DNA of 64,000 nt from Planktothrix rubescens CCAP 1459/22 (GTDB lineage: Bacteria; Cyanobacteriota; Cyanobacteriia; Cyanobacteriales; Microcoleaceae): assembly GCA_904830895.1 (NCBI GenBank), contig LR882958.1, positions 2,536,001 through 2,600,000 on the forward strand, given 5' to 3'. The notes below the pieces were generated by a model that was not told where the DNA came from, did no database searches, and saw nothing but the letters and a program-made list of their open reading frames with translations. A program made the position numbers and the translations under genes. Of the stretch, positions 1-64,000 are shown piece by piece; the stretch's first letter is position 1; each line of letters opens with the position of its first letter.

Positions 1-432
1 CAAAATCTCTAATAGAGGTGGGACAGATGCGGCTCCTGTACCCGCTAATGCCCCAATTGCGGAACCTTTGACCACCGTATCCTCATCCTCTAACAACGCT
101 TTGATCAAAACCGGAACCGCTTCCGGGTCAGCAATCAACGTTAAGGTTTTTGCCGCAGCCCTTCGGACAACCGGGTTGGGATGATTAGCCAGCGCAGTTA
201 GTAAAAAGGGAACAGCAGGTTTTCCCACTTGACCCAACGCTTCCGCAAAACCCAGTCTTACCATCCCCCGTGTATCCCCTAGACACTCCACCATTTGTTT
301 GATTAGGGTAAGGTCGCTAGAGTCAAAACCGTTAGCGGCTAACTGTTGATTCACCCTCGCCAACAAAATATCTGTTTCTTCAGGAGACAGGACAACAGCA
401 TCATTTCCAGATAAAGTTTCCGAGTTAGACAT
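1..432 (-). CDS. HEAT-repeat bilin lyase-like protein (3' part missing), CpeF candidate
   Basis: The reading frame starts at the ATG complementary to 430-432 and runs off the window edge, so only the first 144 residues are visible. After about 40 polar residues it consists of HEAT/Armadillo-type helical repeats with the motifs GMVRLGFAEALG, PVVRRAAAKTL and DTVVKGSAIGAL. This is the pattern of the E/F clan of phycobilin lyases and their relatives. It is the last visible gene of the cpeCDESTR operon and follows the 79-residue gene by about 23 bases. The location and repeats suggest a lyase or chaperone for phycoerythrin, possibly CpeF, which handles the doubly linked bilin on CpeB. That name is inference. 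A general HEAT-repeat scaffold such as NblB is the alternative. Confidence 0.7.
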   Translation of the reverse strand, partial: MSNSETLSGNDAVVLSPEETDILLARVNQQLAANGFDSSDLTLIKQMVECLGDTRGMVRLGFAEALGQVGKPAVPFLLTALANHPNPVVRRAAAKTLTLIADPEAVPVLIKALLEDEDTVVKGSAIGALAGTGAASVPPLLEIL

Positions 433-455
433 ATATACAGATCAAGTGGGATAAC

Positions 456-695
456 TTAATTCTCAACACTCACCATCGCCTGTTGGCTGCGGAGTTCCTC
501 AAGTTTGGCATCAATTTGAGCCAAGATCGGCTCTAGTTGTGCCATTGCCTTTGTCTTGGACATTTTAGCCCGTTGCGCCGCAGTCAACGTTTCATTCAGG
601 AGGCGTTCTCGATACTGTTCTAGTTCCTGAATAACTTCTGCTAATTCGTCAGAAACAACAGGTTCTGTGCTAGTGATTTCGGTTTGTTCTGTCAT
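456..695 (-). CDS. small charged helical protein of unknown function in the cpe operon
   Basis: It encodes 79 residues, acidic at the N-terminus, then a heptad-like helix (ELAEVIQELEQYRERLL) and a second helix near the C-terminus (LAQIDAKLEELRSQQ). There is no signal peptide, membrane segment or cysteine. I do not recognise the family. It lies between cpeR and the HEAT-repeat lyase-like gene on the same strand, about 80 bases after cpeR and about 23 before the next start, so it is probably co-transcribed. The helical-hairpin shape would fit a small adaptor or assembly factor, but nothing visible proves a role. Confidence 0.6.
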   Translation of the reverse strand: MTEQTEITSTEPVVSDELAEVIQELEQYRERLLNETLTAAQRAKMSKTKAMAQLEPILAQIDAKLEELRSQQAMVSVEN

Positions 696-773
696 ATTTT
701 GATAATTTAGATTGGGATCTATTCAGATTTTCTCAGATTCGGTGACTCCGAGTAAACCTTTTTTATAAAACAT

Positions 774-1079
774 TTAGAATTGTTGATCAAACCGAGTATA
801 AAATGCTCCATACTTAATCCAATATTGTTTTAATTGATGATTAGGAACAGCTAAATAAGCCTTGGCTTGATAAAGAATCACCTGTCGATGGTTTCCCATC
901 CAAATTTTTTCCTTAATCGCCACAGAAATAAAAGTTCCATTCAAACTAGCGATGGAAGATTCAAATCTTTCAATGGCTGAATAATCTAAGGTTTCAAAAA
1001 TCAAAAAATTATCTAAAAAAATCAAATGGCGACTCCGAATCCATGCCTCCATTTTTTTTCGGGCGACTGGAGGTAACAT
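774..1079 (-). CDS. cpeR: CpeR, activator of phycoerythrin gene expression
   Basis: This 101-residue protein matches the CpeR family in size and features: an N-terminal basic stretch (ARKKMEAWIRSRHLIF), the FETLDYSAIERFE segment and a C-terminal segment ending KYGAFYTRFDQQF. In Fremyella diplosiphon CpeR is needed for expression of cpeBA in green light and is the last gene of cpeCDESTR, exactly its place here. It lies 43 bases after cpeT. CpeR has no recognised DNA-binding domain, so how it activates cannot be read from sequence. It presumably couples linker-operon expression to the cpeBA-YZ cluster at 12248-15424. Confidence 0.88.
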   Translation of the reverse strand: MLPPVARKKMEAWIRSRHLIFLDNFLIFETLDYSAIERFESSIASLNGTFISVAIKEKIWMGNHRQVILYQAKAYLAVPNHQLKQYWIKYGAFYTRFDQQF

Positions 1080-1122
1080 TGTTTTTATTATTCATTTTGG
1101 TGTCAATCTACAAAAAAATTAT

Positions 1123-1707
1123 TCAATCCTCGCGGTGAAGTTCATCCGCAAAACTTTGTCGTTTTTCAAACCTTAAAGGGCCGTGTACCGATCCCCAAAC
1201 CTGTTCATCGGTATTAATATCCATGCCTCGATCTAAACTCACCCAAGTCGTTTCTGTGAGTTCCACATCACTAACTAAATAGGTTTGACGACCATTGCGT
1301 TCAATTAAACATTGATTCCCTTCAACCCGTCCTTGAAATCCATTTTCACAAGGTTGAAAAATCATCGAACAGTGATAACGACGTTCGGTGACAATTGGAG
1401 TCAATGTTCGTAAAATATCCAGATTGTGTCCGGCTCCAGCGTACAAATAAGCGTCTTTTATCCCATAATTTTCAATATAAATTTCATCGTTTTGTTCAAC
1501 TAATCTATGCAATCCTTGACGATAAGGACTCCACAGATCATAATCATAAGTTTGCTCAGAATAAAAACCAATGCCTTGAAAAAATTCCCAGGGTAAAGGC
1601 CGAAAAAAAATCCGAATATGAGCAAAATTTTTAGGGTCAGCAATCGTTTGTTTAGCATTGCTAAAATCCCCAGCGATACATCGAGAAAAACGTGGGATTA
1701 AGCTCAT
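1123..1707 (-). CDS. cpeT: CpeT/CpcT-family phycobiliprotein lyase
   Basis: The 194-residue protein belongs to the CpcT/CpeT calycin-like family. Visible signs are the aromatic stretch RIFFRPLPWEFFQGIGFYSEQ, the segment DLWSPYRQGLHRLVE and CENGFQGRVEGNQCLIE near the middle. CpcT attaches bilin to Cys-153 type sites of beta subunits; in phycoerythrin systems CpeT is assigned to the equivalent CpeB site (Cys165 here), which is family knowledge rather than something shown here. It follows cpeS after only 3 bases and precedes cpeR, the order of the classical cpeCDESTR operon. Confidence 0.9.
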   Translation of the reverse strand: MSLIPRFSRCIAGDFSNAKQTIADPKNFAHIRIFFRPLPWEFFQGIGFYSEQTYDYDLWSPYRQGLHRLVEQNDEIYIENYGIKDAYLYAGAGHNLDILRTLTPIVTERRYHCSMIFQPCENGFQGRVEGNQCLIERNGRQTYLVSDVELTETTWVSLDRGMDINTDEQVWGSVHGPLRFEKRQSFADELHRED

Positions 1708-1710
1708 CGT

Positions 1711-2244
1711 TTATTCTTGTTTTAAATCTCGGATTTCGGAAGAAAAAGAAGCCGTTACCACTCCAGTTCCAGCACTCGTTCTAATCAATGAAACTCGAAA
1801 TCGCAGATTCGGAGTAGCAAACCAAATTCTTTCTTCAGCCATCGCTCGATCATAGGGCGTTAACAGCGTAAAAACCCCTTCTGGATTAATCTGATAATCT
1901 CCCACAGAAGGAATGGTTTCTGCATAGCCTTGATCCCGCAATAATTGACCTTTTGTAAAGTCATTTTGATCGGGAATAGGAACTAAAATCGTTGTTCCTT
2001 TAATGATATTTCCCTCCTCCCAATCCGATTCTCCCTCCCAAGTCATCCGAAAAGGATGAGTAGAAGATTCAGGATCAATCTGATAAGAATGACACAAGGC
2101 AATTACATCAGAATCCTGTTCTTCTAAAGGCACAATATCAATAATAGAAGTAACAGCTTCAAAGTGACTAAAAGCCAGATGATGAGCGCTCCGTTGTGAA
2201 CGCCATCGTCCTAAAGACTGTTCAACAAATTCAGCAATATCCAT
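1711..2244 (-). CDS. cpeS: CpeS, phycoerythrobilin lyase for Cys82 sites
   Basis: The 177-residue protein is a CpcS/CpeS-type lyase. It begins MDIAEFVEQSLGRWRSQRSA and contains TPYDRAMAEERIWFATPN and a strand-rich C-terminal half ending SFSSEIRDLK, typical of the ten-stranded calycin barrel. CpeS attaches phycoerythrobilin to Cys82 of CpeB and forms the start of the lyase part of the operon. It sits about 140 bases after cpeE and 3 bases before cpeT. The spacer before it contains a strong hairpin (2350-2379) that may separate linker and lyase expression. A second member of this family lies at 10439-11026. Confidence 0.9.
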   Translation of the reverse strand: MDIAEFVEQSLGRWRSQRSAHHLAFSHFEAVTSIIDIVPLEEQDSDVIALCHSYQIDPESSTHPFRMTWEGESDWEEGNIIKGTTILVPIPDQNDFTKGQLLRDQGYAETIPSVGDYQINPEGVFTLLTPYDRAMAEERIWFATPNLRFRVSLIRTSAGTGVVTASFSSEIRDLKQE

Positions 2245-2349
2245 GCAGAAAATAAAAAGAGTATCATAGAAGCTATGTCAAGAGAAAAACGATTTTCAAT
2301 GTGGGTAATTAAAACCTAACCCTTGTCAGTTTTAACAACCCACAGGTTC

Positions 2350-2379
2350 AATTTTAGGGGTGAAGATTCCCCCAAAATT
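2350..2379 (-). terminator. hairpin directly after cpeE (processing or attenuation site)
   Basis: On the minus-strand transcript the arms AATTTTGGGGG and CCCCTAAAATT pair over 11 positions with one G-U pair and an eight-base loop. No U-tract follows, so it is more likely a partial terminator, RNA-end stabiliser or processing site than a full terminator. It lies a few bases beyond the cpeE stop, before cpeS. Confidence 0.55.
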
Positions 2380-2385
2380 CAACAG

Positions 2386-3144
2386 TTAGACCATCTCAGT
2401 AATACTGAGAATTTTACCCCCAGTCTTCTGAATATTTTGAATATTTTGAGACAGTTGGGAATAACTGACACAGCAGGTCTTATTCGCCAGTTTTGACAGC
2501 GAATTTACGCCTTTTGTTACCACAATCCGAAACCGCTTTTCTTGAGCGCCACCTTGACCCAAGGAAGACACCTTGATTTTTTGGGGTAAATTGGTAGCAA
2601 CACTGGAAATTAATTTAGATTGGTGTTCACTGTCACTGGTAGCGGCACCACCTAATAAATTGATTGTCCGATTAAAGACAACATTTTTAATCCCCGTTTG
2701 TGTGGTGTTACTGCGAGGATAGGGAACACAATTTTCTCCGAAGTTGTTCAGATATTCTGCACTATCGAGATAAGAATCAATTTCTGCTGCGTAACCTTGT
2801 GAAATACAAATTTGAACATGAGCAGAAATTTCCGCTTGATCTAACGGTGCCCGTCCCAATAAATGCTTACAGTTTAATTCAATAAACCGATAGGCAGAAT
2901 TAGGGTCAAAAAACAGAGATTTGTAGAGTTCTGATTGAGCGATTGCCCGCACAAAACCCCGCACGGTTAAATCTCGATTTCGCAGTAAAGATTCTGCCGT
3001 TTGATTCCGTTGACTTTCCAACAAATGAGCATTACCCAAGACCTGTTTATAAACGGCTCGGATAATCACTTGTAAATCTTCTTCTGTTGTATTAGGACGT
3101 AATTCTAGGCGTTCTGATGTGAAACTTGGAGTTAAAGTTGTCAT
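2386..3144 (-). CDS. cpeE: CpeE, phycoerythrin rod linker polypeptide
   Basis: The 252-residue protein has an N-terminal PBS linker domain (about residues 20-150; EEDLQVIIRAVYKQVLGN, LNCKHLLGRAPLDQAEI, EIDSYLDSAEYLNNFGEN, VPYPR) and a C-terminal CpcD-like domain (about 195-252; FRIVVTKG, GGKILSITEM). Such linkers place phycoerythrin hexamers in the rod and tune energy transfer. It is the third linker gene of the cpeC-D-E run. Assignment as CpeE rests on order; the three linkers are paralogues and E and D could be swapped in function. The start ATG is preceded by GAGGAA at a good distance. Confidence 0.86.
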   Translation of the reverse strand: MTTLTPSFTSERLELRPNTTEEDLQVIIRAVYKQVLGNAHLLESQRNQTAESLLRNRDLTVRGFVRAIAQSELYKSLFFDPNSAYRFIELNCKHLLGRAPLDQAEISAHVQICISQGYAAEIDSYLDSAEYLNNFGENCVPYPRSNTTQTGIKNVVFNRTINLLGGAATSDSEHQSKLISSVATNLPQKIKVSSLGQGGAQEKRFRIVVTKGVNSLSKLANKTCCVSYSQLSQNIQNIQKTGGKILSITEMV

Positions 3145-3180
3145 TGTTATTCTTCCTCGCTACAGGTGATTTTATTGCGT

Positions 3181-3208
3181 GTTGGGTGCTGAGTGTTCAA
3201 CACCCAAC
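3181..3208 (-). other. hairpin between cpeD and cpeE
   Basis: A perfect 8-bp stem GTTGGGTG/CACCCAAC with a 12-base loop lies in the 131-base cpeD-cpeE spacer. There is no U-run. Such stems often protect the upstream message or adjust the ratio of neighbouring linkers; this is inference. Confidence 0.45.
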
Positions 3209-3275
3209 TGTTCAACCGTTAATGGTTAATTCCTAATTCTTAATTCCGAATTAATTCTATGAAAATCAAACGGAA

Positions 3276-4043
3276 TTAGGAAACTTCATTGATGCTAATA
3301 ATCTTGCCACCGCTCCGATGAATGCGCTGAATTTGGGGAGTCATTTTCGCGCCGGAAACCAAATACACGGTATTGCTCAACCGACGGGGAGCGTCAAATT
3401 TAGACCCCTTGACCACAATTTTAAACGTCTTTTCAGTGGCATCCTGATAAGCCCCTAAACGGCCGCCAGAACTAGGCAACTGAATTTTATTGCCACTGTT
3501 TGTAGCCACCGCTTCCACCAAGCGAGAAGCCGTAAAAGCACTATCAACTCCCGCATAGCCCTGATATAAAGACAAAGTACGGTTATAGTTGACCTGTTTT
3601 TGTCCCACCTGAGTTTTTGCCCCTTGATAGTAGGGAACAATCATTTCTCCGAACATATCTTGATATTCCTGGCTATCGAGATAGGAATCAATCTCAGCAT
3701 CATATCCTTCCTCAATACAACGACGGATATGTTCTGAGAGTTCGGCTTGACAACTGGGAGCGCGACCCAGTAAATGTTTAAAATTGAGTTCCACAAACCG
3801 ATAAGGGGCGCAGGACTCAAAGTAACGACTCCGATAAAACTCCGATTTCGCCACTTGACGCACAAATTCCCGCACGGAGATACCGCCATTTGCCAGTTGA
3901 GATTCGGCTGTCACCAACCGTTCACTCTCCATAATATGGGGATTGCCTAAAACTTGTTTATAAACAGCCCGAATCACCGTCGAGATTTCATCGGAACAAC
4001 CCACTGTCCGCAGTTCTACGGGAGCATCGACAACAACGCCCAT
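3276..4043 (-). CDS. cpeD: CpeD, phycoerythrin rod linker polypeptide
   Basis: The 255-residue protein carries a PBS linker domain (about residues 18-150; ISTVIRAVYKQVLGNPHIMES, ELNFKHLLGRAPS, EIDSYLDSQEYQDMFGE) and a C-terminal CpcD domain (about 197-255; FKIVVKGSKFDAP, RIHRSGGKIISINEV). It joins PE hexamers within peripheral rods. It is the second gene after cpeC. Its ATG (complement of 4041-4043) follows AGGAGATCT at ideal spacing. Identity between the three linkers is strong in the linker domain, pointing to ancient duplication. Confidence 0.87.
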   Translation of the reverse strand: MGVVVDAPVELRTVGCSDEISTVIRAVYKQVLGNPHIMESERLVTAESQLANGGISVREFVRQVAKSEFYRSRYFESCAPYRFVELNFKHLLGRAPSCQAELSEHIRRCIEEGYDAEIDSYLDSQEYQDMFGEMIVPYYQGAKTQVGQKQVNYNRTLSLYQGYAGVDSAFTASRLVEAVATNSGNKIQLPSSGGRLGAYQDATEKTFKIVVKGSKFDAPRRLSNTVYLVSGAKMTPQIQRIHRSGGKIISINEVS

Positions 4044-4088
4044 GATTTAGATCTCCTAAAAATAGATTGAGGGAATTCAAGAAATCTG

Positions 4089-4154
4089 GGCAATAGAATA
4101 TAGAAAAAATAGGCAATCAATTCATCAATAAATGATGACTGAAATCCTATTGCC
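4089..4154 (-). other. inverted repeat between cpeC and cpeD
   Basis: The arms GGCAATAG (4089-4096) and CTATTGCC (4147-4154) can pair around a 50-base A+T-rich loop in the 167-base cpeC-cpeD spacer. This gives all three linker spacers of the operon a stem-loop. Without a U-tract it is not a clear terminator; differential mRNA stability is a possible role. Confidence 0.35.
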
Positions 4155-4210
4155 TCAGAGAAAATATTAAAAAGTTGGATTTTGGATATTGATATTAATC
4201 CCAAACCCAA

Positions 4211-5089
4211 TTAACTAATCGGAGTAATACTGGCAATCACGCCGCCTTGTTGGTGAATGCGCTGATATTCCTGAGATAGTTTCTCAAAGGGAACCAAAAA
4301 AACTTGGTTACTGCGACGGAATTTTGACACTCGGTTAACTTTCCCAGGAGAGCTATAACCCGTGACTTCGATGCGGTAAACTTTACCTTCTTCGGACGCC
4401 CCAACTCCATGACGGGTGCGAGCACTTCCGGTTGGGTCTTGGAAAGACCAACCATTGCCCATTGCACCCCCAGAAGGAGGAATTACAGCTAAGGGAGTTT
4501 TTTGAATCACATATCGATTCAGCACCGATGCTTTCCCTGTCAAACTACCTTTGAGGTCACTACTGGACGCGCCCCGCGCCAGAGCAAAGAAATGGGTAAA
4601 CCCAACCATGGTTTGACCGGGTTGAGTTTTATAACCCCGATAGTAAGGAACGAAGTTTTCGCCATAGGCGTTTTGGTATTCGTCGCTATCGAGATAGAAG
4701 TCGATTTCCGCTTCAAACCCTTGGGTATCTAACAGGGTACTGTGCACTCTCATTTCTTCTAAGTCCCGAGGGGCGCGACCTAGAAAATGTTTGAAATTGA
4801 GTTCAATAGACCGATAACGCGGACAACTCTCGAAAAAGCGAACGCGATACAAGTCAGATTTGGCAACAGCGCGGACAAATTCACGGACACTCAATTCTCC
4901 CCGCTTAAATTGAGATTCGGGGACGATGGCCCGTTCACTCTCCATGACGTAGGCATTGCCCAGAATTTGCCGATAAACCGCGCAAATCACGGCTTCGGCT
5001 TCTTCTTCAGAACGTCCGAGAATCATTTCTACCGGGGGGGTGTCTTCGTATAGACCCACGCCCAGTTGGGATGCTGGCCCAAAAACCAT
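4211..5089 (-). CDS. cpeC: CpeC, phycoerythrin rod linker polypeptide
   Basis: I start this protein at the ATG complementary to 5087-5089, because GAGGAG stands ten bases before it and the product (292 residues, MVFGPASQLG) then begins like known linkers. The frame stays open upstream to 5161, but that extension looks non-coding. It has a PBS linker domain (about residues 30-160; AEAVICAVYRQILGN, ELNFKHFLGRAPRD, EIDFYLDSDEYQNAYGE, FVPYYRG), a glycine-rich insert (GGAMGNGW) and a C-terminal CpcD domain (YRIEVTGYSSP, QQGGVIASITPI). The insert makes it longer than CpeD and CpeE. It is first in the operon, and its leader carries a palindrome at 5154-5170. Confidence 0.87.
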   Translation of the reverse strand: MVFGPASQLGVGLYEDTPPVEMILGRSEEEAEAVICAVYRQILGNAYVMESERAIVPESQFKRGELSVREFVRAVAKSDLYRVRFFESCPRYRSIELNFKHFLGRAPRDLEEMRVHSTLLDTQGFEAEIDFYLDSDEYQNAYGENFVPYYRGYKTQPGQTMVGFTHFFALARGASSSDLKGSLTGKASVLNRYVIQKTPLAVIPPSGGAMGNGWSFQDPTGSARTRHGVGASEEGKVYRIEVTGYSSPGKVNRVSKFRRSNQVFLVPFEKLSQEYQRIHQQGGVIASITPIS

Positions 5090-5153
5090 GAAACAATCTC
5101 CTCGATGCACGATAAGTTGGCGAAAATTAGGATTTCTGAAGTTTGTTACGAAA

Positions 5154-5170
5154 CTTAACAAGCTGTTAAG
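5154..5170. promoter_or_regulatory. perfect palindrome in the cpeC leader, possible operator
   Basis: CTTAACAAGCTGTTAAG is a 7-3-7 palindrome about 65 bases before the cpeC start codon. Its symmetry and place suggest a dimeric regulator site or a short hairpin in the 5' leader. TTGTTA-like words are known around phycoerythrin promoters of Fremyella, but identity with a known box is not established. Confidence 0.4.
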
Positions 5171-5368
5171 ATTTAAAAATCAGAAATTGTCTTGAAAGCT
5201 ACACTTAAGCCTGTTCGTTTAATGTTATACCAGACAAGGTTTTAGATTAGACATTTTCCCGATAATCCGTAAAGATTCGTAACATTTGCCTCTCTAGGAA
5301 GCTTTTATGTCTCATAAACCTAAAACTTGGTGTTGGTGACTCGAACCCTTTGTTCAGAGAAAAAGCGA

Positions 5369-5941
5369 TTACTGAAACCGTCTCATCGCCTCAATTAAAT
5401 GGTTAAAATAAGAACTCAATTCTATCTGTTGTTCCGGGTTAAATTCCTCAAGACCAAAGGTTTTTAAAGATTCTAACCCCACAATCATTGCAGGTAAAGG
5501 AACCTGTAATTCTTGATAGAGTAATTGCATATTATTCAAGCCTTCAGAAGATGTAAACGGAATACAACTTCCAGCAATTCCATAGGTAATACAACGAAGA
5601 AAATGCCAAAAATCTCGCCAACAAGCCTGCGCTCGTGCCGGAGGATATAAATCTCCCCCAACCTCAACAATTCCTGGATATTCATCTAACACTTTTTGAC
5701 GGGCAGATTCAATAATGGTATCCGCTTTATCTCTGAGTAATCGAGCAGATTCGAGAGCCGATAAAGACTCAGGAATCATCGTTGCAATCAGTTCTAAGTC
5801 CTGATCTGTTAAATAACGTCCTTGATCATCAGCCTGTTGAAAAATCTCAATTAATTCGGCTGAGTAGTGATTTTTCCAAGCCTCAAAACTCACAATTCTA
5901 GCAAGCGGAATTAATTGTTTAGCGCGTTCAGTTAACTGCAT
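5369..5941 (-). CDS. orphan phycobiliprotein-like protein, AplA type
   Basis: The 190-residue protein has a phycobiliprotein globin-like fold signature. The bilin-binding region of alpha/beta subunits (A-C-x-R-D, then an aromatic helix) is present as AQACWRDFWHFLRCITYG with Cys107 followed by Arg109-Asp110. LYQELQVPLPAMIVGLESL matches the LKETYxALGVP segment of phycocyanin-type subunits. The N-terminal helices are strongly diverged and it is longer than light-harvesting subunits (about 162-184). This resembles AplA of Fremyella, a phycobiliprotein-class protein without a normal antenna role, proposed as a possible sensor or bilin carrier. It sits alone between the cpeC and pebAB transcripts. 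The AplA name is inference; membership of the superfamily is well supported. Confidence 0.78.
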   Translation of the reverse strand: MQLTERAKQLIPLARIVSFEAWKNHYSAELIEIFQQADDQGRYLTDQDLELIATMIPESLSALESARLLRDKADTIIESARQKVLDEYPGIVEVGGDLYPPARAQACWRDFWHFLRCITYGIAGSCIPFTSSEGLNNMQLLYQELQVPLPAMIVGLESLKTFGLEEFNPEQQIELSSYFNHLIEAMRRFQ

Positions 5942-6059
5942 AAATTTGTATGGATTTTTGATAAAAATTCAACCGATGCCAGGGAGAATAAAAAAGGGAT
6001 AAATTATTCACTTGATATTATATAATACTCAAGATACCTCCCCTCCTCAACCTGAAATC

Positions 6060-6719
6060 ATGGAACTCAGCGAAATTAAAGCCTGTCTAGCCGACTCCGA
6101 CCCCAAAGACCGACTCAAAGCCATTCAAGAGTTGCATCAGTATGAACCTGAAATCGCTATTCCCTTACTCTTGAGTCAAATGCAGGAAAAAGACTTTTTA
6201 GTTCGGTCTTTTGTCGCAATGGGTTTGGGGAAACAACGCACCGCAGAATCCTTAGCCGCTTTGTTACAAATGGTTAAATTTGACCGCGATGCTAATGTTC
6301 GAGCCGAAGCCAGCAATTCCCTATCTCTATTTGGACAACCCGTTGCTTCTCATCTGGTCGCTGCATTTTACCAAGACGACAACTGGCTCGTGCGTCGAAG
6401 TATTATTGGAGCAATGGTAGAATTAGACTGTCCAGAACACCTATTAGAAATCTGTGTTTGTGGGATTGACGGAGAAGATCTAACGGTACAGGAAGCCTGT
6501 ATTGATAGTTTAGCCTTCCTCGCTAGTACCCCCCAACGAGAAAAAGCGTTACCACAACTTCTATCTAAAGTCAAGGATTCTTCCTGGCGAATTCGGGCGA
6601 GAGTCGCTCGCGCTCTGCATCGCTTTTCCAGTCCCCAAGCCGAAACCGCCTTAGAAGCATTGAAGCAGGATGAAGATCATCGCGTGGTGGCTGCGGTACT
6701 GGAAAATTTTGTAAGTTGA
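6060..6719 (+). CDS. HEAT-repeat protein, bilin lyase/NblB-like, upstream of pebAB
   Basis: Starting at the ATG at 6060 the product has 219 residues and is nearly all HEAT repeats: LADSDPKDRLKAIQELHQ, EKDFLVRSFVAMGLG, DANVRAEASNSLSLFG, DNWLVRRSIIGAMV, DSSWRIRARVARALHRF and a last repeat. The frame extends upstream to a weak TTG at 6012, with no obvious ribosome site for either. CpcE/F, CpeY/Z and NblB share this architecture, so it may be a lyase, bilin chaperone or phycobilisome-handling factor. It is divergent from the AplA-like gene and followed after 90 bases by pebA, so co-expression with bilin synthesis is plausible. I cannot assign a named family. Confidence 0.75.
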   Translation: MELSEIKACLADSDPKDRLKAIQELHQYEPEIAIPLLLSQMQEKDFLVRSFVAMGLGKQRTAESLAALLQMVKFDRDANVRAEASNSLSLFGQPVASHLVAAFYQDDNWLVRRSIIGAMVELDCPEHLLEICVCGIDGEDLTVQEACIDSLAFLASTPQREKALPQLLSKVKDSSWRIRARVARALHRFSSPQAETALEALKQDEDHRVVAAVLENFVS

Positions 6720-6809
6720 AGAAATGTTACTTTCTTTAAGCAAAGCCAGACAAGTCCGGTGGGATTCCGTTAATCTAAACGGATAACATTAAAATCCATA
6801 TCAACTTTT

Positions 6810-7538
6810 ATGTATCAGCCATTTCAGGAATTTTTAGAAGCAGAGATATTTTCTCGTTTCCAGGTGGTCAGTCGTTCTATTCCAGCCGGATTAGAGTCTA
6901 AGGTTAGTGAACGGGGAAAAAATCCCGCTCGGATTCAAAGTTGGTGCTACGAATGTCCTCAATTTCGGAAAATTCGCTACACCTATATTGATGCAGGTGA
7001 AACGGCTCAAATTTTTAATAGTGTCATTTATCCCAATTATCACTACGATTTACCCATTTTAGGGATTGATTTCCTCTCTTTTGGTAAAGTTAAAAATTTA
7101 GTTGTTTTAGACTTTCAACCCTTATTCCGAGACGAACAATATCAACAAAAATATATTGAACCAATGCGTCCGATTTGGGAAAAATATGATGATTTAGCCC
7201 AGGATTTACCGATGAAATTCTATGATGCAAATCAGTATTTTTCTAAATATATTCTGTTTGCTAAAACCGATGCAGCCACCGTTAGAGAAAAAGTATTTTC
7301 AGCTTATCAGGACTATATTCATCTCTATTGGGAATTATTACAAAATTCACAACCCCTTTCAGAACCCCAAAGAATTCAAGAGGTAATCAACGCCCAAAAA
7401 GCCTATGATCAATATAGCGCTGACCGAGATCCAGCATCCGGCTTATTTAGTAGCTACTTTGGTCATGAATGGGCGGAACGTTTTCTCTATGAATTCTTAT
7501 TTGAAGATGCTGTTCCCTTAGCGGTTGCTGCGAAATAA
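6810..7538 (+). CDS. pebA: 15,16-dihydrobiliverdin:ferredoxin oxidoreductase
   Basis: The 242-residue protein is a ferredoxin-dependent bilin reductase. It shows the family blocks [25 protein letters not shown] and [24 protein letters not shown]. PebA reduces biliverdin IX-alpha at the C15-C16 bond to 15,16-dihydrobiliverdin, which is passed to PebB. The order pebA-pebB with a 14-base gap is the usual operon, and length fits. Distinction from PcyA/HY2 relies on pairing with pebB and the FSSYFGHEW motif. It is located in the cytoplasm at the entry to the phycoerythrobilin pathway that feeds the neighbouring cpe lyases. Confidence 0.93.
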
Positions 7539-7552
7539 AAATTTTCAACAAT

Positions 7553-8287
7553 ATGACGCTCTATCAACCCTTTTTAGATTACGCCCTTACCCTTCTTAAA
7601 GAAAAACTCCCCCTGACTTCTTACCCCATTCCCCCAGGATTTGAACAAAAAGAAGAAATAACAGGAAAAGGAAAAAGACAGCAAGTTGTGATTACCACCA
7701 GTTACGGTTATCAAACACCCAAACTGCGACAAATTCGAGCTGCTCATGTTCAAGGGGGAGAAGCTTTACAAGTTCTCAACTTTGTTATTTTCCCCCATTT
7801 AAACTATGATTTACCCTTCTTTGGGGCTGATTTAGTCACCCTACCCGGGGGACATTTAATCGCCTTAGATATGCAGCCGTTATTTCATAATTCCACCTAT
7901 CAACAAAAATATACTGAGCCGATATTGCCTATTTTTCAACAGTATCAACAACATTTACCTTGGGGTGGAGATTTTCCCGAAGAAGCTCAACCCTTCTTTT
8001 CTCCGGCGTTTTTATGGACTCGTCCTCAAGAAACAGAAGTTGTTAAAACCCATGTTTTTGAAGCGTTTAAAGCTTATTTACAAGCCTATCTGGAATTTGT
8101 AGAACAAGCCCAACCCATTGATAATTCTGAGCAACGCCAAGACATTTTACAAGCCCAAAAACGTTATGTTAGTTATCGGGCAGAAAAAGACCCCGCACGG
8201 GGAATGTTTACTCGTTTCTATGGGGAAGAATGGACTGAAGAATATATTCACGGGTTTCTATTTGATTTAGAACGTTATCTGGAGTAA
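7553..8287 (+). CDS. pebB: phycoerythrobilin:ferredoxin oxidoreductase
   Basis: The 244-residue protein is a second ferredoxin-dependent bilin reductase, with [26 protein letters not shown] and [25 protein letters not shown]. PebB reduces 15,16-dihydrobiliverdin to phycoerythrobilin, the chromophore attached to CpeA and CpeB. It follows pebA by 14 bases and the two probably channel the intermediate. A hairpin at 8332-8350 could terminate the transcript before the unrelated ATPase gene. It has a slightly longer N-terminal region than PebA (GKGKRQQVV insert). Confidence 0.93.
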
Positions 8288-8331
8288 TCCGCGCCGTCGA
8301 GACGGAGATTGTAATATTTTATTTATTGTAG

Positions 8332-8350
8332 GGGTTTGGTCTTCAAACCC
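8332..8350 (+). terminator. putative terminator hairpin after pebB
   Basis: The arms GGGTTTG and CAAACCC pair perfectly around a five-base loop about 45 bases after the pebB stop. The following bases are only moderately T-rich. It is a reasonable end for the pebAB message. The same segment also resembles short repeat debris seen elsewhere in the window. Confidence 0.45.
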
Positions 8351-8463
8351 TATTTAATCCTGGGTTTAGAGGGACATCATCCCTACAGAATTTTTGCACA
8401 ACTTGTTTAGGACTGCTATAATAAGTTGAATTCAGAGTTTTAGAGCAATGTTTGATAAAAGTC

Positions 8464-9624
8464 ATGAAAATTTTAAGTATAGAATATCACGACAAAGAAT
8501 ACGATTGGAGCTATAAACCTATAGAGTTATCATCAAATTTAACTTTAATGGTGGGAATATCAGGAGCCGGAAAAACTCAGATTCTTAAATCAATTTTTAA
8601 CTTAAAAAAAATAGCTAATGGTGCCTCTTTGAATGGAGTCAAATGGAATGTTACTTTCCAGACTAGATCTCAGGTAATTTATCGATGGGATGGAGAATTT
8701 GAGACAGAAAAATTTGATCAAGATCTGTTTCAACTAGAATCAGAAGATACTCCAAAGGGTTTTAATCTTTTAACAGAAAATTTGTACAAAGATGAAAATC
8801 ATCTGATTCAGAGAGATGCAGAAAAAATTATATTCAAACACCAAACTACCCCTAAATTATCACCAACACAAAGTATTATACATTTGCTGAATCAAGAAGA
8901 AGATATTTATATGGCTAAAGAAGAACTTGATAGAATTTACTTTAGTGATCCTGATAGAACATCGAATGGGATTTATGGATTATCCCTTGCTATTTTTAAA
9001 AAATGTGAAAATTATTCCTTAGATCAGATTCAAGAAAGTGATATTCCTATCCCCATAAAGCTGTCTTTAATTTATCGTAAATTTCCCGATCAATTTCAAA
9101 TTATAAAACAGAAATTTATAGATATTTTTACACAAATTGAAGATATTAAAATAGAACCTATAGATACTAATAATTTCTCCTTACCCATGTCTTTAAGTAA
9201 AATTTTAAATGAATCTACAGTGATTAGCCTTAAAGAAAAAGGAATTATTTCTTGGATTAAACAATCTAGAATTTCTGCTGGGATGTTCAAAACATTAATG
9301 TGTTTAAGTGAACTTTTTTTATTACCAAAAGGAAGTTTAATCTTAATCGATGAATTTGAAAATAGTCTAGGAGTTAACTGTCTTGATAGTTTAGCAGATA
9401 CCCTATTATCTGAGGAACGTGATTTACAAATCATTATGACAAGCCACCATCCTTATATTATTAATAATATCAACCCTAGCCACTGGAAAATTATCACCAG
9501 AAAAGGAGGAATAGTAACGGTAAAAAATGCTCAAGATTGGGGAATTAGACCCTCAAGACAAAAAGCATTTATTGATTTAATTAACCTGTTAGAAGAATAT
9601 CCAGAAGGAATTGATCAAGCATGA
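8464..9624 (+). CDS. AAA/OLD-like SMC-type ATPase, first gene of an ATPase-TOPRIM pair
   Basis: I choose the ATG at 8464 (386 residues) over an in-frame TTG four codons earlier. The protein is an ABC/SMC-class ATPase like AAA_15/AAA_21 and OLD proteins. Walker A is GISGAGKT (residues 31-38), a signature-like ISAGMFKTL starts near residue 270, Walker B is LILIDE (292-297, Asp296, Glu297) and an H-switch TSHHP lies at 326-330. The middle carries an A+T-rich, poorly conserved helical insert. Its stop overlaps the start of the TOPRIM gene by four bases, so the two are translationally coupled. Known relatives of this arrangement serve in antiphage or nucleic-acid surveillance. Codon use is visibly more A+T-rich than the surrounding pigment genes, suggesting transfer. 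No DNA-binding domain is recognisable. Confidence 0.85.
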   Translation: MKILSIEYHDKEYDWSYKPIELSSNLTLMVGISGAGKTQILKSIFNLKKIANGASLNGVKWNVTFQTRSQVIYRWDGEFETEKFDQDLFQLESEDTPKGFNLLTENLYKDENHLIQRDAEKIIFKHQTTPKLSPTQSIIHLLNQEEDIYMAKEELDRIYFSDPDRTSNGIYGLSLAIFKKCENYSLDQIQESDIPIPIKLSLIYRKFPDQFQIIKQKFIDIFTQIEDIKIEPIDTNNFSLPMSLSKILNESTVISLKEKGIISWIKQSRISAGMFKTLMCLSELFLLPKGSLILIDEFENSLGVNCLDSLADTLLSEERDLQIIMTSHHPYIINNINPSHWKIITRKGGIVTVKNAQDWGIRPSRQKAFIDLINLLEEYPEGIDQA

Positions 9625-10313
9625 ATCTTTATATTCTTGTTGAGGGAAAAAATACAGAGAAAAAAATTTATCCATCTTGGCTGAGTTATCTTTTGCCACA
9701 ATTGAAAAGAGTTAACTTTTATGATCAGGTAGATAAAAATAGTTACTTTTTAATTAGTGGTCACGGATATCCTAATATTATTGAGCATGGTATTCCTAAT
9801 GCAATAGATAAAATTCATGAAACGGGTAAGTATAACTATTTGGTAGTTTGTCTTGATGCAGATGAAGATACGGTAGAAGATAGAAAAACAGAGGTTGATG
9901 AGTTTATTATAAACAATAATATTGACCTTGGAAAAACCGAGCTTGTGACTATTATTCAAAATCGTTGTATAGAAACATGGCTTCTGGGAAATAGACGAAT
10001 GTTTAATTCAATACAACCGAAGGAAAGCTTGTTATTAGATTATGCTAACTATTATGATGTTTCTACGGAAGATCCAGAAATGATGGGAAGCTATACTCAT
10101 AAAAATCATGCAGATTTCCATTATGCTTATTTAAAAAAAATTTTTAGAGCAAACAATAAAGTTTACACGAAGAACAAGCCACGAGATGCACAAGAACGTT
10201 ACTATTTAGAACAGTTAATGCTAAGAATTCAAGAACAACCTCAACACTTAAAAACTTTTCAAGACTTGATAGAATTTTGTAATATGATTAGGCAAAAATT
10301 ATCAGATTCATGA
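9621..10313 (+). CDS. TOPRIM-like protein (DUF4276/DUF4435/RloB type), partner of the ATPase
   Basis: The 230-residue protein begins with a beta strand and invariant-looking glutamate, LYILVEGKNTEKK (Glu8), followed by VVCLDADEDTVEDR with Asp79-x-Asp81. This Glu plus DxD arrangement is the metal-binding signature of TOPRIM nucleases, topoisomerases and primases. A conserved-looking CIETWLLGNRRMF block follows, as in DUF4276-type proteins paired with AAA ATPases. It overlaps the ATPase gene at ATGA. By family analogy it may be a nuclease or toxin controlled by the ATPase, but the substrate cannot be read. Exact family membership is uncertain. The C-terminal 80 residues are basic and helical. 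Confidence 0.78.
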   Translation: MNLYILVEGKNTEKKIYPSWLSYLLPQLKRVNFYDQVDKNSYFLISGHGYPNIIEHGIPNAIDKIHETGKYNYLVVCLDADEDTVEDRKTEVDEFIINNNIDLGKTELVTIIQNRCIETWLLGNRRMFNSIQPKESLLLDYANYYDVSTEDPEMMGSYTHKNHADFHYAYLKKIFRANNKVYTKNKPRDAQERYYLEQLMLRIQEQPQHLKTFQDLIEFCNMIRQKLSDS

Positions 10314-10438
10314 ACAGGTAGCATAAGTCTATAAATTAATTTTAGCTAAAGGGTTAAAGTGATCGCTCTCATCTCAAGAAACCGAGTTTATAATTCAGAT
10401 TCTATTGAGAAACCCGGTTTCTGATGGTCTACCTTCCC

Positions 10439-11026
10439 CTAAATTGAAAGTAACGCTCTTTGACGATTGGTTTCCATCATTGCATCTAATTCAGAAGGCA
10501 AAACACAGCGACGTTCAGAAGAATAAGTCATCAAATTAACACCATTCATCACCTTAACGGTACTAACTCTCACCCGAAAATTATCCGTAATAAACCAACA
10601 ACGTTCTTGACCTTGATTGCGTTCATATTCAGTATCAATTGTTAAAACCCCATCATCAGCAAACTGATAAATCCCCACAACCGGAATGCCTTCAACATAG
10701 CCTTTATTGCGGAAGAATTTACCATAACGGGGATTATCTGGATTAGGAACATCAATCAAAATAGCGCCATAATTAGGATTAGGTTCTCCCTCCTTAAAAT
10801 TTCCCTGCCACATAAAACTAGCCCCTCCAACCACTGAATTAGAATCAATTCCTTGTTCTGAACAAATTTCTAAGATAGTCGGATCAGTTTTATCTAAAAC
10901 TTTAATAATTAAATTCGATTCTCCCGATTCATCCGCAGCCGAATCAAAGCGATGAACCGCTCTTTGTGAAAACCACGTTCCTTCACTCTTTCTAAAAAAA
11001 TCCATCATCGTCATCGGTAATTTCAT
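10439..11026 (-). CDS. second CpcS/CpeS-family phycobiliprotein lyase
   Basis: The 195-residue protein is a paralogue of CpeS: it opens MTMMDFFRKSEGTWFSQRAV after a short leader and contains ERCWFITDNFRVRVS and MTYSSERRCVLPSE, typical of the CpcS/CpcU/CpeS calycin lyases. It is longer than CpeS at 1711-2244 and resembles the CpcS/CpcU branch, which serves Cys82/84 of phycocyanin and allophycocyanin beta (and allophycocyanin alpha) subunits. Which of S, U or a PE-specific role applies cannot be settled here. It is a single-gene minus-strand unit next to the ATPase-TOPRIM pair and upstream of the cpeB cluster on the opposite strand. Confidence 0.85.
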   Translation of the reverse strand: MKLPMTMMDFFRKSEGTWFSQRAVHRFDSAADESGESNLIIKVLDKTDPTILEICSEQGIDSNSVVGGASFMWQGNFKEGEPNPNYGAILIDVPNPDNPRYGKFFRNKGYVEGIPVVGIYQFADDGVLTIDTEYERNQGQERCWFITDNFRVRVSTVKVMNGVNLMTYSSERRCVLPSELDAMMETNRQRALLSI

Positions 11027-11303
11027 TGACCGTTTTTCTCCTTGTTAATTAAAGTTATAGCGATTAAAATGACTATTAAACCTCTATTTTTACACCTTTA
11101 CAGACTTATAGCAGTTACCATCAAAAGTGATTGACAAAGACGAATCCAGCAAACCCAAACCAGGGAACTAGGGAATATCCCCCTTAATTTCTTCCTTCGT
11201 GTCTTCGTGTCTTTGTGGTTCCTTCTACAGAAAAAAAATAGCAAAGGTATTGTAAGTCACCACGCCCACCGATAATATTGGGCATGATTTTTCTTCAACA
11301 ACT

Positions 11304-12101
11304 ATGACCATAACCCGCCATGAAATTGTACAACTTCTCCAACAAGGCAAAAGTTTAGCCAAAGCCGACTTACAAAGCCTTGATCTGCATTCCCTCGACT
11401 TATCAGGAGTTGATTTCACAGGAGCCAACTTAATTCAAGCAGATTTGAGTCATGCTAACCTCACCGGGGCGAACCTCACCGGGGCTGATTTACGCGCAGC
11501 GAACCTAACAGGAGCGAACCTCACCCAAGCAATATTGGCAGATAGTCTATTATTTCGGGCTAATTTACAGGGATGCTGTCTGAATCAGGCTCAACTTGAA
11601 GGTGCGAAACTGCAACTGGCTCGTTATGATGCTCATACCCTCTGGCCAGAGGGATATAACTACCGCAACTCCGGGGCTGTGGGGCCAAAAGCCAACTTAA
11701 ACGGAGTCTATCTGAATACGGCAAATCTGAGAAATGCCGATTTGCAGGGGGCTAACCTGCGGGGAGCCTATTTGAGTGGAGCCGATTTGAGTGGGGCTAA
11801 CTTAGAAGATGCGGCATTAAGCGGGGCGAACCTTCAGGGAGCGTTCTTAACCGGGGCTTATTTACGCAAAGCCCGTTTAGTTGGGGCAGAAATTCAGGGG
11901 GTAGATTTCCGGGGGGCGGACTTAACCGATGCTAACCTAGAGCAAATTGAAAGTATAGCTGGGGCTGATTTTACTTTAGTTCAAGGGTTGAGCGAGGAGA
12001 CAAAAGCAATGTTGTGCAGTCGTCCGGCGGAGGAATTAGGGACTTGGAACCAGTTTACCCGCCACAATACCGCCGAAAGTTTGGGGTTAGTTGAGGGTTA
12101 A
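11304..12101 (+). CDS. pentapeptide-repeat protein
   Basis: The 265-residue protein is built from two blocks of A(D/N)LXX pentapeptides (about residues 25-95 and 125-215), separated by a spacer around LARYDAHTLWPEGYNYR. A short C-terminal tail (about 215-265) is not repetitive. The spacer WPEGY is common in cyanobacterial pentapeptide proteins. The fold is a right-handed quadrilateral beta helix; the function is unknown. It lies directly before the cpeB promoter on the same strand, so it could be an occasional read-through partner, but a 146-base gap suggests a separate promoter for cpeB. Confidence 0.85.
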   Translation: MTITRHEIVQLLQQGKSLAKADLQSLDLHSLDLSGVDFTGANLIQADLSHANLTGANLTGADLRAANLTGANLTQAILADSLLFRANLQGCCLNQAQLEGAKLQLARYDAHTLWPEGYNYRNSGAVGPKANLNGVYLNTANLRNADLQGANLRGAYLSGADLSGANLEDAALSGANLQGAFLTGAYLRKARLVGAEIQGVDFRGADLTDANLEQIESIAGADFTLVQGLSEETKAMLCSRPAEELGTWNQFTRHNTAESLGLVEG

Positions 12102-13377
<1,276 letters not shown>

Positions 13378-13429
13378 TAGATTGTAACGGACTGAATTTA
13401 AGTCAAATTATTTTTGCCTTAGATTCTAT

Positions 13430-13500
13430 AAACCTGGGTATTCTTAGTACAATGCTTTGCCACTCTAAAGCCGAGTATTGCTCAAAGAGTCCCCAGGTTT
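13430..13500 (+). terminator. hairpin between cpeA and cpeY, likely attenuator
   Basis: The arms AAACCTGGG (13430-13438) and CCCAGGTTT (13492-13500) pair perfectly, enclosing 53 bases that include a smaller stem. T-rich sequence follows. It would let most transcripts end after cpeBA with limited read-through into cpeYZ, matching the need for much subunit and little lyase. No transcript data are available here. Confidence 0.6.
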
Positions 13501-13521
13501 GTTGGTTTTAGAACACCGATT

Positions 13522-14802
13522 ATGGATAAACGTTTTTTTAATCTTTATAATTTAACCGAAGAACAGGCGATCGCCCTCTTAGATACTCCCCAGGAGGAAA
13601 TAGGAGAGGATGATTCTCGCTATGTAGCCGCTTCCCATTTAGTTAATTTCCCCACAGAAAATACCATACTTGCTTTAATTCGGGCGGTACAAACCCTTGA
13701 TCCATCTCTGGATAATCAGATTGTACGCCGCAAGTGTGTAGAGACATTAGGACGATTGCAAGCTACCCAAGCGTTATCAATCTTTCATACCTGTTTAGCC
13801 GATCCAGATTGTTATATGGTTGAGAATACAGTTTGGGCTCTGGGCGAAATTGAGGTCAGTGATCCAGACATACTCGAAGACATGGCTCAATTATTAGAGA
13901 AACCAGGACAACTGTATCGGACAATTATTCATACTCTAGCTAAATTAAACTATCAACCCGCTTTAGAACGGATTCGCCAATTCATTGATGCCGATGATCC
14001 CCCCATTGCCTGTGCTGCGCTGTCGGCGGTTTGCCGTCTGAGTCAAGATTACAGCTTAATGGAGCAAGTTGTTGCCTTTCTACAGCATGAAAATGTCAAT
14101 GCTCGCCGGGGTTGTATTCAAGATCTAATTGATGCCCGTTATTATGTCGCAATTCCTGAAATTGCACGCTGTCCGGTGTCTTTAGTATTTCGACTGCGAG
14201 GAATTCGCTTATTAGGAGAACTGGGAGACAGAAGCGGAGAGATTAGCTTTAAGGAAATTCAACCCAGTTTAGAACAAGTCTTGCGAGATCATCCCCATGA
14301 TCTAAACTTAGTCCATGAATATGATCAACCACCGACCCTAGAGTTTTTGATTCGAGAACTGTATCAAACGGATTTTGGCCGTTGCTATTTAGCCAGTAAA
14401 ACCCTATTAGAAACCTATTCCCAAGAAGCTCCAGAAGCTTTAATGGCAACCTATAAAGAAGAAGCCCATAATGATTATGGAGCCCATTATCACGTTGTTA
14501 AACTCTTGGGTTGGTTGCGGTATGCTCCTAGTTATGATCTCTTAGTGGAAGCATTACAAAATCCTGCCCCTCAGTTCCAGAAATCAAGAGCCGCAGCAGC
14601 CCTAGCTTTAGCTGAACTGGGAGATCAACGGGCGATTCCCCTGCTAATCAATAGTTTAAACACCCGAATCTGGGATTTGAAATATGCTACATTAATGGCC
14701 TTGGAACAGTTGGGGGATTCTACAAGCTATACCTTGGTGGCGAATGATCCGGATGGGTTAGTTCGAGCCAAAGCAGCCTCACTTTCCGCCGTTTATGCCT
14801 AA
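13522..14802 (+). CDS. cpeY: CpeY, phycoerythrobilin lyase for CpeA Cys82
   Basis: The 426-residue protein is a HEAT-repeat lyase of the E/F clan, with the start MDKRFFNLYNLTEEQAIALL typical of CpeY. Repeats include NQIVRRKCVETLGRL, CYMVENTVWALGEIE, ARRGCIQDLIDARYYVAIP and a C-terminal block KSRAAAALALAELGDQRAIP. CpeY, helped by CpeZ, attaches phycoerythrobilin to Cys82 of CpeA. The length agrees with the family. It lies behind the cpeBA attenuator and 19 bases before cpeZ. Confidence 0.93.
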   Translation: MDKRFFNLYNLTEEQAIALLDTPQEEIGEDDSRYVAASHLVNFPTENTILALIRAVQTLDPSLDNQIVRRKCVETLGRLQATQALSIFHTCLADPDCYMVENTVWALGEIEVSDPDILEDMAQLLEKPGQLYRTIIHTLAKLNYQPALERIRQFIDADDPPIACAALSAVCRLSQDYSLMEQVVAFLQHENVNARRGCIQDLIDARYYVAIPEIARCPVSLVFRLRGIRLLGELGDRSGEISFKEIQPSLEQVLRDHPHDLNLVHEYDQPPTLEFLIRELYQTDFGRCYLASKTLLETYSQEAPEALMATYKEEAHNDYGAHYHVVKLLGWLRYAPSYDLLVEALQNPAPQFQKSRAAAALALAELGDQRAIPLLINSLNTRIWDLKYATLMALEQLGDSTSYTLVANDPDGLVRAKAASLSAVYA

Positions 14803-14821
14803 CCCATAATCAATAAAAATA

Positions 14822-15424
14822 ATGACCACAGATTCAGTGTTTGAACAATTAAAGCATCCTAATCCCAATCTCAGAGAAAGAGCAATGGCAGAAATAGCCC
14901 AAACCCGGAATCAGGAAACAATTCCTCGACTGATGAGTATTTTAGGGGAAGAAGATGTCACCTATCGGCGCTCGGCGGTGAAAGCCTTGGGTTATATTGG
15001 TTCGGATTCTGTTCCTTCCCTGGTCAAGACTTTGCTTGAAAATGATGACTCGACGATTCGCTCCAGTTGTGCCAAAGCATTAGCCCAGGTTGCCTATAAT
15101 CATCCTGATCAGCCTTTTCCTGTGGAGGGAATTGAAGGACTAAAAATTGCCATTAATGATCCGAATCCCGTGGTTTATATTGCTTCTGTGATGGCGTTGG
15201 GAGAAATTGGATTACCGGCTTTAGATGTTTTATTAGAAGCGTTACAAACAACAGATAATTTAGGGATGGCGGTAGCAATGATTAATGCTATCAGTGGGAT
15301 TGCTGATCCGCGTGTATCGGAATTTTTAACCCAATTAGCGAGTGATGAAACTGCTGATACTTATCTCCGCGAGTCTGCTACAAGTGCTTTATCCCGTTTG
15401 GAATTGGTGTTAAATAACCAGTAA
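14822..15424 (+). CDS. cpeZ: CpeZ, chaperone partner of phycoerythrin lyases
   Basis: The 200-residue protein is composed of HEAT repeats: NPNLRERAMAEIAQTRNQE, VTYRRSAVKALGYIG, STIRSSCAKALAQVA and a C-terminal repeat in TYLRESATSALSRLEL. CpeZ acts with CpeY and other lyases and stabilises phycoerythrin beta, rather than being a lyase on its own. Size and position directly after cpeY fit. It closes the pigment island; the next 321 bases hold only repeats before smc. Confidence 0.9.
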   Translation: MTTDSVFEQLKHPNPNLRERAMAEIAQTRNQETIPRLMSILGEEDVTYRRSAVKALGYIGSDSVPSLVKTLLENDDSTIRSSCAKALAQVAYNHPDQPFPVEGIEGLKIAINDPNPVVYIASVMALGEIGLPALDVLLEALQTTDNLGMAVAMINAISGIADPRVSEFLTQLASDETADTYLRESATSALSRLELVLNNQ

Positions 15425-15745
15425 TTATTTGGGGTGTTAACTATGTGATGAAGCAGGTGTCAGGTAGAAAGCCGGTGTCAGGTTTCGGGTAGAAAGCAGG
15501 TTTCATTCCCCGACACCCGACACCCGACACCCGACACCTATTTATATTATTTTAAACAAGTAAAAAATTGCTTATTCAAACAAACAAGAGCTAACGTTAC
15601 ACCATCACCTGTTCGGTGTGTTACTGTAGTTTAAAAAACCCTATCCTTGCTTGATCCAGGCTAAACTGTTAATATTGTTGATTATTCAGACAACTATGCA
15701 GTGTGAGTCTCCCCCACTCACCTCATTCGTCCTAAATTCGTCTCA
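15425..15745. repeat. intergenic region with 7-bp tandem repeats before smc
   Basis: There is no gene in these 321 bases. At 15508-15538 the heptamer CCCGACA is repeated four times, and GGTGTCAGG words between 15460 and 15485 are its inverse, so the two parts can pair into a long stem. This is the short tandem repeat class common in filamentous cyanobacteria. No clear smc promoter box could be picked out. Confidence 0.7.
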
Positions 15746-18700
15746 ATGGTTCATATCAAGCGCGTCGAACTCACTAACTTTAAATCCTTTGGTGGTACAA
15801 CAGCAGTGCCATTACTACCAGGGTTTACAGTCGTTTCTGGCCCGAATGGTTCCGGCAAATCTAATATTCTCGATGCGTTATTATTTGCCTTGGGGTTATC
15901 GTCTTCTAAGGGAATGCGGGCAGAACGTTTACCTGACTTGGTTAATAACGCCCAAAGCCGGAAGGGAACCGTTGAAACCCTGGTCAAAGTTACCTTTGAC
16001 CTCTCCGACTACGAGGGCGAACCCTTGGGGAGTGATAGCGAAGAAACCGATAATAGTTTATCCCCAGAAATTGAAACTGAAACTGAAACCTCTGTAGAGA
16101 CCTTGCAGGCAACGTCTCTACAGATACCGAATTTTGAACCCCCGTTAGAATGGACAGTGGCGCGAAAACTGCGGGTAACGAAACAGGGAACCTATACCTC
16201 GACTTATTATATTAATGGGGAAGCTTGTACTCAAACCGAACTCCACGAACAGTTAAATAAACTGCGAATTTATCCCGAAGGCTATAACGTGGTTTTACAA
16301 GGGGATGTTACGGGTATCATTACGATGAAACCCCGGGAACGTCGAGAAATTATTGATGAGTTGGCGGGAGTAGCTTCCTTTGATCGGAAAATTACCTTAG
16401 CCAAGGAAAAATTAGATGCGGTTAAAGATAGAGAAGAACGTAGCCGGATCGTAGAACAAGAATTAATTGCCCAACGCGATCGCTTAGACAAAGATCGGGC
16501 AAAAGCCGAAAAATATCAACAACTGCGAGAAGAATTTCAACAAAAAAGTCAATGGGAAACGGTTCTCAATTATCAGACCCTGCAACAACAACAGGGACGA
16601 CTGCGGGAACAAATAGAAGCCGATGATCGCACCTTAACCGAACTGGGTGAACAGCGTCAACACCAAGATCAACAAATTCAAACCACATCTGTTCAACTGG
16701 AACAACTCAACGCCCTAGTTAAAGCCATGGGTGAAGAAGAACTAATTGCCCTCCAGTCTAGTTTAGCTACCCAAGAAGCCCAACAGAGTCAACTGCAAAC
16801 CCGGTCTGCGGAACTGGAAACCGCTATCCAACAAACGATCACCCAAATTCACCAAACCGAACAGGAACTGCGCCAACAGTATCAAACCCTGGATGGTCTG
16901 GCTATTGAAAAAGACCAAGAAACCCTGAATTTAGATCAACGAAAACGGGAACGGGATACCCTACAAGCAACGGTGGAACGGGGGCGCGAAGCCACCTCAG
17001 AAGTCGCACAACAGGCGGAAAGCTGGATGGTGCAACAAACAGAACTGCACCGCCAAATTGAAGCCTTGCAAAAAACCCTTGACCCCCATCGAACTGAACA
17101 AGCCAGACTGCGGGAGCGAGTTGAACAACTACAACGCCAACTTTCAGAACAGCAACAGTCTATTACTACCTTGAGTCAGGAATTATCGGAAAAAACCATA
17201 ACTTTGCAAACCGCTACCACTCAAAGGGATGCAACTGCTCAACGGGTGACAACCTTAACCCAACAGGTGACGGAAGTGGAAACGGAGTTACAGGTGCAAC
17301 AGGAAACCCAAACCCGTCTATTACAGGAACAACGGGAACGTCAGCGCAAACTGGATAAGTCCGAAGCCCAACATCAGGCGCAACAGGAAGCGACAGGAAG
17401 TTATGCCACTAAAATCATAGCTCAGTCGGGAATTTCAGGGATTTGTGGGTTAGTTTGTCAGTTGGGACAGGTGGAACCCCAATATCAGTTAGCGTTGGAA
17501 ACCTCAGCCGGGGCGAGGTTGGGTAATATTGTCGTAGAAAATGATAGTGTGGCGGCGGCTGCCATTGAATTTTTGAAGCGCCAACAAGCAGGACGGGCGA
17601 CATTTTTACCCTTAAATAAAATTAAGGGAAATCCTTCTAATTTACCCAATTTAGCCACGATGAGAAATGTGTCGGGGTTAATTGATTTAGCAGTTAATTT
17701 AATTGAATATGAACCCCGTTATCAAGATATTTTTGCTTATGTTTTTGGCAATACTTTAGTTTTTAATAATCTTTCTAATGCTCGAAAAGTATTAGGACAA
17801 TATCGGATAGTTACCTTAGAAGGTGAATTATTAGAAACCACCGGAGCGATGACAGGGGGAAGTGTAGCTTCTCGGTCTAGCTTACATTTTGGCACAGATC
17901 AAGGGTCAGCAGAAGCCCGAAATATTGCGGCATTGAAGGAAAGATTAGAGGAAATTGAACGAATTTTAGAACGTTGTAACCGCAGTATTTTAGAAGCTAG
18001 TCAAACGGTAAAAGAGCGAGCGTTAGAACTGAATGAAGTTAGACAAACTTTGCGCGATCATCAACAACAAGTTTCCCTATTAGAGTCAGAAATTAGAACC
18101 TTAAATAATCAACAAGAACAATTGCGATCGCAATTAGAAAAAAATACCCAAGAATTCAATACCGCCCAAATTCGCTTAAAGAATTTAGAGGCAGAAATTC
18201 CCAATTTAGAAACAAAATTACAACAAGATCGGGAACTATTAGCCCAACTAGAAGACACCCATAGCCATAGTGAATGGCAACAACTTCAAGGGGTATTAAG
18301 AACCCAAGAAACCGAGCTCCAACAGAAAGAGAATGCTATGAGAACCGTGCAACAACGGTTAACGGAAATTGAAAATCAACAAACCCGTTTACAAGAAAAA
18401 AATCAAGCCGGAAATCAGAAATTAGAAGCCACTCGTCAGGAACAAAAGTTTTTAACACAAAAGTTAGAAACTGTCAAGAATCAATTAACAGAAATTCAGA
18501 TAAATATTCAACAAATTCGGAGCAATGTATCCAAAGTAGAAGCCAAATTAGGAGAAGAAAAAAGACAACGGGATCAGGTAGAAACCAATTTAGGAGAATT
18601 GCGTTTAGCCAAACAACAATTAGACTGGCAAATAGAAAAATTACAAGAAACCCAACAGGGAAGACGGGAACAATTAAACATCAAATTAGAACAAATTGCC

Positions 18701-19393
18701 GCCATTAAAATCGAACTACCCGAACCCCTACCTAATATTCCTAATAACTTAGATTTAGCTGCTCTGCAAAGGGATTTGCGATCGCTCCAAAAACGAATGG
18801 AAGCCTTAGAACCCGTGAATATGTTAGCCCTAGAAGAATTTGAACGTACCCAAACCCGCTTAGAAGAATTAACCCAAAAACTAACAACCTTAGAAGGAGA
18901 AAGAACCGAATTATTACTCAGAATTGAGAACTTTACCACCCTCCGCCGTCGCGCTTTTCAAGAAGCCTTTGATGCTGTTAATGAGAACTTTCAAATCATT
19001 TTTGCTCAACTTTCCGAAGGCGATGGTTACTTAGAAATTGATAACCAAGAAGATCCCTTTACCAGTGGTTTAAACTTAATTGCTCACCCCAAAGGAAAAC
19101 CCGTCCAACGGTTAACATCTATGTCCGGGGGTGAAAAATCCTTAACCGCTTTAAGCTTTATTTTCGCCCTACAAAAATATCGTCCCTCACCCTTCTATGC
19201 CTTCGATGAAGTCGATATGTTTTTAGATGGTTCCAACGTCGAAAGATTAGCTAGAATGATTAAAAGTCAAACCGAACAAGCCCAATTTATTGTGGTTAGT
19301 TTGCGTCGTCCCATGATGGAAGCGTCCCAACGCACCATCGGCGTCACCCAAGCCAGAGGAGCTTACACCCAAGTCCTCGGAATTAAACTCTAA
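15746..19393 (+). CDS. smc: chromosome segregation protein SMC
   Basis: The 1215-residue protein has a complete SMC layout. The N-terminal ATPase half has Walker A GPNGSGKS (residues 32-39). Long coiled coils follow from about 240 to 520, then a hinge (about 540-680; SGISGICGLVCQLG, LETSAGARLGNIVVEND) and a second coil to about 1060. The C-terminal half has the signature MSGGEKSL and Walker B PFYAFDEVDMFLDG. SMC works with ScpA and ScpB to compact and separate chromosomes. An insert rich in Glu and Thr (about residues 90-125) lies in the N-terminal head and is a cyanobacterial variation. It is transcribed alone; its ATG follows a T-rich leader without a strong ribosome site. Confidence 0.96.
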   Translation: MVHIKRVELTNFKSFGGTTAVPLLPGFTVVSGPNGSGKSNILDALLFALGLSSSKGMRAERLPDLVNNAQSRKGTVETLVKVTFDLSDYEGEPLGSDSEETDNSLSPEIETETETSVETLQATSLQIPNFEPPLEWTVARKLRVTKQGTYTSTYYINGEACTQTELHEQLNKLRIYPEGYNVVLQGDVTGIITMKPRERREIIDELAGVASFDRKITLAKEKLDAVKDREERSRIVEQELIAQRDRLDKDRAKAEKYQQLREEFQQKSQWETVLNYQTLQQQQGRLREQIEADDRTLTELGEQRQHQDQQIQTTSVQLEQLNALVKAMGEEELIALQSSLATQEAQQSQLQTRSAELETAIQQTITQIHQTEQELRQQYQTLDGLAIEKDQETLNLDQRKRERDTLQATVERGREATSEVAQQAESWMVQQTELHRQIEALQKTLDPHRTEQARLRERVEQLQRQLSEQQQSITTLSQELSEKTITLQTATTQRDATAQRVTTLTQQVTEVETELQVQQETQTRLLQEQRERQRKLDKSEAQHQAQQEATGSYATKIIAQSGISGICGLVCQLGQVEPQYQLALETSAGARLGNIVVENDSVAAAAIEFLKRQQAGRATFLPLNKIKGNPSNLPNLATMRNVSGLIDLAVNLIEYEPRYQDIFAYVFGNTLVFNNLSNARKVLGQYRIVTLEGELLETTGAMTGGSVASRSSLHFGTDQGSAEARNIAALKERLEEIERILERCNRSILEASQTVKERALELNEVRQTLRDHQQQVSLLESEIRTLNNQQEQLRSQLEKNTQEFNTAQIRLKNLEAEIPNLETKLQQDRELLAQLEDTHSHSEWQQLQGVLRTQETELQQKENAMRTVQQRLTEIENQQTRLQEKNQAGNQKLEATRQEQKFLTQKLETVKNQLTEIQINIQQIRSNVSKVEAKLGEEKRQRDQVETNLGELRLAKQQLDWQIEKLQETQQGRREQLNIKLEQIAAIKIELPEPLPNIPNNLDLAALQRDLRSLQKRMEALEPVNMLALEEFERTQTRLEELTQKLTTLEGERTELLLRIENFTTLRRRAFQEAFDAVNENFQIIFAQLSEGDGYLEIDNQEDPFTSGLNLIAHPKGKPVQRLTSMSGGEKSLTALSFIFALQKYRPSPFYAFDEVDMFLDGSNVERLARMIKSQTEQAQFIVVSLRRPMMEASQRTIGVTQARGAYTQVLGIKL

Positions 19394-19601
19394 AAACCTC
19401 GATAAATCTTTAATATGCCTTAATTATCCTGCTCTCTTTCTTAGTGCCTTAGTGTCTTTGTGTTTCGGTGAAAAACCTGATAACACTAAAAACTGCAATT
19501 TTCCTGTTTAGTAATTTTTTTAGATAAAGTTGACATTTTCGTGTAGAATATCGTCATGCTACTAGGATTCAATACGGAATTGTTAGCATTTTATATCGGT
19601 T

Positions 19602-20996
19602 ATGTTTAAGCAAGCCAGCACAATTCAAGAAAATGGAACCCTGGTTGTTCCTGCTATTAGTCACTATGTTTGTCAAACATTAGTGAACGTCCAACATCCG
19701 CACTGGATTAATCCCCGTTATCGCCATATTCCTTGGCAACAATCTGAACATCAATCCTCACTGATTCGTCAACTTAATCACGGGTTAAGTCAAGTACGAA
19801 ATCGAGAGGCACTTTTAATAAAAATCAACGCTTATTTAGGCCGTTTATTTAGTGTTGAATTCTTACGTTCTCCTGAATATAAAGTTTTAATTGCCAAACT
19901 CGAACAACTGACAGACCCCAATGTTGCCGCCCTATTTGCTCATTATCCTTTAGTTGATAATTCTTCTTCTCACTTATTATTAAATGGCAGAAATCCCAAG
20001 GAAAGCGGAATTAGTATTTTATTATTAGATGTCGAAAATCTGACTTTAGACATAGAAACAGAGAAATTTTTAGAGACTATTTGCTTATATCCCGTGCAAA
20101 TTAAAGTTGCTTTTGCTAACTGGCGCAGCATGGGAAAAAAGGATTTAGAATATCATCAACGCAGTTATCAACTTATTCATGTTCCCCCAGGAAAAGATAG
20201 TGCAGATTTAAAAATGTCAACGGTGGGGTCATCTATTTTTGTGCATTATCCTACGGCAAAAGAGGTTTTAGTTTGTTCCTCTGACCGGGGCTTAACCCAT
20301 TTATGCAATGCCCTGCAAACCCATGGTTTAACCGTTTATCAAGTTACTAAAAATAAAACTAATCTTACCGTGCTGAATACCCGCACCAGTCAGGTGAATA
20401 CCTATTCTTTAAAAACCGCTCCTCAAATTCCTACTTTAGATCAATTTATTATCCAATTACAAGAGATTATCAAACTAGAACAGAAACGCTCTCACAGTCA
20501 ATGGATTAAACTCAATCGAGTTGATAGTTTATATAAAGATGCCTACAATTTAACCATTAGTCAAGTAGTTTCTGCCCATTTTTCAGATTATCAAGCTAGA
20601 GATATATTTATCAAAAATCCCCATATTTTTGTCGTCCATAAACCTGCGGAAAAATCTCCTAGCTATGTTACTCTATTTGAGATTCAATCTTCTGTTACCG
20701 AACCTGGGGCTTTATTAAATACGGAATTATCTCAAAAAATTCTGATTGAATCTTTAGAAGATTTAGAAACCGCCTTAGTTAAAATCATCAAAGAACTAAC
20801 TTTAAATTCATCGGAGGATAATGTTTCTATGTCTATTCTGGGAACCCAATTTCATCAAAAGTATGGAATTTCTATTACTAAAATTATTAAAAAATTAAAA
20901 TTAGGGGGTAATTTTCAAAAGCTATTAAATGTCAGCCCCGCCTTTAATTTAGAAAAAACGGATAAAGATTGGAGAGTTAAGTTAAATTCCCCGTAG
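19602..20996 (+). CDS. NYN (PIN-like nuclease) domain protein with possible C-terminal OST-HTH domain
   Basis: The 464-residue protein contains an NYN/PIN-type domain at about residues 135-255. SILLLDVENLTLD has the first acidic residue (Asp143) and Asn146, GKDSADLKM provides a further acidic pair, and LVCSSDRGLTHLCNAL supplies a later Asp. These are the metal positions of the limkain-type NYN fold. The C-terminal 55 residues (FHQKYGISITKIIKKLKL through the DWRVKL end) resemble a winged OST-HTH/LOTUS RNA-binding unit. An RNA-processing or RNA-silencing role is therefore inferred. It stands alone between smc and a repeat-rich spacer. The N-terminal 130 residues are not recognised. Confidence 0.7.
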   Translation: MFKQASTIQENGTLVVPAISHYVCQTLVNVQHPHWINPRYRHIPWQQSEHQSSLIRQLNHGLSQVRNREALLIKINAYLGRLFSVEFLRSPEYKVLIAKLEQLTDPNVAALFAHYPLVDNSSSHLLLNGRNPKESGISILLLDVENLTLDIETEKFLETICLYPVQIKVAFANWRSMGKKDLEYHQRSYQLIHVPPGKDSADLKMSTVGSSIFVHYPTAKEVLVCSSDRGLTHLCNALQTHGLTVYQVTKNKTNLTVLNTRTSQVNTYSLKTAPQIPTLDQFIIQLQEIIKLEQKRSHSQWIKLNRVDSLYKDAYNLTISQVVSAHFSDYQARDIFIKNPHIFVVHKPAEKSPSYVTLFEIQSSVTEPGALLNTELSQKILIESLEDLETALVKIIKELTLNSSEDNVSMSILGTQFHQKYGISITKIIKKLKLGGNFQKLLNVSPAFNLEKTDKDWRVKLNSP

Positions 20997-21104
20997 AGAC
21001 GTGCCACGGCACGTCTGTGCAAAGACTCGAACTTTTACAAAGGCTTAAAATTTGTTGCTCCCGTAGAGAGAGTAGATAGACGCGCCGTGGCTCGTCTCTA
21101 CGGG
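20991..21104. repeat. pair of palindromic GTAGAGACG-type repeats
   Basis: Two imperfect palindromes follow the NYN gene. One centres on AGACGTGCC/GGCACGTCT (20997-21016); the other runs from CCGTAGAGAG (21061) to CTCTACGGG (21104). A perfect relative of the second lies at 35223-35250. They probably serve as transcription stops here but belong to a dispersed intergenic family. Confidence 0.65.
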
Positions 21105-21158
21105 GGAACGATAATTTGTTATACTAAGAAAGATGATTGTTAAGAAATGTAAAGTAAA

Positions 21159-21866
21159 ATGAACAATAAAGTTGCTGTGATTGTGGGCGCCACCGGAGGA
21201 ATTGGGTCGGCCGTAGCCAGAAAATTGGCCCAAATGGGAACAAAACTGGTCTTAGTCGCCAGAAATAGCAGTCAATTGCAAGCCTTGGCGACGGAGTTAG
21301 CCCCAACGGAACTGTTAATTGTCCCAACGGATATTACTGACCCCCAACAAGTCGAGAGTTTAATGCAAAAAACAGTTGATTATTTCGGTCAAATTGATAT
21401 TTTAGTAAATGCGGCGGGGGCGGGAATTTTAAAACAGTGGAATAAAATAGAACCGACTGATTTAGATGCTATGTTGGATCTAAATTTAAAAGGATCGGTC
21501 TATACCTGTCAAGCTGCTGCTAATATTATGAAGCAACAAAAATCAGGACATATCTGTAATGTTGTCGGAATTTTAGGGAAACATTCCATGGCAATGTCTA
21601 GTGCCTATTGTGCTTCTAAATTTGGTTTAGTCGGTTTTAGTAAATGTTTTGCGGATGAAGTCAGACGCTATGGAATTAAAGTCACCCTATTTTATTTTGG
21701 TGGTGTCGATACCTCTTTTTGGGATAATGTCAGTTTAAAAGTTGACCGCTCAAAAATGTTGAGTGCAGAAACTGCTGCTAATTCTATTATGTTTGCCTTA
21801 GCCGCCGAACCTCAAGCGGTGCCGATGGAAATTAATATTCAACCGGAAAGCCATTTATTCTTTTAA
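21159..21866 (+). CDS. short-chain dehydrogenase/reductase (SDR)
   Basis: The 235-residue protein has the classical SDR cofactor motif GATGGIG (residues 10-16), the NAAG motif (LVNAAGAGI, around 84-87) and the catalytic YxxxK as Tyr150-Lys154 in YCASKFG. The residue 13 before Tyr150, usually the catalytic Ser, is Gly137, which is unusual and may mean altered activity or a shifted serine (Ser143 or Ser147). Substrate unknown. It precedes hppD on the same strand by 35 bases, so a link with tyrosine/quinone metabolism is possible but unproven. Confidence 0.85.
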   Translation: MNNKVAVIVGATGGIGSAVARKLAQMGTKLVLVARNSSQLQALATELAPTELLIVPTDITDPQQVESLMQKTVDYFGQIDILVNAAGAGILKQWNKIEPTDLDAMLDLNLKGSVYTCQAAANIMKQQKSGHICNVVGILGKHSMAMSSAYCASKFGLVGFSKCFADEVRRYGIKVTLFYFGGVDTSFWDNVSLKVDRSKMLSAETAANSIMFALAAEPQAVPMEINIQPESHLFF

Positions 21867-21901
21867 ACTTAATTATATTGTTGCTTATTGAACGGAGAAT
21901 T

Positions 21902-22990
21902 ATGGAGTTTGATCATATCCATTTCTATGTTCAAGATGCCAAACGAACACGGGACTGGTTTATTCACAATCTAGGATTTCAAGGAATTGGCAATCGCAAC
22001 CTTGGTCATACCCAAACAGAAATTGTTTATCATGGTTCAGTCTATTTCCTATTATCTTCGCCTTTAACTATTGAGAGTCCTATCACCGAATTTTTGCAAT
22101 TACATCCGTCGGGAGTTGCAGACATTGCCTTTCAAGTTAAAGATTTAGAATTGAGACTTGAACAGCTTGTTAAACAAGGAGTTAGGGTGATTTCTCCCTT
22201 GAAATCTCAGGACTATTTAGGAGGACAATTAAAATGGTTAACCCTAGAAGGATGGCAGGGTTTACGTCATACTTTAGTTGAACAAATAGGAACAATACCC
22301 GGTAAAGCTATTCCTGGTTTTCTCGATATTATTCCTATCTCTTACCCCGATATACTTACCATCGATCATGTTGTTTTAAATGTACAATCAGGTAATTTAA
22401 AAACAGCAATTTCTTGGTATCAAAATCATTTGGAATTTCAACCCAAACAAAGTTTTGATATTCAAACAGAACGCTCTGGATTACAAAGTCAAGTTATGGT
22501 TCATTCCCAAGGTAAAGTGCAGTTTCCCATCAATGAACCCGCATCTAAAAATTCTCAGATTCAAGAATTTTTGGACATCAATCGAGGATCGGGGATTCAA
22601 CATATTGCCCTAAGAACCTCTAATTTAGTCCAAACAGTTAATTGTTTAAAACAAAGAGGATTATCTTTTTTAACAGTTCCAGATGAATATTATCTGCAAT
22701 TACAAAAACGGTGGATTAATCAACCCTTATTTGTGAATTGGGAAGAATTAAAAGCCCACCAAATCCTAGCAGATTGGGAAGCATTAAACTCGGAAGCGAT
22801 GCTATTACAAATTTTTAGCCAACCTATTTTTGAAAAACCGACATTTTTCTTGGAATTTATTGAACGAAAGTTTTGTACTATCGAAGGTAAAATTAGACAG
22901 GCTAAAGGGTTTGGAGAAGGTAATTTTAGAGCCTTATTCGAAGCTATAGAGCAGGAACAAATTAAACGCACCAATCAAAATAATTCCTAA
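21902..22990 (+). CDS. hppD: 4-hydroxyphenylpyruvate dioxygenase
   Basis: I start at the ATG at 21902, which has CGGAG six bases upstream; an upstream in-frame ATG at 21878 lacks this. The 362-residue protein has two vicinal-oxygen-chelate halves. Iron ligands are His156 (TIDHVVLNV), His234 (GIQHIALRT) and Glu318 (FFLEFIERK). It converts 4-hydroxyphenylpyruvate to homogentisate, the precursor of tocopherol. The end FGEGNFRALFEAIE is the characteristic C-terminal lid of the family. It probably shares a transcript with the SDR gene. Confidence 0.92.
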   Translation: MEFDHIHFYVQDAKRTRDWFIHNLGFQGIGNRNLGHTQTEIVYHGSVYFLLSSPLTIESPITEFLQLHPSGVADIAFQVKDLELRLEQLVKQGVRVISPLKSQDYLGGQLKWLTLEGWQGLRHTLVEQIGTIPGKAIPGFLDIIPISYPDILTIDHVVLNVQSGNLKTAISWYQNHLEFQPKQSFDIQTERSGLQSQVMVHSQGKVQFPINEPASKNSQIQEFLDINRGSGIQHIALRTSNLVQTVNCLKQRGLSFLTVPDEYYLQLQKRWINQPLFVNWEELKAHQILADWEALNSEAMLLQIFSQPIFEKPTFFLEFIERKFCTIEGKIRQAKGFGEGNFRALFEAIEQEQIKRTNQNNS

Positions 22991-23101
22991 TTTTATAATT
23001 AATTCTGATCACCCAGAAATCCCCTTGAAAATAAAAATGGACTGGTAATTCCGGTGTTATCTTTCTTTAAAGAACATTAAGGATAATTTCACCGGATAAA
23101 A

Positions 23102-23206
23102 ACCTTGACTCCCTATGTTAGAAATAAAAAGAGTAAAATAGTGGTAGTCAAGGAGGAAAATCCCATCCCCAAATCAACAGGTCATGAACTGATTAGCCTC
23201 CACTAT
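23102..23206 (+). promoter_or_regulatory. structured leader before the CHAP-domain gene
   Basis: Within the 248-base spacer two nested inverted pairs are visible: CCTTGACT with AGTCAAGG (about 23103-23154) and ATAGTGG (23138-23144) with CCACTAT (23200-23206). The two stems overlap and are mutually exclusive in part, as in regulatory leaders. I could not match it to a riboswitch class; a cis-regulatory RNA is a guess. Confidence 0.3.
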
Positions 23207-23238
23207 CCCGAATCAATTTGAAATTTTGGAGAATTATT

Positions 23239-23835
23239 ATGACAACTGTAGGTAATTTAATTAATATTGCTGCGGGTGAAGTTGGATATACTGAACATCC
23301 ATCGGGTAGTAATGGTAACAAGTACGGTGAATGGTACGGCATGAATTACGTTCCTTGGTGTGCAATTTTTATCTCCTACTGTTTCGATAAAGTCAGTTTA
23401 CCCCTGCCCATTAGAAGCTCCAAGGGGTTCGCCTACTGTCCCGATGGAGTGTCCTGGTTTAGACAACGGGGTCAATGGTTTCAAGATCCAAAAGCCGGGG
23501 ATGTGGTCTTTTTCTGTTGGCGGGGGGATGGAATTGCCGATCATGTTGGGATCGTAGAATCGGTTAAATCCGATGGCAGTATTATTAGTATTGAAGGAAA
23601 TACCGGAGTGGGTAATGATGCCAATGGCGGTGAAGTTATGCGCCGAACCCGAACTCGGGGAATCATTTTAGGCTTCGGACGTCCCCCCTATACTAATTCT
23701 GTCCCGATTCAGGCCCAAGCCTCCCGTCCCGCGACCCCAGCCCCCACCCCACCCCAACGTGAAGTGGTTAAAGTCCCACCCAATTACCATAAAAATTTAG
23801 TTGATCAATTAATTGGGAAAAAAAATAAGTCCTGA
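23239..23835 (+). CDS. CHAP-domain peptidoglycan amidase/peptidase
   Basis: The ATG at 23239 follows GGAG at good spacing and gives 198 residues; a start seven codons earlier is less likely. A CHAP domain spans about residues 15-150: catalytic Cys41 in YVPWCAIFIS, His102 in ADHVGIVESV and a polar Glu119 in SIEGN. It probably cleaves the peptide part of peptidoglycan. No signal peptide is apparent, so export may need another route or it acts in the cytoplasm of lysing cells. A proline-rich tail (TPAPTPPQREVVKVPPN) links to a short basic end. It is preceded by a structured leader. Confidence 0.85.
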   Translation: MTTVGNLINIAAGEVGYTEHPSGSNGNKYGEWYGMNYVPWCAIFISYCFDKVSLPLPIRSSKGFAYCPDGVSWFRQRGQWFQDPKAGDVVFFCWRGDGIADHVGIVESVKSDGSIISIEGNTGVGNDANGGEVMRRTRTRGIILGFGRPPYTNSVPIQAQASRPATPAPTPPQREVVKVPPNYHKNLVDQLIGKKNKS

Positions 23836-23977
23836 TTTTAATTCCCCCCTTTCCAATGGGGTTAGGGGGGATCATCTGTAGCATCTATAATGAGATTTCA
23901 TCTAACAACTTCTTTGTGTCTTTGTATCTTTGTGGTTAAATTAGACTTAACCCTTGTAAACCTAGCCACAGGAACCG

Positions 23978-25114
23978 CTATAAAACACTTTCAGGCGCAA
24001 TAAACATCGCATCTCCAAAGGAATAAAAGCGATATTGTTGTCCAAACTCATTAGCAGGTTCTTCTAAGACCTGTTGATATAAATTTAACAACCTTTTTCG
24101 TCCAATTAAGGCTGAAACCAACATCAATAAACTGGATTTAGGTAAGTGAAAATTGGTAATTAATCCATTAATAATCTGCCATTGATACCCAGGATAGATA
24201 AAAATATCAGTTTTCCCGCAATAGCCTGTAAACGTTGATTCTTGGGGGGTTTCTGTGGCGTTAGCAAGGGCGACCGCAGCCCCTTCTAATGCCCGTGCAG
24301 AAGTTGTACCAACGGCAATAACTCTCCCCCCGGATGCCTTGGTTTTTGCGATTTTTTCAAAGGTTTCCGCCGGAACTTCAATCCATTCTCCGTGCATTTG
24401 ATGGTCGATAATATTATCTACTTCAACGGGTCGAAAAGTTCCAACTCCAACGTGCAAAGTTAAAAAAACTTGATCAATTCCTTTTAATTGTAAACGCTGA
24501 AATAATTCTTCAGTGAAATGTAACCCCGCAGTCGGTGCGGCGACGGCCCCGGAACGTTCTGCATAAATCGTTTGATATTGTTCCGGTAAGGCTTCGGTTT
24601 CCGTCAAATATGGAGGAAAAGGAATATTACCAAAGGCTTCTAAAAACGGAATTAAAGACTTCCCAGGTGGGATTTCAAATTTTAATAACCTTCCCCCAGT
24701 TTCTTCATCGGTTTCTAATACCGTCGCCTGCAATCTTTCGCAATTAAAATTATTTTTTGAGGTAGGATTCAGTTCAAACTCAATTACAGAACCCGGTTTA
24801 AATTTTTTACCCGGTTTAACTAAAGCTAACCAGCAATGATGCTGTTTTTCTTCTAGTAGTAATACCTCCACCTCTGCCCCACTACTTTTATGTCCATACA
24901 GACGAGCCGGAAGTACACGGGTATTATTAAGTACCAGTAAATCCCCAGGTCTGAGAAATTCGGGTAAATCTTTAAATAGACAATGACGATGGGAGTCGGG
25001 AGAATCTACAACCAGTAAACGGGAGTTATCCCTTGGTACAACAGGATTTTGAGCGATCCTTTCTTCTGGTAGTTCATAGTTATAGCTTTCTAACTGATAA
25101 TCTAACTGATCCAT
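23978..25114 (-). CDS. queA: S-adenosylmethionine:tRNA ribosyltransferase-isomerase
   Basis: The 378-residue protein is QueA. Hallmarks are YELPEERIAQNPVVPRDNSR, GDLLVLNNTRVLPARLYGHK, PTAGLHFTEEL, LTLHVGVGTFRPV and the C-terminal LITNFHLPKSSLLMLVSAL. It adds and rearranges the ribosyl part of SAM on 7-aminomethyl-7-deazaguanine at the tRNA wobble base to make epoxyqueuosine. It is transcribed alone, convergent to the CHAP gene. No unusual features. Confidence 0.96.
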   Translation of the reverse strand: MDQLDYQLESYNYELPEERIAQNPVVPRDNSRLLVVDSPDSHRHCLFKDLPEFLRPGDLLVLNNTRVLPARLYGHKSSGAEVEVLLLEEKQHHCWLALVKPGKKFKPGSVIEFELNPTSKNNFNCERLQATVLETDEETGGRLLKFEIPPGKSLIPFLEAFGNIPFPPYLTETEALPEQYQTIYAERSGAVAAPTAGLHFTEELFQRLQLKGIDQVFLTLHVGVGTFRPVEVDNIIDHQMHGEWIEVPAETFEKIAKTKASGGRVIAVGTTSARALEGAAVALANATETPQESTFTGYCGKTDIFIYPGYQWQIINGLITNFHLPKSSLLMLVSALIGRKRLLNLYQQVLEEPANEFGQQYRFYSFGDAMFIAPESVL

Positions 25115-25504
25115 TTTTCTTAATTATCTTTTAACCTAATTTTTTTTATACATTATCCCATAATAGAGTAACTCAATATTTGCAGATCCCCGTGGTGATA
25201 TTAATGGGTTTCACTTTGATCCAAGTTAATTCCCTAATTTGGGGTTGGGTAGAATCCCCCATAAAAAATCGGGTGCTTTTCCCCTATCGTATCGTCCCTA
25301 ATCTTGTCAGTATAATGGGTATAGGGTTATGTTGCCTACAGATCTGGCGTTTATTAGAGTCCCATCATTCTTGGCTCCGTTTCAACTTCAGACCTGAACG
25401 GTTACAGTACAAGCAAAAATACCGCTCCTATTGCTTTTTGTTGCAGAGTTCCAGACTGGAGTTCAGCAACAAATAAAGCGGAACAATCATGCAGGAGATC
25501 ACCG

Positions 25505-25894
25505 ATGGAATACCTTTACTACCTTGCCAACACCAGTCTTACCCTGAGAGTCATAGACTTTTTATGCTCGAATCATTCTTTCCCAGTTCAGTTTATTACG
25601 GTGATTCACCAAATTGATGGCTGGATTGTTAAAGTTAAAATGTGTCAATATCTTACCCCACAGGAACACGGAGACTTTAGAGCTTTTATGCAGGAATTGG
25701 GTATTCCTTATGAACCCGATATGCGGATTTTAATGGCCCTTTGGGGTTTGGAAACCGGACAATCTCCCCTGAGTGTCATGCGTCGTTACCAAGTGGCGGT
25801 TGTTTCCCATGGTATTCCTAACCGCGAGGATGTTGAATCTTTCCGAACTCAATTTGTTAGGGGTTTAGGGTACTGTCCCGAAGCTCTAGCTTAA
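25505..25894 (+). CDS. conserved-looking hypothetical protein (129 residues)
   Basis: The protein starts MEYLYYLANTSLTLRVIDFL and has no signal peptide or motif I recognise. The C-terminal half (GIPYEPDMRILMALWGLETG, SVMRRYQVAVVSHGIP) is compact and charged and looks truly coding. It starts after a weak GGAGATCACCG. It lies between queA (divergent) and yraN (convergent, 9 bases apart). I assign no function. Confidence 0.65.
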   Translation: MEYLYYLANTSLTLRVIDFLCSNHSFPVQFITVIHQIDGWIVKVKMCQYLTPQEHGDFRAFMQELGIPYEPDMRILMALWGLETGQSPLSVMRRYQVAVVSHGIPNREDVESFRTQFVRGLGYCPEALA

Positions 25895-25903
25895 TTTCCT
25901 CGA

Positions 25904-26371
25904 TTATTCGCTAAATGCTGATTCAATATAGTCTTGTAGAATCAGTTGGTAGCCGTTTATCAATACAGACTGACCGATATTTATGGGAGGGGAAAAGCTG
26001 GAAACTTCCTCTGCTATCGGGTTTCGATTGGGGTAGGGAACACAACTGACTAAAGCCACATCAAACCGACATGGGTATTCTAGGAATTGGGGGCGATCGC
26101 TTAAAAATAATTCAGCCGATTGAATAATTTTAGCTTGCTTCTTGGGAGTAATAGCTAAAAGTCCCCCCAGATCCCAATTCCGTTGACTACGAGTTTTCAC
26201 TTCAATAAAACTTAAAGTCTTAATTCCCGATTCTCCGGTTTCAACGGCAATTAAATCAATTTCTCCATATCGACAATGCCATTGATGATTCAAAATCTCC
26301 CAGCCTTGTGTTTCTAACCAATGGCTAACTAATTTTTCCCCTAAAGAACCAATTACTTTTGATTTAGACAT
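25904..26371 (-). CDS. YraN/UPF0102 family endonuclease-like protein
   Basis: The 155-residue protein fits the UPF0102 family. It has the start GSLGEKLVSHWLETQGWEIL, the acidic core YGEIDLIAVETG and FIEVKTRSQRNWDLGG (the E-x-K nuclease motif), and ISPKKQ-like ITPKKQAKIIQSAELFLSD. The fold is restriction-endonuclease-like and the activity is uncertain. An insert near residue 120 (PYPNRNPIAEEVSSFSPP) extends it relative to the usual 120-130 residues. It overlaps nothing and sits upstream of the pentapeptide gene region. Confidence 0.88.
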   Translation of the reverse strand: MSKSKVIGSLGEKLVSHWLETQGWEILNHQWHCRYGEIDLIAVETGESGIKTLSFIEVKTRSQRNWDLGGLLAITPKKQAKIIQSAELFLSDRPQFLEYPCRFDVALVSCVPYPNRNPIAEEVSSFSPPINIGQSVLINGYQLILQDYIESAFSE

Positions 26372-26485
26372 CGGATCTAGGATTAGAAATACAATAATTG
26401 GTAAGTACGAATTTTATCTTAAAACATTGATTGATCTCGGCAAAAATATGAAGGGGTCAGTTTATTTGGGGCTAAACTCCAAGAC

Positions 26486-26791
26486 GTGAATCTTGAAGGT
26501 GCAGATCTGAGAAATTCTACCTTGGACATGGCTCGTTTTAGGCGCACCAACTTAACCAACGCGATTCTCGAAGGAGCCTATGCCTATAATGCCGAATTTG
26601 AAGGGGCAATTATCGAAGGGGCTGATTTCACCGATGTGATGTTACGCAAAGATTCCCTAAAAACCCTCTGCAAAGTGGCAACGGGAACTAACCCCGTCAC
26701 CGGACGCAACACCCGGGATACCCTCTATAAATTGATTGACTGTAAAAAAACGGCTATATTACCACAAGTGTTCTCAAAAAACAATTATTGA
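26486..26791 (+). CDS. pentapeptide-repeat protein, possibly missing its original start
   Basis: From the GTG at 26486 the product is 101 residues: pentapeptides (LEGADLRNSTLDMARF, NLTNAILEGAY, AEFEGAIIEGADFTD) and then the C-terminal motif TLCKVATGTNPVTGRNTRDTL seen in cyanobacterial lumenal pentapeptide proteins. The same frame is open to 26435 and still encodes repeats (YEGVSLFGAKLQDV) but contains no ATG, so the original start appears lost or is an unusual codon. Family members often have an N-terminal signal peptide, which is absent here. It could be a decayed gene. Its stop codon overlaps the Fur-box match at 26789. Confidence 0.6.
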   Translation: MNLEGADLRNSTLDMARFRRTNLTNAILEGAYAYNAEFEGAIIEGADFTDVMLRKDSLKTLCKVATGTNPVTGRNTRDTLYKLIDCKKTAILPQVFSKNNY

Positions 26792-26803
26792 GAATTATTA
26801 GCA
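26789..26803. promoter_or_regulatory. Fur-box match upstream of futA
   Basis: TGAGAATTATTAGCA matches the 7-1-7 inverted Fur site TGATAATNATTATCA at 12 of 14 fixed positions. It lies 45 bases before the futA ATG, where repression by iron-loaded Fur would be expected, and overlaps the stop codon of the pentapeptide gene. Confidence 0.6.
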
Positions 26804-26848
26804 TTAAGTGTATATTGTCTTCTTGATAAACTATTGCATTAAAGTCAG

Positions 26849-27901
26849 ATGAACAAAATCACTAGACGTGGGTTTCTCACCCTGGGAACAGCCTTAGCTG
26901 TAGTTGCCGCGGTTGGACTTAGCCCGATGAAGCGATCGCAAGCTAACCCCCAAGTGTTAAATATTTACTCCGCCCGTCACTATGATACTGATAATCAGAT
27001 CTATGAAAGTTTCACTAAAAAAACCGGAATTAAAGTCAATCTGGTGGAAGGAAAAGCGGAGGAAATGGTAGAACGGATTAAGAGCGAAGGCGCTAATAGT
27101 CCGGCAGATATTCTAATTACCGTTGATGCGGGAAACCTTTGGAGAGCGCAACAACAGGGAATTTTTCAACCGATTTCTTCAGGAATTTTAAATCAAGCAA
27201 TTCCGGCCAATTTAAAAGAACCAAATGGTCATTGGTTTGGGTTTTCCAAACGGGCGAGGGTGATTGTTTATAATAAAGCTAAGGTTAATCCGGCTCAACT
27301 TTCTACTTATGAAGATTTAGCCAATCCTAAATGGAAAGGAAAAATTGTGATTCGTTCCTCTAATAATATCTACAATCAATCTTTAGTCGCTTCCATGATT
27401 GGAGATAATGGAGCAACTCCTACGGAAAACTGGGTAAAAGGATTTGTACCTAATTTTGCCAGACCCCCAGAAGGAAATGACGTGGCTCAAATTAAAGCGG
27501 TGGCTTCGGGTGCAGGGCAATTAACCTTGGTGAATACCTATTATTTAGCTCGTTTAATTGCTTCTCCAAAACCTGATGAAAAAGCGATCGCCAGTAAAGT
27601 AGGTTTATTTTTTCCCAACCAAAGAGCCCAGGGAACCCACACAAATATTAGTGGGGCTGGAGTGATTAAAACTTCTCCTAATAAGGCGGGAGCAATTCAA
27701 TTTTTAGAGCATTTAGCAAGTCCTGAAGCTCAAAAGATTTTTTCTCAAAGTGGTTTTGAATATCCAGCCGTGGCGGGTGTTCCCGTGTCTCCAGTTCTCT
27801 TGGGTTTTGGCACATTTAAAAGTAATCCGATCAATGTTGCAGCCTACGGAAAATTCAATCCCCAGGCGATTCAAATTATGGATCGTGCCGGTTGGAAATA
27901 A
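26849..27901 (+). CDS. futA: periplasmic Fe(III)-binding protein, FutA/IdiA type
   Basis: The 350-residue protein starts with a twin-arginine signal (TRRGFLTLGTALAVVAAVG). The mature part begins near VLNIYSARHYDTDNQIYESF and is a type-2 periplasmic binding protein of the ferric-ion class. Iron-binding tyrosines are expected in NIYSARHYD and in VNTYYLARL, both present. It captures ferric iron for a FutBC transporter, and IdiA forms also protect photosystem II under iron stress. No permease gene is adjacent. A Fur-box match precedes it and a long palindrome follows it. FutA1 versus FutA2 cannot be decided. Confidence 0.9.
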   Translation: MNKITRRGFLTLGTALAVVAAVGLSPMKRSQANPQVLNIYSARHYDTDNQIYESFTKKTGIKVNLVEGKAEEMVERIKSEGANSPADILITVDAGNLWRAQQQGIFQPISSGILNQAIPANLKEPNGHWFGFSKRARVIVYNKAKVNPAQLSTYEDLANPKWKGKIVIRSSNNIYNQSLVASMIGDNGATPTENWVKGFVPNFARPPEGNDVAQIKAVASGAGQLTLVNTYYLARLIASPKPDEKAIASKVGLFFPNQRAQGTHTNISGAGVIKTSPNKAGAIQFLEHLASPEAQKIFSQSGFEYPAVAGVPVSPVLLGFGTFKSNPINVAAYGKFNPQAIQIMDRAGWK

Positions 27902-27911
27902 ACCTTGATAC

Positions 27912-27956
27912 GTTGTTGAGCTTTAGCGCTCTTTCTAGGGGCTAAAGCTTAACAAC
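27912..27956. terminator. bidirectional terminator-like palindrome between futA and era
   Basis: The arms GTTGTTGAGCTTTAGC (27912-27927) and GCTAAAGCTTAACAAC (27941-27956) pair over 16 positions with one mismatch. It lies between convergent genes, so it can stop both. The sequence is also a member of the TTGTTG(N)GCTTTAGC repeat family that forms the arrays at 30975 and 32511. Confidence 0.65.
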
Positions 27957-28004
27957 AAATTTGTTAATCTGTGCGAATCAAGTTGACCCATTCCCTAGAA
28001 ACTC

Positions 28005-28934
28005 CTATTCAACTTGATAGCCTAAATCCGCCAACTGACTGCGGGACTGACGCCATTTCGGTTGCACTTTGACAAATAACTCCAAATAGACCTTACCATC
28101 AATCAACTTTTGAATTTGTTGGCGGGCATCACTGCCAATAGTTTTCAACATACTGCCCTGATGGCCAATTAAAATCCCTTTTTGGGAAGGACGCTCAACA
28201 TGAATAGTCGCTAAAATCCGAGTAATTTTAGGGTCTTCTTCCACCCGGTCAACGGAAATCGCTACGGAATGGGGGACTTCTTCGCGGGTATTGAGTAAAA
28301 TCTGTTCTCGAATCAGTTCTCCGATAATGAAGCGTTCCGGTTGATCGGTAACTAAATCCGGGGGATAATAATAGGGGCCAGGATCTAAACGATCTATTAA
28401 TAATTGTTGCAAATCATTGACACCATCCCCGGTTAATGCTGAGAACTTAACTACAGGCCATTCATAAGGTTGGGAGAGTTGGCCATAACTCCGGTCAATA
28501 ATTACCGTATCCTCCGGCTGTTGATCCAGTTTATTCATCCCCAGAATTACCGGAATTTTGACTTGCTCGAGTAACTCAATAATATAGCGATCGCCCCCTC
28601 CAGCCTCCACAGACCCATCTACCACCAACAACAGAACATCAACGGACGAAATCGCCAACTTAGCATTTTGTACCAAAACCTTACCCAATTGATGATGGGG
28701 TTTATGAATTCCGGGGGTATCGACAAAAATAATTTGGGCCTCAGCAGTGGTCAGAATCCCCCGCAGACGGTTGCGCGTCGTTTGAGCTACGGGGGAAGTA
28801 ATGGCGATTTTTTGACCTACCATCTGATTCATTAATGTCGATTTCCCCACATTCGGGCGGCCAATAATTCCGACAAACCCCGACTTATATCCCTCTGGCG
28901 GTAAGGGAATTATTACACCTTCAGACCCATCCAT
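28005..28934 (-). CDS. era: GTPase Era
   Basis: The 309-residue protein has GTPase motifs G1 GRPNVGKST, G3 DTPG, G4 NKLD and G5 SALTG, and a C-terminal KH domain (KGILIGHQGSMLKTIGSDARQ, VYLELFVKVQPKWR). Era binds 16S rRNA during small-subunit maturation. The N-terminal tail of 20 residues before GFVGIIGRPN is typical. It is transcribed alone. No ribosome-maturation genes are adjacent. Confidence 0.96.
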   Translation of the reverse strand: MDGSEGVIIPLPPEGYKSGFVGIIGRPNVGKSTLMNQMVGQKIAITSPVAQTTRNRLRGILTTAEAQIIFVDTPGIHKPHHQLGKVLVQNAKLAISSVDVLLLVVDGSVEAGGGDRYIIELLEQVKIPVILGMNKLDQQPEDTVIIDRSYGQLSQPYEWPVVKFSALTGDGVNDLQQLLIDRLDPGPYYYPPDLVTDQPERFIIGELIREQILLNTREEVPHSVAISVDRVEEDPKITRILATIHVERPSQKGILIGHQGSMLKTIGSDARQQIQKLIDGKVYLELFVKVQPKWRQSRSQLADLGYQVE

Positions 28935-29207
28935 TCAATTTCTGTTCCAGTTTTGATAGTCCCCTGTTATTCTAACCTAAGCCCATTTCCCTTGATATAC
29001 AGACTAAAATTTGATAGAGTTGCCAGGTAGCTCTATCAAAATCTAAGATAGAAACCTACTCGAACTCAAGGCGATCGCGGAAACCCTTTCTGAATCTGGG
29101 TTAAGATAGGCTATAGTTCTGTAAAGCCAAATGGAGTAATGTTGATCAAACTAGAATCAACTGTACGTCCAGAGTTCGTTAATTTTTACGTTGGTGAGAT
29201 TGAGGAG

Positions 29208-29735
29208 ATGAAAACGATGAATTCTAAACTGATTGGTGGCCTATGCGCCCTGATTGCAGTAGCTTCACAGTTACCTGCTGTCGCTCAAAATCCTATTGGG
29301 ACACCTGTAGTTCCCTCTGACTTTGATTATAAATATCAACCCAAAGATCCTGATCTTGGACGAGTTGAGCCCCCGATTTATTACAGCTTACCCGACCTGG
29401 GCTACCCGGATAGAACCCTACCTTCGGCCTTCAAATTCCCGATTATCTATGAATTAGGGGCTGATAGCAGCATCACCAGTGATGCGGTAATTACCGATAC
29501 GGTGTTCATCCCTAACTTACCTCCGATCCCCAATGGTATTACCTTAGATGATGTTCCCCGGGTTCGGGCTGAATATAGTCGCAAAGTGGAAGAATGGGGC
29601 GAATTGGTTCAAGGATGTCTGGCTTTAAGTCCTTTAATCATCAAAACTGATACAGGCAACCCCGTTTTAATCCAACAGCAAAGTGCCGGAACAGTTGTTC
29701 TGAACGCTAATAATATTTCCGTTTGCCCTAAATAA
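29208..29735 (+). CDS. secreted hypothetical protein
   Basis: I prefer the ATG at 29208 (preceded by GATTGAGGAG) or the ATG at 29217 nine bases on, over the 29139 start. The product, about 175 residues, has a signal peptide (LIGGLCALIAVASQLPAVAQ) and a likely cleavage after AVA. The mature part is proline- and aspartate-rich (SDFDYKYQPKDPDLGRVEPP) with a VVLNANNISVCPK end and two Cys. I do not recognise the family. It is probably periplasmic or outer-membrane associated. Its 3' end is 108 bases from the TPR gene. Confidence 0.75.
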   Translation: MKTMNSKLIGGLCALIAVASQLPAVAQNPIGTPVVPSDFDYKYQPKDPDLGRVEPPIYYSLPDLGYPDRTLPSAFKFPIIYELGADSSITSDAVITDTVFIPNLPPIPNGITLDDVPRVRAEYSRKVEEWGELVQGCLALSPLIIKTDTGNPVLIQQQSAGTVVLNANNISVCPK

Positions 29736-29842
29736 GTTGATTTAATTATCCTTATTTTTTTTCACCTTCTTTGTTAATTGCAAAGGAGGTGATTTTATTA
29801 GGAAAGAAATGGCACAATAGGGTGAGGGCAAGAGGTAAAATC

Positions 29843-30943
29843 ATGAAAGAACTCGAAGAAGTCGCGGAAGCCCTAGACCGTCAGGACTACCGCCAAGCTG
29901 CCAAACTGTTAAAGCAACTGCAAAAACAAGAACCCCAGAATTTTTGGGTACAGTTATATGCTGGGCGTTGGTATGAAGGGACTGATAAATTAGAAACCGC
30001 CGAAAAGGTTTATCGTAAATTACTCAAAGATGCCACTAACCCTAAAATTGTCTCCCAGGCGCGTCAGGGTTTACAAAGAATTGAAGATATTGAACAAAAT
30101 CGACGTCAAGAAGCAATTATTCAAGCTAAAACTGACCCCATTAATCAAGAATTAGGTGTTTTAATTTTAGAACCTTTAGCCCCAGAAAAAAAACCAGCCG
30201 CCGCCCGAACCTTAGCCCGAATGTTGAAAACCGATCCCTATACCGCCCGAATGCAGCTACAAAGTCGGGGTTGGCGTCTGTATAAAACTGGGGAAATGGG
30301 GGAATTAAAGGTTTATGGTCAGGAAATGTTAGAAGCCGGAATACCAGTATTTTGGGTATCTTTAACGGAGATTCAAAAACTCCAGGTTTTTCAGGTACAA
30401 TCAATTCAATCTTTATCCCCTCAACCGACTATTATTTGTCAAAATGAACAAGAGCAATTAGGTTCTATGACGTTTAATTGGCAGGAAGTTACCCAACGGG
30501 TTGAGGGATTATTACCATTATTTGTGGAATCCTTAGATTATGATCCCCGTCGTCCTAAATCTGAACGATTTCGTCATAAAGAAACTACTCAAGATTATGC
30601 TCAAATCTATGATTTACATTTGCCTAAACGGGGTTGTATTTTAAGAATTTGTGATCAAAATTATGATTTTCAACAGGGAGTTGATTTTAGTCAATTTTCT
30701 CAAGAAACTCTCCCAGTTTCTCAAAATACAAATAGAATTAATTGGAATCTGTTAAAAGAACAGTTAAATTTATTGTTAACTCACGCCCAACTCTGGTCTG
30801 AGTTTACACCTTTTGCCGAAACTACATTAGATTATACTCAATTTCTTGGTCGGATTAAACCCCATATTGATTTATCTCGAAAATCAGAAAGTCTTTGGGA
30901 TAATGCCTTTCATTTATATAGTGGTTTAGTATTTTTGAAGTAA
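29843..30943 (+). CDS. TPR-containing protein of unknown function
   Basis: The ATG at 29843 follows AGAGG at good distance and gives 366 residues; an upstream in-frame start at 29771 is less likely. Residues 1-75 form TPR-like helices (EALDRQDYRQAAKLLKQLQ, VQLYAGRWYEGTDKLETAEK). Then comes a region PAAARTLARMLKTDPYTARMQLQSRGWRLYKTGE, characteristic of proteins sharing a MFS-like/CHASE2-free cyanobacterial domain that I cannot name. The rest is a mixed fold ending FHLYSGLVFLK. No catalytic motif is evident. It precedes the repeat array and molybdenum hydroxylase genes but is unlikely to be functionally linked. Confidence 0.7.
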   Translation: MKELEEVAEALDRQDYRQAAKLLKQLQKQEPQNFWVQLYAGRWYEGTDKLETAEKVYRKLLKDATNPKIVSQARQGLQRIEDIEQNRRQEAIIQAKTDPINQELGVLILEPLAPEKKPAAARTLARMLKTDPYTARMQLQSRGWRLYKTGEMGELKVYGQEMLEAGIPVFWVSLTEIQKLQVFQVQSIQSLSPQPTIICQNEQEQLGSMTFNWQEVTQRVEGLLPLFVESLDYDPRRPKSERFRHKETTQDYAQIYDLHLPKRGCILRICDQNYDFQQGVDFSQFSQETLPVSQNTNRINWNLLKEQLNLLLTHAQLWSEFTPFAETTLDYTQFLGRIKPHIDLSRKSESLWDNAFHLYSGLVFLK

Positions 30944-30974
30944 TCTGATTAAGTTGTTGAGATGAGTGTCCCTA

Positions 30975-31089
30975 CAAAGAGCGCTGAAGCGCAACAACAA
31001 AGAGCGCTGAAGCGCAACAACAAAGAGCGCTGAAGCGCAACAACAAAGAGCGCTGAAGCGCAACAACAAAGAGCGCTGAAGCGCAACAA
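30975..31089. repeat. tandem array of a 23-bp unit, five identical copies
   Basis: The unit CAAAGAGCGCTGAAGCGCAA (first 20 bases; CAA follows) repeats five times without spacers. Each unit contains the palindrome GAGCGCTGAAGCGC. The reverse complement starts TTGTTGCGCTTCAGCGC and is the same family as the 31-bp array at 32511 in opposite orientation. It fills the spacer before the xanthine-dehydrogenase small subunit gene. Confidence 0.95.
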
Positions 31090-31105
31090 CAAACGACTAT
31101 AGCTT

Positions 31106-32506
31106 ATGCAAAATAACACCTTTAGCTTAATTATTAATAGTCAAAAAGTTTATATTCAAGACCTTTCTCCCACCCTGACTTTATTAGAATATTTGCGAAG
31201 TAGTGGAAGGGTAGGGACAAAGGAAGGTTGCGGGGATGGGGACTGTGGTGCTTGTACGGTTGCTGTTGTGGGTCAGGGGGCGAACGGACAACCCCAATAT
31301 CTAGCAATGAATAGTTGTTTAATTCCCCTAGCAATGATGGCGGGGCGGGAAATTATTACCGTTGAAGGTGTTGGGAAATACGGTCTGCATCCGTTACAGG
31401 AAGCGATGGTTAGTTTGGGAGGTTCTCAATGTGGATATTGTACCCCGGGCTTTATTATGAGTTTATTTGCTGCGTACTATAACGGTCAGGTTGATGATGA
31501 ATCTTTAGAAGGGAATTTATGTCGATGTACGGGTTATTTACCGATTATTAAAGTCGCCGAAGCTGTTAATAACTCCCATCCCTGTGATCAATTTAGTCAC
31601 CGTTTACAACAAATTAATTCACAACTTAATTATATCGAATATATTACTCCTTGTCAACAGTTTTTCCGTCCGATTCAACTTTCAGAAGTTTTAGATCTTT
31701 TACAACAATATCCCCAAGCTCAATTAATTGCAGGTGGAACGGATTTAGGTTTAGAAATTAGTCATCATCGCCAAGAATTTCCTACCCTAATTTCTTTAGA
31801 ATCCGTTACAGAACTCCAACAAATGCACCACAATTCAGATACAGTAGAAATTGGTGCCGCTATTCCCTTGAGTTATATTCAAGCACAATTAAGGGGAATA
31901 TTCCCCAGTTTAGATGAAATGTTAGTTTGGTTTGCGGGTAAACAAATTCGTAACCGTGCTACTATTGGAGGCAATATTGCCACAGCGTCTCCCATTGGAG
32001 ATTTAGCCCCGGTTTTACTCTCTTTAGATGCTCAACTGCGGTTAGCAAGTTTAACCGGAGAACGAATTATTGCTATTGCTGAATTTTTTAAAAGTTATCG
32101 TCAAACCCAATTACAATCCCAAGAAGTGATTGTTTCAATTATTATTCCTAAAACCATTACTAAAAATGCAGTGAGGCGTTTTAGTCAATCCTATAAAGTC
32201 GGAAAACGGGGGACAGATGATATTAGTATTGTTTCCGCAGCATTTACAATTGATTTGGATACAAATAATACAATTATTTATGCTAGACTCGCCTATGGTG
32301 GAGTCGCAGCAATTCCCCTGAGAGCGATTGAGATTGAAGAAATGTTAATCGGAAAACCCTGGAATTTAGCAACTATTCAACAGGCTAAAATTATGTTAAA
32401 AGATGTTTTTAATCCCTTGACGGATTTACGGGGAAGTGCTAGTTATAGAAAACGATTAGTTGCTAATTTGTTTGAAAAGTTTTTCCTAGAATTTTCTCCC
32501 CGATAA
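31106..32506 (+). CDS. molybdenum hydroxylase small subunit (2Fe-2S and FAD), XdhA type
   Basis: The 466-residue protein fuses two [2Fe-2S] domains (Cys in KEGCGDGDCGACTV, GSQCGYCTPGF and NLCRCTGYLPI) with an FAD-binding domain (IAGGTDLGLEISHH, GNIATASPIGDLAPVLLS, GKRGTDDISIVSAAF). Order and spacing follow bacterial XdhA. With the large subunit it oxidises purines such as xanthine or hypoxanthine; other substrates of this family are possible. The three genes here (small, large, XdhC) form a unit interrupted by two repeat arrays. Confidence 0.92.
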   Translation: MQNNTFSLIINSQKVYIQDLSPTLTLLEYLRSSGRVGTKEGCGDGDCGACTVAVVGQGANGQPQYLAMNSCLIPLAMMAGREIITVEGVGKYGLHPLQEAMVSLGGSQCGYCTPGFIMSLFAAYYNGQVDDESLEGNLCRCTGYLPIIKVAEAVNNSHPCDQFSHRLQQINSQLNYIEYITPCQQFFRPIQLSEVLDLLQQYPQAQLIAGGTDLGLEISHHRQEFPTLISLESVTELQQMHHNSDTVEIGAAIPLSYIQAQLRGIFPSLDEMLVWFAGKQIRNRATIGGNIATASPIGDLAPVLLSLDAQLRLASLTGERIIAIAEFFKSYRQTQLQSQEVIVSIIIPKTITKNAVRRFSQSYKVGKRGTDDISIVSAAFTIDLDTNNTIIYARLAYGGVAAIPLRAIEIEEMLIGKPWNLATIQQAKIMLKDVFNPLTDLRGSASYRKRLVANLFEKFFLEFSPR

Positions 32507-32510
32507 AACG

Positions 32511-32758
32511 TTGTTGGGCTTTAGCCCCCAGTCCTTGTTAGTTGTTGGGCTTTAGCCCCCAGTCCTTGTTAGTTGTTGGGCTTTAGCACCCAGTCCTTGT
32601 TAGTTGTTGGGCTTTAGCACCCAGTCCTTGTTAGTTGTTGGGCTTTAGCCCCCAGTCTTTATTAGTTGTTGGGCTTTAGCCCCCAGTCTTTATTAGTTGT
32701 TGGGCTTTAGCCCCCAGTCCTTGTTAGTTGTTGGGCTTTAGCCCCCAGTCCTTGTTAA
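32511..32758. repeat. tandem array of a 31-bp unit, eight copies
   Basis: The unit, beginning TTGTTGGGCTTTAGCCCCCA, occurs eight times end to end. Copies 3 and 4 read TTTAGCACCC and copies 5 and 6 GTCTTTATT in place of GTCCTTGTT, so change is paired, as expected from unequal crossing-over. Each copy contains a GGGCTTTAGCCC palindrome. It separates the small and large subunit genes; the remainder of the 367-base spacer has single degenerate copies (AGCGCAACAACGCGCAACAAC near 32835). Confidence 0.95.
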
Positions 32759-32873
32759 TTTTGATTCGGGGAATTTTTGATGGATATGCTATAAAACGTT
32801 TTTGGGATGAGTACCCTTGTAAAGATTGCGCTTAAGCGCAACAACGCGCAACAACGAATTTAAGGATAAAAAT

Positions 32874-35192
32874 ATGGAAGAAAATAATAACAATAATAAA
32901 TCTAAACCCCATGAAAGCGCCGTTGGTCATGTTACGGGAAAAGCGATTTATACCGATGACCAAAGATTACCCAATGGAATGTTATATTTATGGCCAGTAT
33001 TATCTCCTTATGCTAAAGCTAAACTATTAAAAATTGATAGTTCAAATTTAGATAATATTCTGGGGTTTGTTACTATTTTAACAGCAAATGATATCAAAGG
33101 CAATAATAACACCGGAACTATTAAACACGATGAAGTCCTATTACCTGCGGATGAAATTAACTATTGGGGTCAACCTGTGGTTTGGGTAGTTGCAGAAACA
33201 GAAAATGCAGCCAAAAAAGCAGCCGAAACTATAAAAATTGACTATGAAGTATTAACGCCTATTTTAACCATTCAAGATGTAATTAAAAACAATAGTGTTC
33301 ACGCGGATAAAAATATTATGCGTCGGGGAAATATCACCCATGCTTTACAGGAATCTGAGTTTATTTTAACTGGAGAGATTGAAATTCCAGGTCAAGATCA
33401 TTTTTATTTAGAAACTCAAGTTAGTTGGGTTATTCCGAATATGGAAGACAATTATCAAGTCTATTCCTCGACTCAACATCCTAGTGAAACTCAAGCGATT
33501 ATTTCCGAGGTTTTAGGTATTTCCAGAAATCAAATAGTTGTCACTTGTTTAAGGATGGGTGGGGGGTTTGGTGGAAAAGAAACCCAAGCTAATCCTACCG
33601 CAGCTATAGCAGCTTTAGCCGCTCAAAAAACCGGACGTCCGGCGCGAGTTCGACTCAAAAGAGATCAAGATATGATCATAACTGGAAAGCGCCATCCTTT
33701 TTTGGGTCAATATCAAGTTGGATTTAACTCAAAAGGTCAACTTTTAGCCCTAGATATTGATTTATATTCCGATGGCGGTTGGAGTGCGGATTTATCCTTT
33801 CCTATTTTACAAAGGGCGATGTTTCATCTCGATAATTGTTATTATATTCCTAACTTAGAAATTAGAGGTCAAGTTGTTAAAACTAATAAAGTTTCTAATA
33901 CGGCTTTTAGGGGTTTTGGGGGGCCGCAGGGTATGGTAATTATTGAAGAAATCATGGATAGAATTGCGCGTAAATTAGGTTTACCCCCTGAATTAGTCAG
34001 AGAACGTAATTTTTATCATGGCGAAGCAGAAACTAATACTACCCATTATGGTCAAGAAATTTTTGATAATCGCATTTCAAGGGTTTGGGAGGAAGTTAAA
34101 TTAAAATCTAATTTTTCCCAGCGAAAAATAGAAATAGCACAATTTAATCAAAATAATAATTATCAAAAACGCGGGTTAGCAATTACCTCAGTTAAATTCG
34201 GAATTTCCTTTACTAAAACAGAATATAATCAAGGGGGTGCTTTAATTTTAATTTACCTAGATGGGAGTATTCAACTTAATCATGGGGGGACGGAAATGGG
34301 TCAGGGTTTACAAACTAAAATGTTACAGGTTGCTTCCCAAGCATTAGGGGTAAATATTGAACGATTTAGAATTATGCCAACGAGTACGGATAAAGTCCCC
34401 AATACCTCTGCTACGGCTGCTTCTAGTGGTTCTGACTTAAATGGTCAAGCGATTAAAAATGCCTGTGAAATCCTCAAAAAAAGATTATCAAAAGTCGCGG
34501 CAAAGTTGTTAAATCTGGATGAACCTCAAGAATTAATTTTTGATCAAGATTGGATTTATTGTCAAACTTATCCTAGTCAAAAAATAGAATTTAATCAGGT
34601 GGTTAAACAAGCCTATAATCAACGGGTAAGTTTATCAACAACGGGCTATTATCGCACCCCTAATATTTATTATGATCCCAAAATAGGCAAGGGTAGACCC
34701 TTCTATTATTATGCTTATGGGGCGGCGGTAAGTGAAGTCGAAATCGATGGATTTACGGGGACTTTTAAACTGCGTCAAGTGGATATTGTTCATGATGTGG
34801 GAGAATCCTTAAATCCTTTAATTGATATCGGACAAATAGAAGGAGGTTTTGTGCAGGGAATGGGATGGTTAACCATGGAAGAATTGATTTGGGATGAGTC
34901 GGGAAAATTAAAAACTTTTGCTCCGAGTACCTATAAAATTCCGACAATTAAAGAAGTCCCTAAAAATTTTCAGGTTCATTTATTACAAAGGGCGGCACAG
35001 GATGGGGTAATTTATGGTAGTAAAGCGGTGGGAGAACCTCCTTTTATGTTAGCAATTTCTGTCAGGGAAGCAATTAAAGAAGCTATTGCAGCTTTTGGTC
35101 AAACGGATTCAGTTTTTTTGGCTTCTCCTGCTACCCCAGAAGCAATTTTAAACGCGATTGAACAGGTACAATTAAACTCAGTTGATTCTTAA
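32874..35192 (+). CDS. molybdenum hydroxylase large subunit, XdhB type
   Basis: The ATG at 32874 follows TAAGGATAAAAAT and gives 772 residues. The protein is a molybdopterin-binding xanthine dehydrogenase subunit: VGHVTGKAIYTDD near the start, MGGGFGGKETQ, NTAFRGFGGPQGM, GGTEMGQGLQTKM and VGEPPFMLAISVREAI with the catalytic-type Glu in GEPPF. It binds the Mo cofactor and substrate and needs XdhC for sulfuration. The N-terminal NNNNNKS leader is low complexity. It is 86 bases before the XdhC gene. Confidence 0.92.
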   Translation: MEENNNNNKSKPHESAVGHVTGKAIYTDDQRLPNGMLYLWPVLSPYAKAKLLKIDSSNLDNILGFVTILTANDIKGNNNTGTIKHDEVLLPADEINYWGQPVVWVVAETENAAKKAAETIKIDYEVLTPILTIQDVIKNNSVHADKNIMRRGNITHALQESEFILTGEIEIPGQDHFYLETQVSWVIPNMEDNYQVYSSTQHPSETQAIISEVLGISRNQIVVTCLRMGGGFGGKETQANPTAAIAALAAQKTGRPARVRLKRDQDMIITGKRHPFLGQYQVGFNSKGQLLALDIDLYSDGGWSADLSFPILQRAMFHLDNCYYIPNLEIRGQVVKTNKVSNTAFRGFGGPQGMVIIEEIMDRIARKLGLPPELVRERNFYHGEAETNTTHYGQEIFDNRISRVWEEVKLKSNFSQRKIEIAQFNQNNNYQKRGLAITSVKFGISFTKTEYNQGGALILIYLDGSIQLNHGGTEMGQGLQTKMLQVASQALGVNIERFRIMPTSTDKVPNTSATAASSGSDLNGQAIKNACEILKKRLSKVAAKLLNLDEPQELIFDQDWIYCQTYPSQKIEFNQVVKQAYNQRVSLSTTGYYRTPNIYYDPKIGKGRPFYYYAYGAAVSEVEIDGFTGTFKLRQVDIVHDVGESLNPLIDIGQIEGGFVQGMGWLTMEELIWDESGKLKTFAPSTYKIPTIKEVPKNFQVHLLQRAAQDGVIYGSKAVGEPPFMLAISVREAIKEAIAAFGQTDSVFLASPATPEAILNAIEQVQLNSVDS

Positions 35193-35222
35193 AAAAATTC
35201 AGTTATAGTGCTACGCATTACA

Positions 35223-35250
35223 GTAGAGACGCGCCATGGCGCGTCTCTAC
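35223..35250. repeat. perfect 28-bp palindrome GTAGAGACGCGCC
   Basis: GTAGAGACGCGCCA pairs with TGGCGCGTCTCTAC without mismatch. It lies just after the large-subunit stop, before the XdhC gene. It is a member of the dispersed family also seen near 21000, and may act as a terminator or processing site. Confidence 0.8.
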
Positions 35251-35278
35251 TAAATCCACTTGACTTTCTTGTGTTATA

Positions 35279-36214
35279 ATGACTAAATTCTACCAACAAC
35301 TTATTCAAGTTTTAAATCAAGCAGATGTGGTGATAGCAACCGTCACCAGGATTAAAGGTTCAGTCCCTAGGGAAATAGGGGCTAAAATGATCATTTGTGC
35401 TGATGGTCGAACTTTTGATACAATTGGAGGAGGCGCGGGAGAATTTAAGGTAATTCAGCAAGCTGGGGAAGTCTTAAAAACCGGAAAAAAGCAATTAGTT
35501 GAAATTGACTTATCCGGTGCCCCTGAACGTGAAACTCAGGGGGTTTGTGGGGGGTTAATGCAGGTTTTATTAGAAAGATGGTCAGGGGAAAAAGCGATCG
35601 CATTAACTGAAAAAATTTTACGGAATTTAGAAATAGGAAAATCTATTATTCTTGTAACTTCTTTTGATCAAACTTTTCCCTATTTACTGACTAAAAATAA
35701 CCCAATTTCAATCTCTGATCAGACCTTTATAGAAACTCTAAAACCCTCGCCGATCTTATTAATTATAGGCGCGGGTCATATTGGAGAAAAGTTATCTCAA
35801 ATAGCTGATTTTATTGGCTTTAAAATTATTATCCAAGACTCTCGTACTGAGTTAACTAATCCAGAACGATTTCCTCCTTTTACCAAGATTTTTAATGAAA
35901 GTGTCAGCAATGTTTTAGAACAATTGACATCCCATAAAAACCTATATATTGCCTTGGTAAATCGAGGATATATTCAAGATATTGAAGCCTTAAAGGTGAT
36001 TTTAAATTGGGATTTATCCTATCAATATATTGGCATGATTGGTAGCAAAAAAAGAATTAACTGGGTTTACCAAGATTTACAAGAATCTGGAATTTCTCCC
36101 CATCAACTCGAAAAAATTCATGCTCCGATTGGATTAGAAATTGGAGCATTAACTCCTGAAGAAATTGCCATTAGTATTGGTGCAGAATTAATTCGAGTTT
36201 ATCGAGAAAAATAG
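35279..36214 (+). CDS. XdhC family protein, molybdenum cofactor insertion
   Basis: The 311-residue protein has the XdhC/CoxI N-terminal domain (ATVTRIKGSVPREIGAKM, DTIGGGAGEFKV, CGGLMQVLLERW) and a C-terminal Rossmann domain (LLIIGAGHIGEKLSQIADFIGF, YIGMIGSKKRI, IGLEIGALTPEEIAISIGAEL). XdhC proteins bind the Mo cofactor and promote its sulfuration and insertion into xanthine dehydrogenase. It is third in the locus and completes it. Confidence 0.93.
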   Translation: MTKFYQQLIQVLNQADVVIATVTRIKGSVPREIGAKMIICADGRTFDTIGGGAGEFKVIQQAGEVLKTGKKQLVEIDLSGAPERETQGVCGGLMQVLLERWSGEKAIALTEKILRNLEIGKSIILVTSFDQTFPYLLTKNNPISISDQTFIETLKPSPILLIIGAGHIGEKLSQIADFIGFKIIIQDSRTELTNPERFPPFTKIFNESVSNVLEQLTSHKNLYIALVNRGYIQDIEALKVILNWDLSYQYIGMIGSKKRINWVYQDLQESGISPHQLEKIHAPIGLEIGALTPEEIAISIGAELIRVYREK

Positions 36215-36240
36215 AAACCCTAGGCTTGAGGCTGTTTCAG

Positions 36241-36804
36241 CTAAAGCCTTGAATTGAGATCGGCTTTACATTGATTCAGAATCCGAGTATCGTTTTCACT
36301 AACATTAGGAAGACGATTAAATCCTTCTAAAACCAGATTATTTTCGCTAACTTGACCTCCGGTTGTCGCTACAACAGCAGTATTATTCAAACCAATTTGA
36401 TAGGAATGGGTTTCTTGAGTATAACTTTCAATAATCTTTAAACTCAGATAATTGCCTTCAGGAACTCCGGTGAAACAGTCAAAGGACGAGCGCGGCATAT
36501 AAAACGCCCCAGTTACTTGACCTTGCTTGACTTCAAACACCATATAAGATTGTCCAATTTGTTCCGGTTGGGAAGATTCACCATAGAGGTAAACCCCATC
36601 TTTAAGGAAATTACGTTGGACAACGGCGGTTTCTGAACCCAGATTTTGAGGATTTTGTGAAACTAAGACGGTGTTCGCCGAAGCAATTCCCCCAAAACCT
36701 ATGATTACCGTTAAGGCTAAAGTATGAGTCAAGGGGGAAAGTCGGGTTAATACCCGGCAAAACCTACTCCAAGATGAAATAGAATTGAGCAGTTGATCAA
36801 GCAT
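36241..36804 (-). CDS. secreted hypothetical protein
   Basis: The 187-residue protein has an N-terminal hydrophobic segment (LSPLTHTLALTVIIGFGGIASA) that reads as a signal peptide with cleavage after IASA. The mature part is beta-rich (QRNFLKDGVYLYGESSQPEQ, MVFEVKQGQVTGAFYMPRSS) and has two Cys near residues 109 and 178 that could form a disulfide. No family recognised. It diverges from glgA across a 250-base promoter region and lies close to the xdhC stop. Confidence 0.75.
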   Translation of the reverse strand: MLDQLLNSISSWSRFCRVLTRLSPLTHTLALTVIIGFGGIASANTVLVSQNPQNLGSETAVVQRNFLKDGVYLYGESSQPEQIGQSYMVFEVKQGQVTGAFYMPRSSFDCFTGVPEGNYLSLKIIESYTQETHSYQIGLNNTAVVATTGGQVSENNLVLEGFNRLPNVSENDTRILNQCKADLNSRL

Positions 36805-37054
36805 TTTTTGAATCTCCTGCGAAAAAAGGCATTGATCACCGAATCTCTAGCTACAGCATCAATTCAGTGAATTTCGGTAAAGTTTGCTGCTAATTGCAAC
36901 ATACAATATTATTTTGAAATTATTTTGAAGTGGGCATTACCTTTTCGATTGACCTAGATCGCTAATTCATCGAAACTAGATTAAAGCGTTTCAATAGTAC
37001 GCCCACCAGAGGTATGATGACGTTACGGAGCAACTAAGGGAACGCAAAATCAAA

Positions 37055-38506
37055 ATGCGAATTCTATTTGTCGCCGCAGAAGCGGCACCTTTAGCAAAAG
37101 TAGGTGGGATGGGAGATGTGGTCGGTGCATTGCCGCAGGTGTTGCGGGCAATGGGACACGATGTTCGCATCTTTATGCCCTATTATGGCTTTCTCGCCGA
37201 TAAGATCAAAGTCCCCAAAGACCCGATCTGGTGGGGAAATGCCATGTATCAGCGTTTCGCTGTCTTTGAAACGGTATTTCCAAAAACAGATGTGCCATTA
37301 TATTTATTTGGGCATCCCTCTTTTATGCCTCGTCGCGTTTATTACGGAGAGGATGAGGAGTGGCGGTTCACTTTATTTTCTAGTGGTGCGGCGGAATTTG
37401 CCTGGAATTATTGGAAACCCCATATCATTCATTGCCACGACTGGCATACCGGAATGATCCCTGTCTGGATGCAAGAAACACCGGATATTGCCACAATCTT
37501 CACTATTCATAATTTAGCATATCAAGGGCCTTGGCGTTGGTATTTGGAACGAATTACTTGGTGTCCTTGGTATATGCAGGGTCACAACACCATGGCGGCG
37601 GCGGTACAAGCCGCTGACCGAGTAACAACGGTTTCACCGACTTATGCTGAACAAATTCAAACCGCAGCTTATGGGGAAAATTTAGAAGGGTTACTTTCCT
37701 TTGTCAGTGGTAAAATGACGGGAATTTTAAATGGAATTGATACTAATTCCTATAACCCAGCGACTGACCCTTATATTCCAGAACGGTTCACGGCGGATAG
37801 TTTGGAAAATCGCCGCGCCAATAAAGTTGCCATTCAAGAAGAAGTGGGATTAGAAGTTAATTCTAATACTTTTTTAATGGGGATGGTCACCCGATTAGTC
37901 GATCAGAAAGGGATTGATCTGGTAATACAAATTATGGATCAATTCTTATCCTATAGCGATTCTCAATTGATTGTTTTAGGAACGGGCGATCGCTATTATG
38001 AAACCCAATTATGGCACATGGCTTCCCGTTATCCAGGTCGGATGACGACACAATTATTGTTTAATGATGCCCTATCAAGGCGGATTTATGCGGGTTGTGA
38101 TACCTTTATTATGCCGAGTCGGTTTGAACCCTGCGGCATTAGTCAAATGTTGGCGATGCGTTATGGTTGTATTCCGATTGTTCGACGGACGGGCGGTTTA
38201 GTTGATACGGTATCCTATAATGATCCGATTAATTATCATGGTACGGGATACTGTTTTGATCGCTATGAACCCTTAGATTTTTATACCTCAATGGTTCGGG
38301 CGTCCGAAGCTTTCCGGTTTAAAGATCAATGGCGAGAACTGCAACGTCGGGCGATGGGTCAAAACTTTAGTTGGGAAAATTCCGCTAAAGAGTATATCCA
38401 ACTTTACAACAATGTGATGGATGGTTATGGCGGTGTTTCTAATGAACCCGCACCCGAACCCGCACCACCTCAACCACCACCAACAACTCCTGGTGTTGTA
38501 GTTTAA
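37055..38506 (+). CDS. glgA: glycogen synthase (GT5)
   Basis: The 483-residue protein has the GT5 synthase signatures: ADP-glucose-binding [16 protein letters not shown] (residues 15-30), [18 protein letters not shown] and [19 protein letters not shown] with the catalytic-type glutamate, then [10 protein letters not shown]. It elongates glycogen from ADP-glucose. The length fits; the end is extended by a proline-rich tail ([13 protein letters not shown]). Cyanobacteria usually have two isoforms and this one belongs to the short GlgA1/2 type. It is transcribed alone with repeats behind it. Confidence 0.95.
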
Positions 38507-38513
38507 CCTAAAT

Positions 38514-38692
38514 GGGTAATGGGTAATGGGTAATGGGTAATGGGTAATGGGTAATATTTCTGTTCCCTGTTCTCGTTCGACAAGCTCACGACGCAGCCTG
38601 TTCCCTGTTCCCTGTTCCCTGTTCCCTGTTCCCTGTTCCCTGTTCCCTGTTCTCGTTCGACAAGCTCACGACGCAGCCTGTTCCCTGTTCTT
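38514..38692. repeat. 7-bp tandem repeats and a duplicated 40-bp segment after glgA
   Basis: The heptamer GGGTAAT is repeated five or more times (38514-38555). It is followed by runs of TTCCCTG heptamers (38565-38575, 38599-38650) interrupted twice by the same segment TTCGACAAGCTCACGACGCA (about 38575 and 38656). This is slippage-prone intergenic DNA of the short tandem repeat type. No coding signal; a repetitive open frame on the other strand is not real. Confidence 0.9.
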
Positions 38693-38704
38693 AATTTATT
38701 AATT

Positions 38705-39121
38705 TTAAGCAAATAAATCTAAAGGAAAATGTCCGTATACTCCATTAATTCCATTTTCTTCGGTGGATTGAAAGGAAATTAGCACCCCACGATATTTTTC
38801 TAAATAGGGACTAATATAAAAATTTTGACTGCGACCATTGAATTTTAAATAGACCGATTCCGAGATGGGTTCTAAGGCATGATCTTCTACATTAACTGAA
38901 TATTCAAAGGCTTTTAAATACTCAGTTAATGCGGTTAAAGCCTGCGCCATGTCATCAGCACAAATGCCAATCATTTGATATTCAGATTCACGGTTAAGTA
39001 ATAATAATGCGGCTTGAATCTTCACCTTTTCTGGATCAGAAATAGGGGAAATTACATCCGTACAAATAAAGCCCTTTAAAATGGCTTGGGCTTCTGGAAT
39101 AGTTAATGGGGATATCATCAT
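38705..39121 (-). CDS. DUF1824 family protein
   Basis: The 138-residue protein fits, from memory, the cyanobacterial/plastid DUF1824 family: SPLTIPEAQAILKGFI, QAALLLLNRESEYQMIGICAD and the end YRGVLISFQS with YGHFPLDLFA. The family has unknown biochemical function. It is soluble and without signal peptide. It lies about 70 bases after the next minus-strand gene and may be co-transcribed with it. Confidence 0.75.
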   Translation of the reverse strand: MMISPLTIPEAQAILKGFICTDVISPISDPEKVKIQAALLLLNRESEYQMIGICADDMAQALTALTEYLKAFEYSVNVEDHALEPISESVYLKFNGRSQNFYISPYLEKYRGVLISFQSTEENGINGVYGHFPLDLFA

Positions 39122-39192
39122 TAATTAGGAATTAGGCTTGGAGTTTGGGTTTAGACCAGCGAGTGAGGACACTCGCACTGCACGAAGGTGGA

Positions 39193-39804
39193 CTAGGCAG
39201 TGGCGTGGGTGAGTTCTTGCCATCGTTGATGCCAAAGTTCCATGGCGGTTTCCCCCTGGGGTATGTCAATAAATTCTTGGCTTTGTTTTTGAAGTTCGGG
39301 GGCCAAGCGTTCTAAGCCATCAAAGCTATTGCAGTAACGCAAAATGGTTTTCCAGCCGTCGTACCATTGTTGACCTGCTTGTTGACGCTCCCGCAGGGGT
39401 CTGAGACGTTCTTCTTCTTGAGCTTGACGTTGGGCTTCCAGTTTCAATTGTTGGGATTTTTGCGCCCAGGCAGACCGCCATGCTTCTAAGAGGGAGGAGT
39501 CATACTGAGTTGGGTATTGCTTCACTTCTAAACTGAGCATTTCCCCTAGTTGATCTAAGTAAGGGCGATCGCCACTATTTTTAATCGCATCTAACCCCGT
39601 TTCTTTCCAGAGGGGTAGGCGACGATAGCTGATAAAAACAGCTTTTTTATGTTCAATTTTTACCCAAATTTGGTGTTGCCAGAATTCCAGGCGCTCAATG
39701 TTTCGAGGTGCGATACTGAGTAAGGTAGCAACTTCCAACCAGACACGGGCTAGAGGCCATTGACTCGGAACAATCACTCCAGCCTGAATTAAATTATGAG
39801 ACAT
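39193..39804 (-). CDS. hypothetical protein with coiled-coil middle
   Basis: I start at the ATG complementary to 39802-39804 (203 residues, MSHNLIQAGVIVPSQ). An in-frame start 12 codons earlier is less likely. The N-terminal half has ARVWLEVATLLSIAPRNIER and HKKAVFISYRRLPLW. The middle is a charged coiled coil (KSQQLKLEAQRQAQEEERLR), followed by WYDGWKTILRYC and a helical end. I do not recognise a family. It is probably cytoplasmic. Confidence 0.7.
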   Translation of the reverse strand: MSHNLIQAGVIVPSQWPLARVWLEVATLLSIAPRNIERLEFWQHQIWVKIEHKKAVFISYRRLPLWKETGLDAIKNSGDRPYLDQLGEMLSLEVKQYPTQYDSSLLEAWRSAWAQKSQQLKLEAQRQAQEEERLRPLRERQQAGQQWYDGWKTILRYCNSFDGLERLAPELQKQSQEFIDIPQGETAMELWHQRWQELTHATA

Positions 39805-40075
39805 GGGCAAACACCTAGATTCTGCACGATAGTTTCCCAAATACTAGATATAGCGTCTTAATTGGGAATCACCAATGATTATACCCTATATTTGGAGTTT
39901 AGTCTAGGTCTTGAGGAAGAAAAATTGATAGGGTTTTTGAGTACAGACCCTAATACAATAGCAGAAGTTAACACCGTTGGCAAAAGCCAAACCTTAATTT
40001 AGATAGTTTTAATCTCACGTTATTTATACTACACTAATATTACACAAACGTCTAGTTTTTCAAGGAGAAAAAATT

Positions 40076-40414
40076 ATGTATACCCTTCCTCGAACCTCAA
40101 CAACCGATATGGAAGTCACCAGCATTCGCCTAGAACGGGATCTCAAAGAAAAATTAAAAGGACTGGCCAAGAACAAAGGCTATCAAGCATTGATTCGAGA
40201 TATCCTTTGGAATTATGTCCAGCAAAAATCAGGAGATTATCGACCCCCCTTGACCAGAGAAGATATCCGCGCCCATATTTCCGCTATTGCAGAACAAGAG
40301 GAACGCTGCGTTTTAACAGGCAATATTATCCGACCCAAAGAAGCAATGTTTCTGGGACTCACATTTCAAGGCGATATGGTTCCCCTGAGTGTGGAGAGTG
40401 TAGGAGGCCAGTAA
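40076..40414 (+). CDS. ribbon-helix-helix type regulator, cyanobacterial
   Basis: The 112-residue protein begins MYTLPRTSTTDMEVTSIRLE. The stretch EVTSIRLERDLKEKLKGLAKNK followed by YQALIRDILWNYV looks like a ribbon-helix-helix DNA-binding unit (about residues 13-49). The C-terminal 60 residues contain ERCVLTGNIIRPKEAMFLGLTF with one Cys and resemble a zinc-like or protein-interaction module. It has a strong ribosome site (AAGGAG). It may be a transcriptional regulator of unknown targets; both neighbours are unrelated. Confidence 0.65.
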   Translation: MYTLPRTSTTDMEVTSIRLERDLKEKLKGLAKNKGYQALIRDILWNYVQQKSGDYRPPLTREDIRAHISAIAEQEERCVLTGNIIRPKEAMFLGLTFQGDMVPLSVESVGGQ

Positions 40415-40623
40415 TCACCGAATCTGAGGTAAAGATTTCCCAGTCTCCCTAAATCAAACAGGGGGATTTGGGGACTTTTGGGTTAACCTAATCCCCCTAT
40501 CTACCTCCTACACCTCTACTCCTTTGGAATACTTTTTTTCCACAACTGGATTTGAGTAGATTATACTGGAAAAGCCGCTCTAAAAAGGCGAGGGTTTAAA
40601 CCTAGATTTTTGGTACAAACTTT

Positions 40624-41769
40624 ATGTCAGATCATCAAGGTCATATTTTAATTGTTGATGACACCCCCGATAACTTAAGACTGTTATCCAAAACTTTAAG
40701 TGAACAGGGGTACGAGGTTCAATGTGCTATTAATGGAAAATTAGCATTAATGGCGGTAAAACATGAGCCACCGGATTTAATTTTATTAGATATTAAAATG
40801 CCAGAAATGGACGGGTATGAAGTTTGTGAACGCCTAAAAATGCAAGAAGAAACGGCTGCAATCCCGGTAATTTTTTTAAGTGCCTTGGATGATGTTTTCG
40901 ATAAAGTTAAAGCCTTTACTGTTGGGGGTGTGGATTATATTACTAAACCCTTTCAGGTAGAAGAAGTTTTTGCTCGAATTGAAAATCAACTCACCATTTG
41001 CCGTTTACAACGACAATTACAAGATCAAAATTTTAAACTAGAACAATTAAATCAAGAGTTACAACGTTCCAATCGAGAGTTAGAGGAATTTGCCTATGTC
41101 GTTTCCCATGATTTACAGCAACCGCTACAAACAATTACGGGATTTGCAGAACTGTTATTAGCCTTAAAATCCGAAATTAATTTAGAACAGGAGGCAGAGG
41201 AATATGTTAGCCCAATTTTAGAAGAAGGGATTCGGATGCAAGAACTGATCCAAAACTTACTGGAATATAGTCGAGTCGGAACCAAAAAACGTAACTTTGA
41301 ACCCACAGACTGTCAGGAAATTTTGAGAAAATCCCTAGGTCATTTGCATAGTGCTATTGAAGAAAGTCGTGCTATCATCACTTCTGAAACCCTACCGACT
41401 CTCAGGGGAGATCGGATTCAACTCGGACAATTATTTCAGAATTTAATTGGGAATGGAATTAAATATCAACGGCCTAATATTCAGCCTAAAATTGTAATTT
41501 CTGTTCAAGAAAAACCTGAAGAATGGTTATTTAGGGTTGAAGATAATGGCATAGGCATCAAACCCGAAAACTTTGATCGGATTTTTCAAGTCTTTCAGCG
41601 TCTTCACACCCATCAAGACTATCCCGGCAGTGGGGTAGGATTAGCCATTTGTAAAAAAATAGTTGAACGTCATCAAGGGAAAATTTGGTTAGAATCAGAA
41701 TCGGGAATTGGAACCACATTTAATTTTACATTACCAAAATCAGATAAAGGTAATTATGAAAACTCCTGA
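40624..41769 (+). CDS. hybrid response regulator/histidine kinase (REC-HisKA-HATPase)
   Basis: The 381-residue protein has an N-terminal receiver (HILIVDDTPDN, phospho-acceptor in PDLILLDIKMPEMDGYE, conserved Lys in GVDYITKPFQ). A coiled coil follows, then a HisKA domain with phospho-His in FAYVVSHDLQQPL, and an ATPase domain (LIGNGIKY, FRVEDNGIGIKP, GVGLAICKKIVERHQG). Cytoplasmic, no membrane segment. It probably receives phosphate from an upstream kinase. Its stop overlaps the start of the next kinase by 14 bases, so the two act together or in a phosphorelay. Confidence 0.9.
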   Translation: MSDHQGHILIVDDTPDNLRLLSKTLSEQGYEVQCAINGKLALMAVKHEPPDLILLDIKMPEMDGYEVCERLKMQEETAAIPVIFLSALDDVFDKVKAFTVGGVDYITKPFQVEEVFARIENQLTICRLQRQLQDQNFKLEQLNQELQRSNRELEEFAYVVSHDLQQPLQTITGFAELLLALKSEINLEQEAEEYVSPILEEGIRMQELIQNLLEYSRVGTKKRNFEPTDCQEILRKSLGHLHSAIEESRAIITSETLPTLRGDRIQLGQLFQNLIGNGIKYQRPNIQPKIVISVQEKPEEWLFRVEDNGIGIKPENFDRIFQVFQRLHTHQDYPGSGVGLAICKKIVERHQGKIWLESESGIGTTFNFTLPKSDKGNYENS

Positions 41770-44437
41770 ATTGTCAAAAACACAAGTATTACAACAGCAA
41801 CTCGAAGCAGAAATTAAAGCGCGTCAGCAACTGGAAATTGCACTCCAAGAAAGTCAATCCCATTGGCGAGATTTATTCCACTTATCTCCGATTGGAATGG
41901 TAGAAATTTCCTTGGAGGGGAAGTTTTTAGAAGTCAATTCTTCTTTTTGTAAGTTTGTGGGGTATTCTCAAGCGGAACTAATCGAATTTCAATTTAATCA
42001 AATTACCCATCCTGATGATCAAAACATTAGTTTTGAATCTTTCAATCAGTTAATTACTCAAAAAATATCACAATTTCAACTAGAAAAACGTTATCAACAT
42101 AAACAAGGACATTGGGTTTATGCGATTGTCAATGGTTATTTACGTTTAGATGCTCAGGGAAAACCCCGTTCTGTTATGGGTCAAATTCAGAATATTACCC
42201 AGCGTAAATTAGCCGAGGAAGATATTAAAGAACGAGAAGAATATTTACGTTTAATTTTAAATAATATTCCTCAACAAGTGTTTTGGAAAGACACCAATTT
42301 AGTCTTTAGAGGGTGTAATACAAATTGGGCAGAAGCCGCTAAGTTAGAAAGTCCAGAATATGTGAGGGGAAAAACCGATCATGATTTATTTTCTGACCCT
42401 AAAATTGGAGACTTTTTTCGCGCCCAAGATCGGCGGGTAATGGCATCTAAACAAGCGGAAATGCACCTAATTGCACCTAAACAAAAACTTTCTGCTGATG
42501 GGCGACAATTATGGTTAGATATTAGTCGGATTCCCATGCAGGATTCTGATGGAAATGTGATTGGAATTTTGGGGGTAATTGAAGATATTACGGAACGAAA
42601 AGAAATTGATGAAAAATTGAGATTAACGCAGTTTTCTATTGAAAAATCAAGGGATTATTTCTTATTTACAGATAGTAAGGCACGTTTTTTTGATGTCAAT
42701 GAAGCCGCTTGTAATGCTTTGGGATATTCCAGAGAAGAATTATTGAAAATGCGGGTTAAAGATATTGATTCTCAAGCACTTGATGATGCCTGGTCGATTT
42801 CTTGGGAGGAGTTAAAACAACAGGGTTCTTTTACATTTGAATCTGTTCATTTAACCAAAACAGGTCAAGAAATTAGTGTTGAAATTACCTTGAGTTATTT
42901 AGAATATAATAATAAAGAATACGGTTGTGCAATTGTTCGGGATATTTGCGATCGCAAACAGGCTGAAATCGCCTTACAGCAAGCTAAAGAATCGGCGGAA
43001 ACCGCAAATCGTGCTAAGAGTGAATTTCTCGCCCGCATGAGTCATGAATTGCGAACACCGATGAATGCTATTCTAGGATTTACGCAACTAATAGAACGAG
43101 ATTTAAAGCGAAATCCTTTGGTATTGTTAGCCGAACATCAAGAGCATTTAGACATTATTGGCCGCAGTGGTGAACATCTGTTAAATTTAATTAATGATGT
43201 TTTAGAGATGTCTAAAATTGAAGCCGGACAAATCACATTAAATTCCTCTAAATTTGATTTACCCTGCTTGCTTGATTCAATTAAAAATATGTTAGCCTTC
43301 AAAGCAAAATCTAAAGGTTTAGAGTTTAATATTATTGCTGATTTGGGTTTTGCTGAATATATTGAAACCGATGAAAGTAAACTCCGACAGGTATTAATTA
43401 ATCTATTAGGAAATTCAATTAAATTTACCGAAAAGGGGTCAATTACTTTAAAAGTCAAACCTTTAAATAATCAGATATCCTCCAATCAAATTTTACTCAG
43501 CTTTGAAATTGAAGATACTGGATCGGGAATTTCAGCAAAAGAATTAAAGTTACTATTCCAACCGTTTATCCAAACTGAAACAGGCCGAAAATCTCAACAA
43601 GGAACTGGATTGGGTTTATCTATTAGTCAACAGTTTGTACAATTAATGGGGGGAGAAATAACCGTTAATAGTGAAGTTGGAAAAGGCACAATATTTCAAT
43701 TTTATATTCAAGCTAATTTAGCTATTTTTTCCGATACTTGTTCTCAAGAATTTACCAGACGAGTCATCGGTTTAGCTCCCGATCAACCCAGCTATCGAAT
43801 TTTAGTAGTTGATGATAATTGGACAAATAGACAGTTAGTGATTAAGGTTTTAAAACCCTTGGGATTTCAATTAAAAGAAGCAGAAAATGGTCAAGAAGCC
43901 GTTACAATTTGGGAGAATTGGCAACCGGATTTAATTTTTATGGATATGCGAATGCCGATTATGAATGGCTATGAAGCGACCCAAAGGATTAAACAGCATT
44001 TACAAGCAGGTCAATCTACGGTGATTATTGCCTTAACTGCTAGTGCTTTACAACAGGATCAATTAGTGTCTTTATCGGCGGGATGTGATGATTTTATTAG
44101 AAAACCCTTTCGAGTTGATTTGTTATTTGAAAAACTTTCTGAACATTTAGGAATTAGTTTTATTTATGAAGAAAATTTAGAGGATTTAAAAACCTCGACC
44201 TTAGAATTAAACCAGCTTGCAGAATTAACTCCAGAGGTGTTAGAATTATTGGCAAAACCGATTGTTCAAGAGTTATATCAAGCCGGATTAAAACTTAACT
44301 CTAGGTTAGTTGCTGAAGCGATTAAAAAGATTCCACTTTCTCAAGAGTCGATTGGTAAATTGTTAACTCAATTAGCCGATGATTTTCGGTATGATGTAAT
44401 TATTGATTTAACAAAAGCGATCGCTGAAAATAATTAA
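41756..44437 (+). CDS. PAS hybrid histidine kinase (three PAS-HisKA-HATPase-REC)
   Basis: The ATG at 41756, inside the last codons of the preceding gene, gives 893 residues. Order: coiled coil, PAS1 (SPIGMVEISLEGKFLEVN), PAS2 (ILNNIPQQVFWKDTN), PAS3 (LFTDSKARFFDVNEAACN), HisKA with phospho-His in ARMSHELRTPMNAILG, HATPase (LINLLGNSIKF, FEIEDTGSGIS, GTGLGLSISQQFV), receiver (ILVVDDNWTNRQL, DLIFMDMRMPIMNGYEA, FIRKPFRVD). The about 100 residues after the receiver are helical, possibly an Hpt-like or dimer region without an obvious His motif. No membrane segments, so it senses internal signals. Substrate unknown. Confidence 0.92.
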   Translation: MKTPELSKTQVLQQQLEAEIKARQQLEIALQESQSHWRDLFHLSPIGMVEISLEGKFLEVNSSFCKFVGYSQAELIEFQFNQITHPDDQNISFESFNQLITQKISQFQLEKRYQHKQGHWVYAIVNGYLRLDAQGKPRSVMGQIQNITQRKLAEEDIKEREEYLRLILNNIPQQVFWKDTNLVFRGCNTNWAEAAKLESPEYVRGKTDHDLFSDPKIGDFFRAQDRRVMASKQAEMHLIAPKQKLSADGRQLWLDISRIPMQDSDGNVIGILGVIEDITERKEIDEKLRLTQFSIEKSRDYFLFTDSKARFFDVNEAACNALGYSREELLKMRVKDIDSQALDDAWSISWEELKQQGSFTFESVHLTKTGQEISVEITLSYLEYNNKEYGCAIVRDICDRKQAEIALQQAKESAETANRAKSEFLARMSHELRTPMNAILGFTQLIERDLKRNPLVLLAEHQEHLDIIGRSGEHLLNLINDVLEMSKIEAGQITLNSSKFDLPCLLDSIKNMLAFKAKSKGLEFNIIADLGFAEYIETDESKLRQVLINLLGNSIKFTEKGSITLKVKPLNNQISSNQILLSFEIEDTGSGISAKELKLLFQPFIQTETGRKSQQGTGLGLSISQQFVQLMGGEITVNSEVGKGTIFQFYIQANLAIFSDTCSQEFTRRVIGLAPDQPSYRILVVDDNWTNRQLVIKVLKPLGFQLKEAENGQEAVTIWENWQPDLIFMDMRMPIMNGYEATQRIKQHLQAGQSTVIIALTASALQQDQLVSLSAGCDDFIRKPFRVDLLFEKLSEHLGISFIYEENLEDLKTSTLELNQLAELTPEVLELLAKPIVQELYQAGLKLNSRLVAEAIKKIPLSQESIGKLLTQLADDFRYDVIIDLTKAIAENN

Positions 44438-44622
44438 TGTTCTGGGAAAATTAACCTTAACTTCCACGTCAATCTTAGTGAGGGATTTAGCCATCAATTC
44501 TATCAATCCTCTTGCTGTTGGATCGGAGGGTTTTTGGGTTTTTAAGAAGTTACAAATTTTGTATTTTTCCGGTTTAATCCTATTCGGGTTAGATTTGATC
44601 ATAAAATATAAGTATTTAATCC

Positions 44623-45381
44623 ATGAATCAGCTAATCAAACAACAAGCAATTCCGGGAATTATTGGGGGGTTAGGGCCTTTAGCTCATATTGAATTAGAG
44701 CGTCACTTAATTGCTATAAATCAAGGGCGAGGAGCCTGTTGTGATCAAGAGTATCCCGTTTGGTTTTTAATTAATGCTACGGATATTCCTGACCGGACTC
44801 AAAGTATTATTGGAGAGGTGGAAAATTGCACCCCTTGGTTAGTTAAATATGGCAAAATTTTACAAACCGCCGGGGCTGATTTTTTAGTGATTCCTTGTAA
44901 TACTTCCCATGCTTTTTATGATCAAGTTCAACCTCAATTAAATATTCCTTGGATTCATTGGATGCAGTCTACAAGTATATTCATTAAAACCAATTATCCG
45001 CAATATCAAAATATTGGGGTTTTAGCAACCACAGGAACACTCAAAACCAAACTTTATCACCATAGTTTAACCGCATTGGGACTGAACTCGATTCAACCTG
45101 CCTTAAATTCTGAAGTCCAAAACCAGATTATGAATGCCATTTATGATCCGATTTGGGGAATTAAAGCCACAGGAATTCAAGTTTCTGCCCCGGCTTTAGA
45201 AATCTTAGTTAATGCGACTTATTGGTTAGCAGATCAGGGTGCAGAATTAGTGATTGCTGGATGTACAGAACTTTCTGTAGGCTTTAATTATTTAACGAAT
45301 CTGCCTTTAATTTGGGTTGATCCGATGAAAATTATCGCTGAAATTACTTTAGATTTAGCTTGGGGATATTCTGCAATTTAG
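44623..45381 (+). CDS. aspartate/glutamate racemase family protein
   Basis: The 252-residue protein is an Asp/Glu racemase: GIIGGLGPLAHIELERHLI near the start, the first Cys in LVIPCNTSHAFY and the second Cys in LVIAGCTELSVGF, the two catalytic acid/base residues. It probably interconverts L- and D-aspartate (or glutamate). It converges with a dicarboxylate symporter gene with a 4-base overlap of stop regions, and the upstream binding protein and symporter could move the same amino acids. That functional link is inference. Confidence 0.88.
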   Translation: MNQLIKQQAIPGIIGGLGPLAHIELERHLIAINQGRGACCDQEYPVWFLINATDIPDRTQSIIGEVENCTPWLVKYGKILQTAGADFLVIPCNTSHAFYDQVQPQLNIPWIHWMQSTSIFIKTNYPQYQNIGVLATTGTLKTKLYHHSLTALGLNSIQPALNSEVQNQIMNAIYDPIWGIKATGIQVSAPALEILVNATYWLADQGAELVIAGCTELSVGFNYLTNLPLIWVDPMKIIAEITLDLAWGYSAI

Positions 45382-46697
45382 ACCATTTCTCTTTGGTCTG
45401 ATACTGGATATTCAACTAAAATTCTAGGATCGGCAATAACCGCAGTTGATGCGATCGCAGTATGAACAATACATAAAGTTCGGAAAGGGTCAATAATCGG
45501 GTCAATGGCAATTAACAGGACTAACACCGCTTCCAAGGGTAATCCCAAGGGTTTTAGAACTAAATCTAATAGAGTTAGGGTTAAAACCCCCGTTGTCCCT
45601 GACGTTGCCATCCCCGCAAAAATCGAGGCAATAATAATAATTAAAAAACTCGATAAATTTAAGGATGTATTATACAACTGGGCAATAAAAACCGAAGATA
45701 TTGCAAAATAGGTAACGGAACCAAATCGACAAATTGTAATCGCTAAGGGAGTGACTAAATCAACCGTTTGCAGATCAAATTTTAAGATTTCAGTTAAGGA
45801 GGAAATAGAGGAGGGTAAACAGGAAAAACTACTTCGGGTTGCTAGGGCTAATATGGTGGGTTCTTTTAAAGCTATACAGACATTTTTGAAGGAAGTCTTA
45901 GCTTGTTTAGCAACCACTAAGGTACTGAGACAATAGATTAAGGCATAGGCAAGAATCACCACTCCCACAAAATCACCCATAGCCAGAACAATTCCAAACC
46001 CAGTTTTAGCAATTTGGCTGGCTAATAGACAAAATAAGCCAAAAGGTAAGAGCAGAATCAGCCAATCAATTAATTGTTTTGAACTTTTATAAATAGTATC
46101 AAGAAGCTGAAAAAAGCTAGAAGATGATGATTCTTTTACCGACCCTAAAGCGATGCCAAAAATAATTGAAAAAAACAAAATTTTTAGGGTATTACCATCG
46201 CTCAAAGCTGAAAAAATATTGTCAGGAACTAAGTTGAATAAAAAAGAGATTAACATAGAAGTTTCTTCTGGTTTAGGGGTATCACTGCTCAGAGAGACTT
46301 CTAAATCTAGTTCTGATGAATTAACAATTACCCCTAAAGCTGTTAAAGTTGATTCATCTAAATTTCCCCCTGGATTAGTCACGACAGCTATGGTCATACC
46401 GATGACGCTAGAGGCTAATAGTCCAAGAGAAAAAACCAGCAGAATGCGTTTGATATATTTCTCAGTGTCTTGACTACTAATTAACCGCCCAACACTCATG
46501 GTTGTCGCCGAGAATAATATCGGCAAAACACACATTTTTAATAAGGCTAAATACAAATTGCCAAAGGGCGTTAAAAAAGTGGCTATTTCTTTTTGGAATA
46601 TGCCAAAATATAGCCCTAATACAATTCCTGGAACAATCGCCAAGGGATGACGCAATATTTTGAATAATTGAGCAAAATTAAAATATTTTTTCAGCAT
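45378..46697 (-). CDS. dicarboxylate/amino-acid:cation symporter (DAACS), diverged
   Basis: The 439-residue membrane protein has about eight hydrophobic helices (for example ALLKMCVLPILFSATTMSVG and LLPFGLFCLLASQIA) and family marks SFLFNLVPDNIFSALSDG and RSSFSCLPSS (the serine-rich HP1 hairpin). However, the NMDGT motif of canonical GltP/DctA proteins is replaced by the region ITICRFGSVTYFAISSVF, and the last core reads IDPIIDPFRTLCIVH. Family membership is good but ion coupling may differ. It is 14 bases after the binding-protein gene and convergent to the racemase gene. Confidence 0.82.
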   Translation of the reverse strand: MLKKYFNFAQLFKILRHPLAIVPGIVLGLYFGIFQKEIATFLTPFGNLYLALLKMCVLPILFSATTMSVGRLISSQDTEKYIKRILLVFSLGLLASSVIGMTIAVVTNPGGNLDESTLTALGVIVNSSELDLEVSLSSDTPKPEETSMLISFLFNLVPDNIFSALSDGNTLKILFFSIIFGIALGSVKESSSSSFFQLLDTIYKSSKQLIDWLILLLPFGLFCLLASQIAKTGFGIVLAMGDFVGVVILAYALIYCLSTLVVAKQAKTSFKNVCIALKEPTILALATRSSFSCLPSSISSLTEILKFDLQTVDLVTPLAITICRFGSVTYFAISSVFIAQLYNTSLNLSSFLIIIIASIFAGMATSGTTGVLTLTLLDLVLKPLGLPLEAVLVLLIAIDPIIDPFRTLCIVHTAIASTAVIADPRILVEYPVSDQREMV

Positions 46698-46711
46698 TTT
46701 CAGGATAATAT

Positions 46712-47947
46712 TTATTGTGGTTTGGGTTGTCCGGTTTTTCCAAAGATATGAGAATATTCTTCGATGAGACTATCAACGGTATAGTTGATTTTGTTCAAGT
46801 CTAGGTAGAGATTAACAAATTGTAAAAGATGCCCACTTGACCAAGGAAGGGCAATTGCAATCGGATCGTAACTATCTGAGAGGGCAACCGTTTTAAAATT
46901 TAATGCTATATTAGGTTGATTCAGAATAATTTTTTTTACTTCCAATTCATCCCGATAAGCTGCTAAAACATCACCATTGATTGCGGCTTTAATTACATCC
47001 TCCCAAGTCGTAAATTCAACAATTTGAGCTTGGGGAAATTTCTCTTTGGTAAATCCCACATAGGATGATCCTTGAATCACTCCAATTTTTCCTTCAAAAT
47101 TCTTTAAAAAATCAACCATATCTTTCCCTTTTGACGCTTTTGCTAATTGTAAACGATTGATTAATAGACCATGCCTTAAGGTTAAATAGGGACGGGAAAA
47201 AGAAACCATTTTGGCTCTAGCCAAGGTCTGACTTAGTTTAGAAATCCCTAAATCGGCTTTTTGAGAATTGACAATATCCACGACATCATTAAAGGTTTTA
47301 GCCGTGCGATCAATTTTGAGAGAAACACCTAAAGCCGTGGCTAAATCTTGGGCTATTTTAATATCTGACCCGGTTAAATCACCCTGTTTATTTTTGACAA
47401 AAAATGGGGGAATATCAACTCCTATAATAGCAACAATTAGCTGATTTCGATCTACAATGGTTTGCAGGTCGGGGGACAAACTAACAGAGGAAGTGGTTAA
47501 CCCGATGGTGGGGGTAACTTCAGCCCCCATGCTATCATTGGGCTGGAGGTATTGCCAAGTTTGAGGATCAACTATTCCCGTTGCCTCTAAGCCCATACTG
47601 ACTTGAAAATTATAAACAGCCTCTTGTGTCCCTTCTCCATAAACTCCATCTAATGCACCAGGGTAATATCCTCGTTTTTTCAATTGAGTTTGTAAGTCGA
47701 TAACTTCCTTTCCCTGACTATTAAGAGTGGGTAATTGTTGATCTGGATTAGATAGAAAAGTAACAGGTATTGCTTGGGTTTCAGCAGTTTTTCCTGTTGT
47801 TTCCTTGGATAAAATATTGCTGGTTGAAATAGCAATATCTGCCTTTGTCACCAGGATAGCTACAATGGTTGCTATACAAACAACAATCCCGATCAATTTG
47901 AGAACTGTTCGCTTCCTACCTGGGGGAATTGACATATTATTTTCCAA
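46712..47947 (-). CDS. membrane-anchored amino-acid-binding protein with peptidoglycan-binding domain
   Basis: The 411-residue protein has an N-terminal anchor (VLKLIGIVVCIATIVAILVT, about residues 15-34). A PG_binding_1 domain follows (about 75-130; EVIDLQTQLKKRGYYPGALD, GVYGEGTQEAVYNFQVSMGL), then an SBP_bac_3 domain (about 165-400; LIVAIIGVDIPPFFVKN, GSDIKIAQDLATALGV, ADLGISKLSQTLARAKMVSF, VIQGSSYVGFTKE). The fusion would fix an amino-acid receptor to the wall. It shares an operon with a DAACS symporter, which does not normally need a binding protein, so it may instead sense ligand. The neighbouring cyclase could be its partner; this is speculative. Confidence 0.82.
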   Translation of the reverse strand: MENNMSIPPGRKRTVLKLIGIVVCIATIVAILVTKADIAISTSNILSKETTGKTAETQAIPVTFLSNPDQQLPTLNSQGKEVIDLQTQLKKRGYYPGALDGVYGEGTQEAVYNFQVSMGLEATGIVDPQTWQYLQPNDSMGAEVTPTIGLTTSSVSLSPDLQTIVDRNQLIVAIIGVDIPPFFVKNKQGDLTGSDIKIAQDLATALGVSLKIDRTAKTFNDVVDIVNSQKADLGISKLSQTLARAKMVSFSRPYLTLRHGLLINRLQLAKASKGKDMVDFLKNFEGKIGVIQGSSYVGFTKEKFPQAQIVEFTTWEDVIKAAINGDVLAAYRDELEVKKIILNQPNIALNFKTVALSDSYDPIAIALPWSSGHLLQFVNLYLDLNKINYTVDSLIEEYSHIFGKTGQPKPQ

Positions 47948-48177
47948 ACTCTAATTCCTATTATACTCTGGTTGTGCTATTCTTCTAAAAATTCATAACT
48001 GCGTCAGGAAAATTCTACATCTTTAGTTGAAATTGGGCATAATTTCTGACATTTTGCAAATAAAGCATCTACTTTTAAACTTTCCCACCGGAACACCTCG
48101 GTTTAATAAATTACCGGATTTCAGTCATAAAAACAGAAAGATTTATTTAATCTACTGAATTTTATTATCAGATAACT

Positions 48178-50223
48178 ATGAAAAAAATCACAGGAAAACA
48201 GAAAACAAAAACCAGTATAAGTTTAAAAACAATGTTAACTGGTTTTATTGTTCTAACCATCAGCTTTACAACGGCAATTGTTTATTTCCCTTGGTTTTTT
48301 ACCTCTAAAAAAAATATTGATAAAATTGTTACTCAAATCAACGAAGAAATTGCCCTATCAACCTCAAAAGAATTTACTGATTTATTCCAGAATGTTTACT
48401 ATACCCAGGATTTTATTAGAAGTGCCATTAATCGTAATATAGTAAATATTAATAATCCTGAAGAACGCGATCGCTTTTTTTTAAGTATTCTGCAATCTAA
48501 TCCCGACTTTTCCTTTGTACAATTTGCCTATCCTAATGGGGATTATGTCGGCGCTCAACGGGTGACAACAGCTTTTGAAAAGCAGAATACGTTTAAACTG
48601 CATTTTCGTCAACGGGATGAAGAAAGAAAATTAGCGATTAAAACAACAGATCAGTATGAATTAATCGGCCAAAAACTGCAATTAATTAAAACCACCCAAA
48701 TTGAAGAACCGAATTGGTATACCCCGGGTCGTCCTTGGTATCGAGATGCACTGAAAACCCCAGGTCAAGCAGCTTGGACAGTCTATGTTTATCGCTCTAC
48801 CAATACCCCTGGAATTGACTCTAATATCGCGCTTTATAAAGAACAAACGGATAACATCTATTGGCGGGTCGAAAACCCATCTGTACTCTTAGGCGTGATT
48901 GGTGTAGGGTTTGAATTCAGACAAATTTCTCAGCGTTTACAAGAACAACAAAAAGGGCGATCAAATATTGAGGTTTTTGTGATTAATTCCCAAGGAGAAA
49001 TGATTGCTTCCACCGATCCCAATGAGCATTCTCCAATTCAAATTAAAGGGCAAGATCAACCCCAGCTTCAACTCTTAAAAAATTCTAAAAATCCCTATTT
49101 TCAGATGGCTGTAAAAATATTAGAAGAACGAGCAATAGATCTAAAACTGTTTAGTAGTCCTCAACAGTGGATCTCTAAAAATCCCCAGAATGGCAAATAT
49201 TATTATGTCTCTCTCACTCGCGCTGTAACTCCAATGAATCAATTACATTGGTTCATCGGAACAGTAATTCGAGAAGATCAATACATGGGAACAATCAAAA
49301 AAAATAATAAGATTTTATTGGGGTTTGTAATAATATTGATTTTAGGAACAACGGGTTTAGTAATCACCCTTAGTGATCGATTATTGGTCAAACCAATTAA
49401 TCAGATTAAAGAAGTGACTCATCGCGTTGAAAATGGAGATTTAGAAGTTGAAAAACTAGAAATTGAAACCTGTCAGGAGTTAAGCATTTTAACCCATGGG
49501 ATTAATAATATGATTGTGGGACTTAGAGAAAGAGAGCGAGAACGGGATATTTTTGGCCGTGTGGTTTCTCCTGAAGTCCGAGAAAAATTATTACAGGGTC
49601 AATTAAAATTAGGAGGAGAACTCTGTTGGGTCTCGGTTTTATTTACCGATATTCGCAATTTTTCTACCCTATCGGAACAGATGCAACCCCAAGAAGTGGT
49701 GGCATTTTTAAATGAATATCTAACCGAAATGACCGATGCAATTCGTCCTTGGGGTGGATATGTAAATAATTTTATTGGGGATGCAATTGTGGTAATTTTC
49801 GGAGTACCTTTATCCCCAGCAGAAACAGAATGGCGTTCAGTAGCTGCGGCATTAACCATGCGCGAACGTTTAGAAGAACTAAATCAACGGCGAATTCAAC
49901 GGGGTGAAGTTACCATTCAAACGGGAATTGGTATTAGTAGTGGAGAAGTTGTTGCGGGACAAATTGGTTCCTTAGAACGGTTATTATATACGGTGATTGG
50001 AGATGCAGTAAATGTGGCGGCGCGTTTGGAAACATTAACTAAGGAATATCCTGAATATACCATTTTAATTAATGAATTAACTGCTAACGGTATTGCAGAA
50101 CATCATGGTATTGTTCTCAAAAGTTTAGGTGAAATTAAAGTCAAAGGTCGCCAAAAGCCCGTAGAAGTTTATGCGGTTTTAGATTGGATAAAAGAAGAAA
50201 TTCCTGTTATCACCCCGGTTTAA
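48178..50223 (+). CDS. transmembrane Cache-HAMP class III nucleotide cyclase
   Basis: The 681-residue protein has a first membrane helix (about 21-43), an extracellular dCache domain (about 44-370), a second helix (LLGFVIILILGTTGLVITL) and HAMP (LVKPINQIKEVTHRVENGDLE). A class III cyclase domain occupies about 475-675. Metal ligands Asp491 (LFTDIRNFS) and Asp535 (FIGDAIVVIFG) and the transition-state residues Asn612 and Arg616 (GDAVNVAARLE) are present. The substrate-specifying Lys that precedes FIGD in adenylate cyclases is Asn531, so nucleotide specificity is uncertain. It converges on the permease gene with a 4-base overlap. The Cache domain suggests an external small-molecule signal. Confidence 0.88.
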   Translation: MKKITGKQKTKTSISLKTMLTGFIVLTISFTTAIVYFPWFFTSKKNIDKIVTQINEEIALSTSKEFTDLFQNVYYTQDFIRSAINRNIVNINNPEERDRFFLSILQSNPDFSFVQFAYPNGDYVGAQRVTTAFEKQNTFKLHFRQRDEERKLAIKTTDQYELIGQKLQLIKTTQIEEPNWYTPGRPWYRDALKTPGQAAWTVYVYRSTNTPGIDSNIALYKEQTDNIYWRVENPSVLLGVIGVGFEFRQISQRLQEQQKGRSNIEVFVINSQGEMIASTDPNEHSPIQIKGQDQPQLQLLKNSKNPYFQMAVKILEERAIDLKLFSSPQQWISKNPQNGKYYYVSLTRAVTPMNQLHWFIGTVIREDQYMGTIKKNNKILLGFVIILILGTTGLVITLSDRLLVKPINQIKEVTHRVENGDLEVEKLEIETCQELSILTHGINNMIVGLRERERERDIFGRVVSPEVREKLLQGQLKLGGELCWVSVLFTDIRNFSTLSEQMQPQEVVAFLNEYLTEMTDAIRPWGGYVNNFIGDAIVVIFGVPLSPAETEWRSVAAALTMRERLEELNQRRIQRGEVTIQTGIGISSGEVVAGQIGSLERLLYTVIGDAVNVAARLETLTKEYPEYTILINELTANGIAEHHGIVLKSLGEIKVKGRQKPVEVYAVLDWIKEEIPVITPV

Positions 50224-51548
50224 ATTAGGAAGGCAAAGGTAACATATAACATCGCCACGAATATTTGCACAACCATGACTGGAATCCCATAATGAAGAAA
50301 GGTTTTAAAGGAAATTGTCCGCCCATGTAGTTCGGAAATTCCGGCGGCGACAATATTAGAAGAAGCTCCTACTAATGTGCCATTTCCGCCCAAGGTTGCC
50401 CCAAACATCATCGCATAAAATAGCGGTAATACTTCCGGGGGAAACTGTCCGTTAAAAGCTGGGTCAAGCACTTCTGCACCGACAAATCCCACATTAACTA
50501 AATATTGTTTTAATAGGGGAACCATCGCCACCACTAGGGGAATATTCGGCACAACACTAGAAATAATCCCTACTGTTACTAACAGTAAAATTGAACCGAG
50601 AGCGATATTTTTTCCTAAAATCACCGCTAGAAGTCCCGATAAATTGCTAATCACTCCAGTTTTTTCTAATCCTCCAATTAAAACAAAAATTGACATAAAG
50701 AAAATTAAGGTACTCCAATCTAAATCCCGCAAAATATTATTAACGGTATCAATTTTACTGTGATGAGCTAACATTAAGGCTAAAGCAGCACCTAATAAAG
50801 CCACCGCCGCCGGAGAAATGGGAACGGGTAAGGTTTCTCCAATTACAAAAAAGGTTAAAACAAAGGCCATAATTAAACCTCCCAGTGCTAGAATCCGAGG
50901 ATGATTAATTTTAGGATGGGGTAAATCTTCTAAATGTTCAAATTTTGTATTCCAAGTTTTGCGGAATAAAATTGGTAATAAAATCACTACACTTACTACT
51001 GCTAATACTCCCCCCAGACTTAAGCGTTGTAGGTATTCAACAAAGCTAATATTAATCGCATCTCCGACAATAAATGTGGCCGGATCTCCTACTAAGGTTA
51101 ATAATCCTGAACTATTAGCAATGAATACCATTAAAATTAATAAGGGGACAAAATCAATTCCTATATCCTGAGCAATAGGAGGAATTAAAGGCGCTAATAA
51201 CATCACCGTTGTAGCGTTGGGTAATACGGCACAAATGGGAGTAGTTAACGCTACTATTCCTAACAATAACCGTTTCCCTTCTCCCTTCGCCATCAGAATC
51301 ATTTTAACGGCTAAATAATCAAAAATTTTAGTCGGTTCAAAGGCACGAACTAAAACCATCACGCCAAAAAATAAGGCTAAAGTTGCATAACTTCGACTGA
51401 TATAATTAACAGCCTCGGTTAAAGTCATTACATGGAAAAAAATCAGAAGGAGAGCGCCTAAAAACGCTGCAATGGTGAGGTGTAACCATTCCCCCATGAT
51501 TGAAATAATCACCCCAACAAAAATAATTCCAGCAATAAAAGAATCCAT
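50220..51548 (-). CDS. ArsB/NhaD (SLC13-like) permease family protein
   Basis: I take the ATG complementary to 51546-51548 (442 residues, MDSFIAGIIFVGVIISIMGE); the frame stays open 24 codons upstream. It has about 11 membrane segments and the family hairpin motifs TTPICAVLPNATTVMLLAPL and GATLGGNGTLVGASSNIVAA. Members carry out arsenite extrusion, Na+/H+ exchange or anion transport, which sequence cannot resolve here. No arsenic genes are adjacent. It meets the cyclase gene tail to tail. Confidence 0.88.
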   Translation of the reverse strand: MDSFIAGIIFVGVIISIMGEWLHLTIAAFLGALLLIFFHVMTLTEAVNYISRSYATLALFFGVMVLVRAFEPTKIFDYLAVKMILMAKGEGKRLLLGIVALTTPICAVLPNATTVMLLAPLIPPIAQDIGIDFVPLLILMVFIANSSGLLTLVGDPATFIVGDAINISFVEYLQRLSLGGVLAVVSVVILLPILFRKTWNTKFEHLEDLPHPKINHPRILALGGLIMAFVLTFFVIGETLPVPISPAAVALLGAALALMLAHHSKIDTVNNILRDLDWSTLIFFMSIFVLIGGLEKTGVISNLSGLLAVILGKNIALGSILLLVTVGIISSVVPNIPLVVAMVPLLKQYLVNVGFVGAEVLDPAFNGQFPPEVLPLFYAMMFGATLGGNGTLVGASSNIVAAGISELHGRTISFKTFLHYGIPVMVVQIFVAMLYVTFAFLI

Positions 51549-51652
51549 GGTTTCTATTGATAATAGGGGTTGAAAACAAACAAATACCTGAAAAGTAATT
51601 AATTGTTTTAATGGTATCACATATTTGCCAAAACAACACTAATTTTTAGTGA

Positions 51653-52144
51653 TTAATGAGTTGGTTTTTTTGAGGAGGAAACAGAGTTTATTTTTGCGGT
51701 AAAATTGATCGGCTTTGATAAGGTTTTATCCTGTATTTTACCCATAAATATTTTTTCTTTAAATTCTCCTGTGAGTGTTAATTGATTAGGATTTTGGGAC
51801 AGATTTGATGAACAGAATAATAACGGATTTGAAATTCCTGATAAGATCATTTCTGGCTCTTTGAATTTGCCACTTAACGGAATTTTATCCAAATTATCTG
51901 CGGATTTTTCTACTACCAAATTGGCAAAAATATAAATACCTGACTGTTCAATTTTTAAGGTTAACTCTTTGTCTTTTAAACAGTTGGGAGAGGTATCAAA
52001 CTCCATAGAATAATCACCCCCAATACTTACAGGTGCTTTTAATTGGGTTTCTCCATAGGCTGTGACTCCTTTAAAAAGGAGAAGCACTGAACCAATCATG
52101 GTTCCATAAAAGGCTAAGGATTTTAAGTTAAAATGGTTGTGCAT
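51653..52144 (-). CDS. secreted hypothetical protein
   Basis: The 163-residue protein has an N-terminal hydrophobic segment (LAFYGTMIGSVLLLFKGVTA) likely to be a signal peptide or anchor. The remainder (MEFDTSPNCLKDKELTLKIE, KIPLSGKFKEPEMILSGISN) is mostly beta strands with two Cys (about residues 55 and 114). Beyond that I see nothing recognisable. It is 26 bases downstream of the antiporter gene on the same strand, so it may be in the same transcript. Confidence 0.7.
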   Translation of the reverse strand: MHNHFNLKSLAFYGTMIGSVLLLFKGVTAYGETQLKAPVSIGGDYSMEFDTSPNCLKDKELTLKIEQSGIYIFANLVVEKSADNLDKIPLSGKFKEPEMILSGISNPLLFCSSNLSQNPNQLTLTGEFKEKIFMGKIQDKTLSKPINFTAKINSVSSSKKPTH

Positions 52145-52170
52145 AGTTCGATAATAATTAGATGACGAGG

Positions 52171-54324
52171 TTAGCTATTAATTGGTTGCTGTAATAATGA
52201 TTCAAGGTGGGAGGTAACTTGAGAATAACTCCGAGTAATTAGTAAAGATGAATGACAATCTTGAGCTAGTTGATCGGTATACCTTCCCAATGTTTGCCTT
52301 TCAATTCCCCAGGTGCGACTGGTACCTACAATCGTTAAATCTACGGTTTTTGAAGCTTCAATCACCGCTTGAATAGGATCGGTTTCTGGCAGTCTAATCA
52401 GTTCTAAACGGGATTGAATTCGGGTAGGTAATACATTAATCATGTTCCGTAATTCATGGCTTAATTCTTCCTCCCCCTCGTTGGATGTGACTAGAATTTT
52501 TAACTGACGATTGGGGTCATTGAACATCATTCTTAACGCTAAAGTTAACCCTAAATCATCGTGAATATTAGAAGCGTAAGCCACTAATAAAGACCGAATT
52601 TGTTGCTGTTCTTTATTGACAAATACGGCGACATCCGTAGGAGAATTATTCAAAATTTTGCCAACTCTCCCACCTAAACGATTATCACTGAAGGCGGGAC
52701 GATGCCAACCTACTAATATTAAATTAGCTTGATCAACTTGTGCAATTTCTATGGTTTTTTTAGCAACATCCTGGGCAATACGGATAATTGGATAAACCCC
52801 CTGTCTAACTTCAGGAGGTTCTAAACTTTGAATTAATTCTTCTAAACGTTGGCGTTGTTTCTCAATTAAGCGGTTTGCTTCATCGGGGGTACTTTGAAAT
52901 AAATAATCTTCCTCCAGTTCGATTAAACTTAAAGGATGAACAACAGCAGGCGGTTTTCCGGCGATCGCTAAAGCTAATTGTACTAATCCTTTTTGAGTAT
53001 TGGGATTAGCAACGGGAACTAAAACTCGATAAGCAGGAGTAAGAGATTGAGGATTTGTTGTTTGAGTTTCCGGTTCAATAATATCGAGTTTAATTAACTC
53101 TTTGGGATAGGTCATTTCTAATAATGGCGAAGTCATAAAGGTTGTGACTAATGCCATAATGACTAATAGGGTAAAAAGTAACGGTGAAATTACCCCTAAA
53201 CTTAAGCCAATATTTAAAACAATTAGTTCAGTTAATCCCCTGGTATTCATTAACCAACCTAACGCGGAGGCTTCTCGTTTTTCAATTCCACTAACCCGCG
53301 CGGCGACATAGGTTCCGACATATTTGCCAATAATTGCCACCGCCACAACTAATGCACATAATAACCACAATTCAGGACGATTTAGCAAGCCAATTTCCGT
53401 GCGTAATCCACTGTAAGCAAAAAAAATTGGTAGTAAGAAAATTAAGACAAAATCTTCGGTTTTTTCAGCTAATTCTCGGACTAAACCTGGATCTTTAGGC
53501 ATCACAGCCCCCAGTAAAAAGGCTCCAAAAATCAAGTGAATTCCGATCAATTCAGTAATTAGAGCAGAAGCCACCACTCCCATATAAATCCAAGCTAAAA
53601 CCCATTGGGTAAGTCGCCCTGTGCGTTGATAATGGATCGAGAGTTTTCTTAATAACCACCGCCCGGCGGTTGCCATTAAAATAATATACAGAATTGAGGC
53701 AATAATTGTGGGAAATGCCCCCGATATACTGTTAGTTCGGGTAACGGCGATCGCTAAGGCTAATAAACACCATGCAGTCACATCATCAACGGCGGCACAA
53801 GTTAAAGCCAAGGTTCCTAAACGAGTTCCTTGTAAATTATTTTCTGTAATAATTCGGGCTAAAACGGGAAAAGCGGTAATTGATAAAGCCGAACCTAAAA
53901 ATAAAGCAAACGCTGTGAAGGAAACACCATTATTAGAAACAATTGGATATAGAATTAATGCGGTCGAAATTCCTAATGCAAAGGGAACCACAATACTAAC
54001 ATGAGAAATTAAAACTGCCTTTTCTAGTTGCCCACTTAAATATTTAGGGTTTAGTTCCAACCCAATTAAAAACATGAAGAAAATCAGTCCAATTTGTGAT
54101 AAAATATTCAAGTAGGGCAAAGTTTCGGCAGGAAATAAAGCCGTCATCACATTAGGAGCAATTAACCCTAATAATGATGGCCCCAACATAATTCCAGCAA
54201 TAATTTCTCCAATTACTAAGGGTTGTTTAATTTGACGACAGAATAATCCCATTAATCGGGATAATCCAATCACGATTAAAACTTGCAGGAGAACTAAAAT
54301 CGCAGGGTTCATAGTCAGCATCAA
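52171..54324 (-). CDS. CPA2 cation:proton antiporter with C-terminal USP-like domain
   Basis: The 717-residue protein has an N-terminal antiporter (about residues 1-400, 12 or so helices). Motifs include GEIIAGIMLGPSLLGLIAPN, LTCAAVDDVTAWCLLALAIA with the Asp-Asp ion site, and SALGWLMNTRGLTELIVLNI. The tail from about 440 is a UspA-like domain pair (VLVPVANPNTQKGLVQLALA, LILVGWHRPAFSDNRLGGRV, LTIVGTSRTWGIERQTLG), common in cyanobacterial KefB/NapA-like proteins. It exchanges Na+ or K+ for protons. The c-di-AMP riboswitch-like leader upstream fits K+ homeostasis control. It is followed by a small secreted-protein gene. Confidence 0.92.
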   Translation of the reverse strand: MMLTMNPAILVLLQVLIVIGLSRLMGLFCRQIKQPLVIGEIIAGIMLGPSLLGLIAPNVMTALFPAETLPYLNILSQIGLIFFMFLIGLELNPKYLSGQLEKAVLISHVSIVVPFALGISTALILYPIVSNNGVSFTAFALFLGSALSITAFPVLARIITENNLQGTRLGTLALTCAAVDDVTAWCLLALAIAVTRTNSISGAFPTIIASILYIILMATAGRWLLRKLSIHYQRTGRLTQWVLAWIYMGVVASALITELIGIHLIFGAFLLGAVMPKDPGLVRELAEKTEDFVLIFLLPIFFAYSGLRTEIGLLNRPELWLLCALVVAVAIIGKYVGTYVAARVSGIEKREASALGWLMNTRGLTELIVLNIGLSLGVISPLLFTLLVIMALVTTFMTSPLLEMTYPKELIKLDIIEPETQTTNPQSLTPAYRVLVPVANPNTQKGLVQLALAIAGKPPAVVHPLSLIELEEDYLFQSTPDEANRLIEKQRQRLEELIQSLEPPEVRQGVYPIIRIAQDVAKKTIEIAQVDQANLILVGWHRPAFSDNRLGGRVGKILNNSPTDVAVFVNKEQQQIRSLLVAYASNIHDDLGLTLALRMMFNDPNRQLKILVTSNEGEEELSHELRNMINVLPTRIQSRLELIRLPETDPIQAVIEASKTVDLTIVGTSRTWGIERQTLGRYTDQLAQDCHSSLLITRSYSQVTSHLESLLQQPINS

Positions 54325-54482
54325 ATTGGAACAATACGAAAGTTAAAGGGAGATTAATATTTATTCACCCCCGCACTCATTGAATTTTAGAATGAGTTAT
54401 CTATATCTGTGATTACCTAAAATTAGCAAACCACAAAACCTAGCCATTTCCATGACCCCAACACACCTTTGCAAGTGTCTAG

Positions 54483-54506
54483 TATTCAACCTTCACGGAT
54501 TGAATA
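54483..54506 (-). promoter_or_regulatory. stem downstream of the riboswitch-like element
   Basis: The arms TATTCAA and TTGAATA pair perfectly around a ten-base loop, between the riboswitch and the antiporter start. It could be part of the expression platform, but there is no U-run on the minus-strand transcript. Confidence 0.35.
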
Positions 54507-54565
54507 TTAATAACAGAGTCTGATGTACTTAGAATTCCGGTGAGGGCAATGATTAAAACTTTGCC

Positions 54566-54716
54566 GATCAACAGTCTTCTCTCACAGCCGACGGGGTTAG
54601 CTGACGGGCTAGGACTGAGAGATGTCCTTCTCGACAATCACAAACAATCGAAGATAAGCCCCTAAATATGGTTCCCCCGCTCCTAACTCATTAAAAAAGA
54701 GTGGATTAGGCTGACT
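54566..54716 (-). promoter_or_regulatory. ydaO-type c-di-AMP riboswitch upstream of the antiporter
   Basis: Read on the minus strand, the conserved landmarks appear in order: AGCGGGGGAACCA, a second block with GGGGCTTATC, then CCTAGCCCGTCAGCTAACCC followed by CGTCGGCTGTGAGAGAAGAC. The 5' CAGTC and 3' GACTG can close the outer stem. This is the ydaO-yuaA consensus, which senses c-di-AMP and commonly controls K+ transport, osmotic or cell-wall genes. It lies in the 508-base spacer between the M48 gene and the antiporter, in the leader of the latter (about 240 bases before its ATG). The rest of the spacer shows no gene. Confidence 0.85.
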
Positions 54717-54832
54717 GACTCTACTTGATAGGTTAACTTAACATATTGATTGAATTTTGTCTATCCATAGCAATCAAAAGCGCCCTGAATTCGATTCAAG
54801 GCGCGTGAAGTTTCGATTAATTCGATCAGAAA

Positions 54833-55681
54833 TTAAGATAAAATTCGTTCAACGGTAGCGCGATAGGAATTGCTATCTAATCCATCACCTGAATTAACCT
54901 GACTCGGATCAATAAGTCTTTGCATGGCGGAAATCCGATCGCCTGTAGCCGGGTGAGTGCTGAGAATTGTTGGCGGAGAACCACTTTTTAACAGTTTAGC
55001 CATAAAATCAACGGCGCCTCGTGGAGCATAACCCGCCCGGGCTAGGGTAGCTAAACCCATGCGATCGGCTTCATATTCAGCTTCACGGCTTTTAGGGCGG
55101 TTTAAGGCTAATTCCACCCCAATTTGGACTAATTTATTCTGATCCGCACCCACAGCCGTAGCCACCCCCGCAGCCACAGCTGCTTGGCGCATTTGTTTAA
55201 TCGCATGACGTCCGGCAATATGTCCGATTTCATGGGCCATTACACTCGCTAATTCTGCTTCATTACTAGCAGCGGCAATTAACCCGGTATTAACATAAAC
55301 AAACCCGCCCATAGTAGCAAAAGCATTGACACTACTATCATCAATTACTTGAAAAGTATAGGGAATATTCGGGCGATCGCTGGCTTGGACTAGACGTTGA
55401 CCAATTTGATTAATATAGCTTTGAGCCTCTTGATTACGAAATAATTTAACTTGTTTTGAGAGTAATTCTTGATTAATTTGTTCGCCGATCGCAATTTCCT
55501 GACGTGCAGATAAATTCGATAATTGGATAACTTGAATTCCTCTAAAGATTAATTCCGGTAAAGGAATTGCCAAAGTTGCGACCGTCGAACTCAATACAAT
55601 ACTCAGGCTAAGAGTTATTGAAATCACCGGATATAACCAACGACGGCGCAAAGATCTGGCAATTGTCAAACGTTTTAACAT
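54833..55681 (-). CDS. M48 family metalloprotease
   Basis: The 282-residue protein is a zinc protease: an N-terminal signal/anchor (YPVISITLSLSIVLSSTVATLA), active-site VMAHEIGHIAGRHA with HExxH and third ligand Glu in REAEYEADRMGLA. The ending THPATGDRISAMQRLI is typical of periplasmic M48 proteins (BepA/YcaL-like) that handle outer-membrane protein quality. It is likely periplasmic or membrane-tethered. It lies upstream of the riboswitch and may end in the spacer before it. Confidence 0.92.
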   Translation of the reverse strand: MLKRLTIARSLRRRWLYPVISITLSLSIVLSSTVATLAIPLPELIFRGIQVIQLSNLSARQEIAIGEQINQELLSKQVKLFRNQEAQSYINQIGQRLVQASDRPNIPYTFQVIDDSSVNAFATMGGFVYVNTGLIAAASNEAELASVMAHEIGHIAGRHAIKQMRQAAVAAGVATAVGADQNKLVQIGVELALNRPKSREAEYEADRMGLATLARAGYAPRGAVDFMAKLLKSGSPPTILSTHPATGDRISAMQRLIDPSQVNSGDGLDSNSYRATVERILS

Positions 55682-55842
55682 AATAAGTGCAGGTGATAAT
55701 TTACAGGTTATACCAAAAAAACCCGTTGTTGCGCTTCTAGCGCATCATCAGAGGGTATTTAAACTGATCGACGCAGATCTAAGAAACTAGGTTTCTAAAT
55801 ATAAAATAACGATTAGAAACCCAATTGCTGATCGGCGATTTC

Positions 55843-58545
55843 CTAAACCAACCAAGTAGCTAAATAAGCATCATTTCCTCCTAATGGATTAGGATTAATC
55901 GCGTTAGTTGTTGTTGTAACAGATGGTTGGGTTACTGTTCCCAAAATCACCGCTTGACCCTTCGCCACCGCAAAACCATTCACACTGCCTTTAGCACCAT
56001 CTACGTCACCAGTTTGGGTTAACGGAGTCCAGAATTTTCTGACAGTATAATCTGCCGATAATCCTAATACTGCCATTTCTCCCAAGGTATAAGCACCAAC
56101 GGGTTGACTATTAATCGTTTTACCAGGACGATTTTGTAATTGGAAAGCCGAAGATCCTCCTATATATATATTACCAAATTCGTCAGCCGTAATCGAATTG
56201 GGAGTAAAACTATTCGCCCCAGTGCTAGTGCGGGTGACAATAAATTGACCCTGATCAACTATTCCAGTATTAGGATTAATTTTGGCGTGAAATGTGAAAG
56301 ATCCTGCACCAGCGCCAGAGAAATTATTAAAAGAATCCACATTAACTAAGGTTGCTAAAGTTTGAGTAATGTTTTGACCATTGCGTTGAAAAACGTTATT
56401 TCCTCCATCGGTTTTTCCTAATAAATAAAGTCCGCCATCTTTACCAATAGTAATCCGTTCTCCCCGGGTATCTGCCCCTAAGTTTTGTCCGGTGACTTCC
56501 GTTGCACTGAAATCCCAAGTTTTCCATAAGGAATTCAAGGCAGAATCAAACCCTCGTAAGAAAGGAGTTTGTAAGAGACTGGTAACTTGATTATACCCGG
56601 TAACAAAGACTTGTTTTGTGGTAGGATCAATAGTGATATCCGCCGGATTGACATTGGTTCCGGTTAAGGTTGTGCTAGTTAATTGAGTTCCCGTTCCATT
56701 CCATAAAGTAATAGTATCGGTACTATTATTTAAAGTGGCAACTGTACCATCATTGGCGATCGCAACTCGATTAAAAGTTCCCGGTTGTGACCATAAAACT
56801 GTATTAGCTGTAGGGTTATAAACCTTAATTCCAAAATCCCCAACTGCTACAATTTCCCCACTATCTCGATCCACATCTAAATCATTAACAATACCGCCTA
56901 ATGGTGTATTGGATAAGGGGGCAGTATTGCCATTCTGTAATCGTTGAATTGCTCCCACACCGTTAAAATTCCCAGCAATAATAATATTATTATCAACAGG
57001 GGAAATTTCAACCGATGCACCACTATCATTTCCAGTAGTTCCTAAATAGGTTGCACTATTTAACAGGAGATTATCACTCGGATCATTATCAACAATTTGC
57101 AATATAGCTGTGTTTTGAGTTCCGACCGTTGCAGTTCCGGTGGTAATAGTTAATGCTAAATTAACGGTTTCCGTCGGTTCAAATATTGTATCATCAATGA
57201 CCGGAATTATTACAGTTTTTGGAGTAATATCTCCATCTGCAAAAGTCACAGTTACGGGAGTATTAGTATAATCTAAAATTGCCGTTGCAGTTCCATCCGT
57301 TGGGGTGATTTGTGCCGTCACTAAACCACTACTTCCTCCCGTTCTATTAATGGTAATAGTGTTAATAAGTGTGCCATTTTCATTAACACTAAAATTAGCA
57401 GAACTAAACCCTAAAACACTAAGAGGTACTGGTGTTGGAACTGGTGTCGGTACTGGTGTCGGTACTGGAGTCGGTACTGGAGTCGGTACTGGTGTTGGAA
57501 CTGGTGTCGGATCGGGTGTTGGAACTGGTGTTGGTATTGGTGTCGGTACAGACGTTGGTATTGGTGTCGGTACAGACGTTGGTATTGGTGTGGGATCGGG
57601 TGTCGGTATTGGTGTCGGTACAGAGGTTGGTATTGGTGTGGGATCAGGTGTTGGTATTGGAGTCGGTACAGAGGTTGGATCGGGTGTTGGTATTGGTGTT
57701 GGATCGGGTGTTGGCTCAAAACCGTCAAAAACAAAATTATCAGAATTGAGACTATTACTATTTACATTTTTGAGAATTGCTAAATATTCACTAGAATTTT
57801 TATCCTGAATAATCGTATCATTAGCATATTCTCCAGTACCTTGAGTAATATTTAAAGCCGAGAATGTCAGATCTCCTAATAATCCAATAGTATCTTGATT
57901 TAAAGTAAAATCTGTGATAATATCAGCATCATTAATCGCAAATCCTCCCATCGTTTTGCCAATATAAAATAGATCATTACCATCTCCACCCGTTACCGTG
58001 TCAGCACCAAAATCTCCATAGAGAATATCATCCCCAAAATCACCAAATAATTGATCATCTCCTTCACCTCCGGCGACTAAATCATCCTCTTTTCCCCCAT
58101 AAATAATATCGTTATTCTGATTTCCAAATAATGTATCTGCACCGCGATCGCCAAAAATAAAATCATTTCCTACATCACCAAAAATCAGATCATTATCTTG
58201 ACCTCCCGCTAAAGTATCGTCATCTTGACCAGCATAAATACTATCATTTCCTAGATTACCAAAAATTAGATCAGCTTGTTGGTTTCCTCCTAAAATATCA
58301 TTCCCTTCTAAACCATAAATAGTATCATTTCCCCCCAGAGCAAAAATATTATCCTGAAATGCAGTACCAATAATTAAATCAGAATTATTGGTAGGAATAA
58401 AATTAGTTTCAGTCGGAGTAATATTTGTAAAACTTCTACCCATGGGAAGATTAACCCCTAAACCAAAAGATAAGGTTTGAGGATTAGGAATAATTTGGGT
58501 CGGACTGAAAAACAAATTTCCAGAATCAAAAGTGTCGAGACTCAT
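55843..58545 (-). CDS. RTX/Calx-beta protein with proline-threonine linker
   Basis: The 900-residue protein has four parts. Residues 1-50 are an unfolded start. Residues about 60-190 contain some eight RTX nonapeptides of the GGxGxDxLx kind ([36 protein letters not shown]), forming a Ca2+-binding beta roll. A low-complexity linker of PTPIP/PTPVP units runs from about 278 to 375. A Calx-beta domain (about 378-485; [20 protein letters not shown]) is followed by a beta-propeller-like region to the end ([15 protein letters not shown] type). There is no N-terminal signal peptide, as expected for type I secretion. A surface or released adhesin or enzyme is likely. The ribosome site GAGGAAAA precedes the ATG. 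Confidence 0.85.
57420..57715 (-). repeat. in-frame minisatellite encoding PT(P/V/I/D) repeats
   Basis: About 296 bases of near-identical repeats of GGTGTCGGTACTGGAGTC type encode the PTPVPTP/PTPDPTP linker on the minus strand. Copies differ by VP, IP, DP and SVP variants, arranged in blocks. It is a slippage-prone tract likely to vary in length between strains. The GVGTGVG open frame on the plus strand is an artefact. Confidence 0.9.
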
Positions 58546-58980
58546 AATCTAATTTTCCTCGCAAAGACTCACAATAGCTATACTATTTTTCAGGATATTT
58601 TCAATTAATCAGGAAAATATTTAATTTAATCTGATTAAAAATTTAGTAGATTTAAAAGCTGTTTAAACCCTGACCCTGAAAGTAATGCACTAAACAGCGA
58701 AGACGATTTATTGAGGCAAAAAGTTTCTCAAATTTAGATTTTTTTTATCCAAATTATTGATTTATAAAAGTAATTTAATATACATCAAGTTTAAAAAATA
58801 CCGTATTTTTAAGGATACTCAGTTATTGATTACATCATGTACTCATTAAAAATACTGAGTAAATTCATGACTTTTATTACAGTTATTCTAGTTTTGATCA
58901 GTAGATCGACTTAGATCTATAGAATTTGATAGAATTGACCCATAATGGGTTAAAATAGGATCTCAGTGAAAAACAGTCGT
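58546..58980. other. A+T-rich spacer without recognisable genes
   Basis: I see no credible open frame, tRNA or strong hairpin in these 435 bases before the mobile-element remnant. The 3' part includes a short frame ending KNSRRKVSTPR before a TGA; it could be the last codons of a lost transposon gene, but this is weak. Confidence 0.6.
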
Positions 58981-59292
58981 CGAAAAGTCAGCACCCCGCG
59001 CTGAAGCGACGGGGCTTCGTGCCTCACCTTCAGCGATAGTTGACCAGCCTAAGTGCCTTGTGTACTACGTTTTTTGAGTCATGACACCCTGTTGGATGCG
59101 AAGCTAGTCCCTGGCTCTGTCGTTAGTGGTTAAACATCTTTATCGGGTTAAGGAAGTGCTGCTAACCTAACAAGCTCTTAAAACATTGGCGAAGCTAACT
59201 TTACCCTAGAAATAGGAGTTAGGAGGGCAACCATACCCTCCTCCCTGAAAGGGGAAATATAAAGCCTAACTAGAAGTTAGGGGTTTCTACCC
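58981..59292 (+). mobile_element. IS200/IS605 right-end remnant, omega-RNA-like, without tnpB
   Basis: About 310 bases that I recognise as the segment found downstream of tnpB in cyanobacterial IS605 elements. It runs from CCCCGCGCTGAAGCGACGGG through GTGCCTCACCTTCAGCGATA and GTGCCTTGTGTACTACG to a cluster of stems GGAGGG/CCCTCC (59222-59241) and CCTAAC/GTTAGG (59265-59281), ending TTTCTACCC. In those elements the region is the omega (re)RNA scaffold and transposon right end, with the guide lying just outside. No tnpA or tnpB frame is adjacent. The element stops six bases before the start of the next gene. Identification is from memory. Confidence 0.5.
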
Positions 59293-59298
59293 ATTTTT

Positions 59299-59742
59299 AT
59301 GATGATTAAACCTGATAGCACTCAACCCGGTTTAGGACAGCAAAGTTGGCAAAGTCAGTTAGATCGGTTTGTGAAAGATAACCGTCAGGAATTCGCCGCC
59401 TTAACTTGGGGTTTACACCTAAAATGGGGAGAAGAACCCAATACCCTCGGAATTGATCTCAAACCTACCCCCCACTTTGTCGCCTGTCCGAAATCAACTA
59501 TTGAACAACTAAATCAAAATGTTGAAAATCGCTTAAAAGAAATTGTCGGAATTGTAGACGGGTATCAACCGGAAAAAGAAGTATTAATCATTGGAATTGG
59601 TTTTGATCATGTCAGATTAATTTATTTTGAATCTAATCCTACTCCCCCAGAATGTTTTCAACAAGTTGGAAAAGATGTCGATACTTTATTAAAACATTTA
59701 GAAGATTCTATGAATCAAATCATAAATCTTTCTAATCAGTAG
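59299..59742 (+). CDS. conserved hypothetical protein (147 residues), CcmS-like candidate
   Basis: The protein begins MMIKPDSTQPGLGQQSWQSQ and contains FVKDNRQEFAALTWGLHLKW, GIDLKPTPHFVACPKSTIEQ, EIVGIVDGYQPEKEVLIIGI and FDHVRLIYFESNPTPPECFQ. It is soluble and without signal peptide. The pattern reminds me of cyanobacterial proteins annotated as carboxysome assembly chaperone CcmS, but I cannot confirm it. The mobile-element end at 59292 immediately precedes its ATG, so its native upstream region seems replaced and a promoter could lie inside the remnant. Confidence 0.65.
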   Translation: MMIKPDSTQPGLGQQSWQSQLDRFVKDNRQEFAALTWGLHLKWGEEPNTLGIDLKPTPHFVACPKSTIEQLNQNVENRLKEIVGIVDGYQPEKEVLIIGIGFDHVRLIYFESNPTPPECFQQVGKDVDTLLKHLEDSMNQIINLSNQ

Positions 59743-59907
59743 ATACTGTCTAGTTTTGTGTGGGCCTGTCATCTTATTTACCTTGAGTTATTTACCTTGA
59801 AAAAGAGCGATCACCCTCGTAGATTTGGCATTAATAGAGTGCGTGTGATGTAGAGTTGGTTTAAGGGCGATCTATATTGCCTTTTGCTATATATTCAGCA
59901 ATAGAGT

Positions 59908-60099
59908 ATGTCAAGGGAAAAGAAAATTCAGTTTAATGTTAACGAGAAAGAATATGAACGTCTCAAAAGTCATGCTGAATCAGAAGGATTATCAATGGCT
60001 GAAGTTCTTAGGGATTACATTAAAACCCTCACACCCCTAAAGGGGGTCGCACTACATCCCACGACTGAAGTGCGTGGGCTTTGTGCGAGGTTGTTGTAA
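59908..60099 (+). CDS. small ribbon-helix-helix protein, IS-associated
   Basis: The 63-residue product starts MSREKKIQFNVNEKEYERLK, then SEGLSMAEVLRDYIKTL, a ribbon-helix-helix fold like CopG. Similar small proteins accompany IS605-type elements in cyanobacteria. The last 20 residues are read from an inverted-repeat region (60033-60078) typical of such elements, so the tail is probably not original. A DNA-binding role at the element or autoregulation is plausible. Confidence 0.55.
   Translation: MSREKKIQFNVNEKEYERLKSHAESEGLSMAEVLRDYIKTLTPLKGVALHPTTEVRGLCARLL
60033..60078. mobile_element. hairpin pair resembling an IS605-type end
   Basis: CCCCTAAAGGGGG (60033-60045) and CCCACG...CGTGGG (60058-60078) form two close stems, the second with the CATCCCACGACTGAAGTGCG pattern that often follows tnpB-like genes in cyanobacteria. 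They lie in the 3' end of the small RHH frame. No transposase is present, so it is a remnant or a non-autonomous unit. Confidence 0.4.
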
Positions 60100-60211
60100 G
60101 TGTCATGAAGCGGATAGAGTACAATGGACACACCGACTATAAGGTGTCAATTTCAATGTCTACGACTCAATTGCACCGCCCAGTCAACATTTTAGAGTTT
60201 CCAACATCATA

Positions 60212-60754
60212 ATGCTGATTGCCAAACTGTTAAATTCAATCACCCTTCCCTTGGGGTTTACACTCCTGTTACCCATTGCCCTAGTCAGTAGTTTCCTTAC
60301 AGATAGTGTAGTCAGTTCTGCGGCTAGTTATGCCCAGGCCCCCCCCGCTAAAAACGCCGTCGGGCGGGCGATGACCGTGCGCTCCGATATTCAAGAAGCC
60401 GATGCTCAAACGGGAATTGTCACCGCTAGGGGCAATGTTCAAATTAACTATCCCGCCCGCAGTATTCAGGCCACCGCAGCCCAAGCCCAATATTTTAGTC
60501 GAGAACGTCGAATCATTCTCAGTGGAAATGTATTTGTTTTGCAAGAAGGGAATACAATTCGCGGGGAAACCGTCACCTATTTAATTGATGAAGGACGGTT
60601 TATCGCCTTACCGCAAGGGGGAGGACAGGTCGAATCTATGTATTTAGTACCCGATGAAAGTGCCAGCCCGAAAAACACAACAGTTGAACCTTTTAATCCT
60701 AAACCTGCTTTTAAAAACCCATTAAGCGCGCCTTCAGCACCGCGTAATCCTTAA
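60212..60754 (+). CDS. lptA: LptA/OstA-like periplasmic LPS transport protein
   Basis: The 180-residue protein has a signal peptide (LNSITLPLGFTLLLPIALVS) and the OstA/LptA domain (about residues 55-145; RSDIQEADAQTGIVTARGNV, RSIQATAAQAQYFSRERRII, GNVFVLQEGNTIRGETVTYL). LptA forms a beta-jelly-roll bridge carrying LPS from the inner to the outer membrane. A polar proline-rich tail follows. It lies 22 bases before lptB, giving the usual lptA-lptB order; lptF/G lies 165 bases further. Confidence 0.88.
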   Translation: MLIAKLLNSITLPLGFTLLLPIALVSSFLTDSVVSSAASYAQAPPAKNAVGRAMTVRSDIQEADAQTGIVTARGNVQINYPARSIQATAAQAQYFSRERRIILSGNVFVLQEGNTIRGETVTYLIDEGRFIALPQGGGQVESMYLVPDESASPKNTTVEPFNPKPAFKNPLSAPSAPRNP

Positions 60755-60776
60755 ATAATTTCTAACAAATCTGGTT

Positions 60777-61505
60777 ATGAAAATAGTGCTGGAGAATATT
60801 CACAAATCCTACCGGAAACGTACCGTTGTTAGTCGGGTTAATTTATCGGTTTGTCAAGGGGAAATTGTGGGATTATTGGGGCCAAATGGTGCTGGTAAAA
60901 CTACAACCTTTTATATTGCTACGGGACTAGAAAAACCGACCCAAGGGAATGTTTATCTGAATGAAATTGATATTACCCATTTACCGATTCATCAACGCGC
61001 CCGGTTAGGAATTGGTTATCTAACGCAACAGGCGAGTATTTTTCGACATCTGACTGTCAAGGATAATATTTTATTGGTGTTGCAACAAACCCATGTTCCG
61101 CGTCATTTGTGGCAAAAACGTCTGCATACTTTACTAAGGGAATTTCGCTTAGAAAAAGTAGCCTCGACTTTAGGTTATCAGGTTTCTGGGGGAGAACGAC
61201 GACGGACGGAACTGGCCAGGGCTTTAGCGGCGGGGTTAGAATTACCTCAGTTTTTACTCTTAGATGAACCCTTTGCTGGTGTTGACCCGATTGCAGTTTC
61301 TGAAATTCAAGAAATTGTCGCTCAGTTACGCACTCGAAATATGGGAATTTTGATTACGGATCATAATGTTAGGGAAACTTTAGCTATTACAGACCGAGCT
61401 TATATTATGCGAGATGGGCAAATTTTTGCATCGGGAACTGCTGAAGAACTCTATAATAATCCCCTAGTGCGGCAGTATTATTTAGGTGACAGTTTTCAAC
61501 TATAG
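60777..61505 (+). CDS. lptB: LPS export ABC transporter ATPase LptB
   Basis: The 242-residue protein is an ABC ATPase with Walker A LLGPNGAGKTTTFYIATGL, signature QVSGGERRRTELARALAAGL, Walker B FLLLDEPFAGVDPIAVSEIQ and H-loop ITDHNVRETLAITDRAYIM. The LptB-specific start MKIVLENIHKSYRKRTVVSR and the C-terminal GTAEELYNNPLVRQYYLGDSF agree. It powers LPS extraction by LptFG. It is the second gene of the lpt set. Confidence 0.94.
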   Translation: MKIVLENIHKSYRKRTVVSRVNLSVCQGEIVGLLGPNGAGKTTTFYIATGLEKPTQGNVYLNEIDITHLPIHQRARLGIGYLTQQASIFRHLTVKDNILLVLQQTHVPRHLWQKRLHTLLREFRLEKVASTLGYQVSGGERRRTELARALAAGLELPQFLLLDEPFAGVDPIAVSEIQEIVAQLRTRNMGILITDHNVRETLAITDRAYIMRDGQIFASGTAEELYNNPLVRQYYLGDSFQL

Positions 61506-61554
61506 CAATCCTATTTGAGTTGTGTTTAAAATCCCTGATCAAAAGGGAACACCG

Positions 61555-61612
61555 GAACAGCCCCCCCAAACCCCCCGTGCACGGGGGGCTAGGGGGGGAG
61601 GGAACAGGGGTC
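61555..61612. repeat. GC-rich palindromic repeat, copy 1
   Basis: The core CCCCCCGTGCACGGGGGG (61571-61588) is a perfect palindrome flanked by GGAACAGCC and GGAGGGAACAGGGG. A near-identical copy in inverted orientation lies at 62978-63035. The 165-base spacer between lptB and lptF holds nothing else. Confidence 0.9.
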
Positions 61613-61670
61613 TAACTTCTGGCTTTTTCATGTCAGTATTAAAATGGTACAACCTATTTAGAATTGCTAT

Positions 61671-62849
61671 ATGAAAATTACTTTTGATCAGTCTTTTATT
61701 TCTGGTAAATTTCTCCCGCCCTATCTTTCAATTTTAGATCGATATTTAATTCAAGAATTAGTTCCGCCCTTTGTGTTTGGAGTGGGATTATTTAGTTCCG
61801 TTGCATTAACCGTAGGAACGGTTTTTGACTTGGTTAGACAGGTGGCGGAGTCGGGTTTAGCCGTGGGGATTGCGGTTGAGGTTTTTCTTTTAAAAATGCC
61901 AGAATTCATCGTTTTAGCCTTTCCCATGGCGATGATTTTAAGTACCTTAATGGTCTATGGTCGTTTATCAAGTGATAGTGAATTAATTGCCATGAAAAGT
62001 TGTGGAATTAGTTTATATCGGCTATTAGTACCAACATTGATTTTTAGTTTAATGATCACGGGTTTAACCTTTTGGTTTAATGAGGTAATTGTTCCGGCGG
62101 CTAATTATAAAGCATCTGTCACCTATGAACAGGCATTAAATGAAGGCAACCTTCCTGTTCAAGAAGATAATATTTTTTATCCCGAATATGAGAAAATTAA
62201 AATAGAAGGAACTGATAAAAAATTTAGTCGTTTAGTGCGGTTATTTTATGCCCAAAGATTTGACAAAGGTAAAATGTTAGAGGTGACTATCTTAGATCTT
62301 TCCCAACCGGAATTAACTCAAATTATTTCTTCAAAATCTGCTAATTGGAATTTTTCTGCTAATACTTGGGATTTCTTTAATGGTACGGTTTATATTGTCA
62401 ATCCCGATGGCTCTTATCGTAATATTGTTCGTTTTGATCATAAACAGATTCAACTTTCTCGTACTCCCCTAGATTTAGCGTCACGGAAACGAGGGTTTGA
62501 TGAGATGAATATTACTCAAGCTCGAGATTATTTAAAGTTAATGAAATTGAGTGGAGATCAACAAAAAATTGTTAAAACTCAAGTTAGAATTCAACAAAAA
62601 TATGCTCTCCCTTTTTCCTGTGTTGTCTTTGCATTATTGGGTGTTGCATTAGGAAGTAGACCCCAAAGTACCAGTCGAGCAACCAGTTTTGGGATTAGTG
62701 TAATCGTGATTTTCGGATATTATTTACTGTCTTTTATTACCGGAGCATTAGGTCAAAAAGAAATTATGACTCCCTTTTTTGCAGCTTGGTTACCGACATT
62801 TTTAGGAATTGGAATTGCGAGTTTTTTATTAGTTCGTTCTTCTAAATAG
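61671..62849 (+). CDS. LptF/LptG-family LPS export permease
   Basis: The 392-residue protein is a YjgP/YjgQ permease: an N-terminal helix pair ([20 protein letters not shown] and a second near 60), a periplasmic beta-jelly-roll (about residues 145-275) and C-terminal helices ([36 protein letters not shown]). Cyanobacteria often encode a single LptF/G-type subunit. With LptB and LptA it moves LPS. It is flanked on both sides by inverted copies of the GC-rich palindrome. Confidence 0.9.
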
Positions 62850-62977
62850 AATATGTCAAATCTCTAACTCCAACGGTCAGCAGTTTTCACTTCCACTTCA
62901 ATCAGATGTTAGATTAGCACTGAAGTCAAAAAATAATCTGGTAAGTACCTAAACAAAATTAATTACACATCCTCCAC

Positions 62978-63035
62978 CCTGTTCCCTCCTCCCCTAGCCC
63001 CCCGTGCACGGGGGGTTTGGGGGGGCTGTTCCCTC
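62978..63035. repeat. GC-rich palindromic repeat, copy 2 (inverted)
   Basis: The same core CCCCCCGTGCACGGGGGG (62998-63015) with CCCTGTTCCCTCC on the left and GGGGGCTGTTCCCTC on the right, the reverse complement of the copy at 61555-61612. The pair brackets the LptF/G-type gene. Confidence 0.9.
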
Positions 63036-63059
63036 TCTCAACTAGGTAATTTATTTTGT

Positions 63060-63151
63060 CAGGACTTACGCAAAACAACCATATCTAGTAGGGGCGAACG
63101 GCCGTTAGCCCCTACAGATGGTGTATAATTGGGTATTCTGCGTAAGTCCTG
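63060..63151. mobile_element. MITE-like element
   Basis: The 13-bp terminal inverted repeats CAGGACTTACGCA (63060-63072) and TGCGTAAGTCCTG (63139-63151) match exactly and enclose 66 bases with an inner TAGGGGC/GCCCCTA stem. It has no coding capacity. It looks like a small non-autonomous transposable element; no flanking target duplication was established. Confidence 0.6.
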
Positions 63152-63166
63152 TTTGTGTAACTACTT

Positions 63167-63805
63167 ATGAACAAACAAAAATTCACAATTGCACATCAAT
63201 ATTGGCAGCTACTTTGGAGCATTTTGCTAGTGTTGATAATTTGGAATATGCCTCAATGCGCCTTAGCAGAGGCTAATCAACAGGACATCAATGGGATTAT
63301 TCAGGCGCGGGAGATAGCCTTAAAAGCTATCAACACTCGTGATTTTTCCAAAATTGAGCCTTACTTACACCCCTCATTCACGATTACAACTGTGGATAAC
63401 CAGGTGTTTCATCAGGTGCAAGAGTTTGAGAAATACTGGAATCAGCAGTTTTCCAGTTCGATCCAAAAGATCGCAATGGAAGTTAAGGTGGACGATCCGA
63501 GAAGGTTTCTCTCGTCGGAGACTGAGGTTTCCTACGGAGATGCGATCGCAACTTTCTCTTTCCAAGATGGTAATTCTGCTAATATGGCAATGCGCTGGAC
63601 AGCCGTGATGCAAAAGTTTCAGGGGAGATGGACGATTCAATCCCTGCATTTCTCGTCTAATCTACTGAATAACCCTTTACTGTATGGTGCTCAAAAAGCG
63701 GGGCGTGCGATCGCCGTTGCTACGGGGTTGGGCGGTGCTATCGTGGGGGCTGTGGGGATGCTGTTCTGGCATCGTAGCCGCAAACAAGTAACGTCAAGGC
63801 TGTAG
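63167..63805 (+). CDS. NTF2-like domain protein with two membrane segments
   Basis: The 212-residue protein has an N-terminal hydrophobic segment or signal (LLWSILLVLIIWNMPQCALA), a SnoaL/NTF2-like core (about 40-155; GIIQAREIALKAINTRDFSK, MRWTAVMQKFQGRWTIQSLH) and a C-terminal membrane helix (AVATGLGGAIVGAVGMLFWH) followed by a basic tail. Such domains bind small molecules or serve as scaffolds; the function is unknown. It is 10 bases before the next gene. Confidence 0.75.
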   Translation: MNKQKFTIAHQYWQLLWSILLVLIIWNMPQCALAEANQQDINGIIQAREIALKAINTRDFSKIEPYLHPSFTITTVDNQVFHQVQEFEKYWNQQFSSSIQKIAMEVKVDDPRRFLSSETEVSYGDAIATFSFQDGNSANMAMRWTAVMQKFQGRWTIQSLHFSSNLLNNPLLYGAQKAGRAIAVATGLGGAIVGAVGMLFWHRSRKQVTSRL

Positions 63806-63815
63806 CTCATAGAAT

Positions 63816-64000
63816 GGGAACTCGTATTGATCACTTAAGTCGTGATAGCCGTGTCGAGTCGAATCGACATTGGAAAGCAAGGCTGGTTGTTCTATTCATT
63901 TGGGGTATCGTCAGTTTACTGCACTGGCAACCCCAAACACAATGGTTGATGGGCGGATTAACGGCAATCCTGACGATTCAAATCGTACGGATGTTGATAG
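63816..64000 (+). CDS. N-terminal part of a membrane protein, probable family 2 glycosyltransferase
   Basis: The frame opens at the ATG at 63816 and runs past the window end. The visible residues, MGTRIDHLSRDSRVESNRHW and then the hydrophobic WKARLVVLFIWGIVSLLHW, resemble the N-terminal membrane region of cyanobacterial family 2 glycosyltransferases. The catalytic part is outside the window, so the call is tentative. Confidence 0.5.

Follow-up and report, generated by a model that had tools for sequence, protein, structure and literature searches.

What are two A+T-rich genes doing among the pigment genes of Planktothrix rubescens CCAP 1459/22, and what might their products do together? In the window, meaning the whole 64,000-nucleotide stretch of DNA that was analysed, an earlier note made from the letters alone had described an OLD/SMC-type ATPase gene overlapping a second gene by ATGA, with the A+T-rich pair lying between pebB and a bilin lyase gene. 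The location holds, as the neighbours were identified as pebA and pebB (NCBIfam equivalogs) and a CpeS-family gene (PF09367). The composition holds as well: the ATPase gene and the second gene have 29.5% and 30.2% G+C against 39.6% for the window and 37-40% for pebA, pebB and cpeS, and their third-position G+C is 20-22% vs 28-30% in these pigment genes. The features of the first gene are the following.

8464..9624, + strand: ATPase gene of the ABC/SMC-head type, 386 aa (ORF)
8554..8577, + strand: Walker A GISGAGKT, residues 31-38 (ATPase alignment)
9274..9285, + strand: ABC-signature-like SAGM, residues 271-274 (ATPase alignment)
9337..9354, + strand: Walker B LILIDE, residues 292-297, with D296 and E297 in 61/61 ATPases
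9439..9453, + strand: H-loop region TSHHP, residues 326-330 (ATPase alignment)

We aligned 61 ATPases and 65 second proteins, the window proteins counted in. The three motifs named in the note (GISGAGKT, LILIDE and TSHHP) are present as stated and near-invariant in the family. In the Walker A motif, G31, S33, G34, G36 and K37 occur in all 61 ATPases and T38 in 60, and in the H-loop region T326, H328 and H329 occur in all 61, with S327 and P330 in 60. Residues S271, G273 and M274 are likewise found in 61/61, most relatives having SSGM, and we read this S-x-G-M motif from the ATPase alignment as the ABC 'signature'. The ATPase scored 50.9 bits against Pfam AAA_21 (cut-off 27), and PtuA and AriA were among its matches.

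The second ORF shares ATGA with the first at 9621-9624, and its 230-residue product carries the Glu8 and Asp79-x-Asp81 previously taken for a TOPRIM pattern, Glu8 and Asp79 being invariant.

9621..10313, + strand: gene of an OLD/RloB-type TOPRIM protein, 230 aa (ORF)
9642..9644, + strand: TOPRIM Glu8, conserved in 65/65 second proteins
9855..9863, + strand: TOPRIM Asp79-x-Asp81, with D79 in 65/65 and position 81 D in 40 and E in 25
9972..9974, + strand: Glu118 in Q-N-x-C-I-E-T-W, E in 64/65 and D in 1
10170..10172, + strand: Lys184, K in 63/65 second proteins

The claimed TOPRIM homology was supported by HMM-HMM comparison with RloB. The hhalign comparison of the second protein with cyanobacterial RloB gave 93.8% (E 1.7e-7) with the E, DxD and E motifs in register; the EGxxTE, DxD and N-x-x-(I/F)-E-x-W motifs align between the two, and Glu118 falls on the N-x-x-F-E-x-W glutamate of RloB. 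Lys184 is also conserved and might have a role. The profiles proposed earlier as a check gave a graded answer: AAA_21 is above its cut-off for the ATPase, RloB (PF13707; 17.1 bits, E 0.0067, cut-off 31.5) and DUF4276 (E 0.02) are sub-threshold for the second protein, and DUF4435, the AriB domain, had no match at E 1 either in the window protein or in a tally of 24 family members that includes it. At that same E value, the tally counted DUF4276 in 20, RloB in 14 and OLD-like_TOPRIM in one (E 0.0038). The second protein has no Pfam or NCBIfam match above cut-off, and no NCBIfam match at all.

Against OLD, hhalign gave 0.5% in a comparison with three OLD sequences only. In the fold comparison, the predicted model of the second protein had OLD TOPRIM structures as its best named matches, which were modest; Foldseek alone returned nothing for this model at E 1e-3, and the TOPRIM profile found no PDB sequence at E 10. 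RloB is reportedly related to OLD_TOPRIM (PMC10440598). We conclude that the two genes encode an SMC-head-like ATPase, presumably the sensor and regulator of the pair, and an RloB/OLD-type TOPRIM protein, presumably its nuclease effector. The source genome has two further RloB genes above the Pfam cut-off (C1:3667808-3668425 and 3349413-3350009). The first (L195) has no ATPase of the pair's family within 1.5 kb, and at E 1e-3 none was found within 1.5 kb in 15 RloB loci from relatives (L188-L202), one of which, L199, ends early at a contig end.

The two genes behave as one unit. The ATPase gene was directly upstream of the TOPRIM gene in 83 of 84 loci (80 on genome contigs and four on viral contigs), and the sole miss begins 145 nt from a contig end. 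Spacing was -4 in 50 of the 84 loci and -1 in 16, the TOPRIM start being unaligned in two, and the genes were also side by side in a further 28 loci, some of whose genomes overlap with those of the 84. Over 54 loci, the distances among the ATPases correlated with those among the TOPRIM proteins (r 0.818), a value that 0 of 999 permutations reached. Among the matches listed, DNA similarity to relatives covers the two ORFs and only a few bases beyond. The pair is characterized by translational coupling, near-obligate adjacency, correlated divergence and conserved active-site residues in both proteins. Two pairs stand in tandem in a Chloroflexi bin (L141:5082-8690). A Proteus terrae plasmid of 9,989 bases (L024) also has two copies, the ATPase region of the second being annotated as two ORFs, and the distance computed for this plasmid is a single value mixing both copies.

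How the pair came to lie beside pigment genes was read from the flanks.

8404..10391, no strand: segment inserted relative to the empty site of the relative G008 (flank alignment)

Window positions 2317-8403 align to positions 259-6350 of the G008 locus (L079), and 10392-15414 to 6352-11348. A single base separates the two flanks in G008, which places the insertion at window 8404-10391. Phycoerythrin-type pebB occurs in two of eight same-genus genomes (98% and 96% identical), and the supposition that the pair is no part of the pigment locus in relatives proved right, as both lack it there: G008 has the pair on another contig, and G004 has 51 bases of other sequence between the flanks. The insertion thus occupies a site at which one relative is empty and a second has other sequence but no pair. 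In L080-L083, pebB regions from four relatives further removed, the locus is rearranged, with the next alignable gene 0.06 to 0.7 kb after pebB, and in L074 (genome G023) a pebB-like gene is interrupted by stops.

A pair linked to pigment metabolism in the phycoerythrin island would fit the position between pebB and the cpeS-like gene, and among 58 relatives the pair and pebB co-occur above expectation (12/6/13/27, Fisher p 0.022, kinship ignored), a mild association that we put down to kinship. The clean empty site and the further same-genus locus without the pair speak against such a link, and so does the distribution. A TOPRIM match was found in 18 of the 58 relatives (fragments only in G002 and G034); 12 of these have pebB, whereas six, G002 among them, do not, and 13 of the 25 relatives with pebB carry no match. 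In the 12 relatives with both, the match is on another contig than pebB, or 1.2 Mb off in G050, most of the 58 being drafts in which contig-to-contig distance is not readable. The pair also occurs in Bacteroidota, Pseudomonadota and other phyla. A pigment function was therefore ruled out by the empty site and the distribution, and we give it practically no credence.

In the TOPRIM tree, the other copies of the genus form two well-supported groups and the window copy joins neither, its own placement being without support. A mobile-element carrier was considered and rejected, since the pair provides the only long sense ORFs of the insertion and no long repeat pairs its two ends. Queried with 69 and 87 bases, the two non-coding ends of the insertion had no match in the genome besides themselves. 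A decayed, non-functional insertion would agree with the lack of any terminator-like site found at the pair, with promoter-like sites whose count is not above that of shuffles, and with the decay of other copies; both frames are open here, however, and the conserved residues are in place, so we consider this reading very improbable. The window pair probably arrived recently, came to rest between two convergent pigment genes and is unrelated to pigments.

The wider distribution indicates what kind of cassette this is. A first genome scan with the single TOPRIM protein found no relative; the scan with the TOPRIM profile gave 154 matches, of which 80 were kept. The rows of the TOPRIM tree, many of them metagenome bins, belong to Cyanobacteriota, Bacteroidota, Chloroflexota, Planctomycetota, Spirochaetota, Myxococcota, Acidobacteriota, Hydrogenedentota, Thermodesulfobacteriota and Pseudomonadota. 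Occurrence is sparse, with matches in five of 126 genomes of a class-wide sample (own genome counted), seven of 72,556 plasmid records and one of 50,697 phage records, the last an unverified, unannotated 4.2-kb scaffold. In all eight annotated records with a copy, the TOPRIM gene is called 'hypothetical protein'. The neighbourhoods differ, comprising plasmids, P2-like prophages, and mnmG and recQ sites. Plasmids of Planktothrix, Nostoc, Bernardetia, Proteus, Acinetobacter and Methylovorus carry the pair. It lies beside a XamI restriction system and a DUF262 gene on Planktothrix agardhii p1, and directly after the integrase gene on the inovirus-like Methylovorus pMsip02 (L026), which has major capsid, Zot and integrase genes. 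The small mobilizable Acinetobacter pittii plasmid pSU8507_OXA-72 (L028) combines the pair with blaOXA-72 and yoeB/yefM.

On chromosomes, the pair adjoins mnmG in 11 of 14 Nostocales loci, ten of which also have a vanY-like gene beside it, usually downstream. It is divergent to mnmG in L105, L106, L109, L111, L117, L124, L130, L134, L135, L137 and L138, all Nostocales, and also in L115. In the family of genome G174, which we take to be the Nostocaceae of GTDB (147 genomes, including the Calothrix of L106), mnmG was found in 145 genomes and a TOPRIM match in 30, so mnmG does not need the pair. We therefore no longer read mnmG as pointing to tRNA as the target, and take its adjacency as a site effect. 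By coordinates, nine full-length matches, of which one has an internal stop, and six remnants lie beside mnmG in this family, and the other 15 of the 30 are away from mnmG or on other contigs. The remnants at the mnmG site suggest that the pair settled there long ago and has decayed repeatedly in some lineages. Two same-genus loci, L046 (G002) and L047 (G001), have an internally deleted or truncated TOPRIM gene and an open ATPase ORF. In Microcoleus and its kin, recQ is directly upstream of the pair in L118, L120, L121, L125, L126, L133 and L036; L039, L041 and L043 are further fetches from three genomes of this recQ-adjoining set.

We compared the defence content of the surroundings with PADLOC, using loci of at least 15 kb from the non-redundant set and, as controls, 100 ORFs from 20 stretches of nine genomes. 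The 92 neighbour ORFs from 23 cyanobacterial loci showed no clear defence enrichment among the 25 commonest families listed, a listing that makes the test coarse. They matched 86 PADLOC families, many through the same four helicase ORFs, and the 100 controls matched 61.

Of the four viral contigs that matched, three (L164, L165 and L166) are near-copies of one another. A gpA-type nickase gene (phrog_91) precedes the pair in L164 and L167, and a portal gene (phrog_68) follows it; L167 has in addition a 178-codon ORF between nickase and pair and a 92-codon ORF between pair and portal. In L164, terminase, scaffold and capsid genes follow the portal gene, an order that we take to be that of P2. 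A distant-mode search of 5,426 E. coli genomes with the DNA of the L164 pair matched only strain 23CRST009, where the pair is annotated between the portal gene and a gpA gene marked as incomplete. Its ATPase and TOPRIM proteins are 38% and 40% identical to those of the window, and 19 of 20 key residues checked are the same, Asp81 being replaced by Glu. The gpA-gpQ interval of P2 is described as a hotspot that holds old, tin and several tested antiphage systems, as well as other cassettes (PMC9122126). These copies of the pair thus sit in a defence hotspot of P2-like prophages.

This residence favours defence over a toxin-antitoxin pair that stabilizes a plasmid or chromosomal site, in which the TOPRIM protein would be a free toxin, the ATPase its antitoxin, and defence secondary or absent. 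The plasmid copies would agree with a toxin-antitoxin role, as would the Nostocales chromosomes, where the sites are fixed and remnants of the pair are decaying. A Clostridium algidicarnis TOPRIM_OLD:AAA (RloB-like) pair, tested for neutralisation in E. coli, is described as acting there as toxin and antitoxin (PMC10440598). However, some copies combine a broken ATPase with an open TOPRIM frame, which argues mildly against a free toxin, several of these copies coming from metagenome bins. In PARIS, moreover, deletion of either gene is reported to be non-toxic (PMC9122126). We therefore judge the toxin-antitoxin role unlikely.

In our assessment, the pair is probably an abortive-infection system that is complete in itself, has spread horizontally and belongs to the split ATPase-TOPRIM kind. 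This judgement rests mainly on the motifs, the RloB profile match, the near-obligate pairing and the P2 hotspot. By analogy with AriA/AriB of PARIS and with AbiL, an ATPase oligomer would hold the TOPRIM protein inactive until it is released or switched on by a product or activity of the phage. The freed protein might then cut nucleic acid by two-metal catalysis, growth would stop, and the infected cell would yield few phage. RNA, perhaps tRNA, would be the likelier target and DNA the alternative, a preference that we hold with about even confidence. A DNA nuclease with a Rad50/SMC-like ATPase that attacks the invading DNA itself, as OLD and Gabija do, overlaps with the abortive-infection reading. 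Fold similarity leaves the substrate unfixed, the arrangement is split as in PARIS and AbiL, and RloB is the closest sequence relative among those compared; we regard direct action on DNA as a doubtful possibility, with somewhat more to it than the toxin-antitoxin role.

Bacterial immunity makes repeated use of ATPase-TOPRIM pairs, and the trigger and target of several are still sought. In the present lineage, the second protein of the window scores under the Pfam and NCBIfam cut-offs, and PADLOC models match it in part. The E. coli P2-like prophage copy has both frames open and is therefore directly testable in standard laboratory strains. The pair is a variant of this kind with a ready E. 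coli test system. Among the papers listed, searches of the open-access literature found none on the lineage, which, given that scope, is weak evidence of absence.

Finally, the pair was compared with known systems. The earlier suggestion of a defence-like module, possibly of an undescribed subtype, agrees with the PADLOC results, in which the best matches of both proteins were AbiL, then AriA and HEC-01, all partial or weak. AAA:RloB-type pairs, AbiL included, are placed in a network of toxin-antitoxin and defence systems (PMC10440598). The lack of a helicase or methylase partner is not odd, since PARIS and AbiL are also described as two-gene systems (PMC9122126, PMC10440598).

AbiL (AbiLi and AbiLii), an abortive-infection system of Lactococcus plasmids, likewise joins an ATPase to a TOPRIM_OLD/RloB-like effector (PMC10440598). 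The PADLOC AbiLi profile matched the window ATPase at 2.3e-20 over profile positions 79-267 of 326 (58% of the model), and it matched 22 of 22 members of ATPase set A2, window counted in; an AbiLi-type ATPase thus stands directly upstream of the effector. The AbiLii profile matched 58 of 65 family members at E 0.01, window counted in, but the match of the window TOPRIM protein (4.3e-6) spans positions 32-64 of 170 rather than most of the profile, and a second model gave 0.004 over 9-65 of 125. The hosts of AbiL differ from those of the pair, and AbiL was compared by profiles, not by lactococcal sequences.

PARIS (AriA and AriB) is also a split AAA ATPase and TOPRIM nuclease, complete as two genes, and shares the P2/P4 hotspot setting (PMC9122126). 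Of its AAA_15/AAA_21 ATPase types, the window ATPase matches AAA_21, whereas the DUF4435 domain of AriB has no counterpart in the second protein. AriA is described as retaining AriB until, on a phage trigger, AriB is released and cuts tRNA (PMC12409363). The RloB family shares motifs and profile with the TOPRIM protein, although the Pfam score is below cut-off. HEC-01, a PADLOC candidate for which no paper was found in the open-access literature, matched the ATPase (HEC-01A, 5.7e-12) and more weakly part of the second protein (HEC-01B, 0.00018; family best 1.3e-7). In Septu and retron-Eco7, the partner of PtuA is the HNH protein PtuB (PMC10440598), whereas the partner here is a TOPRIM protein in which no HNH match was found at E 1. 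OLD class 1 and Gabija (class 2) likewise combine ATPase and TOPRIM, but within a single polypeptide, to which Gabija adds the helicase-like GajB (PMC10568477); here there are two ORFs, as in the 83 of 84 loci, and the window holds no helicase neighbour of the pair.

The effector profiles of AbiL and PARIS were both tried, and neither fits the second protein as described above, so we do not file the pair as a member of either. Tentatively, and with less than even confidence, we propose an undescribed lineage of split OLD-type immunity, distinct from PARIS, AbiL, Gabija and Septu. It would extend over ten phyla or candidate phyla, travel as a bare 1.85-kb two-gene cassette on plasmids and on inovirus-like and P2-like elements, and act as a trigger-gated RNase, perhaps a tRNase, with a trigger and target of its own. 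By analogy, the pair most likely works like AbiL and PARIS.
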